64,000 nucleotides of DNA from Halalkalicoccus tibetensis. Lineage in GTDB: Archaea > Halobacteriota > Halobacteria > Halobacteriales > Halalkalicoccaceae. Positions 1 to 64,000 of the stretch are shown here, piece after piece. Position numbers and translations under genes: made by a program. How positions within the stretch are numbered: position 1 is the stretch's first letter; the number at the start of each line of letters is the position of its first letter. The stretch is taken from assembly GCF_037996645.1 (NCBI RefSeq), contig NZ_JBBMXV010000001.1:667917-731916 (forward strand), written 5' to 3'. The notes below the pieces were generated by a model. That model was not told the origin of the DNA. It saw nothing but the letters and a program-made list of their open reading frames with translations, and ran no database searches.

Positions 1-768
1 CGTCTCACGCGGGGTTGCTGTTGCTGGCCGAGTACCCACTGTTATGACAAGCATCGTGCGGCGGATCAAACCCTACACGAGTTCTCTGCTAACTTCCCAT
101 TAGCGTCCCCCACTCCTCTCCTCCTCTGATCTCCGCTGTATTCGAGTCCAACTTTGTACAGCGCTCGCCGTCCTGAACGGGCTGTCTGCTTCAGAAGGTC
201 TATCCCGGGATTCGTCTGTAATGGCCGTCTGTAACTCTTGGCTGTTCAATATATCTGTAACATGCCTCGGAAAACGTCTATCGTTCGATGGCCACCGACG
301 TCAGTCAGACCCTCTACAACCCTCAGCTCATGCCAGAGAGAAACGATCGGTAGCAGTCAGTACAGAGGTCTTCGCGTCACTTGCCCTTTCCTTGCTCGCA
401 GCAGGAGCAGCACTACAGGTAACTGCGGTTCTCCTCCTCTGAATACAGAACTGCCACTGCCCTATTCGATAGACGCTGTCGAGGCATATGCAGGCAACTG
501 TTTCTTTTAGATAGCGGCTCCAGTATCGAGTAGCATCAACTGACTCGGAGAAGTGGATGAGCTCCTGACGGTTGGTGCTCAGGTGCCCCTGCGCTCATGG
601 TCAAGCGCTCCTGCACCTGTTTTCAGCAACGAGATACAGACATATAGTCCATTCGCCGCTCAGCATCCCCCGATAGAGGCCTCGACGGGGCCTTCTCGGG
701 TTCGGAGACGAGGGGCTCGACGACCGATATCGCTATGTACGGCTCGGCGCCTGAGTTCTATCGGTCAT
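1..768. other. Region with no recognisable gene
   Basis: This stretch has lower GC than the rest of the window, and every frame on both strands is broken by stops into short pieces. None of the translations resembles a protein family I recognise, and they lack the acidic composition of haloarchaeal proteins. It may be decayed mobile or intergenic DNA. Confidence 0.5.
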
Positions 769-948
769 ATGTCCAACGGAGAAAAGGTGAAGAGCGTTGC
801 GATCTGCGAGAACTGCGACCAGCCGAGCCCGGTTCGGATCTGGCCGGACGGTACCGTCCGGCCCATCGGCGGGAAACGACGGTGCTGTTCCGAGAGCTCC
901 TATCGGGTCGTCGAGAACGAGCCCCCAGCCGAGTTCGCCGACGACTGA
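769..948 (+). CDS. Small cysteine-rich (zinc-type) protein, 59 aa
   Basis: Short acidic protein beginning MSNGEKVKS, with a CENC pair near residue 13 and a CC pair near residue 38, a spacing that suggests a small zinc-binding knuckle. The frame is open upstream, but the upstream translation is arginine/serine-rich and unlike haloarchaeal protein, so the ATG at 769 is the sensible start. Haloarchaea encode many such micro-proteins; the function is unknown. It stands alone, upstream of the pilin. Confidence 0.7.
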   Translation: MSNGEKVKSVAICENCDQPSPVRIWPDGTVRPIGGKRRCCSESSYRVVENEPPAEFADD

Positions 949-1112
949 TCCGCTGCTTCTTCGATCCCCCTTGAGTCCTGTGAACCTCCATTGCCCGAGC
1001 GTCGTACACCTGGACGCCTAACGGGAACTCCGTCCGGCGGTTACGTCTCGCTTCGATCCGATATAGTTCGGATGGTTGCCAACTACAACGGTAAATTATA
1101 GCGTCGTTTATC

Positions 1113-1138
1113 TCGAAAATATTATATAACTTCGAAAA
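1113..1138 (+). promoter_or_regulatory. Probable pilin promoter
   Basis: A strong archaeal TATA box (TTATATAA, 1122-1129) lies between two direct copies of tcgaaaa (1113-1119 and 1132-1138). A start about 26 bp downstream would give the pilin a leader of roughly 120 nt, unusually long for a haloarchaeon. The repeat may be an activator or repressor site; that is inference. Confidence 0.5.
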
Positions 1139-1274
1139 CATATAGGAAAACAAGCACGAAGGTAGCCGACTGAGAGCGGGGCGAGCGATCGAATACGCCC
1201 TCCAGCGTCGTGTCGACGCATCACGGCGCGTAGAACACCGCCCTCGCGTCGGTCGCGTTCGTGCTCCAGAAACA

Positions 1275-1739
1275 ATGACACTCAAAACGCTCAAACAGAA
1301 GGTAAGCGGTCTTTGCAGCGGCGAGGACCGTGGTGTATCGCCCGTCATCGGCATCGTCCTCATGGTCGCCATCACCGTGGTGCTCGCGGCCGTGATCGGT
1401 GCGTTCGTGATGGGAATGGGAGATGAACTTGGCGACTCGACCCCGACTGCTTCAGTGAATGCGGAGATTACAGACGATGACGTTGTGTTCTATCACGAAG
1501 GCGGAGACACAATGGATGAAGACGACCTCCGAGTCGTTACTGGTGAGGGTGACGAAGGGATCGATGGATCCGAGACGTTTGGTTCTGGACAATCCCTTGC
1601 TGTTACAGAGAGCACAACAAACAATGATATTGACTCAGAGAGTCTTACCGGTGAGACAGTAAGTCTCGTCTTCGATGATGGTAGTTCGTCGGTGACTCTT
1701 GCTAGTGTGGATGTTGGAGAAAATGAATTTGACGATTAA
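1275..1739 (+). CDS. Archaeal type IV pilin, PilA-like
   Basis: Structural pilin of the archaeal family with a class III signal: a short basic N-terminus (MTLKTLKQK), then RGVSPVIGIVLMVAITVV, the processing site and hydrophobic helix typical of haloarchaeal PilA. The prepilin peptidase PibD would be expected to cleave just before VSPVIG, leaving the hydrophobic helix to form the pilus core. The roughly 100 remaining residues are acidic, Thr/Ser-rich and variable. The 3' two thirds are visibly richer in A/T than the signal-peptide part, which fits exchange of the surface domain. No other pilus genes are adjacent. 154 aa, normal for the family. Confidence 0.88.
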   Translation: MTLKTLKQKVSGLCSGEDRGVSPVIGIVLMVAITVVLAAVIGAFVMGMGDELGDSTPTASVNAEITDDDVVFYHEGGDTMDEDDLRVVTGEGDEGIDGSETFGSGQSLAVTESTTNNDIDSESLTGETVSLVFDDGSSSVTLASVDVGENEFDD

Positions 1740-1770
1740 AGCTAGAAATTCAAGACACAGATAGATTCCA

Positions 1771-1872
1771 ATGGTCGCCCTCTCGATCACCCGCGACATA
1801 GAAGGGATCCGTGATACCATCGCCGACGGCAAGTACGGGATCGACGTCGTCGCTCCCTCCTCGCTCGACTGA
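1771..1872 (+). CDS. Possible micro-ORF, 33 aa
   Basis: An ATG 31 bp after the pilin stop opens a 33-residue frame with haloarchaeal-looking composition (MVALSITRDIEG at the start, ending APSSLD). It could be a genuine micro-protein or the remnant of a larger gene. I do not recognise a family and there is no obvious promoter, so support is weak. Confidence 0.25.
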   Translation: MVALSITRDIEGIRDTIADGKYGIDVVAPSSLD

Positions 1873-1895
1873 ATCCCCGAAGAGCGAAAATGCGG

Positions 1896-2072
1896 TCAGT
1901 CGCGCTCCGCTCGCCGCGAGTCGTCCACCTGGATCGGCGTCCCGCGCGCCCATCCCCGGTCGTTCTCGACCGTGTGGCCGGTCTCGACGTGGTGTTCGAT
2001 CACGTCCGTTCCGGCGTCGTCCATCGTTTCATCGTCGACTGACCACTCGCAGTCCGTGCACGTGTAGACCAT
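1896..2072 (-). CDS. Small C2H2-like zinc-finger protein, 58 aa
   Basis: The frame begins MVYTCTDCEWSVDD and contains CxxC at residues 5-8 followed by a histidine cluster in IEHHVETGH, a layout seen in many haloarchaeal one-domain zinc fingers. The remainder is acidic and ends in DSRRAERD. Function unknown; such proteins are often regulatory or structural micro-proteins. It is transcribed toward the pilin gene, and nothing links it to the lipoprotein gene upstream. Confidence 0.7.
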   Translation of the reverse strand: MVYTCTDCEWSVDDETMDDAGTDVIEHHVETGHTVENDRGWARGTPIQVDDSRRAERD

Positions 2073-2350
2073 TCGATGCTACCTGCTCACACGGTTCTCG
2101 CTCGTCGTTATCAGTGTAGGGGCTTTCGGACGACGGTCGCGCTACCTCGTTAGTTCCTATCGGATTTAACAGGGAAAATACTATACGCGTGGGCGTTCCG
2201 GAACCGAACGCCAGGGCTCACACACATCGATTGACGGTCGACGTTCAGGGGCACTCTGGCATCGCGGTTCTCTCTCTTGGCATCGCATAATTCCGTTCGG
2301 CGCGCGTTATCGGGTGGATAGGTATATGGGTCGCGGGCCTACCGAGAAAC

Positions 2351-2417
2351 GCTGGCACGCGCCAGCACGGACGGATAGTGATACTCGATGCCTCCCCCGC
2401 CTCGGTCGGCGGGGTTT
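2351..2417 (+). ncRNA. Candidate small RNA with promoter and terminator-like hairpin
   Basis: A TATA-like box (GTATATG, 2322-2328) sits 26 bp before a perfect hairpin (GCTGGC-acgc-GCCAGC, 2351-2366). About 30 nt later a second perfect hairpin (CCCCGCC-tcggtc-GGCGGGG, 2395-2414) is followed by TTT, like an intrinsic terminator. No convincing coding frame overlaps. The spacing suggests a roughly 67-nt transcript; this is inference from layout only. Confidence 0.35.
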
Positions 2418-2494
2418 CCGTCGAGGACGTCGAGAACGACGATCGAATCGGTTTTCCGCGATTCATTGGGCCGAGCGGCGGCTCCTCGTACGGT

Positions 2495-3142
2495 TCAGTC
2501 CTCGAGCTCCACGCCCTCCGCGAGCGTGATGATCGACTCCTCCTCGCCGCCCAACAGCCGCGGGTAGATCCCGAACACCACCACGTACTCGTCGTCGCTC
2601 TCGACGACGCCGGTGTGGACGAAGACGTCGACCCCGAGCTCCCCGAACGCCGCCTCGCCCTCGAACTTCGAGAGCTCGGTCTGCTCCCCGAGGACGGTCA
2701 CCGTCCGCCGGTCGATCTCCGACCCGATGTCGATCTCCTCGTACTGTGTTTGGGCCTCGTCGGCGATCTCACGGTTGTCCGCGTCCTCGATGGGGTTGAA
2801 CGTGCGGCCGAGCACCTCGACGGCGGGCGTCGAGAGGGTCGCGAAGACGGCGCCGCGCGCCTCGCCCAGCGGCCCCATATCGATCAGTTTGTGATACTCG
2901 GCGATCCGGTTGACCACCTCGACGTCGCGGGTCTGGCCCGCCGCGATCTCGACGGTGCGCTGCTCCTCGATCGTCTCGGTCCGTTCGAGCTCGTAGTCCG
3001 TCCCCTCGAGGACGTCCTCGCCGACGCGGGCCGGCGGGGCGACGAACCGGGCGGGCTCGCCGCTCAGGACGTCGAGACAGCCGGCGCTACCCGTGGCCGC
3101 GAGCGCGACGAGCGTGCAGAGGCCGCGACGCGAGAGGGACAT
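2495..3142 (-). CDS. Secreted lipoprotein, DUF6517-like
   Basis: The N-terminus has twin arginines (SRRGLC), a hydrophobic stretch and a lipobox ending in GSAGC, so the protein should be exported by Tat and anchored as a lipoprotein through Cys22. The body of about 190 residues is acidic, with motifs such as EYHKLIDMG and FGIYPRLLGGEEE that I associate with the haloarchaeal DUF6517 family. Biochemical role unknown. 215 aa; the gene stands alone, downstream of (and in the same direction as) cysS but separated by 81 bp. Confidence 0.75.
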   Translation of the reverse strand: MSLSRRGLCTLVALAATGSAGCLDVLSGEPARFVAPPARVGEDVLEGTDYELERTETIEEQRTVEIAAGQTRDVEVVNRIAEYHKLIDMGPLGEARGAVFATLSTPAVEVLGRTFNPIEDADNREIADEAQTQYEEIDIGSEIDRRTVTVLGEQTELSKFEGEAAFGELGVDVFVHTGVVESDDEYVVVFGIYPRLLGGEEESIITLAEGVELED

Positions 3143-3223
3143 TTCTGTGGTCGGATTACGGGTCGGGCAGCATAAAGGCGTGGACTCGCCCGGGCGCCGC
3201 GATCGGTTGGCGTGCTGGGCGGC

Positions 3224-4699
3224 CTACAGCCGGAGGCTCGTCCCGTCGTCCCCGTCCTCGACGCCGACGCCGAGCGCCTCGAGGTCGTCGCGAAGCGCGT
3301 CGGCCCGCTCGTAGTTGCCCGCCTCGCGTTCCTCCTCGCGCACGCGCAGGACGAGCTCGGCGACCTCCTCGGCGAGCTCGACCCGGCCCTCCCCGTCGGC
3401 GCCGAACGAGAGCCCGAAGACGCCCCCGCCGAGCTCCTCGATCGCCTCGATCCCCCGGCGCAGCCCCCGGTAGTCGTACTCATCGTGGGCGTCGAGGTGG
3501 CGATTGATCGCACCCCCGAGCTCGAGGAGGGCGGCCATCGCTTCTCGAGCCCCGAAGTCGTCGTTCATCGCCCGCGCGAACTCCTCGCGAGCGTCGGCGA
3601 TGGCCCCGCGGAGCTCCCGGTCCTCGACCTTCGTCCGGGCGTCGGGGCCGTCTGCGGCCTCCGTCGCCCGTTCGTAGGCGCGTTCGAGGCGCTCGTATCG
3701 CTCCTCGGCTTCGGCCATCGCCTCCTCGGAGAACGTCTGTTTCGAGCCGTACTCCGTCGAGAGGTAGAACGTGCGGATCACGTCGGGGCCGAACTCCTCG
3801 AGGGCCGCCGAGACGGTGAAGAAGTTGCCCAGGCTCGAACTCATCTTCTCGCCGCTCGTCTCGAGCAGGCCCGTGTGCAGCCAGTAGTTGGCGAAGCGCT
3901 CGCCCGTGGCCGCCTCGCTCTGGGCGATCTCGTTCTCGTGGTGCGGGAACACGAGGTCGTGACCGCCGATGTGGATGTCGATCGTCTCGTCGAGGTGGGT
4001 CATCGCCATCGCCGAGCACTCGATATGCCAGCCGGGCCGACCCTCGCCCCATGGCGAGTCCCACGTCTGGCCCTCCGGCGGGTGGTCGTGCTCGACCTTC
4101 GCGTGTTCGCGGATGGCGCTCTCGGAGACGCCGCCGGCCTTCCAGAGCGCGAAGTCCGCGGGGTTGCGCTTCTCCGAGCGTTCTTCGGGGTCGCCCTGTG
4201 ATTCGAGATCGGCGAGCTCCTGGTTCGAGAGCTGGCCGTACCCCTCGAAGCTGGTGACGTCGAAGTAGACCGAGCCGCCCGCCTCGTAGGCGTGACCCCC
4301 CTCGATCAGCCGCTCGACCAGCGCGATGATCTCGGGGACGTGCTCCGAAACGCGGGGGTAGACCGTCGCGCGCTCGAGGTTCAGCCCGCGCATGTCGGCG
4401 AGTACCCCCTCGATGAAGTGGCGGGCGACCTCGCCCTCGGAGTCGCCCAGGCCGTCCTCGCCGGCCCGAGCGGCGATCTTCTCGTTGACGTCCGTGAAGT
4501 TCTCGACGTGCCTGACGGAGTGGCCCTCGTGCTCGAGCCAGCGACAGATCACGTCCGAGTGGACCCACACCCGGGCGTGGCCGAGGTGGGCGTCGTCCGA
4601 GACCGTCAACCCGCAGACGTACACCAGCACTTCGTCGTCGTGCGTCGGTCGAAACTCCTCGCGCTCGCCCGAGAGCGTGTTCGTCACGGACAGCATCAC
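3224..4699 (-). CDS. cysS: Cysteinyl-tRNA synthetase
   Basis: Class I aminoacyl-tRNA synthetase that charges tRNA-Cys in the cytoplasm. The HIGH motif appears as HLGH (38-41) and KMSKS as KMSSS (285-289), with serine in place of the second lysine. The zinc-site residues expected for CysRS are present: Cys29, Cys228 (HIECSAM), His253 and Glu257 (FPHHENE). 491 aa, normal length. Two adjacent ATG codons (4699 and 4696) could both start it. The anticodon-binding helical tail is complete, ending GDDGTSLRL. Confidence 0.96.
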   Translation of the reverse strand: MMLSVTNTLSGEREEFRPTHDDEVLVYVCGLTVSDDAHLGHARVWVHSDVICRWLEHEGHSVRHVENFTDVNEKIAARAGEDGLGDSEGEVARHFIEGVLADMRGLNLERATVYPRVSEHVPEIIALVERLIEGGHAYEAGGSVYFDVTSFEGYGQLSNQELADLESQGDPEERSEKRNPADFALWKAGGVSESAIREHAKVEHDHPPEGQTWDSPWGEGRPGWHIECSAMAMTHLDETIDIHIGGHDLVFPHHENEIAQSEAATGERFANYWLHTGLLETSGEKMSSSLGNFFTVSAALEEFGPDVIRTFYLSTEYGSKQTFSEEAMAEAEERYERLERAYERATEAADGPDARTKVEDRELRGAIADAREEFARAMNDDFGAREAMAALLELGGAINRHLDAHDEYDYRGLRRGIEAIEELGGGVFGLSFGADGEGRVELAEEVAELVLRVREEEREAGNYERADALRDDLEALGVGVEDGDDGTSLRL

Positions 4700-4833
4700 T
4701 CTACATCTCGCCCGGCGCGCCTTTCAACCCGTCGGTCAGCCCCGATGTCGTAACCGTCGGGCGGCGGTCCGCCGGAGGGCGGCTGATCCCGTGACTATAT
4801 AAACACCTGCCGTGTAAAGCGCATCGTACAGAG

Positions 4834-5616
4834 ATGAAGTCGGTGGGACCGGAGGAGGGGCCGATACGGGTACTACACGTCGACGACGACGAGGCGTTTT
4901 TGCGTCTCACGGAGTCGTCGCTCTCGGAGATCGATCCGGGTCTCGATCTCCGACAGACGAGCGATCCGACGGGCGTGCCCGACCGGATCGACGACGAGGT
5001 CGAGTGTGTCGTCAGCGACCACCAGATGCCGGAGCTCACGGGCGTCGAACTCCTCAAGCGGGTACGCGAGGTTCATCCCGACCTCCCGTTCGTCCTCTTC
5101 ACCGGCCAGGGCAGCGAGCAGGTCGCGAGCGAGGCCATCTCGGCGGGCGTGACCGACTACGTCTCGAAGGACGGCGGTCTCGAGGGGTTCGAGCTGCTCG
5201 CGACCCGCGTTCGGGGCGCGGTCGAACAGCGTCGCCTGGAGGAGTCGCTGGCCGCCACCCGCGAGGGCTACGAGAAGCTGCTCGAGACCGCGCCCGACGC
5301 GATCCTCGTCGTCGACGCCGAGACCGGCGACCTCCTCCAGGTCAACAGTGCCGCCGAGGAACTGTTCGGCCGCTCGCGCGAGGAACTCCGGGGGCTCCAC
5401 CAAACCGAACTCCACCCCAAGAGGGACCGCGAGTACTACCGCGGCGTCTTCGAGGAGCACGCCGGCTCCGACGGCGTGCTCCGCGATAAGCGCGAGCTGA
5501 GCGTGGTCCACGCCGACGGCCACGAGATCCCCGTCGAGATCAGCGCCGCGTCGCTCGAACTGGACGATCAACGGCTGGTACAGGCGATCTTCCGGGACCT
5601 GCGCGACCGGCGGTAG
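4834..5616 (+). CDS. Receiver-PAS signalling protein
   Basis: Residues 11-130 form a response-regulator receiver domain: acidic pocket DDD (17-19), phosphoacceptor Asp62 in SDHQMP, Thr90 and Lys112. Residues about 145-255 form a PAS sensor domain (ETAPDAILVVDAETGD). There is no kinase or DNA-binding domain, so output must go through a partner; a cognate histidine kinase is not in the window. A TATA box (tatataaa near 4795) sits 35-40 bp before the ATG. Haloarchaea carry many such receiver-PAS proteins and the signal is unknown. Confidence 0.85.
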   Translation: MKSVGPEEGPIRVLHVDDDEAFLRLTESSLSEIDPGLDLRQTSDPTGVPDRIDDEVECVVSDHQMPELTGVELLKRVREVHPDLPFVLFTGQGSEQVASEAISAGVTDYVSKDGGLEGFELLATRVRGAVEQRRLEESLAATREGYEKLLETAPDAILVVDAETGDLLQVNSAAEELFGRSREELRGLHQTELHPKRDREYYRGVFEEHAGSDGVLRDKRELSVVHADGHEIPVEISAASLELDDQRLVQAIFRDLRDRR

Positions 5617-5656
5617 AGACGACAGTTCTATGCCCGCGCCGTCGCTAGCGTCGGAT

Positions 5657-6529
5657 ATGCAGGCGCTCGTCATCGTCGGTCACGGGTCGCATCTGAACCC
5701 CGGTTCCTCGAGACCCACGTTCTCGCACGCCGACACGATCCGCGAGACGGGGGTCTTCGACGAGGTCCGCGAGGCGTTCTGGAAGGAGGAGCCCTCCTTT
5801 CGCGAGGTACTCCGGACCCTCGAGAGCGACGAGGTCTACGTCGTCCCGCTGTTCATCAGCGAGGGCTACTTCACCGAGCAGGTGATCCCCCGCGAGCTCC
5901 GCCTGGAGGGCTGGGACGTCTCCGAGTGGGAGTCGGGCGACGGCGTCAGCGCCGATCACGCCACCCTGGAGGCCAGCGACGTCGAGAAGACGGTCCACTA
6001 CTGCGGGCCCGCCGGCACCCACGACTCGATGAGCGACGTGATCGTCCGGCGCGCGGAGTCGGTCACCGGCGATCCCGAGGTCGGGGACGGCTTCGGCCTC
6101 GCGGTCGTCGGTCACGGCACCGAGCGAAACGAGAACAGCGCGAAGGCGATCCACTACCACACCGAGCGGATCCGCGAGTCGGGCCGGTTCGACGAGGCGA
6201 AAGCGCTGTTCATGGACGAGGAGCCCGAGGTCGACGACGTCACCGAGTTCTTCTCGGCCCCGGACGTCGTCGTCGTCCCGCTCTTCATCGCCGACGGCTT
6301 CCACACCCAGGAGGACATCCCCGAGGACATGGGGCTGACCGACGACTACCGGACGGGCTACGACGTACCAACGGAAGTCGACGGCCACCGGATCTGGTAC
6401 TCCGGGGCGGTCGGGACCGAGTCGCTGATGGCCGACGTGGTGCTCGAGCGCGCCGCGGAGGCCGGCGCCGACGTCGGCGCGGCCATCGAGCGCGTCCGTG
6501 ACGCGGAAACGGGGGTCGCGGGCGACTGA
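5657..6529 (+). CDS. cbiX: Sirohydrochlorin chelatase family protein, CbiX-like
   Basis: Two tandem CbiX-type half domains, each opening with VGHG (VGHGSHLN near the N-terminus, VGHGTERN near residue 150) and each with an FTEQ/HTQED-type strand. In the family the histidines bind the metal that is inserted into sirohydrochlorin for cobalamin or sirohaem synthesis. The ATG at 5657 begins MQALVIVGHG directly at the first strand, so it is preferred over the in-frame ATG at 5630. It overlaps the next gene by one base (TGATG), implying co-translation. Confidence 0.85.
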   Translation: MQALVIVGHGSHLNPGSSRPTFSHADTIRETGVFDEVREAFWKEEPSFREVLRTLESDEVYVVPLFISEGYFTEQVIPRELRLEGWDVSEWESGDGVSADHATLEASDVEKTVHYCGPAGTHDSMSDVIVRRAESVTGDPEVGDGFGLAVVGHGTERNENSAKAIHYHTERIRESGRFDEAKALFMDEEPEVDDVTEFFSAPDVVVVPLFIADGFHTQEDIPEDMGLTDDYRTGYDVPTEVDGHRIWYSGAVGTESLMADVVLERAAEAGADVGAAIERVRDAETGVAGD

Positions 6530-7605
6530 TGAACGCCCCACAGCTCGACGCGCTCGTCGCGAGCGCGCCGGAGGGGATCGAGTTCGACGGGCTCTCGGTC
6601 GCCGCCTCGGGCGAGGAGAGCTACACGGTCGGCATCGACGGCGGCTCCCGGGAGGTCGACGAGGCGGGCCTTCGCGAGTTCGCCGAGGAGAACCCCTGGT
6701 TCGTCTCGAACTGGTACTACTGGACGCGGGTCGTCGGCGACGCGAACGCGCGCTACGACTTCCTGCGCTGGGTCGAGGGGGCTGACGGGCGCTCCGTCGA
6801 GGAGCGCTACGAGGCGCTGTCGACCGGCACCGGCCGAACGTGGGGCCAGCTCCACGTCGTCGCGAGCCTCGGCGGGGACGGCGAGCGTCGCTACGCACTT
6901 CGTCACGTCGACGACGCCGACGCGTCGGACCTCGAGACCTACGAGGACCCCCTCGCGGCGCGCGAGCTCGTCAAGCACGACGATCGAGGGCGATACCGAC
7001 CGCTCTCGACGGCCCCCACGCTGCCGACGGGCTGGGAGTACCCCGACCTCGACGGACGCGACCTCGTGCGCACGGTGGACTTCATCTATCCGGCGACGGT
7101 CGCGAACTGGCACCGTGAACGCGAGGGCGAGCTCGACGTGAGCCACTTCCGCGAGACGGCGGAGCGCCAGTCGGGCATCTACGAGATCGTTGAGGGACTG
7201 TCCGTCGAGGAGCTCGAGGCCGCCGCGGAGGCCTGCTGTGTCGACTCGCAGTGTCTCAGACGACGCATGTGGGACGAGGACGATGAGACCGAGCTCGACG
7301 TTCCTCGGGGCGACGGCGAGTTCCCCTGCCGGGAGCCGTGTTCGGTGTTCATCACCGCCGCGCGGAAGTTCGTCACGCTCGGCCGGGAGGACACCCAAAC
7401 GTACGAGTTCGAGCTCACACCGACGGAAAAGGAACAGGTCGAGGAGATCGTCGACGCGGTCGCGGAGGGGCGGACCGACGAGATCCGGGAGGCCGACCTG
7501 AACGAGGGGGCCAACCGCTATCGGGCGCGGTATCTGCGGGCGCGGCGGATGGACGAGGAGGGGCTGTCGGGGACGCCGACCTATCCCGAGGATCAGGAGC
7601 TGTAG
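6529..7605 (+). CDS. DR2241-family Fe-S protein, partner of CbiX
   Basis: 358-aa protein with a cysteine cluster in its C-terminal third (Cys236, Cys237, Cys242, then Cys267 and Cys271 in CREPC), arranged as if to hold an iron-sulfur cluster. I assign it to the DR2241 family, which in other organisms is found beside or fused to CbiX chelatases and may act as their stabilising or redox partner. The one-base overlap with cbiX supports a shared job in corrin or sirohaem metal insertion. The exact reaction is unknown. Confidence 0.75.
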   Translation: MNAPQLDALVASAPEGIEFDGLSVAASGEESYTVGIDGGSREVDEAGLREFAEENPWFVSNWYYWTRVVGDANARYDFLRWVEGADGRSVEERYEALSTGTGRTWGQLHVVASLGGDGERRYALRHVDDADASDLETYEDPLAARELVKHDDRGRYRPLSTAPTLPTGWEYPDLDGRDLVRTVDFIYPATVANWHREREGELDVSHFRETAERQSGIYEIVEGLSVEELEAAAEACCVDSQCLRRRMWDEDDETELDVPRGDGEFPCREPCSVFITAARKFVTLGREDTQTYEFELTPTEKEQVEEIVDAVAEGRTDEIREADLNEGANRYRARYLRARRMDEEGLSGTPTYPEDQEL

Positions 7606-8213
7606 AGCAGCGCGGCCGCGCCGGCGATCGCGACGAGGACGATCCCGACGCCGAGGATCACCGCCGGGTTGCCGGCGATCAGCGCGCCGACGACGACGAA
7701 CAGCAGCGCGAGCGCGACGAGCGCGCCCGCGGCGATCACCCGCATGGGAAGGCCGTCGTCGCCTCGCGAAGTCCGCGAACGCCGCGAGCGCGAGCCACTC
7801 GAACCCCGTGAGCGCTGGGGGGAATCCTGGCGGGGCTGGGGCTTCGAGAGGCGTTCGTCGACCTCGACGGGGACCTTCTCCGGGCTCTCCTCGGGGGGGA
7901 TCAGCGAGATATCGATCACGGCCGTCTCCGCGCCGTAGCCGGTGACGATCTTCAGGCGGCCGCTGACCGGGCGGCTCCGCTGGTCGACCGACGCCTCGAT
8001 TCGGTAGCTGCGCCCGGCCTCGAGGAAGTGGTTGCCGCCGTCGAGCGAGATCGCGTCGGCGAGCCCGTCGTCGACGTTGAGATGGACGTGGGTCGCCGAG
8101 CCGTGGTTGGTGAGTTCGACCACGAAGCTCTCGCTGGTCTCGAACTGACGGACCTCCGGCTCGATCGAGTGGACGGACTGGCGGTTGACGTCGACGGACA
8201 GCGTCCGGTCCAC
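7593..8213 (-). CDS. Haloarchaeal membrane-anchored protein (DUF7524-like)
   Basis: About 130 N-terminal residues look like a beta-rich Ig-like domain (ELTNHGSATHVHLNV), followed by a Ser/Arg-rich linker and two C-terminal transmembrane helices (from about residue 150). The frame stays open upstream, but that part overlaps the Trm112-like gene in another frame; a GTG at 8213, five bases after that gene's stop, gives VDRTLSVDV and is the likely start. The pair probably forms an operon. Function unknown. Confidence 0.65.
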   Translation of the reverse strand: MDRTLSVDVNRQSVHSIEPEVRQFETSESFVVELTNHGSATHVHLNVDDGLADAISLDGGNHFLEAGRSYRIEASVDQRSRPVSGRLKIVTGYGAETAVIDISLIPPEESPEKVPVEVDERLSKPQPRQDSPQRSRGSSGSRSRRSRTSRGDDGLPMRVIAAGALVALALLFVVVGALIAGNPAVILGVGIVLVAIAGAAALLYSS

Positions 8214-8218
8214 GGTCC

Positions 8219-8413
8219 TCAGGCGACCGCGTCCTCGCGCATGTCCGGTGGCAGGAGGTTCGGGATGCCGTCCTCGATCGGGTAGACCTCGCCACAGTCG
8301 GTGCAGGTCAGCGTCCCGGAGACGATCTCCTCCCCGTCGCGCTCCTCGACGTCGAGCTCGAGCTCGCCCTTGTCGATCGGACAGCAGACGATATCCATCA
8401 ATGACTCCTTCAT
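8219..8413 (-). CDS. Trm112-like zinc protein
   Basis: 64-aa protein with CCP (DIVCCPIDKGEL) and CTDC spaced to bind one zinc, followed by VYPIEDGIPNLLP, the signature of the Trm112/UPF0434 family. In archaea Trm112 activates several RNA and protein methyltransferases by direct binding. No methyltransferase is adjacent; the next gene downstream is a membrane protein with which it is probably co-transcribed. A second ATG at residue 6 is an alternative start. Confidence 0.85.
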   Translation of the reverse strand: MKESLMDIVCCPIDKGELELDVEERDGEEIVSGTLTCTDCGEVYPIEDGIPNLLPPDMREDAVA

Positions 8414-8569
8414 CGCCCCTCACCTGCGGCGTACATGGCCCAACCGACGGTAGCGGGTGGGAAAAGTATGACGGGTTCGTCCCCGCGTCCCGAACGGCGG
8501 TTTCGGCGGCGAGTACGACCCGGGATCGACACCCCGCAGTATATGTGATCCGCGGCGCAACCCCTCGGT

Positions 8570-9181
8570 ATGGGAGACGGTATCGTCCTCGCGGGCGGGC
8601 GCTCGACCCGCTTCGGGAGCGAGGACAAGGCGACCGCCGACCTCGCCGGGACGCCGATGATCCGCCGGGTCGGCGACCGGCTCGCCGACACCACCGACCG
8701 ACTCGTGGTGAACTGTCGGGCCGACCAGACGGCGGCCATCGAGCGGGCCTTCGAGGGCTACCCGAACCCGATCGAGATCGCCGAGGACCCCGACCCCGAC
8801 GAGGGGCCGATGGCGGGGATCCGAACGGGGCTGCGGGCCGCGGAAAGCGAGTACGCCTTCGTCGCGGCCTGCGACATGCCCTTCGTCGAGCCGGAGCTCG
8901 TCGAGCACCTCCTCTCGCGCGCCCGGAGCTACGACGCCGCGGTCCCCCGGATCGGGGACGGCTGGTTCCAGACCACCCACGCCGCCTACCGGGCCGACGC
9001 GATGGCCGACGCCTGCGAGCGCGCGCTCGCGGCGGGCGAGCGGAAGGTGATCGCGCCCCTGGAGCATCTCGACTACGTCGTCGTCGACGAGGCGGAGGTG
9101 CGAGAGCACGCCCCGCTCGACACGTTCGAGAACCTCAACACCCGCGAGGAGTTCGAGGAGGCCGTCAGGCGCCTCGGATGA
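8570..9181 (+). CDS. mobA: Molybdenum cofactor guanylyltransferase
   Basis: Nucleotidyltransferase that attaches GMP to molybdopterin to give the bis-MGD cofactor of DMSO-reductase-family enzymes. Visible motifs are LAGGRSTRFGSEDKA (nucleotide-binding loop with the conserved G, R, K), EDPDPDEGPMAGI and CDMPF with the metal-binding Asp. 203 aa, normal. A TATA-like box (gtatatg near 8540) lies about 26 bp ahead of the ATG. The formate dehydrogenase encoded 5 kb away should need this cofactor. Its 3' end overlaps the convergent yqeC-like gene by 17 bp. Confidence 0.9.
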   Translation: MGDGIVLAGGRSTRFGSEDKATADLAGTPMIRRVGDRLADTTDRLVVNCRADQTAAIERAFEGYPNPIEIAEDPDPDEGPMAGIRTGLRAAESEYAFVAACDMPFVEPELVEHLLSRARSYDAAVPRIGDGWFQTTHAAYRADAMADACERALAAGERKVIAPLEHLDYVVVDEAEVREHAPLDTFENLNTREEFEEAVRRLG

Positions 9182-9890
9182 CGTCGACGACCCGTTCGTC
9201 GGCCATCCGCGCGAGCACCACCCGATCGACGTCCGCGCGCTCGTGGACCCGGCGGGCGATCTCGCGGGCGATCGCCTCGTCCTCACTGTCGTCGACCTTG
9301 TTGAGAAGCGGGGTCGCCGTCGCCCCCTCGGGAACGTCCTTCAGCCCGCCGTCGGGGCTCGCGATCACGCGGGCAACGGCCTCGGGCGTGATCTCCTCGT
9401 CGGGCTCGATCCCCGCGATCGCGGCGATCCGCTCGGGCCGGTGGACCACGCTGTCGTCGAGGGGGCTCCCGACGGCGTGGACGCTCGCGATCGGGAGGAC
9501 GGCGTCGGCGCTGCGGGGGATCTGGGGTTCGCGCTCGTCGGGCGCCTTGAACTCCCGCATGCGCGCGCCGTCGGCCTTCACGAGAACGGGGACGTCGGCC
9601 CGGCGAGCCAGGTCCCCCACGGCCTCCCGGTCGTAACCCCGGTAGCGGTCCTCGAACTCGCGTTCGGGAACGACGCCCAGCGGCCAGTCGTCGTTGCCCT
9701 CGACCTCGCTTACCGGGTCCTCGGTGACGGCGACGCGCGCGACGTGGGGATCGAAGATCGGGATCCGGACCGTCGCGGTGACCACCGCCCGGTCGAGCGC
9801 GTTCGCGAGCGCGTACAGCGTCGTCTTCTTCCCCCCGGCGCCGACGGCACAGACGAGCCCCTCTGTCGGGAGCGCTTTCGTGAGCTCCAT
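9165..9890 (-). CDS. YqeC-like molybdenum hydroxylase accessory protein
   Basis: 241-aa protein with a P-loop-like AVGAGGKKTTLYALA at residues 15-29, followed by a KADGARMREFKAPDE segment. Both are hallmarks of the putative selenium-dependent hydroxylase accessory protein YqeC family, which is genetically linked to molybdenum hydroxylase maturation. The position next to mobA, with a 17-bp 3' overlap, fits a role in molybdoenzyme assembly. The biochemical activity of the family is not settled. Confidence 0.8.
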   Translation of the reverse strand: MELTKALPTEGLVCAVGAGGKKTTLYALANALDRAVVTATVRIPIFDPHVARVAVTEDPVSEVEGNDDWPLGVVPEREFEDRYRGYDREAVGDLARRADVPVLVKADGARMREFKAPDEREPQIPRSADAVLPIASVHAVGSPLDDSVVHRPERIAAIAGIEPDEEITPEAVARVIASPDGGLKDVPEGATATPLLNKVDDSEDEAIAREIARRVHERADVDRVVLARMADERVVDVIRGA

Positions 9891-9959
9891 GCCCGATCTA
9901 CCCGCCTGTCGAGCAAACCGGTTGTGGTCCGATGGGGGGCTGGTTGTTATTCCCTATTC

Positions 9960-9969
9960 GTTAATTAAC
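9960..9969. promoter_or_regulatory. 10-bp palindrome upstream of the formaldehyde dehydrogenase-like gene
   Basis: GTTAATTAAC is a perfect palindrome, followed by atcatgat, a second small palindrome. It lies 50-60 bp ahead of the ATG at 10019 and about 25 bp ahead of the likely TATA (tctatcat near 9993), where a regulator could act. A role as operator is inference. Confidence 0.35.
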
Positions 9970-10018
9970 AATCATGATTATGACGGTCGGCGTCTATCAT
10001 ACGGACGGGACTAAAACA

Positions 10019-11185
10019 ATGTCAATGGATGCCGTGGTCTATCAAGGACCGCACGAGGTGGCGGTGGAGGAGGTCGACGAGCCCGAGATCGAGCACCCCA
10101 ACGACGTGGTGATCGACATCACGACGACCTGTATCTGTGGGTCGGACCTCCACATGTACGAGGGACGGACCGACGCCGAGCCGGGGATCGTCTTCGGCCA
10201 CGAGAACATGGGGATCGTCGACGAGGTCGGCGAGGGCGTAAGCACGCTGGAGAAGGGAGACCGGATCGTCCTGCCGTTCAACGTCGCCTGTGGGTTCTGT
10301 AAGAACTGCGAGGAAGGCTACACGGGCTTCTGTACGAACGTCAATCCCGGCTTCGCGGGCGGGGCCTACGGCTACGTTGCAATGGGGCCCTACAAAGGTG
10401 GGCAGGCCGAACGGCTCCGCGTCCCCTACGCGGACTTCAACGCGCTGAAGCTCCCGGAGGGCGACGAGCACGAGGACTCGTTCTCGCTGCTGGCCGACAT
10501 CTTCCCGACGGGTTGGCACGGGACCGAACTGGCGAACCTCCAGCCCGGCGAGTCTGTCGCGATCTTCGGGGCCGGCCCCGTCGGCGCGATGGCGGCCTAC
10601 AGCGCCCACATCAAGGGCGCGGCGGAGATCTACATCGTCGATCGCGTGCCGAGCCGGCTCGACGCCGTCGAGGAGAACTGCGACGCGATCCCGATCAACT
10701 TCGAGGAGGGCGACCCCGTCGAGCAGATCATCGAGGAACACGGCGACGAGGTCGACAAGGGCATCGACGCCGTCGGCTATCAGGCGATCGACCCCGAGAC
10801 CGACCCCTCGGACGACGCCTACGACCCGGCCCGCGAGAACCCCGCGATCGTGCTCAACCAGCTGATTCAGGTGGTGCGCCCGACCGGCGAGCTCGGCATC
10901 CCCGGACTCTACGTCCCCTCGGATCCCGGCGCGCCCGACGAGATGGCCGCACAGGGCAGGTTGGGGATCGACTTCGGGAAGTTCTTCGAGAAGGGCCTGA
11001 AGTGTGGCACCGGCCAGGCCAACGTCAAGCAGTACAACCGCTACCTGCGCGACCTGATCATCGAGGGCCGCGCGGACCCGAGCTGGATCGTCTCCCATCG
11101 CGTCGGTCTCGACGAGGCCCCCGAGATGTACGAGGCGTTCGACAACCGCGAGGAGGGCGTCACGAAGGTCCTGCTCGAGCCCTAA
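10019..11185 (+). CDS. Zinc alcohol dehydrogenase, formaldehyde dehydrogenase-like
   Basis: Medium-chain dehydrogenase with catalytic zinc ligands in CICGSDLHMYEG and GHENMG, a structural-zinc lobe (CGFCKNCEEGYTGFC) and an NAD-binding GAGPVGAMAA loop. The inserted loop and the long tail with KCGTGQANVKQYNRYL match glutathione-independent formaldehyde dehydrogenases, which disproportionate or oxidise aldehydes to the acid. The ATG at 10019 is about 26 bp after a TATA-like box and starts MSMDAVVYQG; the frame extends upstream to 9974 without homologous look. The nearby formate dehydrogenase could act on the product. Confidence 0.85.
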   Translation: MSMDAVVYQGPHEVAVEEVDEPEIEHPNDVVIDITTTCICGSDLHMYEGRTDAEPGIVFGHENMGIVDEVGEGVSTLEKGDRIVLPFNVACGFCKNCEEGYTGFCTNVNPGFAGGAYGYVAMGPYKGGQAERLRVPYADFNALKLPEGDEHEDSFSLLADIFPTGWHGTELANLQPGESVAIFGAGPVGAMAAYSAHIKGAAEIYIVDRVPSRLDAVEENCDAIPINFEEGDPVEQIIEEHGDEVDKGIDAVGYQAIDPETDPSDDAYDPARENPAIVLNQLIQVVRPTGELGIPGLYVPSDPGAPDEMAAQGRLGIDFGKFFEKGLKCGTGQANVKQYNRYLRDLIIEGRADPSWIVSHRVGLDEAPEMYEAFDNREEGVTKVLLEP

Positions 11186-11235
11186 GTCGGTCGGCGTAGC
11201 GATCGCGGCGACGACTGACTCACGTTTTTTCGACG

Positions 11236-11421
11236 CTACCCGCGCAGCCACGCCTCGGGATGGCGCTCGCGCAGGTGGTCCTGATAGGCCTCGACGATCG
11301 CCGAATGTGAGTCGGCGGTGATCGACCACGAACAGCGTTCGCACCGGCCGACGAGGGAGTCCTCGCTCGCGTCGATCGACGGCCGGTTCGGTTCGTCCAT
11401 GGTATCGTTTGGCGCCGCCAT
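11236..11421 (-). CDS. Small C2H2-like zinc-finger protein
   Basis: 61-aa protein with CERC followed by HLRERHPEAW, a CxxC/HxxxxH pair typical of haloarchaeal single-finger proteins. The ATG at 11421 lies about 30 bp from a TATA-like element at 11452-11458 that also suits the divergent gene. Function unknown. A later ATG (11400, MDEPNRPS) is an alternative start. Confidence 0.7.
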   Translation of the reverse strand: MAAPNDTMDEPNRPSIDASEDSLVGRCERCSWSITADSHSAIVEAYQDHLRERHPEAWLRG

Positions 11422-11451
11422 CACCTCCCTCTGTCGCCGGCCGCGACAACC

Positions 11452-11458
11452 GTTATAC
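11452..11458. promoter_or_regulatory. Possible bidirectional TATA box
   Basis: The sequence gttatac reads as an archaeal TATA box on both strands. It is about 26 bp from the ATG at 11481 on the plus strand and about 30 bp from the ATG at 11421 on the minus strand, so one element may serve two divergent zinc micro-protein genes. Confidence 0.45.
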
Positions 11459-11480
11459 TCGCGGACGAGCTATGGCGGGT

Positions 11481-11633
11481 ATGTGCAAGTACTGCGCCTA
11501 CAACGCCCACGACGGGTGGGATCAGCTCCTCCAGTACGACGCCACCTACCAGGGTAGCCGAAAGCGGGCGGAGAACTACGGCTTTCACGAGTCCTGGGAC
11601 GAACTGCGCGAGCAGTTCGACGCCGACGACTAG
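11481..11633 (+). CDS. Small CxxC protein, 50 aa
   Basis: Begins MCKYCAYNAHDGWDQL, with one CxxC pair, and ends in an acidic helix (REQFDADD). The ATG at 11481 fits a leaderless start 26 bp after the TATA-like box; an in-frame ATG at 11472 would add three residues. A single CxxC would bind metal only as a dimer or with other ligands. Function unknown; it ends four bases into the convergent GTPase gene. Confidence 0.65.
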   Translation: MCKYCAYNAHDGWDQLLQYDATYQGSRKRAENYGFHESWDELREQFDADD

Positions 11634-12706
11634 GGCGGAAACGGGTCCGAGACGCCCGCCAGCCCCGCCTCGCGCTCCTCGCCGGTCAGCAACGCCCCGT
11701 CGAGGGTTTCCCGGATCCCCGCCTCGTCGAGCTCCGTCCCGATGAAGACCAGCTCGGTCCGGCGTTCGTCCTCGGGATGCCACTCGCCGATCGGCCCGGC
11801 CTTGACTGACTCCCCGGCGAGGTTGAACCCCATCACGTCGTCGCGCCCGGCGAGTTGGAAGATCCCCTTCGCCCGGACGATTTCTGTGAGGGTCTCGAAC
11901 GCCTCGTCGAGACGTTCGGGGTGAAACGGGCGGTTCTCGCGATAGACGAACGACTCGACGCCCAGCGTCTCGGCGGGGCTGTGGTCGTGGTCGTGCCCGC
12001 CCGCGAGCTCGCGCTTCCAGCCGACGTGGCGCTGGGCCTCCTGCAGGTCGAACCGCCCCGTTCCGAGCACCCGTCCGGGATCGATCCCCGAGTGGTTGGT
12101 CTGGACTATCTCCGCGCGCGGCTGGAGGCGCTCGATCACGGCCTCGATCTCGTCGAGCTTCCCCTCCTCGACGAGGTCGGTCTTGTTCAGGAGAAGCACG
12201 TCACAGAACTCGATCTGGTCGATCAGCAGCTCGGTCAGCGGGCGGTCGGACTCCTCGTCCGCCTCGGGGATCTCGCCCGCGTCGAACGCCCGCTCGAACT
12301 CCGCGGCGTCGATCACCGACACCGTGGTGTCGAGGCGAAATCCTGGAGAGTCCGCACCGTCCCCCTCGCCCTCGGTGAAGGTCCGGGCGACGGGGATCGG
12401 CTCGCTGACCCCCGAGGACTCCACGAGGAGATAGTCGAACTCCCGGGAGTCCGCCAGCCGCTCGGCCTCGGTCAGCAGGTCCTCGCGTAGCTCACAGCAG
12501 ATACAGCCGTTCGAGAGGTCGACGATCCCCTCCTCGTCGGTTCCCTCCCGGGCGATCAAGTCCGCGTCGACGTTCACCTCGCCCATGTCGTTGACGATCA
12601 CCGCCACCTCGTAGCCCTCGCGGTTCGTGAGGACGTGGTTCACCAGCGTCGTCTTCCCGGCGCCCAACGAGCCGCTGACGACCGTCACCGGTATCGGTTC
12701 CGTCAT
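11630..12706 (-). CDS. COG0523 (CobW/P47K) metallochaperone GTPase
   Basis: G3E-family GTPase. Walker A is GSLGAGKTT (12-20), the metal-binding CICC motif is at 68-71, and NKTD is the guanine-specificity motif. A histidine-rich stretch (GGHDHDH near 240) precedes the C-terminal CobW domain, which contains GRDDVMGFNLAGESV. COG0523 proteins deliver zinc, cobalt or other metals to target enzymes. The neighbouring zinc alcohol dehydrogenase and micro zinc proteins hint at zinc, but the metal cannot be read from sequence. 358 aa. Confidence 0.88.
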   Translation of the reverse strand: MTEPIPVTVVSGSLGAGKTTLVNHVLTNREGYEVAVIVNDMGEVNVDADLIAREGTDEEGIVDLSNGCICCELREDLLTEAERLADSREFDYLLVESSGVSEPIPVARTFTEGEGDGADSPGFRLDTTVSVIDAAEFERAFDAGEIPEADEESDRPLTELLIDQIEFCDVLLLNKTDLVEEGKLDEIEAVIERLQPRAEIVQTNHSGIDPGRVLGTGRFDLQEAQRHVGWKRELAGGHDHDHSPAETLGVESFVYRENRPFHPERLDEAFETLTEIVRAKGIFQLAGRDDVMGFNLAGESVKAGPIGEWHPEDERRTELVFIGTELDEAGIRETLDGALLTGEEREAGLAGVSDPFPP

Positions 12707-12754
12707 ACGTGAACAACCGTCGGACCGGGCAAAAGCGTGTCGCGGCCGACCCGC

Positions 12755-13960
12755 CTACCCGTCTGCGCCCAGGGCCATTGGATCGTCCTCGAGGACCTCC
12801 ATCGCGAGCCAGCAGTTCGTGATCGGGTGGTAGCCCGGCTCGACCTCGGGGCCGTGATCCGGCTCCGGCAGCTCGCCCTCGCGGGTGAGTCGCTCGTACC
12901 AGTTGCCGTGCCGCGGGTCGATCAGGCGCTCCGTCGAATAGCTCCAGAGCCGGTCGTACCACTCGAGATACGTGGGGTCGTGCCGGGCCAACAGCGCGCT
13001 CGCGCCGATCGCCTCGGCCTGTGCCCAGCCGTACTTCTCGTCGACGATCGGCTCGCCCGACTCCTCGACCGTGTAGTAGAGCCCGCCGTACTCCTCGTCC
13101 CAGCCGAGCTCCACCGCGGCGTCGAACAGTTCACTTGCGCGCGTGAGAAGCCACGCCTCCTCGCGGTGCTCGGCGAGCAGGCAGAGCAGCTTCGCCCACT
13201 CGGCGTGATGGCCGGGCTGATAGCCCGGCGGCCGGAACTGGTGGTCGGGCTCGTCCTCGTTGTGCGAGAGGTCGTGCTGCCAGGTGTCGGTGTAGTGCTC
13301 CCAGAGCAGGCCGTCGGTCTCCGCGGCGAGCTCGCGGGTGAAGCGCTCGGCGATCGTATAGGCTCGATCGAGGAAGCGACCCTCCCCGGTGGCCTCGCCC
13401 GCGGCGAGCAGCGCCTCGAGGGTGTGCATGTTCGCGTTCGCGCCCCGGTAGGGCGAGAGATCCATCCAGTCGGACGACGCCCGGTCGGCGTAGAGCCCGT
13501 GTTCGGGCTCGAAGAAGCGCTCCTCGAGGACCGAGAACGCGCGGTCGATTTCGTCGCGTCCCCCTGGAATCCCCGCCTGGTGGGCCCGCGCGCCCGCGAG
13601 CAGCGCGAACGCGTGGCCGTAACAGAACCGTGTTCTGTCGGTCGGTTCCCGTCCCTCCAGCAGCCAGTCATAGCCCTCGTTCTCGGGGTCCCAGTGTGCG
13701 GTCGAGAGGAATCGCAGGCCGTGTTCGGCGGCCGTGCGACACCACTCGGGGCCGTCGGCGAGGACACCCAGCGAGAAGTTGTTGATCGCGCGGGCGGTCG
13801 CGACGAGGTGTTTCGATCGGGCGTCGTAGACGTAGCCGTCGCGCTCGTCGAACTGGGTGACGTACCCGCCGAAACGGGTGTCGATGCAGTCGGGATGGTA
13901 GAAGTTCAGCACGTCACGGAACGCGTGGCGCAGTCCCTCCCGGGTGCGATAGACGTTCAT
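12755..13960 (-). CDS. AGE-family (N-acylglucosamine 2-epimerase) protein
   Basis: 401-aa (alpha/alpha)6-barrel protein. Family signatures are DTRFGGYVTQFDERDG, RFCYGHAFALLAGARAH, NANMHTLEALLAA, PGHHAEWAKLL and KYGWAQAEAIGA, which line the active site of AGE, cellobiose epimerase and mannose isomerase enzymes. It probably interconverts a sugar epimer or aldose/ketose; the substrate cannot be fixed. It lies between the COG0523 GTPase and formate dehydrogenase genes, all on the minus strand, with no clear functional link to either. Confidence 0.82.
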   Translation of the reverse strand: MNVYRTREGLRHAFRDVLNFYHPDCIDTRFGGYVTQFDERDGYVYDARSKHLVATARAINNFSLGVLADGPEWCRTAAEHGLRFLSTAHWDPENEGYDWLLEGREPTDRTRFCYGHAFALLAGARAHQAGIPGGRDEIDRAFSVLEERFFEPEHGLYADRASSDWMDLSPYRGANANMHTLEALLAAGEATGEGRFLDRAYTIAERFTRELAAETDGLLWEHYTDTWQHDLSHNEDEPDHQFRPPGYQPGHHAEWAKLLCLLAEHREEAWLLTRASELFDAAVELGWDEEYGGLYYTVEESGEPIVDEKYGWAQAEAIGASALLARHDPTYLEWYDRLWSYSTERLIDPRHGNWYERLTREGELPEPDHGPEVEPGYHPITNCWLAMEVLEDDPMALGADG

Positions 13961-14063
13961 ACCGATAGCCGACCCGCGAGGGACATAGCTGTCGGGGGTC
14001 GCGTCCCCGTAGGGGGACGAGGTGGGGTGGTCCGTTCGGGGTCCCTCGATCCCTGAGACCCGA

Positions 14064-16193
14064 TCAGTCGTCCGCCGGGGCGTCGCCCGCGGGCTCGATG
14101 CCGACCTCGATCTCCGCGGCGGCGGCCTTGTACTCCGGGATCTTCGCGCGCTCGTCGAGCACGTCGTTCGTGAGCCGGTTGGCCGAGGCCGCCGCGAAGT
14201 GGGGCGTCGTCCAGATCGACCCCTCCTTGATGTCCTCGGTGACCTGGGCCTCGACGGTGATCTCGCCGCGCCGCGAGCGGATCGTCACCTCCTCGCCGTC
14301 CTCGATCCCGTAGCGCTCGGCGTCGTTGGGGTGGACGTCGACGAAGTTCTCCGGCGTCTGGCGGTTCAGCGTCGGCGAGCGCCGGCTCATCGTCCCCGTG
14401 TTGTAATGTTCCTCCAGCCGGGCCGTGGTGAGGATCAGCGGGTACTCCTCGTCGGGCGTTTCGGCCGGGGGCGTGTGGTTGACGCCCTCGATGTGGCCCA
14501 GTCCGTTCTCGGTATCGAAGCTCTCCTCGTAGAGGTATTGGTCGCCCGCGTCGCCCTCCTCGTAACAGGGCCACTGGATCCCCTCCTCGCCGAGCGCTTC
14601 GTATGTCATCCCGTGGTAGCTCGGACAGACCTCTCGAAGCTCCTCGAACACCTCCTCGGGGTCCTCGAAGTCGAAGCCCTCGTCGAACAGTCGGGTACCG
14701 ATCTCGGAGACGATCTCGAGGTCGTGTTTCGTGTTCTCGTGGACCTTCTGCACGGGACGCATCCGCTGAACCCGTCGGTCGGTGTTCGTGACCGTGCCGC
14801 CGCGCTCGGCCCACGTCGTCGCAGGCAGCACCACGTCGGCGTATTTGGCGGTTTCGGTCATGAAGATGTCCTGGGCCACGATAAACTCCAGTTCCTGGAT
14901 GCGTTCGGCGACGTCGTTGGCGTCGGGCTCGCTCATCACGGGGTTCTCGCCCATGACGTACAGCCCCTTGACCGACTCGCCGAACTCGTGGGAGATCTCG
15001 ACGTTCGTCAGCCCCGGCTCCGGGGGCACGTCGAAGCCCCAGACCTCCTCGACCGACTGTCGGGCCTCGTCGTCGTCGACGAGCTGGTATCCGGGCAGGA
15101 CGTTCGGCATCGCGCCGACGTCACAGGTCCCCTGAACGTTGTTCTGGCCCCGAAGCGGGTTGACGCCGGTGCCGGGCTTGCCGAGGTTGCCCGTGATCAG
15201 CGCGAGGTTGATCTCGTTCTGGACGTTGTCGACGCCGCAGGCGTGCTGGCTCATCCCCATCCCGGTGAAGATGGCGGCGTTGCCGGCGCTCGCGTACTTC
15301 TCGGCGGCGAGCTCGATGTCCTCGAGCGGGACGCCACACTCCTCGGCGGCGGCCTCCTTGTCGAACCCTTCGAGGGTCTCTTTCAGGTGCTCGAACCCCT
15401 CGGTGCGCTCCTCGATGAACTCCTCGTCGATCCACCCTTCTTCCGGACTCTCCTCGTGCTTCTCGAGGATCGTCTTGATGACGGCGTTCAAGAGCGGGAT
15501 GTCCGTGCCGGGCTCGACCTGCAGATGCATGTGGCGGTCGGTCTCGCTTATCTTGAACGACCGCGTCGTCTTGTTGGCGTGGGGGTCGGCCTGGATGACC
15601 GTCGCGCCGTCGAGCACCGCCTGTCGGAAGTAGACGCTGTTGGCGATCGGGTGCTGCTCGCCCGGGTTCGCGCCGTGGATCCAGAAGACGTCGGCCTCCT
15701 CGCGCAGGTCCTCCATGCTGTTGGTCATCGCGCCCGCGCCGAGGCTGGTCCGCAGCGCCCACACCGTCGAGGCGTGGCACATCCGCGTGCAGTTGTCGAT
15801 GTTGTTCGTACCGTACCGCCGCGCGAGCTTCTGGAGGAGGTAGTTCTCCTCGTTCATCGTCTTCGAGGAGCCGTAGAACCCCATCGCGTCGGGGCCGTAC
15901 TCCTCGCGGATCCGTTCGAGCTCATCGACGATCCTTCCGTAGGCCTCCTCCCAGGTGGCCTCGCGGAACTCGCCGTTTTCCTTGATCAGCGGATCGGTGA
16001 GGCGGTCCTCGTGGTCGACGACCTGCGTCGCCGCACCGCCCTTGATGCAGATCTTGCCCTCGTTGACCGGCGCCTCGCCCCACGGCATGAAGCGCATGTC
16101 GCCGGGCTCCTCGCCCGGTTTCACCTGGATCCCACAGCCCACGCCGCAGTACGGACAGATCGTCTTGACCGGGTCCTGCTCCTCAGTCGCCAT
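14064..16193 (-). CDS. Formate dehydrogenase alpha subunit-type molybdopterin oxidoreductase
   Basis: 709-aa bis-MGD enzyme of the DMSO reductase family. An N-terminal 4Fe-4S site is formed by Cys13, Cys16, Cys20 and Cys49 (CPYCGVGCG and KICIKGG). Cys139 in NCTRMCHAS is the molybdenum ligand (selenocysteine in E. coli FdhF) and the neighbouring histidine is conserved. Motifs HPIANS, GMGMSQHACGVDN and the C-terminal domain with EEHYNTGTMSRRSPTL complete the fold. There is no Tat signal, so it is probably cytoplasmic, and no beta or gamma subunit is adjacent. A nitrate-reductase-like activity is less likely. Confidence 0.88.
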   Translation of the reverse strand: MATEEQDPVKTICPYCGVGCGIQVKPGEEPGDMRFMPWGEAPVNEGKICIKGGAATQVVDHEDRLTDPLIKENGEFREATWEEAYGRIVDELERIREEYGPDAMGFYGSSKTMNEENYLLQKLARRYGTNNIDNCTRMCHASTVWALRTSLGAGAMTNSMEDLREEADVFWIHGANPGEQHPIANSVYFRQAVLDGATVIQADPHANKTTRSFKISETDRHMHLQVEPGTDIPLLNAVIKTILEKHEESPEEGWIDEEFIEERTEGFEHLKETLEGFDKEAAAEECGVPLEDIELAAEKYASAGNAAIFTGMGMSQHACGVDNVQNEINLALITGNLGKPGTGVNPLRGQNNVQGTCDVGAMPNVLPGYQLVDDDEARQSVEEVWGFDVPPEPGLTNVEISHEFGESVKGLYVMGENPVMSEPDANDVAERIQELEFIVAQDIFMTETAKYADVVLPATTWAERGGTVTNTDRRVQRMRPVQKVHENTKHDLEIVSEIGTRLFDEGFDFEDPEEVFEELREVCPSYHGMTYEALGEEGIQWPCYEEGDAGDQYLYEESFDTENGLGHIEGVNHTPPAETPDEEYPLILTTARLEEHYNTGTMSRRSPTLNRQTPENFVDVHPNDAERYGIEDGEEVTIRSRRGEITVEAQVTEDIKEGSIWTTPHFAAASANRLTNDVLDERAKIPEYKAAAAEIEVGIEPAGDAPADD

Positions 16194-16206
16194 CGTGGAT
16201 CACCGT

Positions 16207-16228
16207 GTGGTTTATCACCATTAACCAC
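16207..16228. promoter_or_regulatory. Inverted repeat in the formate dehydrogenase promoter
   Basis: GTGGTT (16207-16212) and AACCAC (16223-16228) form an inverted repeat whose right arm overlaps the likely TATA (ttaatg on the minus strand), 26-30 bp before the start at 16193. A repressor bound here would block transcription. Inference from position. Confidence 0.35.
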
Positions 16229-16321
16229 GAAAAGGGTTACCATCCACTTAATCCCTCCGCGTGACTGAACGATGACGGGTACCAGACACCGCCGAACGGG
16301 CCCAGCAGGCGCCGAAGAGCA

Positions 16322-16891
16322 GTGACGATCGCGCTCACCCGGTCGCTCGTCGTCGAGAGGGCCGAGGAGTACATCGAGGAGGAGCCGCTGTATCCGGTCG
16401 AAGGGGAGGCGATCGAGACCCTCCCGGAAGCGTTCACCGAGGGGGAGTTCGGCTGGCGGGACGCCGAATGGGTCGTCCAGTGGTACTACCGACGCTACCT
16501 CGGTGCCTACCCGCAGGACCGCCAGCGCGCGGGCGAGAAACGTTTCGCCGACAACGAGCGAAGCGCGACGCGGGAGGCCGTGATCGACGCCGCGAACGCC
16601 GGGACGCTCGACGAGCGGGTCGGACGGCTGACCGAGCTGTCGGGCGTCGATACGTGCGTCGCGAGCGCCTTCCTCCAGTTCATCGATCCCGACCGATACG
16701 TGGTCGTCGACGAGCGGACCTGGACGGTGCTTCGGGAGGCCGACGAGCTGAACGAACCGTATCCCGGTAAGCCGTCGGTCGAGGAGTACCGCCGGTTCCT
16801 CGAGGCCTGCCGGGGAGTCGCCGACGAGCACGACGTGGGCTGCTGGACGCTGTATCGGGCGCTCTGGCGGCTTGGGAACGACACTAGGTGA
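16322..16891 (+). CDS. Conserved haloarchaeal protein, possible HhH-like fold
   Basis: 189-aa acidic protein I cannot assign firmly. The segment LSGVDTCVASAFLQFIDPDR followed by YVVVDERTW resembles the helix-hairpin-helix and adjacent strand of HhH-GPD-type proteins, but no catalytic lysine/aspartate pair is evident. The start is a GTG at 16322; a 17-codon upstream ORF (16273-16325) begins about 26 bp after a TATA-like box (cttaatcc) and overlaps this GTG as GTGA, so translation may be coupled. Confidence 0.6.
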   Translation: MTIALTRSLVVERAEEYIEEEPLYPVEGEAIETLPEAFTEGEFGWRDAEWVVQWYYRRYLGAYPQDRQRAGEKRFADNERSATREAVIDAANAGTLDERVGRLTELSGVDTCVASAFLQFIDPDRYVVVDERTWTVLREADELNEPYPGKPSVEEYRRFLEACRGVADEHDVGCWTLYRALWRLGNDTR

Positions 16892-16895
16892 GGGA

Positions 16896-17630
16896 TCAAC
16901 GCCAGAACGGACCGAGGGCGCGCACTCTCTTGTAGAGGTAGACCAACGCGGCGGGAACGTTGACGACCCAGATCGCCATGAGAAGCGGCCAGAGATATCG
17001 TCGCGGACTCCAGTCGCTCGCCTCGCGGACGTACATCAGATCGAAGTAGGTCACGACGGGCAGCAGCGTCCACGCCAGAAGGATGAGCCCGCCGCTGGGG
17101 TTTGCCAACCAGACGACCCCCCACATCACGAGACAGGCGGCGATCGCGTACACCCACCTGTGTGAACGGTCCGTCGAGTTCGACGCGGGGATATCTAGAA
17201 CGTACCGGCCGCCGGCACGCTCGACGGGAACCTCCGCGCCGTTGAGGTCGGCGAAGGAGTCGGGCGAGAGATCGAGTCTCGCGAGCAGTCGGGCGAGCGG
17301 CGTTTCGACGGTGAACACCTCGGGCCACTCGGCGTATACTGTCGTTTCACGCCCGGAGTCGAGTCGGACGTCGAGCGCCAGCGCCGCCGGCGTTTCGATC
17401 GCCTCGGGATATCCGTCGGGGACATCCACGACCGAAACCCGCCGGGCGGCCATCACCATCCCGGTCGTCTGCGTCTCGCTCGGGGGCCCCTCCGTTCCGT
17501 CGACTCCCTGTAGCGTCGCTTCGAGTTCGAGGAACTCCTCTGCCCGCTGGTCGTACTCGCGTCCGGAATCGATCTCCCCCGCCAACCGTTCGAGTTTCTG
17601 GTCGACCTCCCGGGAATCCGATCCCTCCAT
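16896..17630 (-). CDS. Haloarchaeal membrane protein
   Basis: 244 aa. Residues 1-55 form a charged, probably coiled-coil region (EVDQKLERLAGEIDSGREYD), the middle is a soluble domain of about 100 residues, and the C-terminal third holds three or four transmembrane helices (WVYAIAACLVMWGVVWLA and following), ending in a basic cap. ATG 17630 lies about 26 bp after a TATA-like ttatcac, so it is preferred over the TTG at 17636. Function unknown; it faces the purA gene in the same direction. Confidence 0.6.
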   Translation of the reverse strand: MEGSDSREVDQKLERLAGEIDSGREYDQRAEEFLELEATLQGVDGTEGPPSETQTTGMVMAARRVSVVDVPDGYPEAIETPAALALDVRLDSGRETTVYAEWPEVFTVETPLARLLARLDLSPDSFADLNGAEVPVERAGGRYVLDIPASNSTDRSHRWVYAIAACLVMWGVVWLANPSGGLILLAWTLLPVVTYFDLMYVREASDWSPRRYLWPLLMAIWVVNVPAALVYLYKRVRALGPFWR

Positions 17631-17672
17631 GCGCAAATGGTTCTCCAGCTATCGTGATAACTGTATGTATCG

Positions 17673-19031
17673 TTAGGCAAACGGCGACTCGACGATCACG
17701 GTCTGCTCACGACCGGGGCCGACGCCGACGGCGTAGATGGGCGTGTCGAGCTCCGCGCTGACGTACTCGAGGTAGGTCCGCGCGTTCTCGGGGATGGCGT
17801 CGTAGCCCTCCGCGGCGACGGCCTCCCAGTCGGGGTCCTCCCAGCCGTCGAACGTCCGGAAGTTCACCCCACAGCGCGACCAGTTCCGGCTGGTCGAGGG
17901 CATCGCCATGAGTTCCTCGCCCTCGAGCTCGTAGGAGTGGCCGACCTCGACCTCATCGAGGCCCGCGAGGACGTCGACGTGGTTGATCGCGAGGCCGGTG
18001 AAGCCGCTGACGCGGGCCGCGTGGCGAAGCATCGGCATGTCGAGCCAGCCGACACGGCGCGGGCGGCCGGTAACGGTGCCGTACTCGCCGCCCTCGTCGC
18101 GGATGGTGGTCGCGAGCTCCGCCTGCTCGGGCCGGCCGCCGTCCTCGGGGGTCTGGCCCTCGACCGAACCCAGTTCCGTGGGAAGTTCGCCGGTGCCGAC
18201 GCGGGTGAGATACGCCTTCACGATCCCGATGACCTCGCCGCGGCCCACCACCGTCGGGCCGACGCCGGTGCCGGTCGCGGCATACCCTGCGGTGGGGTTC
18301 GAGGACGTGACGAACGGGTAGTCGCCGTGGTCGATGTCGATCGAGGTGCCCTGTGCGCCCTCGAACATGACGTTCTCGCCGCTCTCGATCCGGTCGGTGA
18401 GGAACTCGCCGGCATTGACGGTCATCTCCTCCTCGGCGAGGCGCTCGCCGTAGCGGCGGAACTGCTCGTAGAGGCTGCCGATATCGAAGGCTTCGTCGGT
18501 CGTCGCGCCGAAGACGTCCTCGGCGAGCGCGCGCTTCTGGGGGACGACGTACTCGAGTTTCGTCCTGAGGGAGTCGGGATCGAGCAGGTCGCCGATCCGA
18601 ATCCCCCGGCGGCCGATCTTGTCCTCGTAGGTCGGGCCGATCCCCCGACCCGTGGTGCCGGCGTCGAGGTCGGAGTCCTCCTTCGCCGACTCCTCGATCC
18701 CGTCGAGCACCTTGTGGTAGGGCAGGATGACGTGGGCGCGTTCGGCGACCCGGACGTCGGGTTCGAGCCCGCGCTCGCGGAGACCGTCGATCTCCTCGAA
18801 CAGCGTCTCGGGGTTGACCACGCAGCCGTTGCCGAGCACGCCGACCTTCCCGCGGATCGCGCCGCTCGGGACGAGCGAGAGCTTGTACTCCTCGCCGCCG
18901 TGGACGACGGTGTGGCCGGCGTTGTCGCCGCCCTGGTAGCGGGCGACGACGTCGACCTCCTCGCCGTAGATATCGACGACACCGCCCTTGCCCTCGTCGC
19001 CCAGCTGCGCGCCCACGATCGTTACGGTCAT
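17673..19031 (-). CDS. purA: Adenylosuccinate synthase
   Basis: Catalyses GTP-dependent condensation of IMP with aspartate, the first committed step to AMP. The N-terminal loop GAQLGDEGKG carries the catalytic Asp, and GDNAGHTV carries the catalytic His. GTTGRGIGPTYEDK (IMP site), EGAQGTSIDIDHG and the GTP-binding region near the C-terminus are intact. The start at 19031 (MTVTIVGAQ) is preferred over an upstream ATG at 19061. 452 aa, normal for archaeal PurA. It is divergent from the winged-helix gene at 19190. Confidence 0.96.
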   Translation of the reverse strand: MTVTIVGAQLGDEGKGGVVDIYGEEVDVVARYQGGDNAGHTVVHGGEEYKLSLVPSGAIRGKVGVLGNGCVVNPETLFEEIDGLRERGLEPDVRVAERAHVILPYHKVLDGIEESAKEDSDLDAGTTGRGIGPTYEDKIGRRGIRIGDLLDPDSLRTKLEYVVPQKRALAEDVFGATTDEAFDIGSLYEQFRRYGERLAEEEMTVNAGEFLTDRIESGENVMFEGAQGTSIDIDHGDYPFVTSSNPTAGYAATGTGVGPTVVGRGEVIGIVKAYLTRVGTGELPTELGSVEGQTPEDGGRPEQAELATTIRDEGGEYGTVTGRPRRVGWLDMPMLRHAARVSGFTGLAINHVDVLAGLDEVEVGHSYELEGEELMAMPSTSRNWSRCGVNFRTFDGWEDPDWEAVAAEGYDAIPENARTYLEYVSAELDTPIYAVGVGPGREQTVIVESPFA

Positions 19032-19189
19032 AACGAGGTGAGGTTTCAGACCGACCCCCATACCGATTACGGTCCGAACGGCGCCGATCGCAAGTGTTAA
19101 TCAGCCCCATGACAACAGTTTGGACGGGCTTTGGGAACGGCGCCCCGACAGCAACTTTTAAAGGGACGAACGACAAGTTAACAAATGCC

Positions 19190-19495
19190 ATGATAGACCG
19201 GCTTGAGAAGGAAGTCGATATGTTGGAACGACATCTGCAGGTCCTGAAGATGGTCATCGAGAACGAACCCATCGGGATCGTGAAGATGTCGAACGAGACG
19301 GGCTACCCGCATCACAAGGTCCGCTACTCGCTTCGCGTCCTCGAGGAGGAGAACCTCATCGAGCCCTCCAGCCAGGGTGCGATCACGACCGAGCGCACCG
19401 AGGAGTTCGTCTCCGAGCTCGACGGCAAGCTCGACGAGACGATCGGCACGCTCGAAGGGATGAAGATCGACGGCGTCGCGGAAGTCGAGAACTAA
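19190..19495 (+). CDS. Winged-helix transcriptional regulator
   Basis: 101-aa protein opening with a coiled helix (MIDRLEKEVDMLERHLQVL). A winged helix-turn-helix follows (GIVKMSNETGYPHHKVRYSL as recognition region, then LEEENLIEPS as wing) and an acidic C-terminal helix ends it. A strong TATA box (acttttaaag, about 19154-19163) lies 25-30 bp before the ATG at 19190, so upstream in-frame codons are not used. It is divergent from purA with a 158-bp gap and might regulate it; the target is unknown. Confidence 0.78.
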   Translation: MIDRLEKEVDMLERHLQVLKMVIENEPIGIVKMSNETGYPHHKVRYSLRVLEEENLIEPSSQGAITTERTEEFVSELDGKLDETIGTLEGMKIDGVAEVEN

Positions 19496-19510
19496 CGGCC
19501 TCAACGCTCG

Positions 19511-19550
19511 CGTGGATCGCTCCGGCGTGGATCGCTCCGGCGTGGATCGC
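19511..19550. repeat. Short tandem repeat, 15-bp unit
   Basis: The unit cgtggatcgctccgg occurs at 19511-19525 and 19526-19540, followed by a partial third copy (cgtggatcgc). It begins 15 bp after the stop of the winged-helix gene. No known function; probably slippage. Confidence 0.75.
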
Positions 19551-19767
19551 GGGTAGACAGTGGTAGCCGCTGCACCGAGAAACGGTTACTATCCGTCCTC
19601 CGAACGAACTCGACAGCTCCGGGTCTGTCGGTCTCATCGCTTCGGGCCCAGGATCGGGGAACGCTTCAGGGACCGTCGGGCTCGCGAATCGGGCCGTTCG
19701 TCGTCGATAGAGATATCATTCGTGCGAGATCATTACGTCGCTCGGTATCACCGCGCCCGCAGGTGCG

Positions 19768-19799
19768 TATTCGGGAAGCCTGTTATTCGGGAGGTCTGT
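19768..19799. repeat. Two imperfect 16-bp direct repeats
   Basis: TATTCGGGAAGCCTGT is followed at once by TATTCGGGAGGTCTGT (14 of 16 identical). It lies in the otherwise empty 19496-19825 interval, where I see no gene on either strand. Confidence 0.6.
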
Positions 19800-19825
19800 C
19801 GTTTCAGATGGTCCGTTCCGAGGAG

Positions 19826-20104
19826 TCAGATCTTCCGCTCGGCGTCGTCCGCGAGCTCCTCCATTCGCTTCCCGATCCGTCCCGCGCTGGAGAACTCGTC
19901 GTTGCTCATCGCGTTGGCGAGCGCGTTGCCGAGGACGAACACGGCGTGTTTGTGCTCGCTTTTGGACTTGTGGACGTGCGACGGATCGACGTCGAGCTGG
20001 TCGTACGGGGCGAAGAGGTCCTCGTCGACGCCGTCCTGGCGCTTGAAGTACTCCATGATGGTGACCATTTGGTCGTGCAGTTCGAGGAGCTCGTCTTTGT
20101 GCAT
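19826..20104 (-). CDS. UPF0058 family protein
   Basis: 92-aa protein matching the archaeal UPF0058 family: MHKDELLELHDQMVTIMEYF at the start, a central HVHKSKSEHKHAVFVLG with several histidines and a lysine, and a helical end (GKRMEELADDAER). The histidine pattern suggests metal binding. The biological role is unknown. The gene stands alone with a short upstream gap to the ribbon-helix-helix gene. Confidence 0.85.
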   Translation of the reverse strand: MHKDELLELHDQMVTIMEYFKRQDGVDEDLFAPYDQLDVDPSHVHKSKSEHKHAVFVLGNALANAMSNDEFSSAGRIGKRMEELADDAERKI

Positions 20105-20196
20105 CGTACCTACGGTATGGGGGTCCGGATGTTAAGAATTTCCCGCGTCAGTCGGTGCCACGGGCTGTTTCTCTCGCGTTCCATCGGCGGTCGGGA

Positions 20197-20415
20197 TCAG
20201 AAGACGTACTCGTCGTCGTGACCCATCATCCCGTCCTCCTCGAGTCCGGGTTCCTCGTCCATCTGTGATTGCGATCCGCTCGTCTTGTAGGCTTTCAACC
20301 CCGCTGAGAGCAGGTCCTCGATGGCCTCCTCGCGGGTCGCGAATTCGCCCTGGTCGACCATCTGTGCGATCTGCATCTCGAGGTGCTCCGGGACGGTGAT
20401 TTCTACTTTCGGCAT
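20197..20415 (-). CDS. Ribbon-helix-helix DNA-binding protein
   Basis: 72-aa protein starting MPKVEITVPEHLEMQI, the beta strand and first helix of a CopG-like ribbon-helix-helix fold, then EFATREEAIEDLLSAGL as helix two. The acidic tail ends DDEYVF. The ATG at 20415 is about 28 bp after a TATA-like box (ttaaata near 20445), fixing the start well inside a longer open frame. It probably acts as a dimeric repressor, perhaps of its own gene. Target unknown. Confidence 0.82.
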   Translation of the reverse strand: MPKVEITVPEHLEMQIAQMVDQGEFATREEAIEDLLSAGLKAYKTSGSQSQMDEEPGLEEDGMMGHDDEYVF

Positions 20416-20569
20416 CGGAACAGACGGGGCTTCGACGGAGCCGTATTTAACTCTGACGGCAGGATTCATATCGGAACCGGAAACGATCGGTTCCGAATGC
20501 GGAACATTAGTTTTCCGTTCGTGAGGGACGGTCGTCAGCCATAGGTGGCTTCGCGACCTCCGTTCGGAC

Positions 20570-21166
20570 ATGAGTACGACCGACGTGACCGACCTCTATC
20601 GGGAGTTCGGCGACGAACGGCTGCCGCCGGGACAGCGCGAGACCTCGAAGTTCCCGGTGCTTTCGAAGGGGTCGGTCCCCGACTGGAACCGCGAGGACTG
20701 GGAGTTCACCGTCACCGGGGCCGTCGAGGAGGAGCTGTCGTTCTCGTGGGAGGAGTTCACCGACCTCCCGCGGACGACCCAGCGCCAGGACTTCCACTGT
20801 GTCACGGGCTGGAGCAAGTTCGACTGCGAGTTCACCGGCGTCCCGTTCCCCGAGCTCGCCGAGCGCGCCGGGGTCCGTGACGAGGCGGTCCACGTCATGT
20901 TCTCCGCGCTCGACGGCTACACGACGAACCTCCCGCTCGCGGACTGCACCCGCGAGGAGGTGCTGTTCACCTGGGAGTTCGACGGCGAGTCGCTCGCCCC
21001 CGAACACGGCGGCCCGCTCCGCGTCGTGACGCCCCACAAGTACGCCTACAAGGGCGCCAAATGGGTCGACGGGATCGAGTTCCTGACCGAGCCCGAGCGC
21101 GGTTTCTGGGAGAAACGCGGCTACTCGAACACGGCCGACCCGTGGAACGAGGAGCGATACAGCTGA
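20570..21166 (+). CDS. Sulfite oxidase-type molybdopterin oxidoreductase
   Basis: 198-aa single-domain enzyme of the SuoX/MsrP superfamily. Cys77 in QDFHCVTGWSKFD is the molybdenum ligand, followed by GVPFPELAERAG and GYTTNLPLADC, the usual pterin-pocket segments, then GGPLRVVTPHKYAYKGAKWV with the conserved Lys/Trp. It lacks the C-terminal dimerisation domain of true sulfite oxidase and any signal peptide, so it is a cytoplasmic short form; the substrate is unknown. It carries a different cofactor form from the formate dehydrogenase. Confidence 0.88.
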   Translation: MSTTDVTDLYREFGDERLPPGQRETSKFPVLSKGSVPDWNREDWEFTVTGAVEEELSFSWEEFTDLPRTTQRQDFHCVTGWSKFDCEFTGVPFPELAERAGVRDEAVHVMFSALDGYTTNLPLADCTREEVLFTWEFDGESLAPEHGGPLRVVTPHKYAYKGAKWVDGIEFLTEPERGFWEKRGYSNTADPWNEERYS

Positions 21167-21280
21167 GCCTTCGATCCGGGCCACGTCCCGAGCCGACTCG
21201 TATCGGTTCGGTTCCCGATCGGATCGCCACGTCCCGACGGTGTCGTGACCGGACAGCCCCCGGCCCGTGGGTCGACCGCG

Positions 21281-21305
21281 CACACACACCGGGTTTCCGG
21301 TGAAA
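21281..21305 (-). repeat. ORB-like repeat copy 1 (inverted)
   Basis: Read on the minus strand this is TTTCACCGGAAACCCGGTG followed by TGTGTG. It matches the copy at 21674 over 25 bases but points the opposite way. The core resembles the haloarchaeal origin recognition box (TTCCA-type arm plus GGAAAC). Confidence 0.75.
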
Positions 21306-21673
21306 AACGCCCACGGGCGGGAGGGGGTTCGCCACCTGCCGACGAACGGGACGTCCTTCGATATGTAGATATATATACTAGGTTTGCGTCATAGTCCAGT
21401 AGCTGATTCGTCGAACGGGAGAAAGGAACGGTCGGTGATCGTCCTGGGGTTCGGACTGTCCATCGGAACCGTCGGGTTCTGGGTGCTATGAGTCGTCGAT
21501 GACGTCAAGTACTCGGGTTCGACGGTGCTCTTTCTCTGAGCCTTGGAGCCCCTTCACGAAGCCCCGTCGCGCGGCGTCGACGCGTCCACCCATCGTCGTT
21601 CCCCGGTCAGGCCGAGTAGCGTTCACGGCGGCAACCCCCGTTTCATGTGGACTTCACCCCGCTCTTCACCCCG
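21306..21673. other. Putative replication origin core with AT-rich unwinding element
   Basis: No gene is apparent between the two opposed ORB-like repeats. Bases 21359-21385 are strongly AT-rich (atatgtagatatatatacta), the expected look of a DNA unwinding element in a region that is otherwise GC-rich. Together with the adjacent orc1/cdc6 gene and flanking repeats this fits an archaeal origin. The rest of the interval has no clear structure. Confidence 0.65.
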
Positions 21674-21698
21674 TTTCACCGGAAACCCGGTGTGTGTG
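21674..21698 (+). repeat. ORB-like repeat copy 2
   Basis: TTTCACCGGAAACCCGGTG followed by TGTGTG, a perfect match to the inverted copy at 21281-21305. The pair face each other across about 370 bp including the AT-rich tract. Confidence 0.75.
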
Positions 21699-21721
21699 CG
21701 CCGGCCGAAACGCAAGCGCTA

Positions 21722-21743
21722 TTTCACCGGAAACGTGGTGTGG
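21722..21743 (+). repeat. ORB-like repeat copy 3, at the orc1/cdc6 start
   Basis: TTTCACCGGAAACGTGGTGT, a variant of the repeat with GT replacing CC after GGAAAC. It lies between a TATA-like gctattt (about 21717) and the ATG at 21747, so Orc1/Cdc6 binding here would be expected to affect its own transcription (inference). Confidence 0.7.
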
Positions 21744-21746
21744 TGT

Positions 21747-22940
21747 ATGGTCGAGACGGACGAGCTGTTCATTCGCGATGACCCCATCTTCGTCAACAAG
21801 GAGCTGCTGGAGATCAACCACCTGCCCGACGAGGGGCGGATCGTCGGGCGCGACGAGGAGATCAAGCTGCTGGCGAACGCGGTCAACCCCGCGATCTTCG
21901 GGCAGAGCCCGAGCAACATCCTCATCTACGGGAAGACCGGCACCGGCAAGTCGCTCTGTGCGAAGCACGTCTCCCAGCGGCTCGTCGACGCCGCGGGGGG
22001 CGAGGGCGTCACCGCCGCCTTCGCCTACGTCGACTGCGCCCAGGACACCACCGAGACCCAGGCCGTCCAGACGATCGCGAGCAGCTTCAACGGCCCCGAG
22101 ACCGACGTCAACGTCCCCGACAAGGGGATCAGCACCGCAACCTACTACAAACGGCTCTGGCGAATCCTCGACGAGAGCTACGACGTCGTGCTCATCATCC
22201 TCGACGAGATCGACAAGCTCGCCGACGACGCGATCCTCATGCAGCTCTCGCGGGCGGGCGAGGCGGGCAAGCTCACCGACTGCAAGATCGGCGTCGTCGG
22301 GATCAGCAACAAGATCCGCTACAAGGACCGGATGGACGAGCGCGTCAAGTCGAGCCTCTGTGAACGGGAGTTCGTCTTCCCGCCCTACGACGCCTCCCAG
22401 CTCGGCGAGATCATGGAGGCCCGCCGCGACGCCTTCCGCGAGGGCGTGCTCGACGGCGGGGTGATCCCGCGCGCCGCCGCCCTCGCCGCGCGCGAACACG
22501 GCGACGCGCGCAAGGCCATCGACATCCTGCGCTACGCGGGCGAGATCGCCCAGTCGACCGGCGCCGAGCGCGTCCAGGAGGGGTTCGTCACCGACGCGAG
22601 AAAGCGCGCCGAGACCGACCGCTTTCGCGAGCTCATCCGGGGCTCGACGCCCCACTCGCGGTACGTCCTCCACGCGCTGACGGTGCTCTCGCTCAACGAG
22701 CCCGGCACCGACGGCTTCCGAACCACGGCGATCTACGACCTCTACGAGGAGGTCTGCCGACAGGACGGCGCCGAGTCCCTCTCCCTGCGCCGGGTCCGCG
22801 ACCTGCTGAAGGAACATGCCTTCCTCGACATCATCGAGCAGTCGCGCCACAGCGGCGGCAGCGCCGAGGGCAGCTATACCAGACACCGGCTGCTCGAGGA
22901 CCCCGACGTGGTCCGGGACGTCCTCGTCGACGAGGTCTGA
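21747..22940 (+). CDS. Orc1/Cdc6 replication initiator
   Basis: 397-aa AAA+ origin-binding ATPase. Walker A is YGKTGTGKS (61-69), Walker B is ILDEID (about 151-156), sensor 1 lies in VVGISNK and sensor 2 in HGDARKAIDILR. The C-terminal winged helix (TTAIYDLYEEVCRQDG onward) binds ORB repeats. The start is the ATG at 21747 (MVETDELFIRDDPIF); the long upstream open frame runs through origin repeats and is not coding. ORB-like repeats lie on both sides, so it most likely serves its own origin. Confidence 0.95.
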   Translation: MVETDELFIRDDPIFVNKELLEINHLPDEGRIVGRDEEIKLLANAVNPAIFGQSPSNILIYGKTGTGKSLCAKHVSQRLVDAAGGEGVTAAFAYVDCAQDTTETQAVQTIASSFNGPETDVNVPDKGISTATYYKRLWRILDESYDVVLIILDEIDKLADDAILMQLSRAGEAGKLTDCKIGVVGISNKIRYKDRMDERVKSSLCEREFVFPPYDASQLGEIMEARRDAFREGVLDGGVIPRAAALAAREHGDARKAIDILRYAGEIAQSTGAERVQEGFVTDARKRAETDRFRELIRGSTPHSRYVLHALTVLSLNEPGTDGFRTTAIYDLYEEVCRQDGAESLSLRRVRDLLKEHAFLDIIEQSRHSGGSAEGSYTRHRLLEDPDVVRDVLVDEV

Positions 22941-22941
22941 G

Positions 22942-22983
22942 ATTCACCGGAAACCCGGTGTGTTTCACCGGAAACGTGGTGTC
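22942..22983 (+). repeat. ORB-like repeats copies 4 and 5, downstream of orc1/cdc6
   Basis: Two abutting copies: ATTCACCGGAAACCCGGTGT (22942-22961) and TTTCACCGGAAACGTGGTGT (22963-22982), one of each variant seen upstream of the gene. They begin one base after the orc1/cdc6 stop and lie in the 92-bp gap before menF. Confidence 0.75.
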
Positions 22984-23032
22984 TCCTCCCCGGATAGGTA
23001 CGCTGAAGGGGACAGAACCCCGAGGACGGGTA

Positions 23033-24385
23033 ATGACCGTCCCGCGCCGCGACGGCCCGGCGGCAACCGCCCCCGAGGCCGAGGGCGCTACCCTGGTGAG
23101 CCGGTCCTGTGAGCTGGCGGACCTCTCCTATCGATCGTTCCTCTCGGGGCGCGATCCGCCGCGGGTCCACTGGGCCGCCCCCGACGGGCTCGAGGTCGCC
23201 GGCGGCGGTGCGGCCGCCCGGCTCCGCGCCGGGGGACCCGGCCGATTCGCGAGCCTTCGCGAGGACGCCGACCGGCTCTTCTCCACGCCCGACGTCGAGG
23301 GCCCCGAGGCCGCCCGCCCGCGGGCGTTCGGCGGGTTCGCCTTCGACGCCGATCACGACCCGTCCCCGCCCTGGGAGGGCTTTCCCGCCGCCGAGTTCGT
23401 CGTCCCGCGGGTCCAGCTGACCCGTACCGACGAGACGACCTGGCTCACGGTCTCGCGGTACGGCGACGACGCCGACCCCATGACCGTCGGCGAGGAGCTC
23501 GAGACCGTCCGGACGGAGCTCGCCGATCACCCGGCGATGCGGCCGAGCGGCGGGGTCCCCGGCGTCGCCGCGACCCGGCTGACCACCTCCCGCGAGGAGT
23601 GGACCCGACAGGTCCGAGCGGCGACCGACCGGATCGACGCGGGCGACCTGCGGAAGGTCGTGCTCGCCCAGGCGCTCGAGGCCACCCTCGAAACGCCGAT
23701 CGAGGTCCCCGACGTGCTCGAGCGCCTCCGGAGGACGTATCCCGACTGTTATCGGTTCCTGCTCGAACCCACGGGGGCAGCGAGCTTCTTCGGCGCGCCC
23801 CCCGAGCGGCTGGTCTCGCTTTCGGGCCGCGAGGTCGAGACGGAGGCGCTCGCGGGCTCGGTCGCCCGCGGCGAGAGCCCCGAGACGGATCACGAGCTGA
23901 TGGCGTCGTTGACCGGCAGCGAGAAGCTCCAGCACGAACAGGGGGTGGTCGTCGACACGATCCGCGAGCAGCTCGAGCCGCTGGGCGAGGTCCGGGTCGG
24001 CGACCAGGCCGTCAGGAAGCTCGCGACGATCCAGCACCTCTGGACGCCGATCCGCGCGGAATTGGCCGACGCGGAGCACGTGCTCTCGATCGTCGAGGCG
24101 CTCCACCCCACCCCGGCGGTCGGGGGCCTCCCGCCCGACGCGGCGTGGGAGACCATCCGCGAGACCGAGGCGTTCGATCGGGGCTGGTACGCCGCGCCCG
24201 TCGGCTGGTTCGACGCCGCCGGCGACGGCGAGTTCGCGGTCGCGATCCGCTCGGGCGTCGCGAGCGACGACGGCGTCACCCTCTTCGCCGGCAACGGGAT
24301 CGTCGCCGACTCGGACCCCGGCGAGGAGTGGGAGGAGGTCCAGCTCAAATACCGGCCGATCCTCGACGCGCTCGCGGGCGAATGA
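23033..24385 (+). CDS. menF: Isochorismate synthase
   Basis: Converts chorismate to isochorismate, the entry step of menaquinone synthesis. 450 aa of the chorismate-binding family: RKVVLAQALEATLE, FFGAPPERLVSL, ETEALAGSVARG, HPTPAVGGLP and GWYAAPVGWFDA are the conserved active-site blocks in the C-terminal half. The N-terminal 170 residues are the usual variable part. ATG 23033 (MTVPRRDG) is chosen because upstream codons run through ORB-like repeats. Its stop overlaps menD by ATGA. Confidence 0.93.
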   Translation: MTVPRRDGPAATAPEAEGATLVSRSCELADLSYRSFLSGRDPPRVHWAAPDGLEVAGGGAAARLRAGGPGRFASLREDADRLFSTPDVEGPEAARPRAFGGFAFDADHDPSPPWEGFPAAEFVVPRVQLTRTDETTWLTVSRYGDDADPMTVGEELETVRTELADHPAMRPSGGVPGVAATRLTTSREEWTRQVRAATDRIDAGDLRKVVLAQALEATLETPIEVPDVLERLRRTYPDCYRFLLEPTGAASFFGAPPERLVSLSGREVETEALAGSVARGESPETDHELMASLTGSEKLQHEQGVVVDTIREQLEPLGEVRVGDQAVRKLATIQHLWTPIRAELADAEHVLSIVEALHPTPAVGGLPPDAAWETIRETEAFDRGWYAAPVGWFDAAGDGEFAVAIRSGVASDDGVTLFAGNGIVADSDPGEEWEEVQLKYRPILDALAGE

Positions 24386-26121
24386 GTGCGCCCAACCGCG
24401 CGACCCTCTGGGGACGGGCCATCGTCGACGAACTCGTCAAAGCGGGCGTCACCGACGCCTGTATCGCGCCGGGAAGCCGCTCGACCCCGCTGACGGTCGC
24501 CTTCGCCGACCACGACTCGATCACCGTGCACTCCCACCTCGACGAGCGCTCGGCGGCCTTCTACGCGCTCGGGCGCGCGAAGCGCACGGGCGAGCCGACG
24601 CCGCTGGTCTGCACCTCCGGGACGGCCGCCGCGAACTTTCACCCCGCCGTGATCGAGGCCTCCCAGTCGCGGGTCCCGATGCTGCTTCTGACCGCCGACC
24701 GCCCCGCGGAACTGCGCGATTCGGGCGCGAACCAGACGATCGACCAGACGAAGCTCTACGGCGACGCGGTCCGGAGCTACCGCGAGCTCCCCGAGCCCGC
24801 ACCCGAGGACAGGCGGCTCCGCTCGCTCCGGACGACCGTCTGTCGAGCCCTCTCGGAGACCACGGGAACGCCCGCAGGTCCGGTCCACCTGAACGCGCCG
24901 TTCGCCAAGCCGCTCGAACCCACCGAGGTCGAGGACGACGTGCCCGCGGACCTCGCCGAGCGCGCTCCCCTCGCTGCCGAGGGCCGGGAGGGCCCGTTCG
25001 TCTCGGTCTCACGGGGCCGACCGACCCTCCCGGCGGCCGACCGCCGCCGGCTCCTTGAGGCGATCCGGAACGCCGAGCGCGGACTGATCGTCGCCGGGCC
25101 CGCCGACCGACTTGGCGGCGAGGCGATCCGCGAGCTCGGCCGAAAGACGGGGTTTCCGGTCCTCGCCGACCCGCTCTCGGGGGTCCGCTTCGGTCCCGGT
25201 GAGGGGCCCGTCGTCGGCGGCTACGACTCCTGGCTCCCCGCCGTCGAGCCCCCCGACCCCGACCTCGTGTTGCGGTTCGGCGCCTCGCCGACCTCCAAAA
25301 CGCTCCGGGAGTACCTGCGGGACACCGACGCCCGCCAGTTCATCGTCGACCCCGCCGGCGAGTGGCGCGAGGCGACGTTCACGGCGACGGACCTCGTCGC
25401 CGCCGACGGGACCGAACTCGCCCGGGCACTCGCCGCGGAGATCGATCCCTCCGCGGCGAACGACGACTGGCGAGAGCGATTCGAGCGCGCCGAGAGGGAG
25501 TACTGGGGGCTGATCGACGCGGAGGGCGACGAGCTCTTCGAGGGCGCGGTCCTCGAACGCGTCTTCCGGGACGCGCCCGACCCCGCGACGCTGTTCGTCT
25601 CGAACTCGATGCCGATCCGCGACGCCGACCGCTTCGCGCGGCCCCGCGATGCGGCCCTCACCGTCCTCGGCAACCGCGGCGCCAGCGGGATCGACGGGAT
25701 CACGAGCAGCGCGCTGGGTGCCGGGAGCGCCACCAACGACTCGCTCGTTCTGGTCACGGGCGACCTCGCCTACTACCACGACACCAACGGCCTGCTCGCG
25801 CTTTCCCGATGTGGGGTCGACGCCACGATCGTCCTGCTCAACAACGACGGCGGCGGCATCTTCCACATGCTCCCGATCGAGGGGTTCGATCCGCCCTTTA
25901 CCGGCCAGTTCAAAACCCCGCATGGCCTCGACTTCGCGCCGACGGCCGACCTCTACGGCTTCGAGTTCGTCCGGACGGATTCCCTCTCGGAGTTCGAGGA
26001 CGCGTATGCGGCCTCGCTCTCGAGCCCGGGCACGCAGGTGATCGAGGTCGTCACGGACAGCGAGGCGAGCCATCGACGGCGCGAGGCGGTCCACGAGCGG
26101 GTCAACGAGCGTCTCGGATGA
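24382..26121 (+). CDS. menD: 2-succinyl-5-enolpyruvyl-6-hydroxy-3-cyclohexene-1-carboxylate synthase
   Basis: Thiamine-diphosphate enzyme joining isochorismate and 2-oxoglutarate. The N-terminal block CIAPGSRSTPLTVAF and HLDERSAAFYALG (with the ThDP-activating Glu) matches MenD. The C-terminal ThDP motif runs GDLAYYHDTNGL to NNDGGGIFHMLP, with the metal-binding Asp and Asn. 579 aa, full length. The start at 24382 overlaps the menF stop by four bases; the long open frame upstream is the shadow of menF. Confidence 0.95.
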   Translation: MSAPNRATLWGRAIVDELVKAGVTDACIAPGSRSTPLTVAFADHDSITVHSHLDERSAAFYALGRAKRTGEPTPLVCTSGTAAANFHPAVIEASQSRVPMLLLTADRPAELRDSGANQTIDQTKLYGDAVRSYRELPEPAPEDRRLRSLRTTVCRALSETTGTPAGPVHLNAPFAKPLEPTEVEDDVPADLAERAPLAAEGREGPFVSVSRGRPTLPAADRRRLLEAIRNAERGLIVAGPADRLGGEAIRELGRKTGFPVLADPLSGVRFGPGEGPVVGGYDSWLPAVEPPDPDLVLRFGASPTSKTLREYLRDTDARQFIVDPAGEWREATFTATDLVAADGTELARALAAEIDPSAANDDWRERFERAEREYWGLIDAEGDELFEGAVLERVFRDAPDPATLFVSNSMPIRDADRFARPRDAALTVLGNRGASGIDGITSSALGAGSATNDSLVLVTGDLAYYHDTNGLLALSRCGVDATIVLLNNDGGGIFHMLPIEGFDPPFTGQFKTPHGLDFAPTADLYGFEFVRTDSLSEFEDAYAASLSSPGTQVIEVVTDSEASHRRREAVHERVNERLG

Positions 26122-26157
26122 ACGAAGCTTTTGTCGGCCGGTTACGTACTGGCGCGT

Positions 26158-27069
26158 ATGGTTTCCGACCTCTTCGACCCCGATCGCTGGGAGGCGATCG
26201 ATCACGACTTCGACGACGTCACCTATCACCGCGCGCGCGAGACCGGCGCGGTTCGGATCGCCTTCGACCGCCCCGCGGTGCGTAACGCCTTCCGGCCCGG
26301 CACCGTCGACGAGCTGTATCGCGCGCTGGACCACGCACGAAAGCAGACCGACGTCGGCTGCGTGCTGCTGACCGGCAACGGCCCCTCGCCGAAGGACGGC
26401 GGCTGGGCGTTCTGTTCGGGCGGCGACCAGTCCGTGCGGGGCGGTTCGGGCTACGAGTACCGCGGCGACGACGAAGCCGACGCGGACGACTCCGACGACG
26501 TCCGCGAGGCCAAAGCCGGACGACTCCACATCCTCGAGGTCCAGCGGCTCATCCGCTTCATGCCCAAACCGGTCGTCGCCGTCGTGCCGGGTTGGGCGGT
26601 CGGGGGCGGCCATTCCCTCCACGTGATCTGTGACATGACGCTGGCGAGCGAGGAGCACGCGAAGTTCCTCCAGACCGACCCCGACGTCGCGAGCTTCGAC
26701 GCGGGGTTCGGGTCGGCCTATCTCGCCCGACAGGTCGGCCAGAAGAAGGCCAGGGAGGTCTTCTTCCTCGGGAAGACCTACTCCGCCGAGGAAGCGGTGG
26801 AGATGGGGATGGCGAACGAGGCGGTCGCCCACGAGGAGCTGGAGGAGACGGCCCTCGAGTGGGCCGAGGCGATCACCTCGAAGAGCCCGACCGCGATCCG
26901 CATGCTGAAGTTCGGGTTCAACGCGGTCGACGACGGGATGGTCGGCCAGCAGGTGTTCGCCGGCGAGGCCACCCGATTGGGCTACATGACCGACGAGGCC
27001 CAGGAAGGCAGGGACGCCTTCCTCGAGAAGCGCGACCCCGACTTCGACGACTACCCCTGGCACTACTGA
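26158..27069 (+). CDS. menB: 1,4-dihydroxy-2-naphthoyl-CoA synthase
   Basis: Crotonase-family enzyme that closes the naphthalene ring from O-succinylbenzoyl-CoA. The oxyanion-hole segment GGWAFCSGGDQSVRG, then WAVGGGHSLHVICDM and the conserved TDPDVASFDAGFGSAYLA are MenB-specific. 303 aa, a little longer than bacterial MenB because of an acidic insert (DDEADADDSDD) near residue 105. The start is set at MVSDLFDP (26158). It follows menD by 36 bp. Confidence 0.95.
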   Translation: MVSDLFDPDRWEAIDHDFDDVTYHRARETGAVRIAFDRPAVRNAFRPGTVDELYRALDHARKQTDVGCVLLTGNGPSPKDGGWAFCSGGDQSVRGGSGYEYRGDDEADADDSDDVREAKAGRLHILEVQRLIRFMPKPVVAVVPGWAVGGGHSLHVICDMTLASEEHAKFLQTDPDVASFDAGFGSAYLARQVGQKKAREVFFLGKTYSAEEAVEMGMANEAVAHEELEETALEWAEAITSKSPTAIRMLKFGFNAVDDGMVGQQVFAGEATRLGYMTDEAQEGRDAFLEKRDPDFDDYPWHY

Positions 27070-27129
27070 GGCAGCGAACGACGACGGATCGGCTTATGCC
27101 GTCGGGAAACGAAGAACGGCCCGAACCGC

Positions 27130-27636
27130 ATGCTCGATCCCGTCGTCGACGCCGCCTTCTCGCTGCTGGTGGTCGTCGGCCTCCCGGCGCTGTTCGTCTT
27201 CTTCCTCCTCAAGGGGGCGCTCGTCGGGAAGTTCCTGCCGACCTCGCTGTTCCTGCCGGGCTACGTCTTCGCGGTCTCGCCCTCGGGGGCGGGGCTCGTC
27301 GCGATCGTCGTCGTCAGCACCGTCGGCTACGCGGCCGGGCAGCTGCTGGTCTACTACGGCGCCCGCAGGAACGGGGTATCGTTCCTCCGGTCGGCCCCCC
27401 GGATCCGGCTCTCGGAGGCACGCCTGCGCCGATCGGAGGAGCTGTTCGACCGGTATGGCGGCCCGGCGATCTTCGTCACGAACATGATCCCCTATCTGGG
27501 CGGGCTCGCCCTGATCCCGGCGGGGATCGCCTCCTATCACCTCCGGGGCGTGCTCGTCTACGCGCTGAGCTCGACGCTGATCTACCATGCCGCGCTGGTC
27601 GCCGCCGCGGCCGGCGTCGTGGACCTCCTCCTGTAG
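27130..27636 (+). CDS. DedA/VTT-domain membrane protein
   Basis: 168-aa membrane protein with about four hydrophobic segments. The VTT/DedA-type core is visible as GALVGKFLPTSLFLPGYVF and ELFDRYGGPAIFVTNMIPYL, where bacterial DedA proteins have an F..R-type turn and a GG/P motif. DedA proteins are implicated in lipid scrambling or membrane homeostasis. It sits 60 bp after menB and may be co-transcribed, but is not a known menaquinone gene. Confidence 0.75.
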   Translation: MLDPVVDAAFSLLVVVGLPALFVFFLLKGALVGKFLPTSLFLPGYVFAVSPSGAGLVAIVVVSTVGYAAGQLLVYYGARRNGVSFLRSAPRIRLSEARLRRSEELFDRYGGPAIFVTNMIPYLGGLALIPAGIASYHLRGVLVYALSSTLIYHAALVAAAAGVVDLLL

Positions 27637-28197
27637 CTACTCGCCGTCCTCGCCGCCCCCTTCTCCCGGCTTCCAGCCGACGAACTCCCCCTCCAGTTCG
27701 ACGCCCAGCGCGTCGATGATCCCGCCGAGGCCGGCGTATCCCTCCGCGAGCGCCGCGATCCCGACCACCGCCGACTCGTCGTAGTGCTCCGCGATGGCCT
27801 CGTGCTCTCGATCGTCGACCTCGCCGCGGACGACCGCGACCGCGTATCGAAGCAGGGCCGCCTCCTCGCCGTCGAACTCGTCGAACTTCCCGCCCGAGAC
27901 CGCGGCGATCGTTTCGTCGTCGATCCCGACGTCCCGTGCGATGTTGACGTGCTGATGGAACTCGTACTCGTTTCCGATCTCCCGGGTCACCGCGAGGATC
28001 ACGAGCTCCCGGCGCCGATCGGTGAGGCCGCTGTCGCTCCAGAGCGAGGAGAGGAAGCCACGCAGCCCGGCGAGCACCGCGGGGTTGTTGCCGAGCGCCC
28101 GATACACGTGCAGCGGGCGGTCCTGCAGCGACGAGACGAGCAGGTCTCGATGCTGTTCGGGGACGTCCTCGCTTTCGACGTAGGGTACGCGGGCCAT
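27637..28197 (-). CDS. Carboxymuconolactone decarboxylase (AhpD-like) family protein
   Basis: 186-aa helical protein. The family segment RRRELVILAVTREIGNEYEF followed by HQHVNIARDVG supplies the conserved Glu and His, but the CxxC of AhpD-type peroxidase partners is absent, so redox activity of that kind is unlikely. The substrate is unknown. The stop abuts the dedA-like stop (convergent). Confidence 0.82.
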   Translation of the reverse strand: MARVPYVESEDVPEQHRDLLVSSLQDRPLHVYRALGNNPAVLAGLRGFLSSLWSDSGLTDRRRELVILAVTREIGNEYEFHQHVNIARDVGIDDETIAAVSGGKFDEFDGEEAALLRYAVAVVRGEVDDREHEAIAEHYDESAVVGIAALAEGYAGLGGIIDALGVELEGEFVGWKPGEGGGEDGE

Positions 28198-28267
28198 ACC
28201 GGGCGAACGACGGGACAGGAGTTAGATCTATGTGCCTCGGTATCACTCACCGGCTCGGGTCGCGTGG

Positions 28268-28471
28268 TTACTCCGTTCGCAGCCACGAGCGAACGCCCAC
28301 CGCCACGGCGACGACGGCGAACCCGACTCCGAGCAGCCAGCCGGGCGATCCCACGGGAGCACCCCACGAGCCGCCCGAAAACGCGACCGAGACCAGGAAC
28401 GTCGCCAGCCCCAGCAGGAACACCGCCAACGCCACCGGCGACGAACGGGCCTCCGAGAGCGTGTATCGCAT
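28268..28471 (-). CDS. Small two-helix membrane protein
   Basis: 67 aa: MRYTLSEARSSPVALAVFLL begins the first helix, and GWLLGVGFAVVAVAVGV is the second, with a basic end (RSWLRTE). The ATG at 28471 is chosen because it opens directly onto the first helix. Function unknown; it lies between the CMD-family gene and the divergent menA. Confidence 0.6.
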   Translation of the reverse strand: MRYTLSEARSSPVALAVFLLGLATFLVSVAFSGGSWGAPVGSPGWLLGVGFAVVAVAVGVRSWLRTE

Positions 28472-28560
28472 ACATGTGATGTGTTCCCAAACAACAAGTA
28501 ACTTTCCACCGTCAGATCGAACCACAGGCGCTATGCGCCGCCACCGGCAACTGGGGACGA

Positions 28561-29496
28561 ATGAGCACGGTCGACGTCTCCCGACGGAAAGCGTGGCTGA
28601 TGGCCGCACGCCCGCAGACGCTCCCGGTGGCCGCGGCGCCGATCCTGGTGGGGGTGGGCCTCGCGCTCGAGGACGGCGTCTTCGCCCTCCTGCCCGCGCT
28701 CGCGGCGTTCGTGGGCGCGGCGCTGATCCAGATCGGGACGAACTTCGCGAACGACTACTACGACGCGATCAAGGGCGCCGACACCGACGACCGCGAGGGC
28801 TTTACTCGAGTGACGCAGTCGGGGCTGATCGCCCCCGAGGAGGTCAAGCGCGCGATGGCGCTCACGTTCGCGCTCGCGATCCTCGTGGGCTCCTATCTGG
28901 TCTACGTCGGCGGGGTCCCGATCCTCGCCATCGGCCTCGCGAGCGTCGCAAGCGGGATCGCCTACACCGGCGGCCCCTACCCCTTCGGCTACCGCGGGCT
29001 GGGCGACCTCTTCGTCTTCGTCTTCTTCGGGCTGGTCGCGGTGACGGGGACCTACTACGTCCAGGCCGCCGCGGTCCTCGCCGAGCCGTTCCCCCTCTGG
29101 ATCCCGCCCGGCACGGTCACCCTCGAGGCGGCCGTCGCGAGCCTCCCGGTCGCCGCCCTCGCCACCACGATCCTCGTGATCAACAACGTCCGGGACCTCG
29201 AGACCGACCGCGAGGCGGGCAAGCGGACCCTCGCGGTCATGCTCGGCTACCGGTTCAGCAGGGCCGAGTTCGTCAGCCTGTTCGCGCTGGCGTATCTCAC
29301 CCCACTGTGGTTCCTCGCGTCGGGCTTCGGCCTCCCGGTCCTGCTCCCCTATCTGACCCTCCCCTACGCGGCGCTGCTGGTTCGGACGCTGCTCACCCGG
29401 ACCTCGGGCGAGGCGCTCAACCCGGCGCTCGAACGCAACGGCAAACTGATCGCGGCCTTCGCCGCGCTGTTCGCGATCGGGCTGGTGATGGGATGA
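28561..29496 (+). CDS. menA: 1,4-dihydroxy-2-naphthoate polyprenyltransferase
   Basis: UbiA-family integral membrane enzyme that attaches the polyprenyl tail to dihydroxynaphthoate. First Asp-rich motif is [17 protein letters not shown]; second is [16 protein letters not shown]; both bind the Mg-diphosphate. About eight to nine transmembrane helices, 311 aa. The N-terminal [18 protein letters not shown] is typical of MenA. The stop overlaps the menC start by four bases. Confidence 0.93.
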
Positions 29497-30521
29497 GGGT
29501 CGAGGAGTTCTCCCTGTCCCTCGAAACGCCGCTCTCGACGGCGGCCGGCGAGATCCGCGAGCGGCGGGGCGTGGCCGTCGGGATCGGCGACGGCGTTGGC
29601 GAGGCGATGCCGCTTCCCGGCTGGACCGAGTCGTTCGAGGAGTGCCGGGAGGCCCTCGCGGACGTCGGCAAGTCCGACCCCTCGTCCGCGCTCGCGGACC
29701 TCGACGACCGCCCCGCAGCACGCCACGGCCTCTCGCTCGCGCTCGCCGACCGGGACGCTCGCGATGCCGGACGCTCGCTCGCTCAGCACCTGGGCGCGGG
29801 CGGGGGGTCAAAGGGCCCGGTCGAATCGGTGCCCGTCAACGCCACCGTCGGCGACGGCTCGGTCGAGAAGACCGCCGACGCTGCCCGGAAGGCGATCGCA
29901 GAGGGGTTCGGGACGGTCAAATGCAAGGTCGGCGCGCGCCCGGTCGAGGAGGACGTCGAGCGCGTCCGCGCGGTCCGCGGGGCGATCGGGAACGGGCCCG
30001 CGCTCCGGCTCGACGCCAACGGGGGGTGGAACCGGGAGGAAGCCGAACACGCCCTCAATTCGCTCGCCGAGTTCGACATCGAGTACGTCGAGCAGCCGCT
30101 TCCGGCCGACGACGTCGCGGGCCACCGCGAACTCACCTCCTCTATGCCGATCGCGCTCGACGAGTCGCTGGCCGGGCGCAGGGCCGAGGAGATCGAGGGA
30201 CTGGCCGACGCGGCCGACGTCTTCGTCCTGAAGCCGATGGCGCTGGGCGGGGTCGATCGGGCGGTCGAACTGGGGCGGCGACTCGACAGCGTCGTCGTGA
30301 CGACCACCATCGACGCCGTCGTCGCCCGAACGGCAGCGATCCACGCCGCCGCGGCGCTCGATCCCGACCACGCCTGCGGGCTTGCGACCGCCGACCTGCT
30401 CGCCGGGGACCTCGCGCCCGATCCCGCGCCCGTTACTGATGGTCGGATCGAGGTCCCGCAGGGGCCGGGACTGGGAACTGACGGACCCTGGAGCGAGAAC
30501 GGGGGTGGGGATGATGCGTGA
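29493..30521 (+). CDS. menC: O-succinylbenzoate synthase
   Basis: Enolase-superfamily dehydratase forming O-succinylbenzoate. Catalytic Lys pair is in VKCKVG, metal ligands follow as LRLDANGGW, EYVEQPLP and ALDESLAG, and the second catalytic Lys is in VLKPMALGG. 342 aa. It overlaps menA by ATGA and menE by 11 bases, so the three are surely co-translated. Assignment over other muconate-lactonizing relatives rests on this context. Confidence 0.92.
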   Translation: MRVEEFSLSLETPLSTAAGEIRERRGVAVGIGDGVGEAMPLPGWTESFEECREALADVGKSDPSSALADLDDRPAARHGLSLALADRDARDAGRSLAQHLGAGGGSKGPVESVPVNATVGDGSVEKTADAARKAIAEGFGTVKCKVGARPVEEDVERVRAVRGAIGNGPALRLDANGGWNREEAEHALNSLAEFDIEYVEQPLPADDVAGHRELTSSMPIALDESLAGRRAEEIEGLADAADVFVLKPMALGGVDRAVELGRRLDSVVVTTTIDAVVARTAAIHAAAALDPDHACGLATADLLAGDLAPDPAPVTDGRIEVPQGPGLGTDGPWSENGGGDDA

Positions 30522-31974
30522 TCCCGTCAGCTACCAGCGCCACGCCGTCCCCCATGCCACGGCACTGGTCGACGCCGGGACCGACGAGGAGTGGACGTAC
30601 GCCGAACTCGACCGGGTGGTGGGACGGACCGCCGGTCGGCTGTGGTCGCTCGGACTCCAACCGGGCGATCAACTGGGCGTGCTCGCCGACACCTCCCCCG
30701 AGTTCGTACGCATCGTCCACACGGCGTGGCGGGTCGGGGCGGTGTTGGTCCCGTTCAACACCCGGCTGCCCGAGGCGGAGCTCCGCGAGCAGGTCCGGAG
30801 GGTCGACGCGACGGCGATCCTCGCCGAGGAAGGGTATGCAGAGCGCGCGCGGGCGGTCGCTGACGCCCCGGTCGAACCGCTTCCGGCGCTCGCCGAGGAG
30901 CCGGTCGCCGAGTTCGGCGCCGAGGACCCGCCGATCGACTCCCCTCGCGCCATGCTCTTCACCTCAGGGACGACTGGCGAGCCGAAGGCGGTCGTCCTCA
31001 CGGGCCGGAACCTGCTCTCGAGCGCCGTCGCCTCCGCGTTCCGGCTGGGTGTCCTGCCCGACGACCGCTGGTACGACCCGCTCGCGGGCTACCACATGGG
31101 CGGGCTCGCGCCGATCGTCCGTTCGGCGCTCTCCGGCACCCGCGTCGTCCTTCCCGGAGGAAGCGGCTTTGACGCGGGGCGGGCGCTCGACGACCTCCAC
31201 GAACACGACGCCACGGGCGTCTCCGTGGTCCCGACGATGCTCGACCGGCTGCTCGACGCGGGCGATCCCCCCGACTCGCTGCGGTTCGTCCTCACGGGGG
31301 GCGCGCCGACCCCGCCGGAGCTGATCGCGCGCTGTGGGGAGCGCGGGGTCCCGATCCACCCCACCTACGGCATGACCGAGACGGCCTCGCAGGTCGCGAC
31401 CGCCCGGCCCGAGGAAGCGTACGCCGAGCCCGAGCGTGCCGGCCACCCGCTCGCGTTCACCCGCGTCCGGGCGGTCGACGGGGACGAGCCCCTCGGACCC
31501 GGCGAACCCGGCGAGCTCGTCGTCTCGGGGCCCACAGTAATGGAAGGGTACTACGACGACCCGGAAACCAATGATCGGGTCTTCGGGCCCTACGGCTTCC
31601 GGACGGGCGACCTCGGGGTCGTCGAGGGGGACGGCTCGGTTCGTGTCATCGGGCGCGTCGACGACGCGATCATCACCGGCGGCGAGAACGTCCATCCCGC
31701 CGAGATCGCCCGCGTCCTCCGCGACCGTTCGGGGGTCGAGGACTGCGCCGTCGTCGGCCTGTCCGACCCCGAATGGGGCGAGCGGGTCTGTGCGCTGGTC
31801 GTCGGCGACGTCGCGGAGCCCGCCCTCCGGGAGTTCCTCGAGGGCCGGCTCGCGGACTACAAGCGCCCGAAGACGATCGCGTTCGCCGACGAACTGCCCC
31901 GCACCGCCTCGGGCACGGTCGACCGCGGGGCCGTCCGCGAGCTCCTCGCGGAGCGCTCAGAGCCCCTCGAGTAG
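30511..31974 (+). CDS. menE: O-succinylbenzoate-CoA ligase
   Basis: Adenylate-forming enzyme activating O-succinylbenzoate with CoA. The P-loop is LFTSGTTGEPKAVVLTGRN; further motifs are GGAPTPPELI, YGMTETASQVA, FRTGDLGVVEGDG and the C-terminal KRPKTIAFADELPRTASGTV with the catalytic lysine region. About 487 aa. Two ATGs (30511, 30514) are adjacent, both inside menC. The end overlaps the convergent aminotransferase by 18 bp. Confidence 0.93.
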   Translation: MMRDPVSYQRHAVPHATALVDAGTDEEWTYAELDRVVGRTAGRLWSLGLQPGDQLGVLADTSPEFVRIVHTAWRVGAVLVPFNTRLPEAELREQVRRVDATAILAEEGYAERARAVADAPVEPLPALAEEPVAEFGAEDPPIDSPRAMLFTSGTTGEPKAVVLTGRNLLSSAVASAFRLGVLPDDRWYDPLAGYHMGGLAPIVRSALSGTRVVLPGGSGFDAGRALDDLHEHDATGVSVVPTMLDRLLDAGDPPDSLRFVLTGGAPTPPELIARCGERGVPIHPTYGMTETASQVATARPEEAYAEPERAGHPLAFTRVRAVDGDEPLGPGEPGELVVSGPTVMEGYYDDPETNDRVFGPYGFRTGDLGVVEGDGSVRVIGRVDDAIITGGENVHPAEIARVLRDRSGVEDCAVVGLSDPEWGERVCALVVGDVAEPALREFLEGRLADYKRPKTIAFADELPRTASGTVDRGAVRELLAERSEPLE

Positions 31975-33063
31975 GGCGTCGATATCGGATTCTGTGTTGA
32001 TCGCGTGGACCGACGCCCGGATCGCCTTCGGGTCAGGAAGCGTTCGAACCTGTATTCCCTGCTCCGCGAGTCGTTCGACGGTCTTCTCAGGGCTCTCGTC
32101 CGTAAACGTCACCAGCCCGCTCTCGTACTTGCGGGGGCTCAGCAGGCGCTCCTCGCCGAGCCCCTCCTTGAGCCGATCGGTCAGCTCGGCGATTCGGGAC
32201 TCGATGGTGTCGTAGCCCACCTGCTCCATCGTTTCGATGGCTTCGGCGAGCGCGGCGTACGGCGCGGGGTTGGTCGTGCCGACCTCGAGCCGGCGGGCCC
32301 CTTCGTGGAAGGCGTAGGACTCGGCGTCGGGTTCGGCGACGCTGCGATACCCTATCGAGCGGGGTTCGATCTCCGCGAGGAACTCGGGCGAGACGGCGAG
32401 GAAACCGGCACCCCACGTCCCGAGCAGCCACTTGTGGCCCGCCGCGGCGACCGCGTCCGCGCCCCACTCCTCGACGTCGAGCTCGGTCTGCCCCGGCATC
32501 TGCACCGCGTCGACCAGCACCCGCGCGCCGGCGTCGTGGGCGATCTCGACCAGCTTCTCTACCGGGAGTCGCGTCCCGTGGGTCCAGGTGAGTGCGCTGA
32601 AACAGACCAGCCGCGCGTCCGCGACCGCCTCGGCGTATTCGTCGGGATCGATCCGCCCCTCGTGGGTCTCGAGTACCCTGACCTCGAGGTCGTTGACGTC
32701 GGCCAGCCGTTGCCATGGCAGGATCCCCGCCGAGTGTTCGAGATCGGTACGCACGACGACGTCGCCGGGCTCGAAGTCGACCGCGCCCGCGATCCGGTTG
32801 ATGCCATCGGTCGTGCTCTGGGTCATCGCCACTCGCCGCTCGTCGGTGCCCAACAGCTCCGCCACCGCCCCACGAGCCTCGTCGTAGACCCGGTTCGCCG
32901 TGACGTACATCCCCTCGCCGGCGGGCGAGTCGTACTCGTGGTGCTCGAGACAGCCGGTCGCGGCCTCGACGATCCGTCGGGGACTGGGCCCGCTCGCGCC
33001 CGTGTTGAGGTAGGTGCAGTTCTCGAACCCCGGCGTCTCGGCCCTGAGCTCCTCGGGAGTCAT
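31957..33063 (-). CDS. Class V aminotransferase / cysteine desulfurase-like protein
   Basis: PLP enzyme of fold type I, 368 aa. Key blocks: TYLNTGASGPSPRR at the N-terminus, TQSTTDGINRIAG, VLVDAVQMPGQTELDV with the PLP-ring Asp, and AAGHKWLLGTWGAGFLA with the Schiff-base Lys. There is no evident SufS/NifS-type catalytic cysteine loop near the C-terminus, so desulfurase activity is unproven. The start at 33063 (MTPEELRAETPGFEN) fits better than 33090. No sulfur-cluster genes are adjacent. Confidence 0.8.
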   Translation of the reverse strand: MTPEELRAETPGFENCTYLNTGASGPSPRRIVEAATGCLEHHEYDSPAGEGMYVTANRVYDEARGAVAELLGTDERRVAMTQSTTDGINRIAGAVDFEPGDVVVRTDLEHSAGILPWQRLADVNDLEVRVLETHEGRIDPDEYAEAVADARLVCFSALTWTHGTRLPVEKLVEIAHDAGARVLVDAVQMPGQTELDVEEWGADAVAAAGHKWLLGTWGAGFLAVSPEFLAEIEPRSIGYRSVAEPDAESYAFHEGARRLEVGTTNPAPYAALAEAIETMEQVGYDTIESRIAELTDRLKEGLGEERLLSPRKYESGLVTFTDESPEKTVERLAEQGIQVRTLPDPKAIRASVHAINTESDIDALLEGL

Positions 33064-33146
33064 GGACCGGCCTACGGACAGGGCCGTCATGACCCTCCCG
33101 GTCGCGGACGGTCAACGTTAAAGGCGTCGGGCGGCGTTGTTCGGGT

Positions 33147-33500
33147 ATGAGCGCCGCCGAACTCGAAGCCGAGCTGTCGGAGGACGAACGCGCCGGCCTC
33201 GAACTCGTCCGCCAGAGCGGGGGGATCCACCAGAGCGACTTCTGGAAGGAACTGGACGTCTCCTCGCGAAAGGGTAGCCGGATCGTCGACAAACTCGCGG
33301 AGTCTGAGCTGATCGAGCGCCACGACACCGTCTACAACGGCCACAACACCTACCTGCTCACCCCCGCGGCCCGCGATCTGGACTTCTCGCTGCTGATGGC
33401 CGGCGACATGCTCTCACCCTTCATCGGCGAGGAGGAGATCGACGCCAACAGCGACGCCTTCTCGCAGTGGATCATGAACCTCGCCTACGAGGAGTACTGA
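33147..33500 (+). CDS. Winged-helix transcriptional regulator
   Basis: 117-aa protein with a central winged helix: GGIHQSDFWKELDVSSRKGS as helix-turn-helix, RIVDKLAESELIERH as recognition helix and start of the wing, then YLLTPAARD. A TATA-like gttaaagg (about 33116) lies 26 bp ahead of the ATG, implying a leaderless mRNA. It is divergent from the aminotransferase gene by 83 bp. Ligand and target unknown. Confidence 0.78.
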   Translation: MSAAELEAELSEDERAGLELVRQSGGIHQSDFWKELDVSSRKGSRIVDKLAESELIERHDTVYNGHNTYLLTPAARDLDFSLLMAGDMLSPFIGEEEIDANSDAFSQWIMNLAYEEY

Positions 33501-33559
33501 ACGCACGTTTTTACCCCACCCCACTCGCTTCGCTCGGGGGCGGGCCAAAAACCTGTCTG

Positions 33560-33643
33560 GCGGGACCGAAGGTCCCGCTGGCGCCACTGAGCTAGGCTCA
33601 GTGAGCGCACTAAAAACTCTCGTCACGGCTCCGCCGCGACGAG
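33560..33643. repeat. Cluster of three short-loop hairpins
   Basis: Three hairpins in a row: GCGGGACC-gaa-GGTCCCGC (33560-33578), CACTGAGC-tag-GCTCAGTG (33585-33603) and CTCGTC-a-CGGC-tcc-GCCG-c-GACGAG (33619-33643). They fill the gap between two convergent genes. They may end transcription from both sides or belong to a palindromic repeat family. Confidence 0.75.
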
Positions 33644-33656
33644 CCCGCGTCTCGTC

Positions 33657-34931
33657 TCAGCCCTCGAGCGCGCTCGCCGCGCGGACGATCCGCTTCTCGC
33701 CGAATTTCGGCCCGATCAGCTGGAAGCCGACAGGCAGGCCGTCGGTCGTCCCCGCGGGCACCGAGATCGCCGGCAGGTTCGCGAGGTTGACAGGGACGGT
33801 ATTCGCGTCCGAGAGGTACATCTGTAGCGGGTCGTCGAGGCTCTCGCCCAGCTCGAAGGGGGGGACCGGCATCGTCGGGCTCGCGAGCACGTCGGCCTCC
33901 TCGAACGCCTCCTCGAAGTCCTGCTCGACCCACGCGCGGGCCTGTTGGGCCTTCCCGTAGTACTTCTCGTGGTAGCCCGCCGACAGCGCGTAGGTCCCGA
34001 GCAGGATCCGCCGTTTGACCTCGTCGCCGAAGCCCCGATCGCGCACGTCCGCGAAGCTCTCGTTCCAGTTGCCCTCCGAGTCCGTGTCGGGCCCGTACCG
34101 GACCCCGTCGTAGCGCGCGAGGTTCGAGGAGGCCTCGGACATCGCGATCACGTAGTAGGCGGCGACGGCGTGCTCGATCGAGGGCAGGCTCACCTCGTGG
34201 GAGCTCGCGCCCCGCGATTCGAGCTCGTCGATCGCGTCCCAGAAACGCTCCCGGACGCCGTCGTGGGCACCCTCGACGAGCTCGGTCGGGATCCCGATCG
34301 AGAGCCCGTCGACGTCGCCGTCGACGGCGCCCGCGTAGTCAGTTTCCGCACCCTCTCGGCGAGTGGTCGCGTCACGCTCGTCGGGGCCCGCGATGGCATC
34401 GAGCAGCCGGGCGGCGCCCTCGACGGTGGGCGCGAGCGGTCCGATCTGTTCGAGCGAGTTGGCGTAGGCGACCAGCCCGTATCGCGAGACCAGCCCGTAG
34501 GTGGGTTTGATCCCGACCACGCCGCAGAACGCCGCCGGGTTGCGGATCGAGCCCCCGGTGTCTGTTCCGAGCGCGAGGTCGGCCTCGCCGGCGGCGACCG
34601 CCGCCGCGGAGCCCCCGGAGGAGCCGCCGGGCACGTGGCCCTCGGCCGCGGGGTTCTCGGTCGAGCCGAAATGGGAGGTCTCGGTGGTCGAGCCCATCCC
34701 GAACTCGTCCATGTTCGCCTTGCCGACGATCTCCGCGCCGGCGTCCTTCAGGCGCTCGACGACCGTCGCGTCGTACGGCGGGACGTACTCCGAGAGCATC
34801 GCCGACCCGCAGGTGGTGCGCACGCCCTCGGTGCTGATGTTGTCCTTGACGGCGACCCGCTCACCAGCGAGGGGTCCCTCCCGGTCGCCTGCGATTCGTT
34901 CCTTCGTGATGAAGATCGAGTCCCCGCTCAT
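33657..34931 (-). CDS. gatA: Aspartyl/glutamyl-tRNA amidotransferase subunit A
   Basis: Amidase-signature enzyme that frees ammonia from glutamine for tRNA-dependent amidation. The Ser-Ser-Lys triad is visible: Lys29 (AVKDNIS), Ser104 (PGGSSGGS) and Ser128 (GTDTGGSIRNP). 424 aa, a little shorter than bacterial GatA. The ATG at 34931 overlaps the gatC stop by four bases. gatB is not in the window. In haloarchaea GatCAB is thought to serve Asp-tRNA(Asn), with GatDE serving Glu-tRNA(Gln). Confidence 0.94.
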   Translation of the reverse strand: MSGDSIFITKERIAGDREGPLAGERVAVKDNISTEGVRTTCGSAMLSEYVPPYDATVVERLKDAGAEIVGKANMDEFGMGSTTETSHFGSTENPAAEGHVPGGSSGGSAAAVAAGEADLALGTDTGGSIRNPAAFCGVVGIKPTYGLVSRYGLVAYANSLEQIGPLAPTVEGAARLLDAIAGPDERDATTRREGAETDYAGAVDGDVDGLSIGIPTELVEGAHDGVRERFWDAIDELESRGASSHEVSLPSIEHAVAAYYVIAMSEASSNLARYDGVRYGPDTDSEGNWNESFADVRDRGFGDEVKRRILLGTYALSAGYHEKYYGKAQQARAWVEQDFEEAFEEADVLASPTMPVPPFELGESLDDPLQMYLSDANTVPVNLANLPAISVPAGTTDGLPVGFQLIGPKFGEKRIVRAASALEG

Positions 34932-35206
34932 GAGACGCTCGGTCCCTTGAAGTAGCCGTCCTCGGAGTCGGGGGCGTTCCGCAGCGCCTCCTCCTGGGAG
35001 AGGCCCTCGCGGACCTCGTCGGCGCGCATCACGTTCTCGAGGTCCCCATCGCGTTCGGCCTCGGGCACCTCGTCGAGAGTCTCGAACGCCGAGAGGATCT
35101 CGCTGAACTGCTCGGAGAACTCCTCGACCTCCTCGTCGTCGAGGCCGATCCGCGCGAGCTCCGCGACATGGCGGACCTCCTCGTCGGGGACGGACTGGTC
35201 GCTCAT
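34928..35206 (-). CDS. gatC: Aspartyl/glutamyl-tRNA amidotransferase subunit C
   Basis: 92-aa helper subunit that wraps around GatA. EEVRHVAELARIGLDDEEVE and FSEQFSEILSAFETLDEV are the conserved helices, and the C-terminal extended segment has MRADEVREGLSQEEALRNAP, as in GatC. The start is MSDQSVPDEE at 35206. It overlaps gatA by ATGA. Confidence 0.93.
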   Translation of the reverse strand: MSDQSVPDEEVRHVAELARIGLDDEEVEEFSEQFSEILSAFETLDEVPEAERDGDLENVMRADEVREGLSQEEALRNAPDSEDGYFKGPSVS

Positions 35207-35295
35207 ACTCTCCACCACCTCCGGACGGGGAGTAAGGGTTTCGAATGGACCCGCCCATCCGTAGCTTGAAACCGTCTCCCTCCCTACCCTCGCCG

Positions 35296-36276
35296 ATGGG
35301 AAACGCAGCACTCCGGGAGCTCGCGGCGATCGAGGAGGTCCCCTTCGAGGAGATTTCGGGGGCCGTCGTCGCGATCGACGCCCACAACTGGCTCTATCGC
35401 TACCTGACGACGACCGTCAAGTGGACCGCCGACGGCGTCTACACCACCGCCGACGGCACCGAGGTCGCGAACCTCGTGGGGGTCGTCCAGGGTCTGCCGA
35501 AGTTCTTCGAGCACGACATCGTCCCCGTCTTCGTCTTCGACGGCGTCGTCACCGACCTCAAAGAGGCCGAAATCGACGATCGCCGGGCAGCCAAGGAACG
35601 CGCCGAGGCCGAGGCGCGGGCCGCCCGCGAGCGCGGCGACAGGGTCGAGGCCGCCCGCCTCGAAGCCCGTACACAGAGCCTGACCGAGACGATCCAGCAA
35701 ACGACTCGTGAGCTACTCGAGTTGCTCGACGTCCCCTACATCGAGGCGCCTGCCGAGGGCGAGGCCCAGGCCGCCCACATGGCCAAAGCGGGCGACGTCG
35801 ACTACGCAGGCACCGAGGACTACGACGCGCTGCTGTTTGGCGCGCCGCTGACGCTGCGCCAGATCACCAGCAAGGGCGACTCCGAGCGGATGGACCTCGA
35901 GGCCACCCTCGCGGCCCACGAGCTGACCTACGAGCAGCTGGTCGACGTCGGCATCCTCTGTGGGACCGACTTCAACGAGGGCGTCCACGGGCTGGGGCCG
36001 AAAACAGCAGTAAAAGCGATCCACGAGCACGGCGATCTCATGAGCGTCCTCGACGCCCGGAACGCCGCGATCGACGACGTCGAGTCGGTTCGCGAGCTGT
36101 TCCTCGATCCCGACGTGACCGACGACTACGGCTTCGACACAGCCCTCTCGCCCGACATCGAGGCCGCCCGCACGTTCGTCGTCGAGGACTGGGAGATCCC
36201 GGCCGACGAGGTCGCCCGCGGCTTCGAGCGCATCGAGGAGTCGGTGACCCAGACCGGGCTCGACCAGTGGACCTGA
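35296..36276 (+). CDS. fen: Flap endonuclease 1
   Basis: Structure-specific nuclease that removes 5' flaps during Okazaki fragment processing and repair. The N-terminal GNAALRELA and [13 protein letters not shown], the VFVFDG strand, [17 protein letters not shown] and [11 protein letters not shown], then [16 protein letters not shown] carry the acidic metal ligands and the H2TH/helical clamp. The C-terminal QTGLDQWT resembles a PCNA-binding PIP box. 326 aa; the start at 35296 (MGNAALREL) matches FEN1 N-termini, where the Gly after Met is functional. Confidence 0.94.
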
Positions 36277-36319
36277 GGACTCGAAAACCGTTTTCCCCCT
36301 CCGGGACGCAGTCGGTGGT

Positions 36320-36568
36320 ATGGACACCGACGACGTCGCCGAACTGATCGAATCGGATATCGAGGACGCGGAGGCGACCGTCACCCAGCCACGGGGCGTC
36401 GACGACGAGGACCACCTCGCCGCGGTCGTCGTCTCGCCGGCGTTCGAGGGCAAACCGCTGGTTCAGCAACACCAGCTGGTCTACGACGCGCTCGGCGACC
36501 ACATGACGACCGACATCCACGCCCTCGAACTGAAGACCTACACGCCCGAGGAGTACGAGAAACAGTAG
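36320..36568 (+). CDS. BolA family protein
   Basis: 82-aa protein with a BolA-like alpha-beta fold: an acidic first helix, VVVSPAFEGKPLVQQHQLVY as the conserved strand-turn-helix, and HALELKTYTPEEY at the end. Its FEGK-LVQQHQ segment corresponds to the FxGKxxvqRHR signature. BolA proteins pair with monothiol glutaredoxins in iron-sulfur trafficking in other organisms; the role in archaea is unclear. It abuts the convergent ABC ATPase gene with no gap. Confidence 0.8.
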   Translation: MDTDDVAELIESDIEDAEATVTQPRGVDDEDHLAAVVVSPAFEGKPLVQQHQLVYDALGDHMTTDIHALELKTYTPEEYEKQ

Positions 36569-37693
36569 TCAGACCGGCGGCTCCGCGAGCTCCTCCTCGA
36601 GCCGGCGGTTGTGTAGCGCCTCGCCGGTCTCGCGGTCGAAGAGGTGGATCGCGTCCTCGGGCAGCCGGACGGTGACCGCCTCGCCCTGGGCGACCTGGCG
36701 CATCCCGCCGACGGTGGCGATGAAGCGGGTCTCGCCGATCCGGAGGTGAACGCTGTTCTCGTTACCCATCGGCTCGACGACGAGCACCTCCGCGGCGTAG
36801 TCGTGATCGCCCGCCTCGCCCTCGACCAGTTCGATGTCCTCCGGGCGGACCCCGAGGGTCAGCGCCTCGGCCTCGAGCTTCCCGGCGATCTCCGCCGACA
36901 GCGGGTACTCGAAGTCCTCGGCGACGAGCCGATCGCCCTCGCGTCGCACGTCGAAGAAGTTCATCGACGGCTCGCCGATGAAGCTCGCGACGAACTGGTT
37001 TCGCGGGCGGTGGTAACACTCGAGCGGCGTGGCGACCTGCTGGAGCACGCCGCCGTCGAGGATCGCGATCCGGTCGCCCATCGTCATCGCCTCGGTCTGG
37101 TCGTGCGTGACGTAGACGGTCGTCACGCCCAGCTCCTCCTGGATGCGCTGCAGTTCCGTGCGCATCGAGGAGCGCAGCTTCGCGTCGAGGTTCGAGAGGG
37201 GTTCGTCCATCAGGAAGACGGCTGGATCGCGGACGATCGCCCGCCCCAGCGCGACGCGCTGTTGCTGGCCGCCCGAGAGCTCCCGGGGGTAGCGATCCAG
37301 CAGGTCGTGGATCCCCATCATCGACGTCGATTCCTCGACCCTGCTGTCCATCTCCTCGTCCGAGAGGTCGGTCGACTCCTCGAGCCCGAAGCGCATGTTC
37401 TCCCGGACGGTCATGTGGGGATAGAGCGCGTAGCTCTGGAACACCATCGCGATGTCCCGTTGCTGGGGCTTCTGGTCGTTTATTCGTCGACCGCCGAGGC
37501 TGATCTCGCCCTCCGAGATCGTCTCGAGGCCGGCGACCATCCGCAGGGTCGTGGATTTCCCACAGCCCGACGGGCCGACCAGGACGAGGAACTCGCCGTC
37601 GGCGATGTCGATCGAGGCGTCGTCGACGGCGACGATCCGCTCGCCGTCGTCGTCGAAGTACTTCGTGACCCCGTCGAGGATCAGTTCGGCCAT
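36569..37693 (-). CDS. Carbohydrate ABC transporter ATP-binding protein (MalK/UgpC type)
   Basis: ABC ATPase with Walker [11 protein letters not shown]-loop VFQSYALYPHMTV, signature LSGGQQQR, Walker B VFLMDEPLSNLDAKLR and H-loop THDQTEAM. The last 130 residues form the regulatory OB-like (TOBE) domain of the MalK subfamily. 374 aa. Last gene of a four-gene operon with two permeases and a binding protein, so the whole importer is present. Substrate is probably a mono- or disaccharide. Confidence 0.93.
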   Translation of the reverse strand: MAELILDGVTKYFDDDGERIVAVDDASIDIADGEFLVLVGPSGCGKSTTLRMVAGLETISEGEISLGGRRINDQKPQQRDIAMVFQSYALYPHMTVRENMRFGLEESTDLSDEEMDSRVEESTSMMGIHDLLDRYPRELSGGQQQRVALGRAIVRDPAVFLMDEPLSNLDAKLRSSMRTELQRIQEELGVTTVYVTHDQTEAMTMGDRIAILDGGVLQQVATPLECYHRPRNQFVASFIGEPSMNFFDVRREGDRLVAEDFEYPLSAEIAGKLEAEALTLGVRPEDIELVEGEAGDHDYAAEVLVVEPMGNENSVHLRIGETRFIATVGGMRQVAQGEAVTVRLPEDAIHLFDRETGEALHNRRLEEELAEPPV

Positions 37694-37721
37694 GCTCCCT
37701 CCATGGTGGTGTGTCGTGTGT

Positions 37722-38636
37722 TCATGCTCCTTCTCCTGCGACGCCCTCCGCGAACTGCTTTCCGAACATGACGTAGACGATCAGTGTCGGAAGCGCCGCG
37801 ATGAACGCGCCGGCCATCTGTATGTTGTACTCCTGTACCAGTGCGCCCTGCAGGGCGTTTAGCTCTTGGGTGACGACGAAGAACTCCGACGACTGGACGA
37901 TCACCAGCGCGAACAGCAGGTCGTTCCAGACCTGCGTGAACTGGTAGATCAGCGTCACCGCGAACATCGGCACCGAGAGCGGGAGGATGATCCGCCGGTA
38001 GATGCGCGCGACCGACGCGCCGTCGAGGCGCGCGGCCTCCAGCATGTCGTCGTCGATCGTCTGGTAGTACGACCGGAACAGCACCGTACAGATCGGGATC
38101 CCGTAGGCGGTGTGGGTGATCGTCAGCTCGATCAGGTCGCTTCGCGGTTCGAGCACCGGGACGCCCGTCAGCAGCGACGCGACGTCGACGAACGACCAGA
38201 ACTGTCGCAGCGGGACGAGCACCGCCTGGTAGGGGATGAACACGCCCGCGATCAGCAGTGCGAAGACGAAGATCTGGCCGCGCCAGCTCACCTTCGTCAG
38301 CCCGTAGGCCGCGAGGCTGCCCAGCGTCGCCGACAGCAGCGTCGCCGGCAGCGCGAAGAACAGGCTGTTGACGAGCGAGCCACGCAGGTTGAACAGCGAG
38401 CCCTGCAGCGACTCCCAGGCCGCCAGCCACGGCTCGATCGTGAAGCCCTCGGGCCCCGGCGGCGCGAAGGGTGTCGTGCTTGCGAACGCCTGGGTGGACT
38501 TGATCGAGGTCATCAGCCCGCTCTCTAGGGGAGCGAGGTAGAACCCGACCATGGCCAGCAGGACCGCGTAGAGTCCGACCCGTCTGGGCGTGAGCCCTTC
38601 GAGGAACCCCTCCTCGTTCGATCCTCCGCCGCTCAT
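37722..38636 (-). CDS. Carbohydrate ABC transporter permease (MalG type)
   Basis: About six transmembrane helices with the inner-membrane coupling motif EAARLDGASVARIYRRIILP (the EAA loop), typical of MalG-like permeases. 304 aa. The start overlaps the other permease's stop by ATGA, showing co-translation. The C-terminus (MFGKQFAEGVAGEGA) is the usual MalG ending. Confidence 0.92.
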   Translation of the reverse strand: MSGGGSNEEGFLEGLTPRRVGLYAVLLAMVGFYLAPLESGLMTSIKSTQAFASTTPFAPPGPEGFTIEPWLAAWESLQGSLFNLRGSLVNSLFFALPATLLSATLGSLAAYGLTKVSWRGQIFVFALLIAGVFIPYQAVLVPLRQFWSFVDVASLLTGVPVLEPRSDLIELTITHTAYGIPICTVLFRSYYQTIDDDMLEAARLDGASVARIYRRIILPLSVPMFAVTLIYQFTQVWNDLLFALVIVQSSEFFVVTQELNALQGALVQEYNIQMAGAFIAALPTLIVYVMFGKQFAEGVAGEGA

Positions 38637-39628
38637 AGCTCACCTCGTCTGTACTGCATGTAGATGTAGGGTGCGATCACGCCGAGCGCCATCGCGAACA
38701 GCACGATGGCGATCGCCGAGCCGTACGCCCAGTTGGTCGCCGAGAACGCCTGTCGGTACATCATCACCGCGAGGATGTCCGCCGACCGACCGGGGTTCGT
38801 GCCGAACATCACGTAGATGAAGTCGAACGCCTTGAGCGCGAACACCATGAGCACGACCGCCGCGCTCATCGTCGCCGCCCGGAGCTGCGGGACGATCACC
38901 CGCCAGTACATCCGGACCGTGCTCGCGCCGTCGACCTTCGCGGCCTCGTAGTGCTCGTCGGGGATCGACCGCAGCCCCGCCAGATAGACGATCAGGCAGT
39001 AGCCGCTGAACTGCCACATCAGCGCGAAGATGATCGCCGCGAGGCGGAACCTGGGATCCCCGAGCCAGTTCATCGCCAGGAAGTCGAGCCCGAGCGCCTG
39101 CAGCGTGACGTTGATCCCGCCCGAGGAGACGTTGTACATCCACGACCAGAAGATCGCCGTCACGACAAAGGAGAGGCTGAACGGCAGCAGGTAGATCGTC
39201 CGGAACGTGTTCTCGAAGCGGATCCCCTGATCGACGAGGATCGCCATCAGCAGCCCCAACACGAGCGCGACCGCCGTGAAGACGATCAGCAGAACGAACG
39301 TGTTGCGGGTCGCCGCGATGAAGTTCGCGTCCTCGAGCATGATCCGATACATCTCGAGCGAGAGGCTCGAGTAGTCGGGCTGGCCGAGCCCGGACCAGTC
39401 GGTCAGCGAGATCAGGAAGTTCCAGCCGATCGCCCCGTAGACGAACAGCCCGACGAGCAGCGCCGCGGGCAGCCAGAACGGTAGCGACTCCAGTAGCTCG
39501 TTGTCGATCGAGTCCGACCCGATGCTGAAGCGGCGGCCGGTCTCGGTCCCGCCGTCGGTTCGGACCGCTTCCTCGGTGGATCCGTCGCCTCGTCGACGCC
39601 GTAGCCGGCGTAACGTGTCGCGAATCAC
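38633..39628 (-). CDS. Carbohydrate ABC transporter permease (MalF type)
   Basis: 331 aa with a basic N-terminal tail, six or more transmembrane helices and an EAA loop EAAKVDGASTVRMYWRVIVP. NFLISLTDWSGLGQPDY and FWSWMYNVSSGGINV are characteristic MalF/UgpA-type segments. It is separated by six bases from the binding-protein gene and overlaps the second permease. Confidence 0.92.
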   Translation of the reverse strand: MIRDTLRRLRRRRGDGSTEEAVRTDGGTETGRRFSIGSDSIDNELLESLPFWLPAALLVGLFVYGAIGWNFLISLTDWSGLGQPDYSSLSLEMYRIMLEDANFIAATRNTFVLLIVFTAVALVLGLLMAILVDQGIRFENTFRTIYLLPFSLSFVVTAIFWSWMYNVSSGGINVTLQALGLDFLAMNWLGDPRFRLAAIIFALMWQFSGYCLIVYLAGLRSIPDEHYEAAKVDGASTVRMYWRVIVPQLRAATMSAAVVLMVFALKAFDFIYVMFGTNPGRSADILAVMMYRQAFSATNWAYGSAIAIVLFAMALGVIAPYIYMQYRRGEL

Positions 39629-39634
39629 GTCCGA

Positions 39635-40927
39635 TTACTCGAAGACGGAGACGATCCCGTCGTACGCCTGATCGGCGTCGAAGCTCTCGTTGAAGTTGGC
39701 GAACACGCCCTCCATGTCGCTGTGCTGGTCCGGGGGGAGTGCGAGCCCGTGGGCGATCTGTGGGGGTTGGTCCTCGCTCTCCTCGAAGTCCTCCATCTGG
39801 GCTTGGAGGAACTCGGTGAACTCGCCCATGTCGACGTCGGTACGGGGCGGGATCGATCCCTTCTCGACGTTGAACCGGGCCTGGGCGTCGGTCGTGCCCG
39901 CGTAGGCGAGGAAGGCCTCGGTCGCCTCGGGCGAGGGGTTCTCCGTCGGCATCACGAACGCGTCCATCACCGTCTGGTAGAGCCCCTCGGTGCCGGGGAA
40001 CGGGATGTAGTCCCAGTCCTCGCCGTACTCGAAGTCCTCGCTGGCCTCGTACTGGCCGGCCGCCCAGTCACCCTGGTGGAGGAACGCCGCCTCGCCGTTG
40101 ATGATCCGGTTGTTCGCCTCGTCCCATGCGACGGAACTGGCGTCGTCGTTGAAGTACGCGGCGTATTCGGCGGTGAGTTCGAGCGACTCCATGACCTCGT
40201 CCTCGACGCTCTCGGGGTCGCCGTCGATCGTCGTCTGGTAGGCGTCGGGATCGAGGCCCAGCAGCGCGTTCTCCCAGAGCTGCAGCGTCGACCACGGCTC
40301 CTGAGTCTGGTGGATCATCCCGACCGAGCCCGCGTCCTCGACGGCCGCGAGGGCCTCGACCAGCGCCTCGGGGTCCTCGATCTCCTCGGGGTCGATACCC
40401 GCGTCCTCGACGACCTCGACGTTGTAAAAGAGGTTGTTGAGACGGTGGATGTTGATCGGCACCGCGACGAAGGTCCCCTCGTCGTCCTGGGAGAGCTCCC
40501 GGGGTCCGTCGAGGTAGGCCTCCTGCATCTCGTCGTCCCAGATGTCGCCGACGTCCTCGAGCAGGTCCTCCTCGGTGTACAGCGTCAGCGCCTCACCCGG
40601 CCAGATCTGAAAGGTGCTCGGCGGGTTGCCGTCGATCACGCGGTTGCGGACGTCGGCCTCGAGCGCGCTGCCCGCACCGCCGGGCGTGGGGTTGTTGTCG
40701 ACCTCGTAGTCGGGGTACTCCTCCTCGAACCCCTCGATCAGCGCCTCGATGGCGTCCTCCTCGCCACCGGCGGTCCACCAGTGGGCGATCTCGAGCTCGC
40801 CCTCGCCGTTCCCGTCGCCGTCGCCGCCCATACAGCCGGCCAACCCGGCTACCGCCGCCGCACTCGCCGCCCCGCTCGCTCGTAGATAGGTCCGGCGCGA
40901 GATCGTCCGTGATTGATCATCATTCAT
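39635..40927 (-). CDS. Carbohydrate ABC transporter substrate-binding lipoprotein
   Basis: 430-aa extracellular binding protein. Tat signal with SRRTYLRASG, a hydrophobic stretch and a lipobox ending LAGC, so it is exported folded and lipid-anchored. ELEIAHWWTAGGEEDAIEAL opens the mature fold of family 1 sugar-binding proteins, and GEAAFLHQGDWAAGQ and GSIPPRTDVDM are cluster B-type elements. It resembles glucose-binding TsgA-like proteins of haloarchaea; the actual sugar is unknown. Confidence 0.9.
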   Translation of the reverse strand: MNDDQSRTISRRTYLRASGAASAAAVAGLAGCMGGDGDGNGEGELEIAHWWTAGGEEDAIEALIEGFEEEYPDYEVDNNPTPGGAGSALEADVRNRVIDGNPPSTFQIWPGEALTLYTEEDLLEDVGDIWDDEMQEAYLDGPRELSQDDEGTFVAVPINIHRLNNLFYNVEVVEDAGIDPEEIEDPEALVEALAAVEDAGSVGMIHQTQEPWSTLQLWENALLGLDPDAYQTTIDGDPESVEDEVMESLELTAEYAAYFNDDASSVAWDEANNRIINGEAAFLHQGDWAAGQYEASEDFEYGEDWDYIPFPGTEGLYQTVMDAFVMPTENPSPEATEAFLAYAGTTDAQARFNVEKGSIPPRTDVDMGEFTEFLQAQMEDFEESEDQPPQIAHGLALPPDQHSDMEGVFANFNESFDADQAYDGIVSVFE

Positions 40928-40932
40928 GGTTA

Positions 40933-40945
40933 GTACTGTAAGTAC
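40933..40945. promoter_or_regulatory. Palindrome just before the binding-protein gene
   Basis: GTACT-gta-AGTAC is a perfect inverted repeat 6-18 bp ahead of the ATG at 40927. In a leaderless or short-leader gene this falls at the transcription start, a good place for a repressor. The remaining gap to fumC (up to 41189) is AT-rich with several TATA-like stretches but no gene. Confidence 0.4.
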
Positions 40946-41189
40946 GACCGTATCTGTTCGGTCAGGACACTTAACAGTTTCGAGGTTTTTTCATAGTCGA
41001 ATAACAACGTAAATCTATATCTGTTACATACATCCCTTCGGGTGATTTCCGCCCTACCACTCTGATATGATACATACTGACATGGCGTACTGAGGGGTCC
41101 GTCCCGGGGAATCACGTTCGGAATCGGCGGGGTCGCGTCGGCCCGCCGGTTCCAGTAGGTTTTACCCCGCGGGCCGTGAGGTCCCGGGT

Positions 41190-42596
41190 ATGAGCGAGGA
41201 CGTTCGGATCGAGGAGGACAGTCTGGGCGAGATGGAGGTCCCCGCCGAGGCCTACTGGGGCGCACAGACCCAGCGCGCGGTGGAGAACTTCCCGATCAGC
41301 GGGATCACGTTCGGTCGGCGGTTCGTCCGCGCGCTCGGGATCGTCAAGAAGGCCGCCGCACAGGCCAACCGCGACCTCGAGCTGGTCGAGGAGGACACCG
41401 CGGAAGCGATCATCGAGGCCGCAGACGAGGTCATCGCGGGCGAGCACGACGACCAGTTCCCGGTCGACGTCTTCCAGACGGGCTCGGGCACCTCCTCGAA
41501 CATGAACGCCAACGAGGTGATCGCGAACCGCGCAACCGAGATCCAGGGGGGCGAGATCGGCTCGCGGGACGTCCATCCCAACGACCACGTCAACTACGGC
41601 CAGTCGTCGAACGACGTGATCCCGACGGCGATGCACGTCGCGAGCCTGGAGGCCGTCGAGAAGGACGTCCTGCCCGCCCTCGAGCTCCTCGAGGACGAGC
41701 TCGAAACGAAGGAGGAGGAGTTCTCGAACGTCGTCAAGACCGGCCGCACCCACCTGCAGGACGCCACGCCCGTCACCCTCGGCCAGGAGTTCGGCGGCTA
41801 CCGGACCCAGATCGAGAAAGGACGGGTCCGCGTGAAGGCGACCCGGGCACATCTCGCGGAGCTCGCGCTGGGCGGCACCGCGGTCGGGACGGGGCTGAAC
41901 ACCCACGAGGAGTTCCCCGAGCGCGCGGCGGAGTACATCAGCGAGGAGACGGGGGTCGACTTCGTCGAGGCCGACAACCACTTCGAGGCCCAGGCCGCCC
42001 ACGACGCGATGGTCGAGGCCCACGGCGCGCTGCGCGTGGTGGCGGGCTCGATGAACAAGATGGCGAACGACATGCGCCTGCTGGCCTCCGGCCCGCGAAA
42101 CGGACTTGGCGAGCTCGAACAGCCCGAGAACCAGCCCGGCTCCTCGATCATGCCCGGGAAGATCAATCCCGTCGTCGCGGAGTCGGTCAACCAGGTCCAC
42201 AAGCAGGTCGTCGGCAACGACGCGGCCGTCTCCGCCGGCGGGGGTCGCGGCGAGATCGACCTGAACCTCTATAAACCCGTGCTCGCGCACAACTTCCTCG
42301 AGTCGGCCGGGATGCTCGCCAACGCCGCCGAGACCTTCGGCGAGCGCTTCGTCGCCAAGCTCGAGGCCAACGCCGAACACTGCGAGGAGCAGGTCGAGCA
42401 GTCGATGGCGCTCGCGACCGCGCTCAACCCACACATCGGTTACGACAAGGCCAGCGACGCCGCCAAGACGGCCCTGAAGGAGGACAAGACGGTCCGGGAG
42501 GTCGTCGTCGAGAAGGGCTACCTCGAGGAGGGCGAGGTCGACGAGGTGCTCGACCCCGAGCTGATGACCCACCGCGGAATTCTCGGCCAGGAGTAA
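41190..42596 (+). CDS. fumC: Fumarate hydratase, class II
   Basis: Reversible hydration of fumarate to malate in the citric acid cycle. The superfamily signature is GSSIMPGKINP; also present are TGSGTSSNMNANEVIANRA, HVNYGQSSND and GRTHLQDATPVTLGQE. 468 aa, homotetrameric in the family. A TATA-like gttttac about 27 bp ahead suggests a leaderless mRNA. The N-terminal EEDSLGEMEVPAEAYWGAQT and FPISG favour fumarase over aspartase. Confidence 0.95.
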   Translation: MSEDVRIEEDSLGEMEVPAEAYWGAQTQRAVENFPISGITFGRRFVRALGIVKKAAAQANRDLELVEEDTAEAIIEAADEVIAGEHDDQFPVDVFQTGSGTSSNMNANEVIANRATEIQGGEIGSRDVHPNDHVNYGQSSNDVIPTAMHVASLEAVEKDVLPALELLEDELETKEEEFSNVVKTGRTHLQDATPVTLGQEFGGYRTQIEKGRVRVKATRAHLAELALGGTAVGTGLNTHEEFPERAAEYISEETGVDFVEADNHFEAQAAHDAMVEAHGALRVVAGSMNKMANDMRLLASGPRNGLGELEQPENQPGSSIMPGKINPVVAESVNQVHKQVVGNDAAVSAGGGRGEIDLNLYKPVLAHNFLESAGMLANAAETFGERFVAKLEANAEHCEEQVEQSMALATALNPHIGYDKASDAAKTALKEDKTVREVVVEKGYLEEGEVDEVLDPELMTHRGILGQE

Positions 42597-42690
42597 CGTT
42601 CGGGAACGGGAATCGCGTTCACCGTTCACACGCCTCAACGAGCGGATAGAAACCAGTACAGCTATGTCTGACGTGTGAGTAGCATCTGAT

Positions 42691-42930
42691 ATGTACACGT
42701 GTCGTAACTGCAAGCGGACCTTCCGGACCGAGCTCGCGCTGTCGCTTCACCGCGACACGTGTGCGGAGGGTCAGCTGTTTTGCCAGGCCTGTGGGGACCG
42801 CTTCGCCGAGCGCCGGGCCACCCGCGACGGCTGGCACTACGCCTGCCCCAACGACGACTGCGAGGGCGAGGGACTCACCGAGGACATCCTCCGGGTCGAC
42901 GACGTACGGATCACGACGCGGACCCAGTAG
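42691..42930 (+). CDS. Small multi-zinc protein
   Basis: 79-aa protein with two likely zinc sites: CRNCKRTFRTELALSLHRDTC reads as a C2HC-type finger, and CQAC with CPNDDC as a zinc ribbon. The tail is acidic. Function unknown, probably nucleic-acid or protein binding. It stands alone between fumC and a small membrane protein. Confidence 0.8.
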   Translation: MYTCRNCKRTFRTELALSLHRDTCAEGQLFCQACGDRFAERRATRDGWHYACPNDDCEGEGLTEDILRVDDVRITTRTQ

Positions 42931-42957
42931 CCCCCTGTTTCTGATTTGGTCCGCCCG

Positions 42958-43200
42958 CTACTCGAACCGTGCGTCCTCCGAGAGGACGATCCCGCGCGCG
43001 ATCGCGTAGACCAGCGCGTTGCCGATCCCGGTGACCATGAGCAGGACGGCGAGCCACCGAAGCGCGTCGGTGAGGACCGAACCCTCGAGCGCGACCGACG
43101 GGAGCGCCACCACCAGGGCGACCGCCCACCAACACAGCAGGATCGTGCCGATGACGAACCCGTCGGCGATGATCTCCTCGAGCGAGAGCGATGAGTCCAT
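42958..43200 (-). CDS. Small membrane protein, two to three helices
   Basis: 80 aa; the ATG at 43200 gives MDSSLSLEEIIADGFVIGTI, then hydrophobic segments ILLCWWAVALVVALPSVAL and WLAVLLMVTGIGNALVYAIA, with a short charged end. The open frame continues far upstream but there it is only the antisense of gatE. Function unknown; it is divergent from gatE with a shared gap of about 130 bp. Confidence 0.65.
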   Translation of the reverse strand: MDSSLSLEEIIADGFVIGTILLCWWAVALVVALPSVALEGSVLTDALRWLAVLLMVTGIGNALVYAIARGIVLSEDARFE

Positions 43201-43329
43201 ACGTGTTCGCACGGTGACTCGATACAAAACCCCAGTGCCCGTCGAGCCGGGACTGGGACGAGGGCGGGCCTCGTCGGGGCCACCGCCGACTGGACGGTTT
43301 TTTACCCCTCGGCTCCCCACGTCGGCACA

Positions 43330-45204
43330 ATGACCGCCGACGACTACGACTACGAGGCGCTGGGGCTCGTCGCCGGCCTCGAGATCCACCAGCAGCTCGA
43401 TACGGAGACGAAGCTCTTCTGTGCCTGTCCGACCGAGCGACGCGAGCCCGAGGCGTCCTCGCATACGTTCACGCGCTACCTGCACCCGACGAAGAGCGAG
43501 CTCGGCGAGATCGACGAGGCAGCCCTCGAGGAGAGCCGGGTCGACCGCGAGTTCGAGTATCTGGCCTACGACACGACCTGCCTCGTCGAGGCCGACGACG
43601 AGCCGCCCCACCGGATGGACGAGGAGGCGCTCTCGGTCGCCCTGGAGATCGCGGGGCTGCTCGACGCCGAGCCCGTCGACCGGGCCCACGTCATGCGCAA
43701 GATCGTCGTCGACGGCTCGAACACCTCGGGGTTCCAGCGTTCGTCGCTGATCGCCACGAACGGCGCGATCGAGACGAGCGAGGGCCCCGTTGGGATCGAG
43801 GACCTCCTCTTGGAGGAAGAAAGCGCCCAGCGGATCGAGGAGACCGATAACGGAGTGCGCTGGAGCCTCGACCGGCTGGGGATCCCCCTCGTGGAGATCG
43901 GCACCAGCCCCGACATCTCCTCGCCCGAGCAGGCCCTGGAGGCCGCAGAACGGATCGGCATGCTGCTTCGCTCGACGGGGACGGTAAAGCGGGGCCTCGG
44001 CACCATCCGCCAGGACGTCAACGTCTCGATCGCGGAGGGCGCCCGCGTCGAGATGAAGGGCGTCCAGAGCCTCGACGACATCGACGACCTCGTGCGCGGG
44101 GAGGTCGGCCGGCAGGTCGAGCTGCTGGAGATTGCCGCGGAGCTCGAATCGCGCGACGCGGCGGTCGGCGATCCCGCGGACGTGAGCGAACTCTTCGCCG
44201 ACACCGACAGCGGGGTCATCGCCGGCGCCCTCTCGGACGGCGGCTCGGTGATGGCGGTCCCGCTGTACGGCTTCGACGGGCTGGTCGGCCGCGAGCTCCA
44301 GCCCGATCGGCGCCTGGGTACCGAGCTCTCCGATCACGCGAAGCGCCACGGCGCGGGCGGGGTCTTCCACACCGACGAACTGCCCGCCTACGGCGTCACG
44401 GAGGCGGAGGTCGAGGCGCTGCGCGAGGCGGTGGGGGCCGGCCCCGAGGACGCGGTCGCCATCGTCGCCGACGACGCGGACACCGCCGAAAGCGCGATCG
44501 GGGCCGTCGCGGCGCGGGCCGAAACGGCCATCGAGGGCGTCCCCGAGGAGACCCGCGGCGCCAACGAGGACGGCACCTCGCGATACCTCCGTCCCCTGCC
44601 GGGCGCCGCGCGGATGTACCCCGAGACGGACGTTCCTCCGGTGGATCCCGACCCGAGCGAGGTCGAGACGCCCGAGCTCCTCACCGAGAAGGTCGAACGC
44701 TATCAGGAAGAACACGGCCTCGACGCCGGGCTCGCCGAACAGGTCGCCTACGGCCGACGAATGCCGCTGTTCGAACACGTCGTGAGCGAGGGGGTCGATC
44801 CCACGCTCGCCGCCGGCACGCTCGAATCCACCCTGACCGAGTTGCGCCGCGACGACGTCCCCGTCGGGAACCTCTCCGAGGACCAGGTCGCCGGGACGCT
44901 CGCGCTCGCGCGCGACGGCGACCTCCCGAAGGGCAGCGTCGGCGACCTGCTCGCGGCGATCGCCGACTCCCCCGAGCTGACAGCCGAGGAGGCCCTCGAA
45001 CGCGAGGGGCTGGGCGGGGCCTCCGAGGACGAGGTCCGCGCGGCCGTCCGCGAGGTCGTCGAACGAAACGCCGAGCAGGTCGAGGAGGAGGGGATGGCCG
45101 CTTTCTCGGGGCTGATGGGCGAGGCGATGGGCGCCCTGGGCGGGAAGGCCGACGGCGAGGCCGTCAGCGCCGCGCTGCGCGAGGAGATCCAGCAGCGAGC
45201 GTGA
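43330..45204 (+). CDS. gatE: Glutamyl-tRNA(Gln) amidotransferase subunit E
   Basis: Archaeal GatDE kinase subunit that activates Glu-tRNA(Gln) before amidation. GLVAGLEIHQQLDTETKLFC followed by CPTERRE opens the GatB/E cradle; GSNTSGFQRSSLIATNG, GIPLVEIGTSPDI and STGTVKRGLGTIRQDVNVSI are conserved core blocks. The GatE-specific AspRS-like insert (about 280-400) contains LYGFDGLVGRELQ, and the C-terminal tail binds tRNA. 624 aa. gatD is not in the window. A TATA-like gttttttacc lies about 33 bp upstream. Confidence 0.95.
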   Translation: MTADDYDYEALGLVAGLEIHQQLDTETKLFCACPTERREPEASSHTFTRYLHPTKSELGEIDEAALEESRVDREFEYLAYDTTCLVEADDEPPHRMDEEALSVALEIAGLLDAEPVDRAHVMRKIVVDGSNTSGFQRSSLIATNGAIETSEGPVGIEDLLLEEESAQRIEETDNGVRWSLDRLGIPLVEIGTSPDISSPEQALEAAERIGMLLRSTGTVKRGLGTIRQDVNVSIAEGARVEMKGVQSLDDIDDLVRGEVGRQVELLEIAAELESRDAAVGDPADVSELFADTDSGVIAGALSDGGSVMAVPLYGFDGLVGRELQPDRRLGTELSDHAKRHGAGGVFHTDELPAYGVTEAEVEALREAVGAGPEDAVAIVADDADTAESAIGAVAARAETAIEGVPEETRGANEDGTSRYLRPLPGAARMYPETDVPPVDPDPSEVETPELLTEKVERYQEEHGLDAGLAEQVAYGRRMPLFEHVVSEGVDPTLAAGTLESTLTELRRDDVPVGNLSEDQVAGTLALARDGDLPKGSVGDLLAAIADSPELTAEEALEREGLGGASEDEVRAAVREVVERNAEQVEEEGMAAFSGLMGEAMGALGGKADGEAVSAALREEIQQRA

Positions 45205-45265
45205 GCCCCCCTCCGACGGTCGACCCGCGCCGGCGCGAACGGACGCCGGTCCGACCGCACGCGCG

Positions 45266-46483
45266 ATGACTGACGCCGAGGACGGCCCGACGCCGGCGTC
45301 GGATCGCATCGTCGGCCTCGACGCGCTTCGCGGGTTCGCACTGCTCGGGATTCTGGTGATCAACGTCCGGGCGTTCTCGATGCCCGAAGTGGTCCTGACC
45401 AACCCGACGGCCTACGGCGACCTGACCGGGGCGAACTACTGGGTCTGGTTCGCGGGCCACGTCCTCGTCGAGGGGAAGTTCATCACGCTGTTCACCCTGC
45501 TGTTCGGCGGCGGGGTCGTCCTGTTCGCCCGGAGCGTCGAGTCGAAGGGAGGCCCCGCCCTCGAACTGCACTTCCGCCGATCCGGGTGGCTCGTCGCGTT
45601 CGGCCTGGCGCACGCCTACCTGCTGTGGTACGGCGACATCCTCGTCGCGTACGGCGTCTGCGCGCTGGGCGTCGTCTTCCTTCGCGATCGCCCACCGCGG
45701 GCGCTCGCGTCCCTCGGGATCGTGCTGCTGGCGTTCCCCTCGATCACCGAGGTCGCCTCGGGGCTCACCGTCGACCCGGCCGCCATCGCGAGCAGCTGGC
45801 AGCCCTCGGGGGCGGCCCTCCGGGCCGAGATCGAGGCCTACCGTGGCGGCTGGCTCGAACAGATGGACCACCGGGTCCCGACGGCCCTCGAGCGCCAGAC
45901 GTCGGGGCTGCTCGGCTACAGCGCCTGGCGGGTGGGCGGCTCCATGCTGCTCGGGATGGCGCTGTTCAAGTGGGGCCTGCTGACGAACGACCGATCGTCG
46001 CGGTTCTACCGCTGGCTGGTCGTCGGCGGGGCGGCAAGCGGGATCGCCCTGTCGCTCGTCGGCGTCTGGTACGTCCAGGCCAACGATTGGGCCGCCGGGG
46101 TGGCGCTGTTCTGGCGGCAGTTCAACTACTGGGCGAGCTTCCCCCTGGCCGGCGCGTACATCGGGCTGGTCATGCTGTACTGTCGGTGGCGCCCCGACGG
46201 GGTCGCGACGCGGGCACTGGCCGCCGTCGGCCGGACGGCCTTCAGCAACTACGTCCTCCAGACAGTACTCGCCACGTCGGTCTTCTACGGGCACGGCCTC
46301 GGCCTGTTCGGAGGAGTGAGCCGAGTCGGGGCGCTCGGCGTCGTCGTCGCGATCTGGGCGATACAGGTCCCGCTATCGGCCCTCTGGCTACGGCACTTCC
46401 GGTTCGGACCGCTGGAATGGCTCTGGCGCACCCTCACCTACGGGAGCCTCCAGCCGATCCGGAACGGGAGAACCGACGACTAG
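45266..46483 (+). CDS. DUF418 family membrane protein
   Basis: 405 aa with about nine to ten transmembrane helices. RIVGLDALRGFALLGILVIN matches the start of DUF418/YeiB proteins, FITLFTLLFGGGVVLF follows, and the C-terminal DUF418 core includes AVGRTAFSNYVLQTVLAT and HFRFGPLEWLWRTLTYG. The family is related to acyltransferase-3-type membrane proteins; the substrate is unknown. It follows gatE by 61 bp. Confidence 0.88.
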   Translation: MTDAEDGPTPASDRIVGLDALRGFALLGILVINVRAFSMPEVVLTNPTAYGDLTGANYWVWFAGHVLVEGKFITLFTLLFGGGVVLFARSVESKGGPALELHFRRSGWLVAFGLAHAYLLWYGDILVAYGVCALGVVFLRDRPPRALASLGIVLLAFPSITEVASGLTVDPAAIASSWQPSGAALRAEIEAYRGGWLEQMDHRVPTALERQTSGLLGYSAWRVGGSMLLGMALFKWGLLTNDRSSRFYRWLVVGGAASGIALSLVGVWYVQANDWAAGVALFWRQFNYWASFPLAGAYIGLVMLYCRWRPDGVATRALAAVGRTAFSNYVLQTVLATSVFYGHGLGLFGGVSRVGALGVVVAIWAIQVPLSALWLRHFRFGPLEWLWRTLTYGSLQPIRNGRTDD

Positions 46484-46506
46484 CGGCTCGTTCCCGAACG
46501 GCTCGG

Positions 46507-46602
46507 CGCTTCCGGGTCGCGCCCTCGATCGCCCGTAGTAGCCCACGTACCGTCGTGACCACCCAGCTACTCGGATGGGCCGTCCCACGAGTCGGTCGAA
46601 CC
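46507..46602 (-). pseudogene. Degenerate duplicate of the trmJ 3' end
   Basis: These 96 bases align without gaps to 46984-47079, the last codons of the trmJ-like gene. On the minus strand both read ...AHP...TT..G.LRAIE.ATR, and roughly 70% of bases match by eye. In this copy the stop codon is lost and no start or upstream portion exists, so it is a non-functional fragment. The small membrane protein gene lies between the two copies. Confidence 0.65.
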
Positions 46603-46687
46603 ACACCGCTGTTCCCTATGACTCGATACATCGTCACGTGGTAACACTTATACATATTGAACTACAATTATGGATAGGGTGTAAGGG

Positions 46688-46963
46688 ATGGTCACGCCTC
46701 CGCCGGCCTCGAGGGGAACCGGGAGACCGACCGCCTCCCGTACGAGCGCGACGGGCGACGAGACGCCCGTCAGGGACTACGTCTTCGCGGCCCTCGGGCT
46801 CGCGATCGCGCTCGTCGCGGTCGTCCTGCTGGCCCCGGTCTCCTTCGCAGTGACGGGGGCGGGGAGCCTCGGCGCGACCGCGCTCGTCGGCCTGTTCGTC
46901 GTCTTCTGGCTGGCGATCTGGGTCTGCCTCCAGACCGCCTGGCTGTGGGTCTCGACCGCGTGA
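46688..46963 (+). CDS. Small membrane protein
   Basis: 91 aa: a Ser/Thr/Arg-rich N-terminus of about 28 residues, then two helices (VFAALGLAIALVAVVLLAPV and ALVGLFVVFWLAIWVCLQTA). A TATA-like cttatac (about 46648) lies near 38 bp upstream. Function unknown. It sits between the trmJ gene and its degenerate partial copy. Confidence 0.6.
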   Translation: MVTPPPASRGTGRPTASRTSATGDETPVRDYVFAALGLAIALVAVVLLAPVSFAVTGAGSLGATALVGLFVVFWLAIWVCLQTAWLWVSTA

Positions 46964-46979
46964 GCTGTCGAGCCACCCG

Positions 46980-47696
46980 TTATCGCTCCCGCGTCGCGCG
47001 CTCGATCGCCCGCAGAACCCCGTGCAACGTCGTTATCTCCCTGTCGGTCGGGTGGGCCCGACCCACGAGCCGCCGGACCAGCCGCATCGTCTTCGGGCGC
47101 TTGCCCTCGGGATATCCCACCGCTCGTAGCGTCTCGTCGAACCGGTCGTAGAAGCGCTCGATCTCGGGCTCGTCGGCGCGTTCGTGCTCCACGTCGGGCA
47201 GCTGCGAGTCGCCCATCGCCAGCCCCCGGAGCTCGTAGAGCGCCACCGTCGCGGCCTGTCCGAGGTTGAGAACGGGGTAGTCGGCGCTCGCGGGGATCGC
47301 ACAGATCTGATCGAGTCGGGCGAGCTCCTCGTTGGTGAGCCCGACGCGCTCGCGCCCGAAGACGAGCGCGACGTCGGCTTCGACTCCCGAGAGGTCCTCG
47401 GCGAGCTCCTCCGGCGTGCGGAAGGGAAAGCGGACGTGTTTGCGGGCGTCCTCGTTGGTCGTCGCGGTGAAGCCCACGGTGTGGAACCCCTCGACGACCT
47501 CCTCGAAGCTCACCGTCTCGGCGTTCGGCAGGACGTCCTCGCGGGCCTGGCCGGCGAAGCCGTACGCCTCGCCGTCGGGATCGAGTTCGGGTGGGTCGAC
47601 AAGCAACAGTTCGGAGAAGCCGAAGTTCTTCATCGCGCGAGCGATCGTGCCGACGTTTCCGGGGGTTTCGGCCCCGACGACGACCACCGAACTCAC
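46980..47696 (-). CDS. trmJ: SPOUT-class RNA methyltransferase, TrmJ-like
   Basis: 238-aa SpoU/TrmH family methyltransferase using S-adenosylmethionine for 2'-O-methylation. Motif 1 is ETPGNVGTIARAMKNFG, motif 2 LVFGRERVGLTNEEL and motif 3 ADYPVLNLGQAATVALYEL, which together form the trefoil knot. The order and C-terminal helical extension resemble TrmJ, which methylates tRNA position 32, but another RNA target is possible. It overlaps the upstream gene by four bases. Confidence 0.88.
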   Translation of the reverse strand: MSSVVVVGAETPGNVGTIARAMKNFGFSELLLVDPPELDPDGEAYGFAGQAREDVLPNAETVSFEEVVEGFHTVGFTATTNEDARKHVRFPFRTPEELAEDLSGVEADVALVFGRERVGLTNEELARLDQICAIPASADYPVLNLGQAATVALYELRGLAMGDSQLPDVEHERADEPEIERFYDRFDETLRAVGYPEGKRPKTMRLVRRLVGRAHPTDREITTLHGVLRAIERATRER

Positions 47697-48217
47697 GAGG
47701 AGGGGTACTCCTGGGAGATGTCGAAGTCACGCAGGTCGATCTTCTCGTCGTCCTCGGGCGCCTCGACCTGCATCTCCTCGAAGTCGATCTCGCTGGGTTC
47801 GGGGACGTCCTCCGGGTCGGTCTCGACGTGCTCGATCCCCTCGTAGTTGCCCGGCGCGCGCCCGTCGTCGGCGAACCACTCGTGGAAGGCGTCCTTCAGC
47901 TCGTCCTCGCCCATGTACTCACGGCCGCCGTCCTCCTGGAACCAGTAGAGGAAGTCCGGCTCGTGCTCGTCACAGAGCAGCACCTCCGAGCGGGGCTCGC
48001 CGTAGACCGCCTCCGCGACGTTGCACTCCTCGAGGTTCGCGTCGCCGTGGATCAGCCAGCAGGCCTGACACGGCGAGGTGACCAGCAGCTCGAGGCGTTC
48101 GAGGCGCAGGCGCGTCTCGTCGGGGATCTCCTCGAGGGGTTTGAACTCCCCCTCGGAGTCGAACACCTCCCGCTCGTCGAACCGCCAGCCGCGAAGCCCG
48201 ATGCTCACCTTGCCCAT
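47693..48217 (-). CDS. Haloarchaeal conserved protein with cysteine cluster
   Basis: 174 aa. Residues 47-85 contain CQACW, an EECN and LLCDEHEPDF, a likely zinc site; the C-terminal half is very acidic (VETDPEDVPEPSEIDFEEM). The ATG at 48217 (MGKVSIGLRGWRFDE) is chosen over upstream codons that overlap the divergent gene. Overlap with the trmJ start (ATGA) suggests a linked role, perhaps in RNA metabolism; I do not recognise the family. Confidence 0.7.
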   Translation of the reverse strand: MGKVSIGLRGWRFDEREVFDSEGEFKPLEEIPDETRLRLERLELLVTSPCQACWLIHGDANLEECNVAEAVYGEPRSEVLLCDEHEPDFLYWFQEDGGREYMGEDELKDAFHEWFADDGRAPGNYEGIEHVETDPEDVPEPSEIDFEEMQVEAPEDDEKIDLRDFDISQEYPSS

Positions 48218-48308
48218 ACCGGGGCTATCGGCGCGGTCGGTAAAAACCGCGTGGATCGCTCCACCGCGAACCGGACCGCCTATCTGCCCGTCGTCCCAAC
48301 CCCCGCCC

Positions 48309-49448
48309 ATGCGAACCGTCGACGCGGCCGGGCTGGGGATCGGCGACGACCACCCCTCGCGGATCATGGGCGTGTTGAACGTCAGCGAGGAGTCGCCCTA
48401 CGACCCGAGCGTCTTCGCCGATCCCGGCGAGGCGGCCGCGTACGTCGATCGCGACCTGATCGACGAGGGAGCGGACATCGTCGACGTCGGCCTCGAATCG
48501 GCGAACAAGCGCCTCGACGTGCTCTCGGCCGAGGAGGAGCTCGACCGGCTCGACACCGCCGTCGAGGCCATCGAATCGGTTTCCGGGGAGGCGGTCTTCT
48601 CGATCGAGACGCGCTACGCGGAGGTCGCCGACGCGGCCCTGTCGCGGGGATTCGACATGGTCAACGACGTCTGTGGCTTCGCCGACCCCGCGATGCCCGA
48701 CGTTTGCGACGATCACGACGCCGCCGTCGTCAAGATGGCCTCGCCGCCGGATCTGAAACGCCCCGGCGCCGTCGAATCGGTCGACGAGATCTACGAGGCC
48801 CTCGCGATGAACGGCTTCACCGGGAAGACGATCCTCGATCCCGCCTTCGGGGGCTGGTCGGAGGAGAAGACCCTCGCGGACGACCGCGAGACGTTTCGGA
48901 AGCTGCGGGAGTTCCGAGCCTACGGCCGCCCACTGCTGGTCTCGATCAACCGCAAGAACTTCCTGCGGGCGGTCGCCGGGCGGGAGACGGACGAGGCGCT
49001 GCCCGTCTCGCTGGCCGCGACAGCGATGGCCGTCGAGCGCGGCGCGCACGTCCTTCGAACCCACGACGTCGCCGAGACCCGCGACGCCGCCCTGATCGGC
49101 CGGGAGTTCGCCCGCGATCGGGTCCGCGGGACCGGCACCGATCCCACGGTCGAGGAACTCGACGTGACGACCCGAGCGGAGGCCGCGCGCCACCTCGAAC
49201 GCGTCGGCGCGAGTGCGGGGATCGCCGACGCGGGGATCACCCGTTGGTTCCGTCTCGCCGGGCTGGGAGGGGCTCGCGAACCGCTCGCCGCCGCGGTCGC
49301 CGACGCCGAGGGGGTGCGCCTCGCCGGAACGGATCCGGCGGTACTGTTCGGCACCCCTCGCGGCTTCGAGGCACTGAACCGGGCGATCCCCGACGGTACG
49401 GACCGTCTCCGCGAGATAGTCTCGAAGATTTTACATGATATTAACTAA
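48309..49448 (+). CDS. Divergent dihydropteroate synthase-like protein
   Basis: Residues 1-280 are a pterin-binding TIM barrel: MGVLNVSEESPYD (ordinary DHPS has NVTPDSFSDGG), GADIVDVGLESAN, FSIETRYAEVADAAL, MVNDVCGF, KTILDPAFGGW, VSINRKNFL and HVLRTHDVAET. Core Arg/Lys are kept but the NxTxDSFSDGG, IDT and STRPG elements are altered, so classical activity is doubtful. About 90 further residues form an unassigned extension. It lies just upstream of mptE, which also handles pterins. 379 aa. Confidence 0.8.
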   Translation: MRTVDAAGLGIGDDHPSRIMGVLNVSEESPYDPSVFADPGEAAAYVDRDLIDEGADIVDVGLESANKRLDVLSAEEELDRLDTAVEAIESVSGEAVFSIETRYAEVADAALSRGFDMVNDVCGFADPAMPDVCDDHDAAVVKMASPPDLKRPGAVESVDEIYEALAMNGFTGKTILDPAFGGWSEEKTLADDRETFRKLREFRAYGRPLLVSINRKNFLRAVAGRETDEALPVSLAATAMAVERGAHVLRTHDVAETRDAALIGREFARDRVRGTGTDPTVEELDVTTRAEAARHLERVGASAGIADAGITRWFRLAGLGGAREPLAAAVADAEGVRLAGTDPAVLFGTPRGFEALNRAIPDGTDRLREIVSKILHDIN

Positions 49449-49484
49449 GAGAAAGCTTATACCGGAGGCGGTAAAACCGACAGG

Positions 49485-49547
49485 TGGAAGCCGGAACGGC
49501 CCCCGGGTAGGGGTACTCGGGCCACTCCGGCTCACGGAACCGTTTTT
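49485..49547 (+). ncRNA. Candidate structured small RNA between folP-like gene and mptE
   Basis: Bases 49490-49531 fold into one long hairpin: GCCGGA/TCCGGC, a symmetric AC/AC internal loop, GGCCC/GGGCC, a CC bulge, then GGGTA/TACTC closed by GGGG. A TATA-like cttatac (49456-49462) lies about 26 bp ahead. An ACGG-aa-CCGT mini-stem with TTTTT (49543-49547) follows, which also supplies mptE's TATA. It could be a small RNA or a terminator-like structure. Confidence 0.4.
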
Positions 49548-49574
49548 ATCGACGCCGACCGACGAGCCACGGCC

Positions 49575-50255
49575 ATGAACTTCGCGACCTGGGAGCCCGT
49601 CTACGGGGCGATCCTCGCCGACCTCGGGTTCGACCGCACCGGCGACGAGCGCGCCCGCGACGTCCTCGTCGACCTCGCCGAGCCCTTCGAGACGGATCGG
49701 CTCGCGGGGATCGAGGGCGCGACCGTCGCGGTGGCGGGCGCGGGCCCCTCGCTTCCGGGCGAACTCGACCTCGCGGCCGAGGCCGACTACGTGATCGCCG
49801 CCTCGACCGCCGCGGACGTCCTCATGGAGGCGGGCATCGACCCCGACCTGTTCGTGACGGACGTCGACAAGAACCCCGAGACGCTCCGGGGATTGACCGA
49901 GCGGGGGGTTCCGGCGGCCGTCCACGCCCACGGCGACAACGTCGGGCTGATCGAGCGATGGATGCCCCGGCTCGCCGGCGAGAACGTCCTCCCGACGACG
50001 CAGGCCGCCCCGAAGGGCCCCGTCAAGAACTTCGGCGGCTTCACCGACGGCGACCGCGGGGCCTTCCTCGCGGACCACTTCGGCGCGGCTCGGCTGGCGT
50101 TCCCGGGCTGGGACCTCGACGACCCCTCCGTCGGGCCGATGAAGGCCCGCAAGCTCCGCTGGGCCGAGCGGCTGCTCCGCTGGCTCGAGACCCGCCGCGA
50201 CGAGCGCTTTCCCGTCCTCGACGGACGGCGGGACGGGATCGATCCTGTATATTAA
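49575..50255 (+). CDS. mptE: 6-hydroxymethyl-7,8-dihydropterin pyrophosphokinase, MptE type
   Basis: DUF115-family enzyme that, in archaea, phosphorylates 6-hydroxymethyl-dihydropterin in folate or methanopterin synthesis. MNFATWEPVYGAILADLGF, the GAGPSLPGEL turn, AASTAADVLMEAGIDPDLFV, TDVDKNPET and HAHGDNV are signature blocks; the Asp and His residues should bind metal and diphosphate. 226 aa. A TATA box (gtttttatc) about 28 bp ahead gives a leaderless start at 49575. Confidence 0.92.
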   Translation: MNFATWEPVYGAILADLGFDRTGDERARDVLVDLAEPFETDRLAGIEGATVAVAGAGPSLPGELDLAAEADYVIAASTAADVLMEAGIDPDLFVTDVDKNPETLRGLTERGVPAAVHAHGDNVGLIERWMPRLAGENVLPTTQAAPKGPVKNFGGFTDGDRGAFLADHFGAARLAFPGWDLDDPSVGPMKARKLRWAERLLRWLETRRDERFPVLDGRRDGIDPVY

Positions 50256-50281
50256 TCATTCAATAGTCCGTGGTCGGAGTG

Positions 50282-51343
50282 ATGCGCGCCGCTGTACTCC
50301 ACGACCACGGCGAACCGCTCGAGATCGAATCCGTCGACGCGCCCGAGCCCGACCCCGACGGGGTGGTCGTCGACGTCGAGGCCTGCGGGATCTGTCGAAG
50401 CGACTGGCACGGCTGGCAGGGCGACTGGGACTGGCTCGGGATCCAGCCCCAGGAGGGCCAGATCCTCGGCCACGAACCTGCCGGCACCGTCGTCTCTGCC
50501 GGGGCGGACGTCGAGTGGGTTCGCGAGGGCGATCGCGTCGCGGTCCCGTTCAACCTCGGCGACGGTAGCTGCCACCAGTGTCGGAACGGCCGCTCGAACA
50601 TCTGTGAGAACGTCCGGCCGCTGGGGTTCGTCGAGTCGGCCCAGGGGGCGTTCGCCGAGCAGGTCCACGTGCCCGCGGCCGACCACAACGCGGTTTCGCT
50701 CCCCGAGGGGGTCTCGGCGACCGACATGGCCGGACTGGGCTGTCGGTTCATGACCTCCTTTCACGGGCTGGCCCACCGGGCGAACGTCAGTGCGGGCGAC
50801 TGGGTCGCGGTCCACGGCTGTGGCGGCGTCGGCCTCTCAGCGGTCCACATCGCCGATGCCCTGGGTGCGAACGTGATCGCGGTCGACCTGGTCGACGAGA
50901 AGCTCGCGACGGCCGAGGGGCTGGGGGCGGTCGAGACCGTGAACGCGGGCGAGGTCGAGGACGTTCCCCGGGAGGTCAAGGCGATCATGGACGGCGGGGC
51001 GAACGTCGCGGTCGACGCGCTGGGGATCGCCGAGACGTGTCGCAACTCGGTGATGAGCCTCGGGCGCCGCGGCAAGCACGTCCAGATCGGGCTGAGCACG
51101 AGCGACGAGCGGGGGCAGGTCTCGCTGCCGACCGACCTGATGGTGATGAACGAGATCGAGTTCATCGGCTCGCTGGGGATGCAGCCCACGCGCTACGACG
51201 AGATCTTCCGGATGGTCGCGACCGGCAAGCTCGATCCCGGCGCGGTCGTCTCCGGGACCGTCTCGCTCGACGACGTGCCCGAGAAGCTGGCGGCGATGAG
51301 CGACTACGGCACCGAAGGGATCCCGGTGATCGACTCCTTCTAA
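50282..51343 (+). CDS. Zinc-dependent alcohol dehydrogenase family protein
   Basis: 353-aa medium-chain dehydrogenase. Catalytic zinc ligands lie in ACGICRSDWHGW and GHEPAGTV; the structural-zinc lobe is degenerate, with only CHQC and NICEN visible. The NAD-binding turn is GCGGVGLSAVHIADALGANV. A TATA-like gtatattaat about 30 bp ahead supports ATG 50282 over 50270. The substrate is unknown. Its stop (51341-51343) overlaps the convergent SIR2-like stop. Confidence 0.88.
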   Translation: MRAAVLHDHGEPLEIESVDAPEPDPDGVVVDVEACGICRSDWHGWQGDWDWLGIQPQEGQILGHEPAGTVVSAGADVEWVREGDRVAVPFNLGDGSCHQCRNGRSNICENVRPLGFVESAQGAFAEQVHVPAADHNAVSLPEGVSATDMAGLGCRFMTSFHGLAHRANVSAGDWVAVHGCGGVGLSAVHIADALGANVIAVDLVDEKLATAEGLGAVETVNAGEVEDVPREVKAIMDGGANVAVDALGIAETCRNSVMSLGRRGKHVQIGLSTSDERGQVSLPTDLMVMNEIEFIGSLGMQPTRYDEIFRMVATGKLDPGAVVSGTVSLDDVPEKLAAMSDYGTEGIPVIDSF

Positions 51344-52392
51344 ACTAAAGTCCGCATATATTCCCCGAATTTCAGATTGTTCGTCACTATCTCCCCTTCA
51401 TTTATTTCATCTTTTAATCTGCTTTTTATTTCCTCTGAACCACTTCCCGATACGATTCTTATTTTATCTCCATCTTCTACTCCTTCATTGACAGCATTGA
51501 TTAATCTACTGTCATGACTGCTGATCCGACTTCCGATTACAATTAACTCTGTTGAAATGTCTATATAGGATTTTGCTGCTCTCCAAACAGGAGGATAAGC
51601 ACGTACCTTTTCGTAGTCCTTTTTCCCTCCGATAGGTGGAATAACTGCAGGTTCATACATATGATCCAGATCAAAAACAAGATCTTTATAGTCGCGGGCT
51701 TCTAGTTCATCAAACCCCATATACTTCATGCTCGAAAGGGATTTATTGCTATGAACGGCTTGGATTCTATCTCGTAATGAACCCGAATATGGATTAGTTT
51801 GAATACCTGAAAAATCATTCAATCAGTTTATTGATCCGTGGACTTTTGATATTGATATACTTCGGGCTTTATGCTTTGGACCTCTGTAGAATCTCCTTCC
51901 CAATCCACCATAGTGATAATCACTCTGTTCATGCTTGATAGCTTTCTCAAACATTGTGTCATAGTTTAATGATATTACGCGTGCCTCTTGGTCAGATTCG
52001 AGGATATGAGTTGCTAGAGAAGTGTAGTTATCATCTCCTGGAGTATATTGAGACACGTACTGCCTAAACAATTCATAAAAATAGTAATATGATTCGCTTA
52101 GTGCTTTCTGCAGCCGATTTGATTCACGGTTATTCCCATTTTCGACTTCCTGACGAAAATTCTGATCCAGATTTTCTAAGAATACTTCGGAGTTCAGTCT
52201 TGAATCCCCTATACCCCGTCGCGATCCAACTTCTTTTTCCACTTCCTCTAGCAATTCTGTAAACTCGTCTTTTTTCAACAACCCTGATTTCCATCCATCG
52301 GCAAATAGCCAATCCCCCATTGGTGGTGTTGCTGAGTTACTATTTTTGCACCCAGCAGATGCACCCGCACCGAGCAGAAAGCACTGGGACAT
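51340..52392 (-). pseudogene. SIR2-like protein interrupted by an in-frame TGA
   Basis: Codons 1-189 begin MSQCFLLGAGASAG (NAD-binding GAG loop, 8-10), with SLNYDTMFEKA near 142-151, and stop at KVHGSIN. After one TGA (51823-51825) the same frame continues LNDFSGIQTNPYS, then PAVIPPIGGKKDYEKV and IGSRISSHDSRL, to 51340. HGSIN is normally followed by W in SIR2-like domains, so TGG to TGA is the simplest event. The rest is uncorrupted, about 350 codons. AT-rich codon use marks it as imported; SIR2 proteins of this sort often act in anti-phage defence. Sequencing error or readthrough is possible. Confidence 0.8.
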
Positions 52393-52471
52393 AATCTTTT
52401 AGTCTGGACTGGAGTTACTTATATTTGTTATATTTCCACCATGGATACAGAATATAAAGTAAAGATGCGAT

Positions 52472-53491
52472 TTATGGAATAAGTACGACCTTCCCGCTGC
52501 TCTCGCGGTTCTCGATGAAGGCGTGGGCGTCGGCCGCCTCCTCTAGGTCGAACGTCTCGCCGACGACGACCCCCAGCTCGCCCGATGAAAAGCCCTCGGT
52601 GAGGTCCTCGACGGCCGAGAACACTCTCTCTGGTGCCTGCTGGCTCGCTCGGCCGAGGTGGTAGCCGATCACCGAGTGGTTGCCGAAGAACAGCTCCGGG
52701 GTCTCGACGACGCCGGGCTCGCCACTCGCGACCCCGTAGGTCACGACCCGGCCGAACGGCGCGAGCGTCTCGACGCTCCGCTCGAAGCTCTCGCCGCCCA
52801 CGCCGTCGAGCACGAGATCGAGCCCCTCGTCGGTGATCTCGTCCACTTCTTCCGCGAACTCCGTCTCGGTGTAGTTAATCGGGTGATCACAGCCCAGCTC
52901 CGCGGCGAGGTCGAGCTTCTCGGGGGTGCTCGCGGTGCCGAACACCTCCGCGCCCGCTCTGGAGGCCAGCTGGACGGCCGCCGTTCCGACGCCGCCAGCG
53001 GCCGCGTGGATCAGCACCCGTTCGCCGTCCGCTCGCGGGCTTTGCCCGCTCGCGTTTTCCGAGGCGCCCTGCGCCTCGCGCTCCAGCCCGCCCCACTCGA
53101 ACAGGCAGTTGTGCGCGGTGAGATACTGGACCGGGAAGCCCGCGGCCTCCTCGAAGCCCATCCCCTCGGGGACCGGAAACAGCGCCCCCGCGTCGGCGAC
53201 GGCGTACTCCGCGTAGCCGCCCTGGCCGATCATCCCGACGACCCGATCACCCGCCTCCAAGTCGACCCCGTCGCCCGCTTCCTCGACGACGCCCGCGGCC
53301 TCCATGCCGGGCGTGAAGGGTGGCTGTGGACCGCCGGGATACTCGCCCCGACGCTGCATGACGTCCGCGAAGTTGATCCCCGCCGCGCGCACCTCGAGCA
53401 GTACCTCCCCCGACCCGGGCTCGGGTCGCTCGACTTCCCGTGGTTCGAGCGCGCCACTGTCGCCGAACGCCTCGATCCTGATGGCTTTCAC
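52472..53491 (-). CDS. Quinone oxidoreductase-like zinc-binding-superfamily protein
   Basis: 339-aa medium-chain reductase lacking zinc ligands, as in NADPH:quinone oxidoreductase. RAAGINFADVMQRRGEYP, GFPVQYLTAHNCLF and the NADPH loop HAAAGGVGTAAVQLASRAGA are diagnostic. A TATA-like gttttat (53517-53523, minus strand) falls on the first in-frame ATG (53518), so the GTG at 53491, which starts VKAIRIEAFGD and lies about 26 bp downstream, is the better start. Residues about 137-156 are an extra loop encoded by two palindromes. Confidence 0.85.
   Translation of the reverse strand: MKAIRIEAFGDSGALEPREVERPEPGSGEVLLEVRAAGINFADVMQRRGEYPGGPQPPFTPGMEAAGVVEEAGDGVDLEAGDRVVGMIGQGGYAEYAVADAGALFPVPEGMGFEEAAGFPVQYLTAHNCLFEWGGLEREAQGASENASGQSPRADGERVLIHAAAGGVGTAAVQLASRAGAEVFGTASTPEKLDLAAELGCDHPINYTETEFAEEVDEITDEGLDLVLDGVGGESFERSVETLAPFGRVVTYGVASGEPGVVETPELFFGNHSVIGYHLGRASQQAPERVFSAVEDLTEGFSSGELGVVVGETFDLEEAADAHAFIENRESSGKVVLIP
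53035..53077. repeat. Palindromic insert within the quinone oxidoreductase gene
   Basis: Two short-loop hairpins, GCGGGC-ttt-GCCCGC (53035-53049) and GAGGCGC-cct-GCGCCTC (53061-53077), lie inside the coding region where relatives have no residues. The insert keeps the frame and encodes a Gly/Ser/Ala-rich loop before the GERVLIHAAAG strand. Confidence 0.6.
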
Positions 53492-53515
53492 GTCCCCGAC
53501 TCGGGGCGCCGGCCC

Positions 53516-53523
53516 CATAAAAC
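53516..53523. promoter_or_regulatory. Possible shared TATA box of divergent genes
   Basis: cataaaac on the plus strand reads gttttatg on the minus strand. It lies about 26 bp from the GTG start at 53491 and about 40 bp from the ATG at 53563, so the quinone oxidoreductase and carotenoid oxygenase genes may share it. Confidence 0.4.
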
Positions 53524-53562
53524 GGGACCAGAACTATGCGCCGGGGGAGCGTCGTCCCGCGT

Positions 53563-54972
53563 ATGGCAGACCACCGTTTGGGATTCGAGTCGTTCGACGA
53601 GGAGACGGATCCGGTCGAACTCGACGTCGCGGGCGAGCTCCCGGAGTGGCTCTCGGGGACGCTCTACCGCAACGGCCCCGGCGACTTCGAGGTCGGCGAC
53701 CGCGACCTGACCCACTGGTTCGACGGGTTCGCACTGCTGCGGCGCTTCCGGTTCGATGACGGGATCGAGTACTCGAGTCGCTTCCTCGAGAGCGACGCCT
53801 ACCGGGCGGCCCGGGAGGGCGAGCTCCGGTATCCCGAGTTCGGGACGAACCCCGACTGGTCGTTCCTCGGGCGACTGCGGGGCCTGCTGGGCGGGGCCCG
53901 AACCGATAACGCCTCGCTGACGGTCCGTCACCGCGACGGCGAACACCGCGCGGTGACCGAGACCGCACGCGAGGTCGCCTTCGACCCCGTCGACCTCTCG
54001 ACGCTCGGCACGCACGACGGGAGCGTCGAGGGGACCGGCACCCTCGCGCACGACCACTACGACTTCCACCAGGAGGAGTGGGTCGGCCTCGGGATCGACT
54101 ACGGCCGCGACTCGGGCTACGTCCTCTATCACGACCCCGACGACGGCCCCGCCGAGACGGTCGCCCACGTCGAGCGCGACGAACCCGCCTACATGCACAG
54201 CTTCGCGCTCACCGACCACTACGCCGTGCTCACCGAACACCCCTTCACGACCTCCCCGCGCCGCCTGCTCGACTCGCGCCCGTTCGCCGAGAGCTTCCGG
54301 TGGTACCCCGAGCGCGACACCCGGTTCCTCGTCGTCGACCGACGCGAGGGGGAGGTCGTCGCCGAACCGACCGTCCCGCCCTTCTTCACCTTCCACCACG
54401 TCGACGCCTTCGAGCGCGGCGACGAGCTGTTCGTCGACCTGGTCGCCTTCGAGGACCACTCGGTCGTGGAGTCGCTCTCGCTCGCGAACCTCCGATCGCG
54501 CGCCCCCGAGGTCCCGGACGGCGAGCTCCGACGCTACCGGATCGACCTCGAGGCGGGGGAGGCGGAGGGCCGGACGCTCTTCGAGGAGGACATCGAGTTC
54601 CCGACCACCAACTACGCCGAGGCGAACCTCCACCCCTATCGGTTCTGCTACGGCGTCGGCTCGGAAGCGGGAAGCTTCAACGACCGCCTGCACAAGGTCG
54701 ACGTCGAGCACGGGACGAACGAGGAGTGGAGAGAGGCGGAGCTACACCCCGGCGAGCCGCTGTTCGTCCCGCGTCCCGACGCCGAGGAGGAGGACGACGG
54801 CGTCCTCATCTCGGTCGCGCTCGACGTCGAGGAGGAACGTTCCTGCGTGCTCGTTCTCGACGCCGCGGGGTTCGAGGAGATCGCGCGCGCGTACCTCCCC
54901 CACGCGCTCCCCTTCGACTTCCACGGGACCTTCTACGCCGACGGCGAGGAGCCGACGCCGTCGATGACGTAG
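53563..54972 (+). CDS. Carotenoid oxygenase family protein
   Basis: 469-aa seven-bladed propeller dioxygenase of the RPE65/apocarotenoid cleavage family. Expected features are visible: PEWLSGTLYRNGPGDFEVG, HWFDGFALLRRFRF, AHDHYDF, EPAYMHSFALTDHY, FTFHHVDAFE and the terminal FHGTFY. The histidines in these blocks are candidate iron ligands; I could not align each with certainty. The likely substrate is a carotenoid such as beta-carotene, giving retinal or an apocarotenal. The start MADHRLGFESF is preferred over 53536. Confidence 0.88.
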   Translation: MADHRLGFESFDEETDPVELDVAGELPEWLSGTLYRNGPGDFEVGDRDLTHWFDGFALLRRFRFDDGIEYSSRFLESDAYRAAREGELRYPEFGTNPDWSFLGRLRGLLGGARTDNASLTVRHRDGEHRAVTETAREVAFDPVDLSTLGTHDGSVEGTGTLAHDHYDFHQEEWVGLGIDYGRDSGYVLYHDPDDGPAETVAHVERDEPAYMHSFALTDHYAVLTEHPFTTSPRRLLDSRPFAESFRWYPERDTRFLVVDRREGEVVAEPTVPPFFTFHHVDAFERGDELFVDLVAFEDHSVVESLSLANLRSRAPEVPDGELRRYRIDLEAGEAEGRTLFEEDIEFPTTNYAEANLHPYRFCYGVGSEAGSFNDRLHKVDVEHGTNEEWREAELHPGEPLFVPRPDAEEEDDGVLISVALDVEEERSCVLVLDAAGFEEIARAYLPHALPFDFHGTFYADGEEPTPSMT

Positions 54973-55049
54973 CCGGGACTACGCGATGAGCGACGGCGAA
55001 AACCGCGTTCTACAGAACGGGATCCCGAGACGGGGCGGCCGCTCGGCCG

Positions 55050-55424
55050 TTACTCCTCGATCGGGATCGTCTTTCCGTGCGGGGTCGACTCCTCGGCGAT
55101 CGGGAGCCGGACCTTCAGGACGCCGTTCCTGTACGTCGCGGCGATGCCGTCCTCGTCGACGTCACGCGGGAAGCGGAACCGGCGATGGTAGGTCCGCTTT
55201 CGCCCGCGCTCGTCGTCGACGTGCTCGGCGGCGACGTTCAACACGCCGTCGTTCCACGCGAGGTCGATCGCCTCGCGCTCGAAGCCGGGCATGTCGACGC
55301 TGAGGACGAACTCGCCGTCCTCCTCGTACAGTTCGTAGTCGGTTCCGCCGCCCTCGCCGAAGATCCGGGAGGGCAGGTCGAGGCCTTGGTTCCATGTGCT
55401 GGTCGCGTTCGTCGGCAGCGCCAT
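55050..55424 (-). CDS. Small heat-shock protein, Hsp20 family
   Basis: 124-aa chaperone with a short N-terminal arm and an alpha-crystallin domain: DYELYEEDGEFVLSVDMPGF, the region ending RTYHRRFRFPRDVDEDGI, and the GVLKVRLP strand. A C-terminal KTIPIEE carries the IxI motif that docks in oligomers. It prevents aggregation under stress. Upstream, tttttac (about 55470) may be its promoter. It stands alone, upstream of the oxidoreductase gene. Confidence 0.93.
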   Translation of the reverse strand: MALPTNATSTWNQGLDLPSRIFGEGGGTDYELYEEDGEFVLSVDMPGFEREAIDLAWNDGVLNVAAEHVDDERGRKRTYHRRFRFPRDVDEDGIAATYRNGVLKVRLPIAEESTPHGKTIPIEE

Positions 55425-55485
55425 GGCTGTTCACCTCGAATGCATCCGATGCTATACTCACGGTTCGTAAAAATCTTACGCCGAT

Positions 55486-56484
55486 CTACGGCGCGAGCGC
55501 CCCGATCGTCGCCTCGATCTCGTCCTCGCTCGCGCCCCGCGGGAAGCTGACCGCGACGGCGTCGAGCCCCTCGACGGACTCGAACCGCTCGACCCCCTCG
55601 CGGGCCTCCTCGGGCGTGCCCGCCGCACAGAGCTCGTCGAGCAGGCCGTCGGGGATCGCCGCCAGTGCCTCCTCACGATCACCGCTTCCCCACGCCGTCG
55701 CGACGGCCTCGGCTACCTCCCCGTAACCCTGGCGGGCCAGCGATTCCCGGTAGTAGGTCCCCATCCCGCCGACGTAGAAGGCGATATGTTGGCGAGCCAG
55801 TCGCCGGGCGCGCTCGCGGTCCTCCAGCGCACAGCAGGGCAGCGAGAGGGTCGTCCGCACGTCGTCCGGGTCGCGATCGCCCAGCTCGGCGCCGCGTTCG
55901 AGATCGGCGAGGCGCTCGCGGAGCCCGTCTGGCGTGAAGACGACGGCGTGCCAGCCGTCGGCGAACCGGCCGGCGAGCTCGACCGACTTCGGCCCCAGCC
56001 CCGCGGCGTCGATTTCCGGGGGGTCCTCGGGCGGCTCACCGCGGAGCCGGAAACCCGAGAGCTGGAACAGATCGCCGTCGTACTCGACGGACTCGCCCGA
56101 GAGCACCCGTTTGACGATTTCGACGGTCTCGCGGGTGTACCTGAGCGGCCGGTCGAACGCCGCGCCGTGCCAGCCCTCGATCACCGCGGGGCCGCTCGGC
56201 CCGATTCCGAGCCTGAATCGCCCCTCCGAGACCTCCTGGAGGGTGGCGGCGGTCTGGCCGAGCAGCGCCGGCGAGCGCGAGTAGACGGGGAGGATGCTCG
56301 AGCCCAGCTCTACGGAATCGGTGCGCTCGGCGAGCACCGTGAGGACGCTCACGGCGTCGCGCCCCCAGGTCTCGGGCAGCCAGACGCGGTCGTAGCCCGT
56401 TCGTTCGGCCTGCTGGGTGTACGAGACGATCGTCTCGACGCCCGACTGGGCGGCCACCGGCAGGTGGATCTCGCGTTCGCTCAC
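55486..56484 (-). CDS. LLM-class (F420-dependent) oxidoreductase
   Basis: 332-aa luciferase-like TIM barrel. AERTGYDRVWLPETWGRDAV, LGSSILPVYSRSPALLGQTA and FRLGIGPSGPAVIEGWHG are conserved blocks; the fold typically uses coenzyme F420, which haloarchaea make. The substrate is unknown; it resembles a haloarchaeal TIGR-type subfamily. It lies next to hsp20 and the R2lox-like gene on the same strand. Confidence 0.87.
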   Translation of the reverse strand: MSEREIHLPVAAQSGVETIVSYTQQAERTGYDRVWLPETWGRDAVSVLTVLAERTDSVELGSSILPVYSRSPALLGQTAATLQEVSEGRFRLGIGPSGPAVIEGWHGAAFDRPLRYTRETVEIVKRVLSGESVEYDGDLFQLSGFRLRGEPPEDPPEIDAAGLGPKSVELAGRFADGWHAVVFTPDGLRERLADLERGAELGDRDPDDVRTTLSLPCCALEDRERARRLARQHIAFYVGGMGTYYRESLARQGYGEVAEAVATAWGSGDREEALAAIPDGLLDELCAAGTPEEAREGVERFESVEGLDAVAVSFPRGASEDEIEATIGALAP

Positions 56485-56536
56485 CGAAAACTCACCTCGG
56501 GTTGTCCGTGCATACCACGGACACGGACGCTCGCCA

Positions 56537-57442
56537 CTAAAAATCAGCGGGTCGCTCGACCGCCACCAGCTCCTCGACGTCGGGGATCTCGGCGCTCGCG
56601 TCCGAGAGCTGCTCCATACGCTGGAGGTGTTTCTCGGCGGCGTAGGTGGTGAGGTCCCCCTCGTCGAGGCCGGCCCCGTCCTCGCTCGCGGCCGCGGTCG
56701 CGGCCACCTCCTGGGTCAGCGGCAACAGGTTGTTGACCGTCCCGTGGACGACGTCGATCGGGACGCCCTCCCCGAGCAGCTCCTTCAGCTTCGCCATCCC
56801 GAACCCGACGTGGCGACCCTCGTCGCCGCGGATCTCCGCGAACCCGTCGACCAGCCCCGGGATCAGGGGCAGTTCGGGGATCTCGCCGCTGTAGTTGGTC
56901 TGGACGGCGTAGTAGCCCGTCTGGGCCATGATCCCCTCGATCGTCAGGTGGTAGTGACAGAGCGCCCGCACGCGGTTCGCGGGCGTGTCCTCCGTGAGCA
57001 GTCGGTCCATGGCCGCCTCGTTTCGCCCGAACAGCTCGTGGTAGGCGTCGAAGAACCAGCGGTCGTCGAGCGGCGAGCTCCGTTCGAGCCCGCGGTCGTC
57101 CTCCGCGGGGTTGATCACCTCCCGCCAGTAGCGGTCGAAGAAGTCGGTGTGTTTGGCCTCCTCGTAGAGCTGGGTCGTGACGAACATCTGGTCCTCGATC
57201 CCCTCCATGACGACCGACAGCGGCGCGAGGTCCTCGGTGACGGCCTCCTCGCCCGCGCCGAACAGCGCCAGCGTCCGCCTGAGGTCCGTGAAGGTCGCCT
57301 CGTCGAGCTTCCCGATCCGTTCGCGATCCGTGCTCAGGTCGATCTCCGCGGGGTCCCAGTGGCGCTCGACGGCGTTCCGGTAGTAGCGGTAGGACCGGGC
57401 GTCCCGGTCGAGGGAGTGCTCCGCGGCGGCGCTTCGATGCAT
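56537..57442 (-). CDS. R2-like ligand-binding oxidase (ribonucleotide reductase beta-like)
   Basis: 301-aa ferritin-fold protein. Metal ligands can be laid out as Glu65, Glu95/His98 (QLYEEAKHTDFF), Glu169 (YHLTIEGIMAQTGYY) and Glu208/His211 (GDEGRHVGFG). Val68 is three residues after Glu65, and Tyr164 is five before Glu169. These are the positions of the Val and Tyr that form the ether cross-link in R2lox, which distinguishes it from class I RNR R2. It would hold a Mn/Fe site and bind a fatty-acid-like ligand; the function is unknown. The sequence is complete. Confidence 0.8.
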   Translation of the reverse strand: MHRSAAAEHSLDRDARSYRYYRNAVERHWDPAEIDLSTDRERIGKLDEATFTDLRRTLALFGAGEEAVTEDLAPLSVVMEGIEDQMFVTTQLYEEAKHTDFFDRYWREVINPAEDDRGLERSSPLDDRWFFDAYHELFGRNEAAMDRLLTEDTPANRVRALCHYHLTIEGIMAQTGYYAVQTNYSGEIPELPLIPGLVDGFAEIRGDEGRHVGFGMAKLKELLGEGVPIDVVHGTVNNLLPLTQEVAATAAASEDGAGLDEGDLTTYAAEKHLQRMEQLSDASAEIPDVEELVAVERPADF

Positions 57443-57521
57443 GGATAAGAATTGTTGAATTCAGATAAAAGGATATTGCATGACGGGCTGACTTTTTACC
57501 GGTGGCGCGTCACTACCCGGT

Positions 57522-57761
57522 ATGTCAGTCACGCTGTACCAGCTCGATGGTTGTCCGCACTGCGAAAAGGTCGCCGACCGGCTCGACGAGCTCGGCGTCG
57601 AGTACGAGACGATCTGGACCGAGGCGCTGCATTCGAAGCGAAACGAGGTCAAACGGGTCTCCGGCCAGCGGGGCGTGCCGGTGTTGGTCGACGAGGAGCG
57701 TGGGGTGACGATGCCCGAGTCCGACCGCATCCTCGAGTTCGCCGAGCGAAGCTACGCCTGA
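57522..57761 (+). CDS. Glutaredoxin-like protein
   Basis: 79-aa thioredoxin-fold protein with the redox motif CPHC (residues 11-14) in TLYQLDGCPHCEKVADRLDE. VPVLVDEERGVTMPESDRIL has the cis-proline and glutathione-binding-like positions. It probably acts as a disulfide reductase with gamma-glutamylcysteine, the haloarchaeal thiol. A TATA-like ttttacc about 30 bp upstream suits a leaderless start. Confidence 0.9.
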   Translation: MSVTLYQLDGCPHCEKVADRLDELGVEYETIWTEALHSKRNEVKRVSGQRGVPVLVDEERGVTMPESDRILEFAERSYA

Positions 57762-57767
57762 GCGCCC

Positions 57768-58784
57768 TCAGCGACGGACGCCCGTCGCCGCGGGCGCGGG
57801 CGTAGCCTTCTGGAGGGCGGTCTCGGCGATGTTCGCCCCGTAGTCGCCGATCCGCGACAGCGAGTCGACGATCAGCCCCAGCAGCTGGGCGTCGGTCGGG
57901 TCGACGCTTCTGAGGCGTTCGTCGATCGTCCGGGTCCGGGCGTCGATCCCCGCCGACCGGGCGAGCGTCGCCGTCGCGAGCTCCGTCGCCCGGTCGGAGT
58001 CCTCGACGAGGAAGGCGTCCATCGCGTTCTCGACGGTCTCGCGGGACTCGGTTTCGAGCGCCGCGAGCGGCTCGCGAACGCCCTCGGGGAGCCCGTCCAG
58101 CTCCTCGACGTGGCCCGCGATCTTGACCGAATGGTCCGCGATCCGCTCGATCTGTCTCGCACACGTCCGGTAGTCGAAGCAGGTCTCGCGCCCGAGGTCG
58201 ATCGCGGCGGCCGCCCGCGGATCGCGCAACACGGAGCGAAACAGCCGCGAGGTGACGTACCACAGCCGGTCGACGTCGTCGTCGCGCTCGGCGAACGCCG
58301 CCGCCCGCACGGGCTCCCCCTCGAGCAGCCCCTCGGCCGCCTCCTCGAGCATCGACAGCGAGAGCAGGCGCATCTGCATGACGGTGTTGTGTAACGAGAG
58401 CTCCGAGGAATCGAGGAAGTCCTGGAGGACGATCCGGTCCTCGGTCTCGGCGCTGACCTCGAAGCCCACGAGGTCGGTTGCCGCCGACCGGATCGCACGA
58501 CGCTGGTCGGTCGCGATCCGATCGCCCTCGAGGGCGATCTCGTCGAAGCCGTTGATGTAGAGGGTGACGATCCGGCTCTCGAGCTCCCCGGGGCTCGCGT
58601 CCTCGGTCGCGAGGGTCGTGCTGGCTTCGATGGCCACACTCGAGGGCGCGGCGACGAGGGTGTCGCCCTCCGGGTAGAACGCTAGCTCGCTTCCCGCCTC
58701 GATTCCGGTCTCGGTCGCCCACTCCTTGGGCAACGAGACGGTGTAGGTCGACCCGCCCGTGATCTGGACCTTACGGACCTCCAT
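57768..58784 (-). CDS. AbrB-PhoU phosphate-uptake regulator
   Basis: 338 aa. Residues 1-45 are a SpoVT/AbrB DNA-binding domain (MEVRKVQITGGSTYTVSLPKEW), and residues 100-330 contain two PhoU-like helical repeats with DDVDRLWYVTSRLFRSVL and QIERIADHSVKIAGHVEEL. It probably senses phosphate signalling and binds DNA. It is divergent from the pst operon, so control of that operon is likely. A TATA-like gcttatg at about 58808 supports ATG 58784. It is distinct from the smaller PhoU at 63057. Confidence 0.88.
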   Translation of the reverse strand: MEVRKVQITGGSTYTVSLPKEWATETGIEAGSELAFYPEGDTLVAAPSSVAIEASTTLATEDASPGELESRIVTLYINGFDEIALEGDRIATDQRRAIRSAATDLVGFEVSAETEDRIVLQDFLDSSELSLHNTVMQMRLLSLSMLEEAAEGLLEGEPVRAAAFAERDDDVDRLWYVTSRLFRSVLRDPRAAAAIDLGRETCFDYRTCARQIERIADHSVKIAGHVEELDGLPEGVREPLAALETESRETVENAMDAFLVEDSDRATELATATLARSAGIDARTRTIDERLRSVDPTDAQLLGLIVDSLSRIGDYGANIAETALQKATPAPAATGVRR

Positions 58785-59113
58785 GCACCCCCTGTTCGCT
58801 CGCCCCTACATAAGCTCTTCTGAATCTATATACTTCAGTCAGAGCCGGGTATAGAGATCACAGTTCGGCGATCGGCCCCGAACGGACCGACTTACTATTG
58901 TCCGATGACCTCGGTATCACGAACGATCGTATCAGTCGGTGGATCTCGTGAGTGCGGATAAAACGGATACAAGGGCGTTTGTACGACGATATGGGTTCTA
59001 AGATCGCTATGGTCGCGATCGGAATACGTCCCGGGAAGTAGAGATATATGTATCTACATTCTACTATATATATCTCTTAGAAGAGTATTTACCATCTCTC
59101 GGGAACGGTGGTG
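58785..59113. promoter_or_regulatory. Divergent control region of the pst operon and AbrB-PhoU gene
   Basis: No gene is visible. Bases 59040-59077 hold an inverted repeat with 10-base arms (AGAGATATAT and ATATATCTCT), and the overlapping CTCTT-ag-AAGAG (59074-59085) is a second one. Both sit just before the likely pstS TATA (tattta, about 59086-59091). A regulator binding here could block or activate pst transcription. A TATA-like gcttatg (58808-58815, minus strand) serves the other side. Confidence 0.5.
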
Positions 59114-60193
59114 ATGATGGCAACTGATCCATCGGCTACGGGGACGACGAGGCGGAAGTTCTTGACTGCCGTGGGCGCGTCCGGGGCGATCGGACTGGCC
59201 GGGTGTACCGATTTCCTCGAGGACCAGGCGGGGTCGGAGGCGGCGATCGAGACGGTCGCCGTCGAGAGCGACGAGGACGGGGAGTTCTACCACCCGACCG
59301 AGGAGAACATCGAGAGCGGCGTCTACTCGCCGCTGACCAGGCCGCTGTTCATCTTCGTCAACCACGCGACCCTCGAGGAGAACCCGGACCTGATCGGCTC
59401 GTACGTCCAGTTCTACTTCGAGAACCAGCACGAGTTCGCCCGCGATACGGGCTACTACGCGACCGACGACGAGACCCGCGATCAGAACATGGAGGAGTTC
59501 CAGGCCGTACTCGACGACCTCGGTGTCGAGGTCGACCCCGACGACATCGACGGCGGGACGATCGACTGTTCGGGCTCGAACACGGTCGCGCCGATCACCT
59601 CGGCAGCGGGCGAGGACTTCGAGAACGAACACGAGGGCGTGAGCGTCGCGGTCAACCCCGAGGGGACCGGTGCGGGCTTTCAGGATTTCGCGACCGGTGG
59701 CTCGGACATCCAGAGCGCGAGCCGGGAGATCCTCGACGAGGAGGCCGAGGTCGCCGAGGAGAACGGCGTCGAGTACTCCCACTACGAGATCGGCTGGGAC
59801 GGGCTGGCAGTCGTCAAACACGCCGACAACGACTGGATGGACGAGATCACCCTCGACGACCTCCACGCGGTCTGGCGGTACGAGTCCGAGATCACGGCCT
59901 GGAGCGACATCGACGACGAGTATCCCGACGAGGAGATCGACCTCTGGGGACGGGACGACGACTCGGGGACGTTCGACTACTTCACCCGCGAGATCAACGG
60001 CGAGATCGGCTCCATCCGGACCGACTACAGCGCCCACACCGACACCGGATCGATCATGGAGGGGGTCGCCGAGAGCCAGTACGCCTTCGGCTGGGGCGGG
60101 GTCGGCTACTTCACCGAGCTCGGCGGCGAGCCCGGCGAGGGCGGCGCCGAGGTCGAGGATGGCAACGACGGGGACGACGAGGACGACGAATAA
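59114..60193 (+). CDS. pstS: Phosphate-binding lipoprotein PstS, circularly permuted
   Basis: 359-aa Tat-exported (RRKFL) lipoprotein with lipobox LAGC, which binds phosphate for the Pst importer. Residues 45-135 (YHPTEENIESG, SPLTRPLFIFVNHATLEEN) match the C-terminal part of ordinary PstS, whereas residues 148-336 (DCSGSNTVAPITSAAG, NPEGTGAGFQDF, SASREI, DDSGTFDYF) match its N-terminal part. So the order is reversed relative to the family: a circular permutation. ATG 59114 is about 26 bp after the TATA. Phosphate-contacting motifs are intact. First gene of the operon. Confidence 0.85.
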   Translation: MMATDPSATGTTRRKFLTAVGASGAIGLAGCTDFLEDQAGSEAAIETVAVESDEDGEFYHPTEENIESGVYSPLTRPLFIFVNHATLEENPDLIGSYVQFYFENQHEFARDTGYYATDDETRDQNMEEFQAVLDDLGVEVDPDDIDGGTIDCSGSNTVAPITSAAGEDFENEHEGVSVAVNPEGTGAGFQDFATGGSDIQSASREILDEEAEVAEENGVEYSHYEIGWDGLAVVKHADNDWMDEITLDDLHAVWRYESEITAWSDIDDEYPDEEIDLWGRDDDSGTFDYFTREINGEIGSIRTDYSAHTDTGSIMEGVAESQYAFGWGGVGYFTELGGEPGEGGAEVEDGNDGDDEDDE

Positions 60194-60208
60194 CGGGGGA
60201 CGAGTTAG

Positions 60209-61222
60209 ATGAGTACGGACACAGGCCAACCGTCGGGGATCACGGAGGACATCGCTTCGGGCGATCAGCGACGCGACCGCATGATCCGTCGGATCCTCCT
60301 TGGGGCGACGAGCATCACCGTGTTGACGACGATCGCGATCTTCGCCGTGCTCTTCGACAACACGTGGGGCTTCTTCTTCGACGCGACGTTTTCCGAGTGG
60401 GTCAGTACCTCGATTCTCAACCTCGGGATGGACGGACTGACCCAGCGAGTCACGTTTACCGAGTTCTTTACCGACTCCCAGTGGCGTCCCTCCCACGCAG
60501 ACGACCCGCGGTTCGGCATTCCGACGCTGATCTCCGCGACGATCCTGATCACGGTCGGGGCGGCGTTCGTCTCGATTCCCATCGGGACCGCGGCGGCGCT
60601 GTACCTCTCGGAGTACGCGGGCACGCGAACCCGCAAGTACCTCAAACCCACTCTCGAAGTTCTCGCGGGCGTTCCGACGATCGTCTACGGCTTCTTCGCC
60701 GTCTCGTTCGTCACGCCGGTGCTGTTGCGACCCGTTCTCGAGGTCTTCGGGCTCTCGGTCGGGCGCAACAACGCGCTCGCGGGGATGGTCGTCGTCGGGA
60801 TCATGACGATCCCGATGGTCGCCTCGATCTCCGAGGACGCGATGAACTCCGTTCCCGACGAACTCAGAAACGGCGCGTACGCGCTCGGGGCCTCGAAGTA
60901 CAAGGTCTCGGCGAGCGTCGTACTACCGGCGTCGATCTCCGGCGTGTTCGCCTCCTATATCCTCGCGGTCTCGCGGGCGATCGGCGAGACGATGGCCGTG
61001 ACGCTGGCAGCCGGCGCGACCCCGAACCTCACCGCGAACCCGCTGGCGGAGGTCCAGACGATGACCGCCTACATGGTGACCAGCGCCCGCTCGACCGCGC
61101 TGGTCGGCTCGGTCACCTATCAGAGCCTCTTCGCCGTCGGACTGGTGTTGTTCCTGATGACGCTCGCGGCGAACCTCGTCAACGACTACATCAAACGGCG
61201 GTATCGCGAGGTGTACCAATGA
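60209..61222 (+). CDS. pstC: Phosphate ABC transporter permease PstC
   Basis: 337 aa with six transmembrane helices and a cytoplasmic N-terminus. Conserved segments are YGFFAVSFVTPVLL, ASISEDAMNSVPDELRNGAY and ALGASKYKVSASVVLP (the EAA-type coupling loop), then AIGETMAVTLAAGA, which identify PstC. The loop between helices one and two is long (about residues 55-100). It starts 16 bp after pstS and its stop overlaps a tiny ORF by ATGA. Confidence 0.93.
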   Translation: MSTDTGQPSGITEDIASGDQRRDRMIRRILLGATSITVLTTIAIFAVLFDNTWGFFFDATFSEWVSTSILNLGMDGLTQRVTFTEFFTDSQWRPSHADDPRFGIPTLISATILITVGAAFVSIPIGTAAALYLSEYAGTRTRKYLKPTLEVLAGVPTIVYGFFAVSFVTPVLLRPVLEVFGLSVGRNNALAGMVVVGIMTIPMVASISEDAMNSVPDELRNGAYALGASKYKVSASVVLPASISGVFASYILAVSRAIGETMAVTLAAGATPNLTANPLAEVQTMTAYMVTSARSTALVGSVTYQSLFAVGLVLFLMTLAANLVNDYIKRRYREVYQ

Positions 61223-61275
61223 TCCCGGTTACGACATCGCCGGCCATCCGAACCGCATGGAGGCGGTTCGCATGA
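61219..61275 (+). CDS. Tiny ORF 1 between pstC and pstA, 18 aa
   Basis: Begins in the pstC stop (ATGA at 61219) and ends in the next tiny ORF's start (ATGA at 61272). It encodes MIPVTTSPAIRTAWRRFA. Such a peptide is unlikely to fold; it may keep ribosomes moving from pstC to pstA. Confidence 0.3.
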   Translation: MIPVTTSPAIRTAWRRFA

Positions 61276-61334
61276 GTTCAGTCACAATGCAGTTGCTCCC
61301 TACTCATACTCGCCACCGGGGGTGGCTCGCATGA
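61272..61334 (+). CDS. Tiny ORF 2 between pstC and pstA, 20 aa
   Basis: Begins MSSVTMQLLPTHTRH and ends RGWLA, with the stop overlapping pstA's ATG (61331) by four bases. The start context ggttcgcatgag resembles pstA's ggctcgcatgag. As with ORF 1, translational coupling is the main reason to list it. Confidence 0.3.
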   Translation: MSSVTMQLLPTHTRHRGWLA

Positions 61335-62230
61335 GCACGGACACCGGCTCGGATCTGCTTTCGGACATCGACCTGACGTGGGTCAAGCGCAAGGAGCTGC
61401 TGTTTCACGCCACGCTCGTGTCGGCCGCGCTGTTCGGCGTGGTGATGCTCGCGCTGTTGATCCTCGACGTCCTGCTCGAAACGGCGGTCGGGGTCGTCGT
61501 CATCGGCATCGACGTCGGGACGTTCGTCAGTAGCGGCGCCTCGCGCAACTGGGAGAACGCCGGCTTCCTGCCCGCGATCATCGGCTCGATCTGGCTCGTT
61601 CTCTTCACGTTGGTCTTCTCGTTTTTCCTCGGCGTCGCCACCGCGACCTATCTGGAGGAGTACGCACCGAGAAGCCGGATCACCCGCCTCATCGAGGCGA
61701 ACCTGACGAACCTCGCCGGCGTCCCGTCGGTCGTCTATGGACTACTTGCGCTCGGCGTCTTCGTCAACGGGCTCCGACTGGGCGAGATCCTCATCGCCGG
61801 CGCGCTCGCGCTCGCGTTGCTGGTCGTCCCGATCGTGATCGTCGCGAGCCAGGAGGCGCTGCGGGCGGTGCCCGACGGCGTTCGCCACGGCTCGCTCGCG
61901 ACCGGCGCGACCCGCTGGCAGACGATCCGGGGCGTCGTGCTCCCGGCCGCACTTCCCGGGATCGTCACCGGAACGATCCTCGCGCTCGCACGCGCGATCG
62001 GGGAGACCGCGCCGCTGATCATGGTCGGAGCGGTGCTCGAAGCGCGCCAGTCGCCCGGCCCGACGGATCTGTTCGGGTCGATGCCGACGATGATCTACTA
62101 CTGGTCGTTCCGGCCGATCACCGAGTTCCACCACCTGGCCGCGCTCGGCATCCTGATCCTGCTGTTGATCCTCGTCGGGATGTACGGCCTCGCGTTCTTC
62201 GTGCGCAACCGCTACGAAACGGGTGTTTGA
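61331..62230 (+). CDS. pstA: Phosphate ABC transporter permease PstA
   Basis: 299-aa permease with about six transmembrane helices. [38 protein letters not shown] and [16 protein letters not shown] (coupling loop), then [16 protein letters not shown] are PstA signatures. ATG 61331 is preferred to GTG 61322 because its ATGA overlaps the preceding tiny ORF. Confidence 0.93.
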
Positions 62231-62231
62231 A

Positions 62232-63056
62232 ATGGCAACAAAGGAAAACGAACCACTCATATCGACCGAGGTATCGAGCAGCGAAACCGAACGATCCGCC
62301 CGGCCCGACGAGACGGTCCTCGCGGCACGAGACCTCGACGTCTACTACGGCGACGAACCGGCCCTTCAGGACGTCTCGATCGAGGTTCCCGAACACAAGG
62401 TGACGGCGATCATCGGCCCGTCGGGCTGTGGGAAGTCGACGTTCCTGCGCTCGATCAACCGGATGAACGACCTCATCGACGTCTGTCGTGTCGAAGGTGA
62501 GTTGGTCTTTCGCGGCAAGGACGTCTACGACGAGGACGTCGACCCCGTCGCGCTGCGCCGGACGGTCGGGATGGTGTTCCAGAAGCCCAATCCGTTCCCG
62601 AAGAGCATCAGGGACAACGTCAGCTACGGGCTCGAAGTGCAGGGCCAGTCGGCGACCGACGAGGACGTCGAGCAGGCGCTGCGCGGGGCGGCGCTGTGGG
62701 ACGAGGTGGAGGGGAAGCTCGATTCGTCCGGGCTCGACCTCTCGGGGGGCCAACAACAGCGTCTCTGTATCGCCCGGGCGATCGCACCGGACCCCGAGGT
62801 ACTGCTGATGGACGAGCCGACGAGCGCGCTCGACCCCGTCGCCGCCTCGAAGATCGAGGACCTGATCGACGAGCTGGCACGCGACTATACGGTCGTGATC
62901 GTCACCCACAACATGCAACAGGCGGCGAGAATCAGCGACAAGACCGCCGTGTTCCTTACCGGCGGAAAGCTCGTCGAGTTCGACGATACCACGAAGATCT
63001 TCGAGAACCCGGAGCACCGGGAGGTCGAGGACTACATCACGGGGAAGTTCGGATAG
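62232..63056 (+). CDS. pstB: Phosphate ABC transporter ATP-binding protein PstB
   Basis: 274-aa ATPase. Walker [22 protein letters not shown]-loop [12 protein letters not shown], signature [14 protein letters not shown], Walker [14 protein letters not shown] and [12 protein letters not shown] are all present and characteristic of PstB. The N-terminal 35 residues are acidic and variable. Its stop abuts the phoU ATG with no gap. Confidence 0.95.
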
Positions 63057-63725
63057 ATGGCCCGAAACGAGTATCAGAACCGGCTCGAGGGGCTCCGGGA
63101 GGACGTCCTCCACATGGGCGAGACGGTGCGCGAGCGCCTCGGGATCGCGTTGCGCGCCCTCGAGGAGCGAAACGAGGCGCTCGGCCGGGAGGTCATCGAG
63201 CGCGACTACGAGATAAACGAGACGTACCTCGAGCTCGAACGCGAGTGTACGGACCTGATCGCGCTCCAGCAGCCCGTCGCCGGCGACCTGCGCTTCATCG
63301 CCGCCTCCTTCAAGATCATCACCGACCTCGAACGCGTCGCCGACCTCGCGACCAACCTCGGCGAGTACGCGGGGCGCGCCGAACGCGAGATCTACCCTGA
63401 CGTCGACGTCGGCCACATCGGCGAGCGGGTCGACGAGGCCCTGGGCGAGGCGATGGCTGCCTACGCCGAGGAGGACGTCGAGGCCTGCTACGCGATCGCC
63501 GAGCGCGACGAAGAGATCGACGACCTCTGTGAGCGCGCGAGCGAGCTGGTCATCCGGGACCTGATCGAGACCGACATGGACGGGGCCGAGACGGAACGAC
63601 TCTTCGGGGAGGTCTCGCGCCTGCTGCTCACCGTCCGGGACCTCGAGCGCGTCGGGGACCATGCCGTCAACATCGCCGCCCGCACCCTCTACATGGTCGA
63701 GAGCGACGACGAACTGATCTACTGA
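63057..63725 (+). CDS. phoU: Phosphate transport regulator PhoU
   Basis: 222-aa all-helical protein with two PhoU three-helix repeats, each carrying a metal-binding D/E motif (FKIITDLERVADLATNLGEY and LTVRDLERVGDHAVNIAART). It restrains Pst activity or signalling when phosphate is plentiful. Start ATG directly follows the pstB stop. It closes the operon. Confidence 0.95.
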   Translation: MARNEYQNRLEGLREDVLHMGETVRERLGIALRALEERNEALGREVIERDYEINETYLELERECTDLIALQQPVAGDLRFIAASFKIITDLERVADLATNLGEYAGRAEREIYPDVDVGHIGERVDEALGEAMAAYAEEDVEACYAIAERDEEIDDLCERASELVIRDLIETDMDGAETERLFGEVSRLLLTVRDLERVGDHAVNIAARTLYMVESDDELIY

Positions 63726-63740
63726 GGGGGCTACACCCGA

Positions 63741-64000
63741 TTCCGCGAGCAGCCGGTGGATCACGACACCGCGAACGCCACCGGCGGCTGGCAATAGGCC
63801 GCGAACACCGGCACCGACGCCCAGCCTACTTCGGGGTGGTAAACCCGACGACCCAGGGCGAGCGCCACGGTCCCGACGCCGAGTCCATCCACGAGTACGT
63901 CCCCTCGCTCCGCGGGGTCGACCCCGAGACGATCCACTCCTGGGACGAGTCGGAGCCGATCGCCGACCATGCCGAACGCCGCGAGGCGGCCATCGAGACG
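63741..64000 (+). pseudogene. Decayed C-terminus of a DNA photolyase (partial)
   Basis: Translation reads FREQPVDHDTANATGGWQ, then a TAG (63795-63797) where functional enzymes have W, then TGTDAQP, a one-base deletion near 63826, then YFGVVNPTTQGERHGPDAES, IHEYVPSLRGVDPETIHSW and ADHAERREAAIE up to the window edge. These are the FAD-binding-domain end blocks of cryptochrome/photolyase enzymes. The rest of the gene is missing upstream. Confidence 0.8.

Follow-up and report, generated by a model that had tools for sequence, protein, structure and literature searches.

A putative Orc-dependent chromosomal replication origin of the oriCb family in Halalkalicoccus tibetensis

Haloarchaeal replication origins have been described as inverted ORB-like repeats placed around an AT-rich tract beside an orc gene (PMC3528665; PMC7776575). 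In the archaeal standard, a single Orc monomer with defined polarity occupies each ORB, and MCM recruitment is part of the plan (PMC7776575); inverted GC skew at haloarchaeal origins has been published (PMC2841640, Figure 2 legend). Some members of the oriCb family lie beside an rRNA operon (Hvo_orc5, Hbo_14700, and Hla_1524) and others elsewhere (Htu_5222, Hje_08365 of Halalkalicoccus jeotgali, Nma_3611, and Hxa_0635; Wu et al., 2012, PMC3528665). Replicons with published oriCb members include pNMAG01, pHTUR04, and pHALXA01, with one Orc each given for pNMAG01 and pHALXA01 in Table 1 of that paper (PMC3528665). Both oriC2-Orc5 of Haloferax volcanii (PMC7776575; PMC2841640) and oriC3-cdc6G of Haloferax mediterranei (PMC4595724) are reported as active origins. 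At oriC2 of Haloarcula hispanica, the 11 ORBs of oriC2D are reported to restrain the origin, likely by titrating Cdc6E (PMC3936714).

The window considered here is a stretch of 64,000 nt from H. tibetensis. An earlier note made from its sequence had proposed a replication origin beside an orc1/cdc6 gene, and this proposal is supported, since the orc gene, inverted repeats, and AT-rich tract fit the published haloarchaeal plan. The locus is very probably an Orc-dependent chromosomal origin belonging to the oriCb family as published, and would most likely serve the main chromosome as a second origin in addition to the conserved oriC1.

The initiator gene and its boxes

The oriCb-type orc1/cdc6 initiator gene occupies 21747–22940 on the plus strand and encodes 397 aa. 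The protein matches the Orc profile TIGR02928 (420.6 bits), has AAA, Cdc6_lid, and Cdc6_C domains, matches Orc1 of known structure from Sulfolobus and Aeropyrum (2qby_A and 2v1u_A), and is 95% identical to the Orc of H. paucihalophilus DSM 24557. No rRNA was found in the window, and the sole 16S found in the genome is on contig C3. Elsewhere in the window, a 15-base unit (gcgtggatcgctccg) is present in head-to-tail copies at 19509–19551, directly after a small gene.

The word TTTCACCGGAAACCCGGTG is found in five copies around orc, with 0–2 mismatches; of the three copies ahead of the gene one is inverted and two are direct, and the two behind it are both direct. Boxes 1 (21281–21305, minus strand) and 2 (21674–21698, plus strand), at the upstream and downstream edges of the putative origin, are exact reverse complements over 25/25 bases when read directly from the sequence, which confirms the facing repeats of the earlier note. 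Box 3 (21722–21740, plus strand, two mismatches to the 19-base word), a putative autoregulatory site, stops 6 bases short of the ATG of orc (21747). Boxes 4 (22942–22960, one mismatch) and 5 (22963–22981, two mismatches), both on the plus strand and after the orc stop, are 21 bases apart start to start and form a downstream pair, a putative Orc sink. The earlier note was right about a third copy at the orc start but, in counting three in all, missed this pair. The exact box word contains a 6-base dyad, CACCGG-AAAC-CCGGTG, the outer CACC...GGTG of which is its constant part among relatives. At its end, where a G-string is described for haloarchaeal ORBs (PMC3528665), it reads GGTGTG(TGTG), which is G-rich without the G run present at oriC1 of the same genome.

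At up to three mismatches the word has five matches in the window, against none in 100 dinucleotide shuffles. Throughout the genome (3.6 Mb in 15 contigs, 97% complete) the five locus boxes are the only matches at up to two mismatches, and the repeat is therefore not scattered, the point on which the earlier note had made its reading depend. Allowing three mismatches adds four scattered sites, against two for a reversed-pattern control; three are within long open frames and one is in an AT-rich stretch, and all four are taken as chance.

Between boxes 1 and 2 lies an AT-rich tract, a putative unwinding element (DUE; 21359–21385), whose 26% GC against 67% for the window bears out its earlier description. 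Wu et al. (PMC3528665) look for an orc/cdc6 gene whose product exceeds 300 aa and has both an AAA+ and a winged-helix domain, with an adjacent intergenic region, and for ORB-like repeats in inverted orientation on the two sides of an AT-rich element; the 397-aa Orc with its AAA, Cdc6_lid, and Cdc6_C domains, its adjacent intergenic region, and the inverted boxes around the 26% GC tract correspond to this description.

The genome has 14 tblastn matches to orc, representing about 13 genes. The window's word, at up to four mismatches, is absent from the twelve other orc loci between 1.3 kb before and 0.9 kb after the gene. All five of the other loci searched for repeats have different inverted words, TCCAGTCGAAACGAAGGGGTGGGGG at the oriC1-type orc and TTTACAGCGGCAATCCGGGG, TTTACTGGAAACAGTGGGG, TTTCACTTGTAACGGTGGTGTGT, and AACACTTGCACGGTGGTGGG at the remaining four. 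(The five loci with words of their own are covered by L109, L110, L111, and L112, on contigs C7, C5, C6, and C3.) Judged from these sequences, one genome would hold at least six putative Orc–ORB pairs. The suggestion of a distinct initiator–repeat pair thus holds within this genome, because the word is conserved together with this Orc family and five other orc loci bear different words, but the pair is not new, belonging as it does to the published oriCb.

Conservation and placement in the oriCb family

All six near-complete Halalkalicoccus genomes have exactly five sites (at up to two mismatches), ordered and oriented alike, and all six keep the 21-base pitch of the downstream pair; a seventh genome, 71% complete, has three sites. 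The upstream regions of five of the six were aligned, L107 being left out because it aligns poorly. Invariant columns make up 75/77 of the box stretches (24/25 in box 1 at 21281–21305, 25/25 in box 2 at 21674–21698, and 26/27 at 21720–21746), against 53/368 between boxes 1 and 2. A TATATA-like core of the AT-rich tract is seen repeatedly in the alignment of the genus, but conservation of the tract is poor, with 6/27 columns invariant in the five genomes. Two non-box stretches beside it, at 21390–21412 and 21433–21446 (around GATTCGTCGAA and GGTGATCGTC), also recur in several genomes of the genus, the first with just 9/23 columns invariant.

For a wider view, the best 80 of 153 candidate orthologous loci, from named genomes, were compared. 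In all of these 80 a plus-strand box is located 26–46 bases before the start of the tblastn match. The strict order minus...minus, plus, plus is found in 58 (at up to four mismatches), and in 37 the first 900 bases past the gene contain at least one box, with 87 plus and 13 minus boxes altogether. The consensus of 594 sites from these loci is TTTCACCGGAAAC-SY-GGTGTG, which is biased towards the window's word because the sites were gathered at up to four mismatches to it. Whether the AT maximum falls between facing boxes depends on its definition: the first gave a weak result (31/77, where the facing interval averages 0.30 of the length), and a second, picked after this result, gave 67/77 against 37.1 expected by length. 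Both definitions leave out four of the 81 sequences (the window plus the 80 loci), in which upstream boxes were too few. Within the class, the box word at up to one mismatch is found in 100 of 194 genomes, with none for the reversed control among the matches listed. A close Orc, at E up to 1e-190, is present in 97 of the 194, and the oriC1 Orc is found in 193 of the 194 genomes sampled.

Solitary boxes also occur in some relatives. In five genomes of one genus (L180–L184) a box TTTCACCGGAAATGCGGTGTG stands far from the orc cluster, in the same place (2001–2021), and is 21/21 identical even where its flanks differ (L183). Its neighbors on the two sides are a gene resembling, by eye, that for an AAA ATPase of Cdc48 type and, in convergent orientation, a peroxiredoxin-like one; the box could possibly be a remote Orc sink. 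Conserved variants, likewise solitary, remote, and in shared places (2001–2021), are TTTCACCGGAAAC(GT or CC)GGTCTG in four genomes (L187–L190) and TTTCACCGGAAAAGCGGTGTG in two (L191–L192).

The Orc is 81.3% identical to that of pNMAG01, 81.1% to that of pHTUR04, and 79.2% to that of pHALXA01, the last just under the approximate 80% family level, and boxes with 0–3 mismatches are found at all three plasmid loci. The plasmid Orcs were matched to the names in PMC3528665 by replicon and Orc counts rather than locus tags, and the shared ORB word is judged from these three loci rather than from the logo in that paper. The comparison thus reaches oriCb through named plasmids, with the Haloarcula hispanica cdc6E family and oriCa lying outside it. 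A literature search with the box word in the form CACCGGAAAC returned unrelated papers and has no bearing on whether the word was in print before. Of the best 80 of 153 loci, 13 have a 16S rRNA gene 1.3–2.5 kb after orc, in line with the published Haloferax subtype, 27 more run out at a contig edge within 4.9 kb, and no 16S follows in the other 40. With no rRNA operon after its orc, the window's locus is not of the rRNA-linked oriCb subtype, and Hje_08365 has also been placed in the non-rRNA one (PMC3528665). Together, the Orc identities, plasmid boxes, and 16S pattern place the locus in oriCb; on sequence comparison, its initiator is an Orc of the published family that includes Hvo_orc5, at Haloferax volcanii oriC2, and Hje_08365.

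Chromosomal setting and other readings of the locus

The earlier note had left the replicon as chromosomal or plasmid. In two relatives (G001 and G002) the orthologue is on one contig with an oriC1-type orc, of 2.81 and 2.58 Mb, at 0.50 and 0.42 of the circle from it, and because this contig is shared the locus would be a second chromosomal origin in both. The orthologues thereby decide for the chromosome, and a plasmid origin was set aside. The window's own contig (926 kb) is without oriC1, so the chromosomal location here rests on these two relatives.

GC skew over 100 kb around the window's locus is −0.001 to the left and −0.019 to the right. When about 100 kb on each side are searched, the 100-kb change that is most strongly negative falls at 689203, at box 1. 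With 60-kb spans and a search reaching 40 kb, G001 has its strongest change at 1545 kb, beside the locus, and G002 at 1655 kb, 25 kb off. A skew check that the earlier note had proposed thus finds a break at the locus in the window's genome and in G001 but not in G002. At oriC1-type loci the break is in the same direction and two to three times as strong.

Among the oriC1 matches listed, 23 chromosomes or large contigs carry both Orcs, with a mean circular separation between oriCb and oriC1 of 0.407 (the Haloferax volcanii value is taken from PMC2841640; G025, a 1.9 Mb contig, was left out). A p value over all of these means little, because 15 of the 23 are from one large family and probably share it by common descent. 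In the eight others the mean is 0.369 (range 0.20–0.50), with p about 0.009 only if they are independent, which they are in part. A tendency of oriCb to lie opposite oriC1 in chromosomes is therefore suggestive only.

The comparative weakness of the skew break would also suit a dormant or relict origin, in which boxes and Orc are intact and the site is normally silent, with oriC1 doing the work; a dormant origin reported in Haloferax mediterranei fires only once the others are deleted (PMC4595724). Against this, two of the three genomes show the break at the locus, the family's members in Haloferax are active origins (PMC4595724; PMC7776575), and all six near-complete genomes of the genus have near-invariant boxes and an intact Orc, which argues for present selection. 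Dormancy is unlikely on balance. It is decidedly improbable that the locus is a recently captured plasmid origin, the remnant of a megaplasmid integrated into the chromosome. The Orc family does occur on plasmids (39 records at 60–90% identity, 20 of them at 80–90% and 19 at 60–80%), but the locus has a molybdopterin oxidoreductase gene on one side and an isochorismate synthase gene on the other, in DNA with GC near the window average, and its downstream neighborhood is common to all six genus genomes aligned. An old capture is possible and would be compatible with origin function.

Least probable, and very much so, is that the boxes are mainly operators through which Orc acts as a transcription factor for its own gene and that for isochorismate synthase, with no initiator role here: box 3 adjoins the start of orc, 51 bases separate the end of boxes 4 and 5 from the likely ATG of the next gene (23033), and an Orc1-2 that regulates transcription and is not an initiator has been published (PMC9738581), but boxes 1 and 2, facing outward around the AT-rich tract, are left unexplained, the oriCb family includes proven origins (PMC4595724; PMC7776575), and at the three annotated plasmid loci the gene past the downstream boxes is convergent, so that these have no promoter there to control. 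The plasmid loci speak against a promoter role of the downstream boxes for the oriCb family as a whole; control of the isochorismate synthase gene by boxes 4 and 5 in Halalkalicoccus is possible.

Proposed mechanism and comparison with known origins

If the locus is an Orc-dependent origin, the Orc encoded at 21747–22940 would bind the TTTCACCGGAAAC-SY-GGTGTG boxes. Boxes 1 and 2 are oriented divergently on either side of the AT-rich tract, where MCM would be recruited and the strands would open, and the locus would fire through its own Orc. Box 3 covers the bases expected to hold the promoter of a leaderless haloarchaeal transcript, so that orc should be repressed or tuned by its product; the box probably autoregulates orc in this way, limiting its transcription. 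The tandem boxes 4 and 5 would soak up Orc, as is thought for oriC2D at oriC2 of Haloarcula hispanica, and by this analogy the downstream pair probably titrates it. Among the papers listed by a search on Orc autoregulation, none was recognized as reporting an archaeal initiator with an ORB at its own promoter; the one consulted on this point gives autoregulation of DnaA as a bacterial parallel (PMC3936714).

A broader and more doubtful idea is that oriCb is a portable, self-limiting cassette, with firing boxes, a clamp on the orc promoter in every copy, a downstream Orc sink in about half, and a selected spacing. Halalkalicoccus would then have the cassette in minimal form, its sink fixed at two boxes with a 21-base spacing (two helical turns), and a position of oriCb opposite oriC1 in chromosomes would mean selection on origin spacing.

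The locus adds a compact and cleanly conserved case of oriCb, with five boxes, one Orc, and nothing similar elsewhere in the genome, and offers a good minimal system in which to study how, in archaea with several origins, every Orc is held to the site that belongs to it. It also suits the question of whether orc autoregulation and titration, described for DnaA and for Haloarcula hispanica oriC2, are general. The placement of oriCb opposite oriC1 is a testable side result.

Among known systems, the published oriCb family is like this locus in its Orc (79–81% identity to the three plasmid proteins), its box word, and its inverted boxes upstream of orc. It differs in that the locus has only five boxes, one of them inverted, and in the adjoining rRNA operon of the Haloferax subtype. 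By way of oriCb, oriC2-Orc5 of Haloferax volcanii and oriC3-cdc6G of Haloferax mediterranei have the same Orc family; the Orc at the Haloferax loci is 80% identical to the window's and the word is the same, but unlike the window's locus they combine numerous inverted boxes with a nearby rRNA operon and have no box after orc. Haloarcula hispanica oriC2-cdc6E with oriC2D resembles the locus in having boxes on both sides of orc (PMC3936714), although oriC2D has 11 in 722 bases and the downstream pair here just two, a likeness drawn from the arrangement of boxes rather than from Orc sequences. The oriC1 locus of this genome (C3:159637–161130) follows the same general plan, with an inverted 25-base pair of its own, but its box word, TCCAGTCGAAACGAAGGGGTGGGGG, is another one and has a long G-string, and skew breaks more strongly at oriC1. 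By these comparisons the locus is a well-supported, ordinary member of an origin family already described in haloarchaea.

Follow-up and report, generated by a model that had tools for sequence, protein, structure and literature searches.

In the genome of Halalkalicoccus tibetensis, the ORF at 59114–60193 of the window (the whole stretch of 64,000 nucleotides analysed here) very probably encodes a genuine circularly permuted PstS, in which the C-terminal block of the normal protein stands at the N-terminus. PstS, an extracellular lipoprotein, captures the phosphate that the PstCAB importer takes up. Comparison with TIGR02136 (NCBIfam; 6.1e-58) returned two stretches in exchanged order, the best of which placed residues 146–335 on positions 39–224 of the 295-position profile. 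A phmmer comparison with the solved PstS structure 4jwo aligned residues 147–337 with positions 60–250 of the chain (147.6 bits) and residues 47–114 with positions 255–321 (22.3 bits), thereby indicating that the order of the two segments is exchanged, and the same exchange was seen against 4pqj and 4omb. The C-terminal PxxENI...PLxRPLF block of PstS is thus present, but at the N-terminus (residues 45–141), and at its start lies the strand IETVAVES, which comes after the core in normal PstS. This stretch of about 97 residues comes straight after the Tat/lipobox signal, and a linker of some 5–10 residues connects the old C-terminus with the old mature N-terminus. The permuted order had been proposed in a first-pass annotation from the positions of conserved motifs, and these two independent comparisons confirmed it; the residue numbers also agreed (PLTRPLFIF at 73–81, SGSNTVAP at 153–160 and DDSGTFDYF at 282–290). 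No second tail block was found 3′ of the core. Because only 22 residues lie between the core and the stop codon, and pstC starts 16 nt beyond the latter, no second tail is hidden downstream. The chain stops at the point from which normal PstS would continue into the moved block, in line with the earlier observation that it ends soon after the YAFGWGGVGYF segment, and the second PLTRPLF block that would have spoken against a permutation is absent. As a whole, the swapped order is evident from the sequence, from the relatives and from the trees described below. The source genome also carries a normal-order pstS paralogue (G000:C1:28711-29640). A third, distant PstS-like protein of this genome (G000:C3:452991-453815; TIGR02136, 83.8 bits) was joined to the tree by a very long branch.

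The permuted pstS is the first gene of a complete pst operon, pstS-C-A-B-phoU, as the first-pass annotation had stated, and pstC, pstA, pstB and phoU follow pstS in 13 of 13 operons of the permuted group described below, the window included. The coordinates of the gene, its segments and its neighbors are listed in Table 1. Several other pst operons of haloarchaea are also preceded by a PhoU-domain gene with an AbrB/SpoVT-like start, as in the window, where this gene is divergent from pstS.

Table 1. Permuted pstS, its segments and neighboring genes in the window (residue numbers are those of the permuted protein)
Feature	Position	Strand	Evidence
R2-like ligand-binding oxidase relative	56537–57442	-	NF006200, 4.8e-45, below its cut-off
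Divergent PhoU-domain protein, AbrB/SpoVT-like N-terminus (read by eye)	57768–58784	-	TIGR02135, 2.2e-19, 69.9 bits, below cut-off
Permuted pstS, 359 aa plus stop (ATG at 59114, stop codon ending at 60193)	59114–60193	+	TIGR02136 in two stretches, exchanged order
Tat signal (RRKFLTAVGA) and lipobox LAGC, residues 1–31, RRKFLTAVGASGAIGLAGC	59114–59206	+	Sequence; TIGR01409, 13.9 bits, under the cut-off of 16.7
Beta strand IETVAVES, residues 44–51, now the first fold element and site of the new N-terminus	59243–59266	+	DSSP of AF2 model
Moved block, formerly C-terminal, residues 45–141 (PTEENI...PLTRPLFIFV...GYYAT...)	59246–59536	+	Alignments, orthologues, AF2 model
Junction linker, residues 142–146, old C-terminus to old N-terminus	59537–59551	+	
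Formerly N-terminal block and core, residues 147–337 (SGSNTVAP, GTGAGF, SASR, RDDDSGTFD, GWGGVGYF)	59552–60124	+	PF12849, 2.1e-26; 4jwo 60–250
New acidic C-terminal tail, residues 338–359, low model confidence	60125–60190	+	AF2 model
pstC, permease	60209–61222	+	TIGR02138, 9.9e-70
pstA, permease	61322–62230	+	TIGR00974, 6.8e-69
pstB, ATPase	62223–63056	+	TIGR00972, 2e-112
phoU	63057–63725	+	TIGR02135, 2.7e-48

The AF2 model of the permuted protein, whose input alignment held unpaired fragments of normal PstS, showed pLDDT values of 96–98 over both blocks and a pTM of 0.79, with approximately 50 residues disordered. Residues 44–136 were placed inside the PstS fold, which was the outcome that the first-pass annotation had named as support for a permutation. 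The moved block is therefore predicted to take its usual place in the two-lobed fold, its docking being judged from pLDDT, pTM and DSSP. Foldseek, which is bound to chain order, found no more than about 200 alignable columns in PstS structures (TMt 0.51 to 4jwo), a result to be expected of a permutant, and its best matches were phosphate-binding proteins. From the PstS fold, we take the cut to lie just past the second crossing between the lobes, so that lobe 1 should be one unbroken stretch of the chain. The lipid anchor would then be attached ahead of the strand that follows the second crossing, instead of ahead of beta-1.

The tail-core order was also found in 12 further genomes, and together with the source they span four haloarchaeal families with an identical breakpoint. 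These 13 genomes, hereafter clade A, comprise G000 (the source), G004, G007 and G008 in f1, a family that includes a Halococcaceae MAG; G188, G199, G293, G322 and G721 in f8 (Natrialbaceae); G022 in f14; and G033, G044 and G054 in f10. One of them, Natronorubrum texcoconense (G188), is an isolate. In all of clade A there is a single cut, just 5′ of the strand TVAVES, and a single junction, and residues R13, R14, G30 and C31 are invariant in the 13 permuted orthologues. In the PstS tree, for which the core and tail of each protein were aligned apart and then set in one common order, clade A was monophyletic with support of 97/100; the distant PstS-like protein of the source genome (L006, branch 8.9) was omitted from the tree used for topology tests. 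A profile scan of the ORFs in the loci fetched gave 15 distinct tail-core genes, 60 core-tail genes and one core-tail-core-tail gene. The survey of block order covered 392 sampled genomes and lists strong matches alone, so that weak permutants may be missed, and on this sample the permuted form is a small minority. Elsewhere in the phylum, no permuted PstS but only fused tandems were found at E ≤ 1e-30 among the matches listed from 393 sampled genomes, the source's own matches aside. The search for the same order that had been suggested as a check thus yielded 12 other genomes with one breakpoint, as well as a second, independent permutation in the haloarchaeon G011 (see below). Plasmid-borne copies were also considered: three bacterial plasmid matches read whole had the normal order, and the best haloarchaeal plasmid match, on a Natronomonas pharaonis plasmid, was the normal-order gene of G147.

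The closest normal-order relative of the permuted proteins is the PstS of G009, with 68% identity in the core and 67% in the tail. Compared with this close relative, the two homologous segments are exchanged, which is what defines a circular permutant. G009, known from a 6.7-kb contig of an incomplete genome, grouped with clade A at 83/90, a support that is not firm. Its signal peptide was 75–81% identical to those of the permuted PstS in G007 and G008, which belong to the same genus, and the promoter region was visibly alike (L061 upstream of 831, compared with L029 and L063). In the best PstS tree, however, its body did not fall among the permuted bodies, and in the PstC tree G009 fell inside clade A, beside all members but those of f10. 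In Natrialbaceae, the opening TSETGRTGV is common to the normal protein of G225 and the permuted protein of G199. Recombination may have swapped gene bodies while leaving the resident signals in place; alternatively, G009 may have reverted to the normal order.

As to its origin, the permuted pstS probably arose from a tandem duplication. The two copies would have been fused in frame, and behind the original signal sequence the fused gene would then have lost its first core and its last tail. According to PMC3320104, permutation by duplication predicts fused duplicates, and in other archaea such a fused form of PstS exists and persists. In the haloarchaeon G118 (family f4), a single Tat lipobox signal is followed by two complete, nearly identical PstS bodies in a 679-aa PstS–PstS fusion (L060, 6470–8506, - strand), the first gene of a pst operon. 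Fused PstS–PstS frames of 593 and 587 aa with a similar design were found in G465 (L119, 3143–4921, + strand) and G469 (L120, 3177–4937, + strand), two members of family f19 that appear to be of methanosarcinal type; in both, a separate single PstS gene lies just upstream of the fused gene. The fusions in G118, G465 and G469 belong to other PstS subfamilies and show that the step occurs, not that clade A or G011 took it. The spread of the permuted form, its two origins and the fused tandems all go beyond the first reading of this gene.

Among the genes surveyed, neither clade A nor G011 had a fused intermediate in its direct line. A remnant of the second tail was sought in the acidic C-terminus (...FEVEESDDED compared with ...PIEAVPVESDADGE), where the likeness was suggestive, yet no better than that of shuffled tails (p 0.10–0.97). 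The duplication route consequently rests on the related cases, and both negative results would also suit a permutation by fission and fusion, or by cut-and-paste of the tail segment, without a tandem duplication. We consider such a course unlikely, because the PstS–PstS fusions described above are complete and in frame, a split PstS pair was seen nowhere among the ORFs examined in a non-systematic look, and the normal PstS signal sequence is kept in front, as duplication behind the original promoter predicts.

The first-pass annotation had also judged that all phosphate-site motifs remain. The motifs SGSxTVxP, GTGxGF, SR and RDxDSGT, whose assignment to phosphate-site residues follows E. coli PstS, were indeed all kept, with little or no variation among the 13 orthologues. 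Mean identity within clade A was 69.5% for the moved block and 69.7% for the core, i.e., the two are equally conserved. The permuted PstS would bind phosphate via the canonical residues, close, and dock on PstCA as ordinary PstS does, and the sequences suggest ordinary capture of phosphate and delivery to PstCAB with a shifted anchor point. Because most genomes with a permuted PstS also carry a normal one in a second operon (all carriers other than G033 and G011), a shift in role is conceivable, with the permuted protein acting no longer in phosphate import but as a sensor or a binder of another anion. This is improbable, given that the permuted gene heads its own pstC-A-B-phoU operon, that the site motifs are conserved as described, and that in G033 (89% complete) and G011 (86% complete) the permuted genes were the only TIGR02136 matches found. 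Phosphate import is the preferred role. It is also conceivable, though doubtful, that the path from tandem fusion to permutation was driven repeatedly in PstS of salt-loving archaea because the new order is advantageous, either through a continuous lobe 1 or through an anchor better placed for docking on PstCA, e.g., under Tat export, in which folding precedes secretion.

The second permutation was found in the haloarchaeon G011 (family f3; clade B), which has two permuted pstS paralogues, each followed by pstC and pstA. Here, the cut lies on the opposite side of the same beta strand: the last residues of the chain are ...SNPDQVTAVAIEDES, and at its other end the lipobox and a spacer lead into ...SGVEPSLETAKSGEYSPLSRPLF. 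The strand is therefore found as TVAVES at the N-terminus in clade A and as TAVAIEDES at the C-terminus in G011, and the models located it at 44–51 in the window protein (P0001) and at 329–331, the C-terminus, in G011. The G011 model (pTM 0.80) used alignment A5; the earlier alignment A4 misplaced tail fragments. G011 branched within another PstS subfamily than clade A, and PstC trees likewise kept the two apart. Forcing both permuted groups into one clade cost 221.6 lnL units (AU p = 1.4e-5); the groups were defined once the first tree was known, so that the formal p-value carries less weight, although a gap of this size is hardly affected. Since a single permuted clade was rejected, the permutation of PstS arose at least twice independently. 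One ancient permutation that gave rise to both groups, with many later reversions to the normal order, would explain why nearly the same block was moved to the same place in both, but it is very improbable in view of the AU test and of cut sites that are one beta strand apart.

Several carriers are metagenome bins with many contigs, but both an error of assembly or annotation and a pseudogene in decay were ruled out, since independent assemblies of 13 genomes, including an isolate and assemblies of 2–4 contigs (G007 and G199), agree in order and breakpoint, the frames are open, the operon is intact, the site motifs are kept, and dN/dS in clade A is 0.12–0.28, well under 1. In clade A, the permuted order is conserved and the genes are under purifying selection. 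Between the two paralogues of G011, dN/dS was 0.34.

The permuted proteins are like the PstS family (TIGR02136/PF12849, e.g., 4jwo) in core sequence, site motifs, Tat/lipoprotein export, operon partners and predicted two-lobed fold, and differ from normal members in carrying in front the block with which the latter end. The cut-off of TIGR02136 is 206.6 bits; the source protein scored 196.3 bits and all permuted genes 154–201 bits in the genome search, whereas most normal paralogues scored 207–237 bits. This shortfall is what a co-linear profile gives a permuted member, and membership is claimed solely as a permuted variant. Automatic naming can miss proteins below the cut-off, which may be one reason why permuted PstS went unnoticed. 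The first-pass annotation knew of no description of a permuted PstS, and a full-text search of open papers found none; for PDB 9l8j, the title of which mentions an evolutionary hotspot, no matching open paper was found.

Tp0684 (MglB-2) of Treponema pallidum comes closest as a precedent; for this permuted glucose-binding lipoprotein, the class “Type Ic / Cluster Bc” was proposed (PMC4990184). Like the permuted PstS, it is a lipid-anchored binding protein of an ABC importer, and it keeps ligand binding, but it has another fold class (Type I, cluster B) and another ligand, and its first N-lobe strands are shifted toward the C-terminus, whereas in PstS the last block is shifted to the N-terminus (PMC4990184). 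The permuted part of Tp0684 is little like normal members in sequence (PMC4990184), whereas the moved block of PstS is on average 52% identical to the normal sister group, with a maximum of 67%. The permuted PstS falls outside Type Ic / Cluster Bc, its core being PstS (PF12849) and its best Foldseek matches phosphate-binding proteins. The route proposed for PstS is that of permutation by duplication in DNA methyltransferases and saposin/swaposin, and the examples in the accessible text of PMC3320104 include no PstS or other phosphate-binding protein. The PstS–PstS tandems have an internal tail-to-core junction ordered as in the permuted PstS, but they keep both cores and both tails and belong to other subfamilies. 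Tp0684 was the one well-studied example of a natural permutation of an ABC-importer binding protein that we found, and PstS is the second. Permuted PstS belongs to a much-studied family, has close normal-order kin at 68% identity and originated at least twice, and lineages related to it contain fused duplicates. This allows direct tests of how permutation by duplication proceeds and of what the anchor shift does; because co-linear profiles under-score permuted proteins, others may be hidden.
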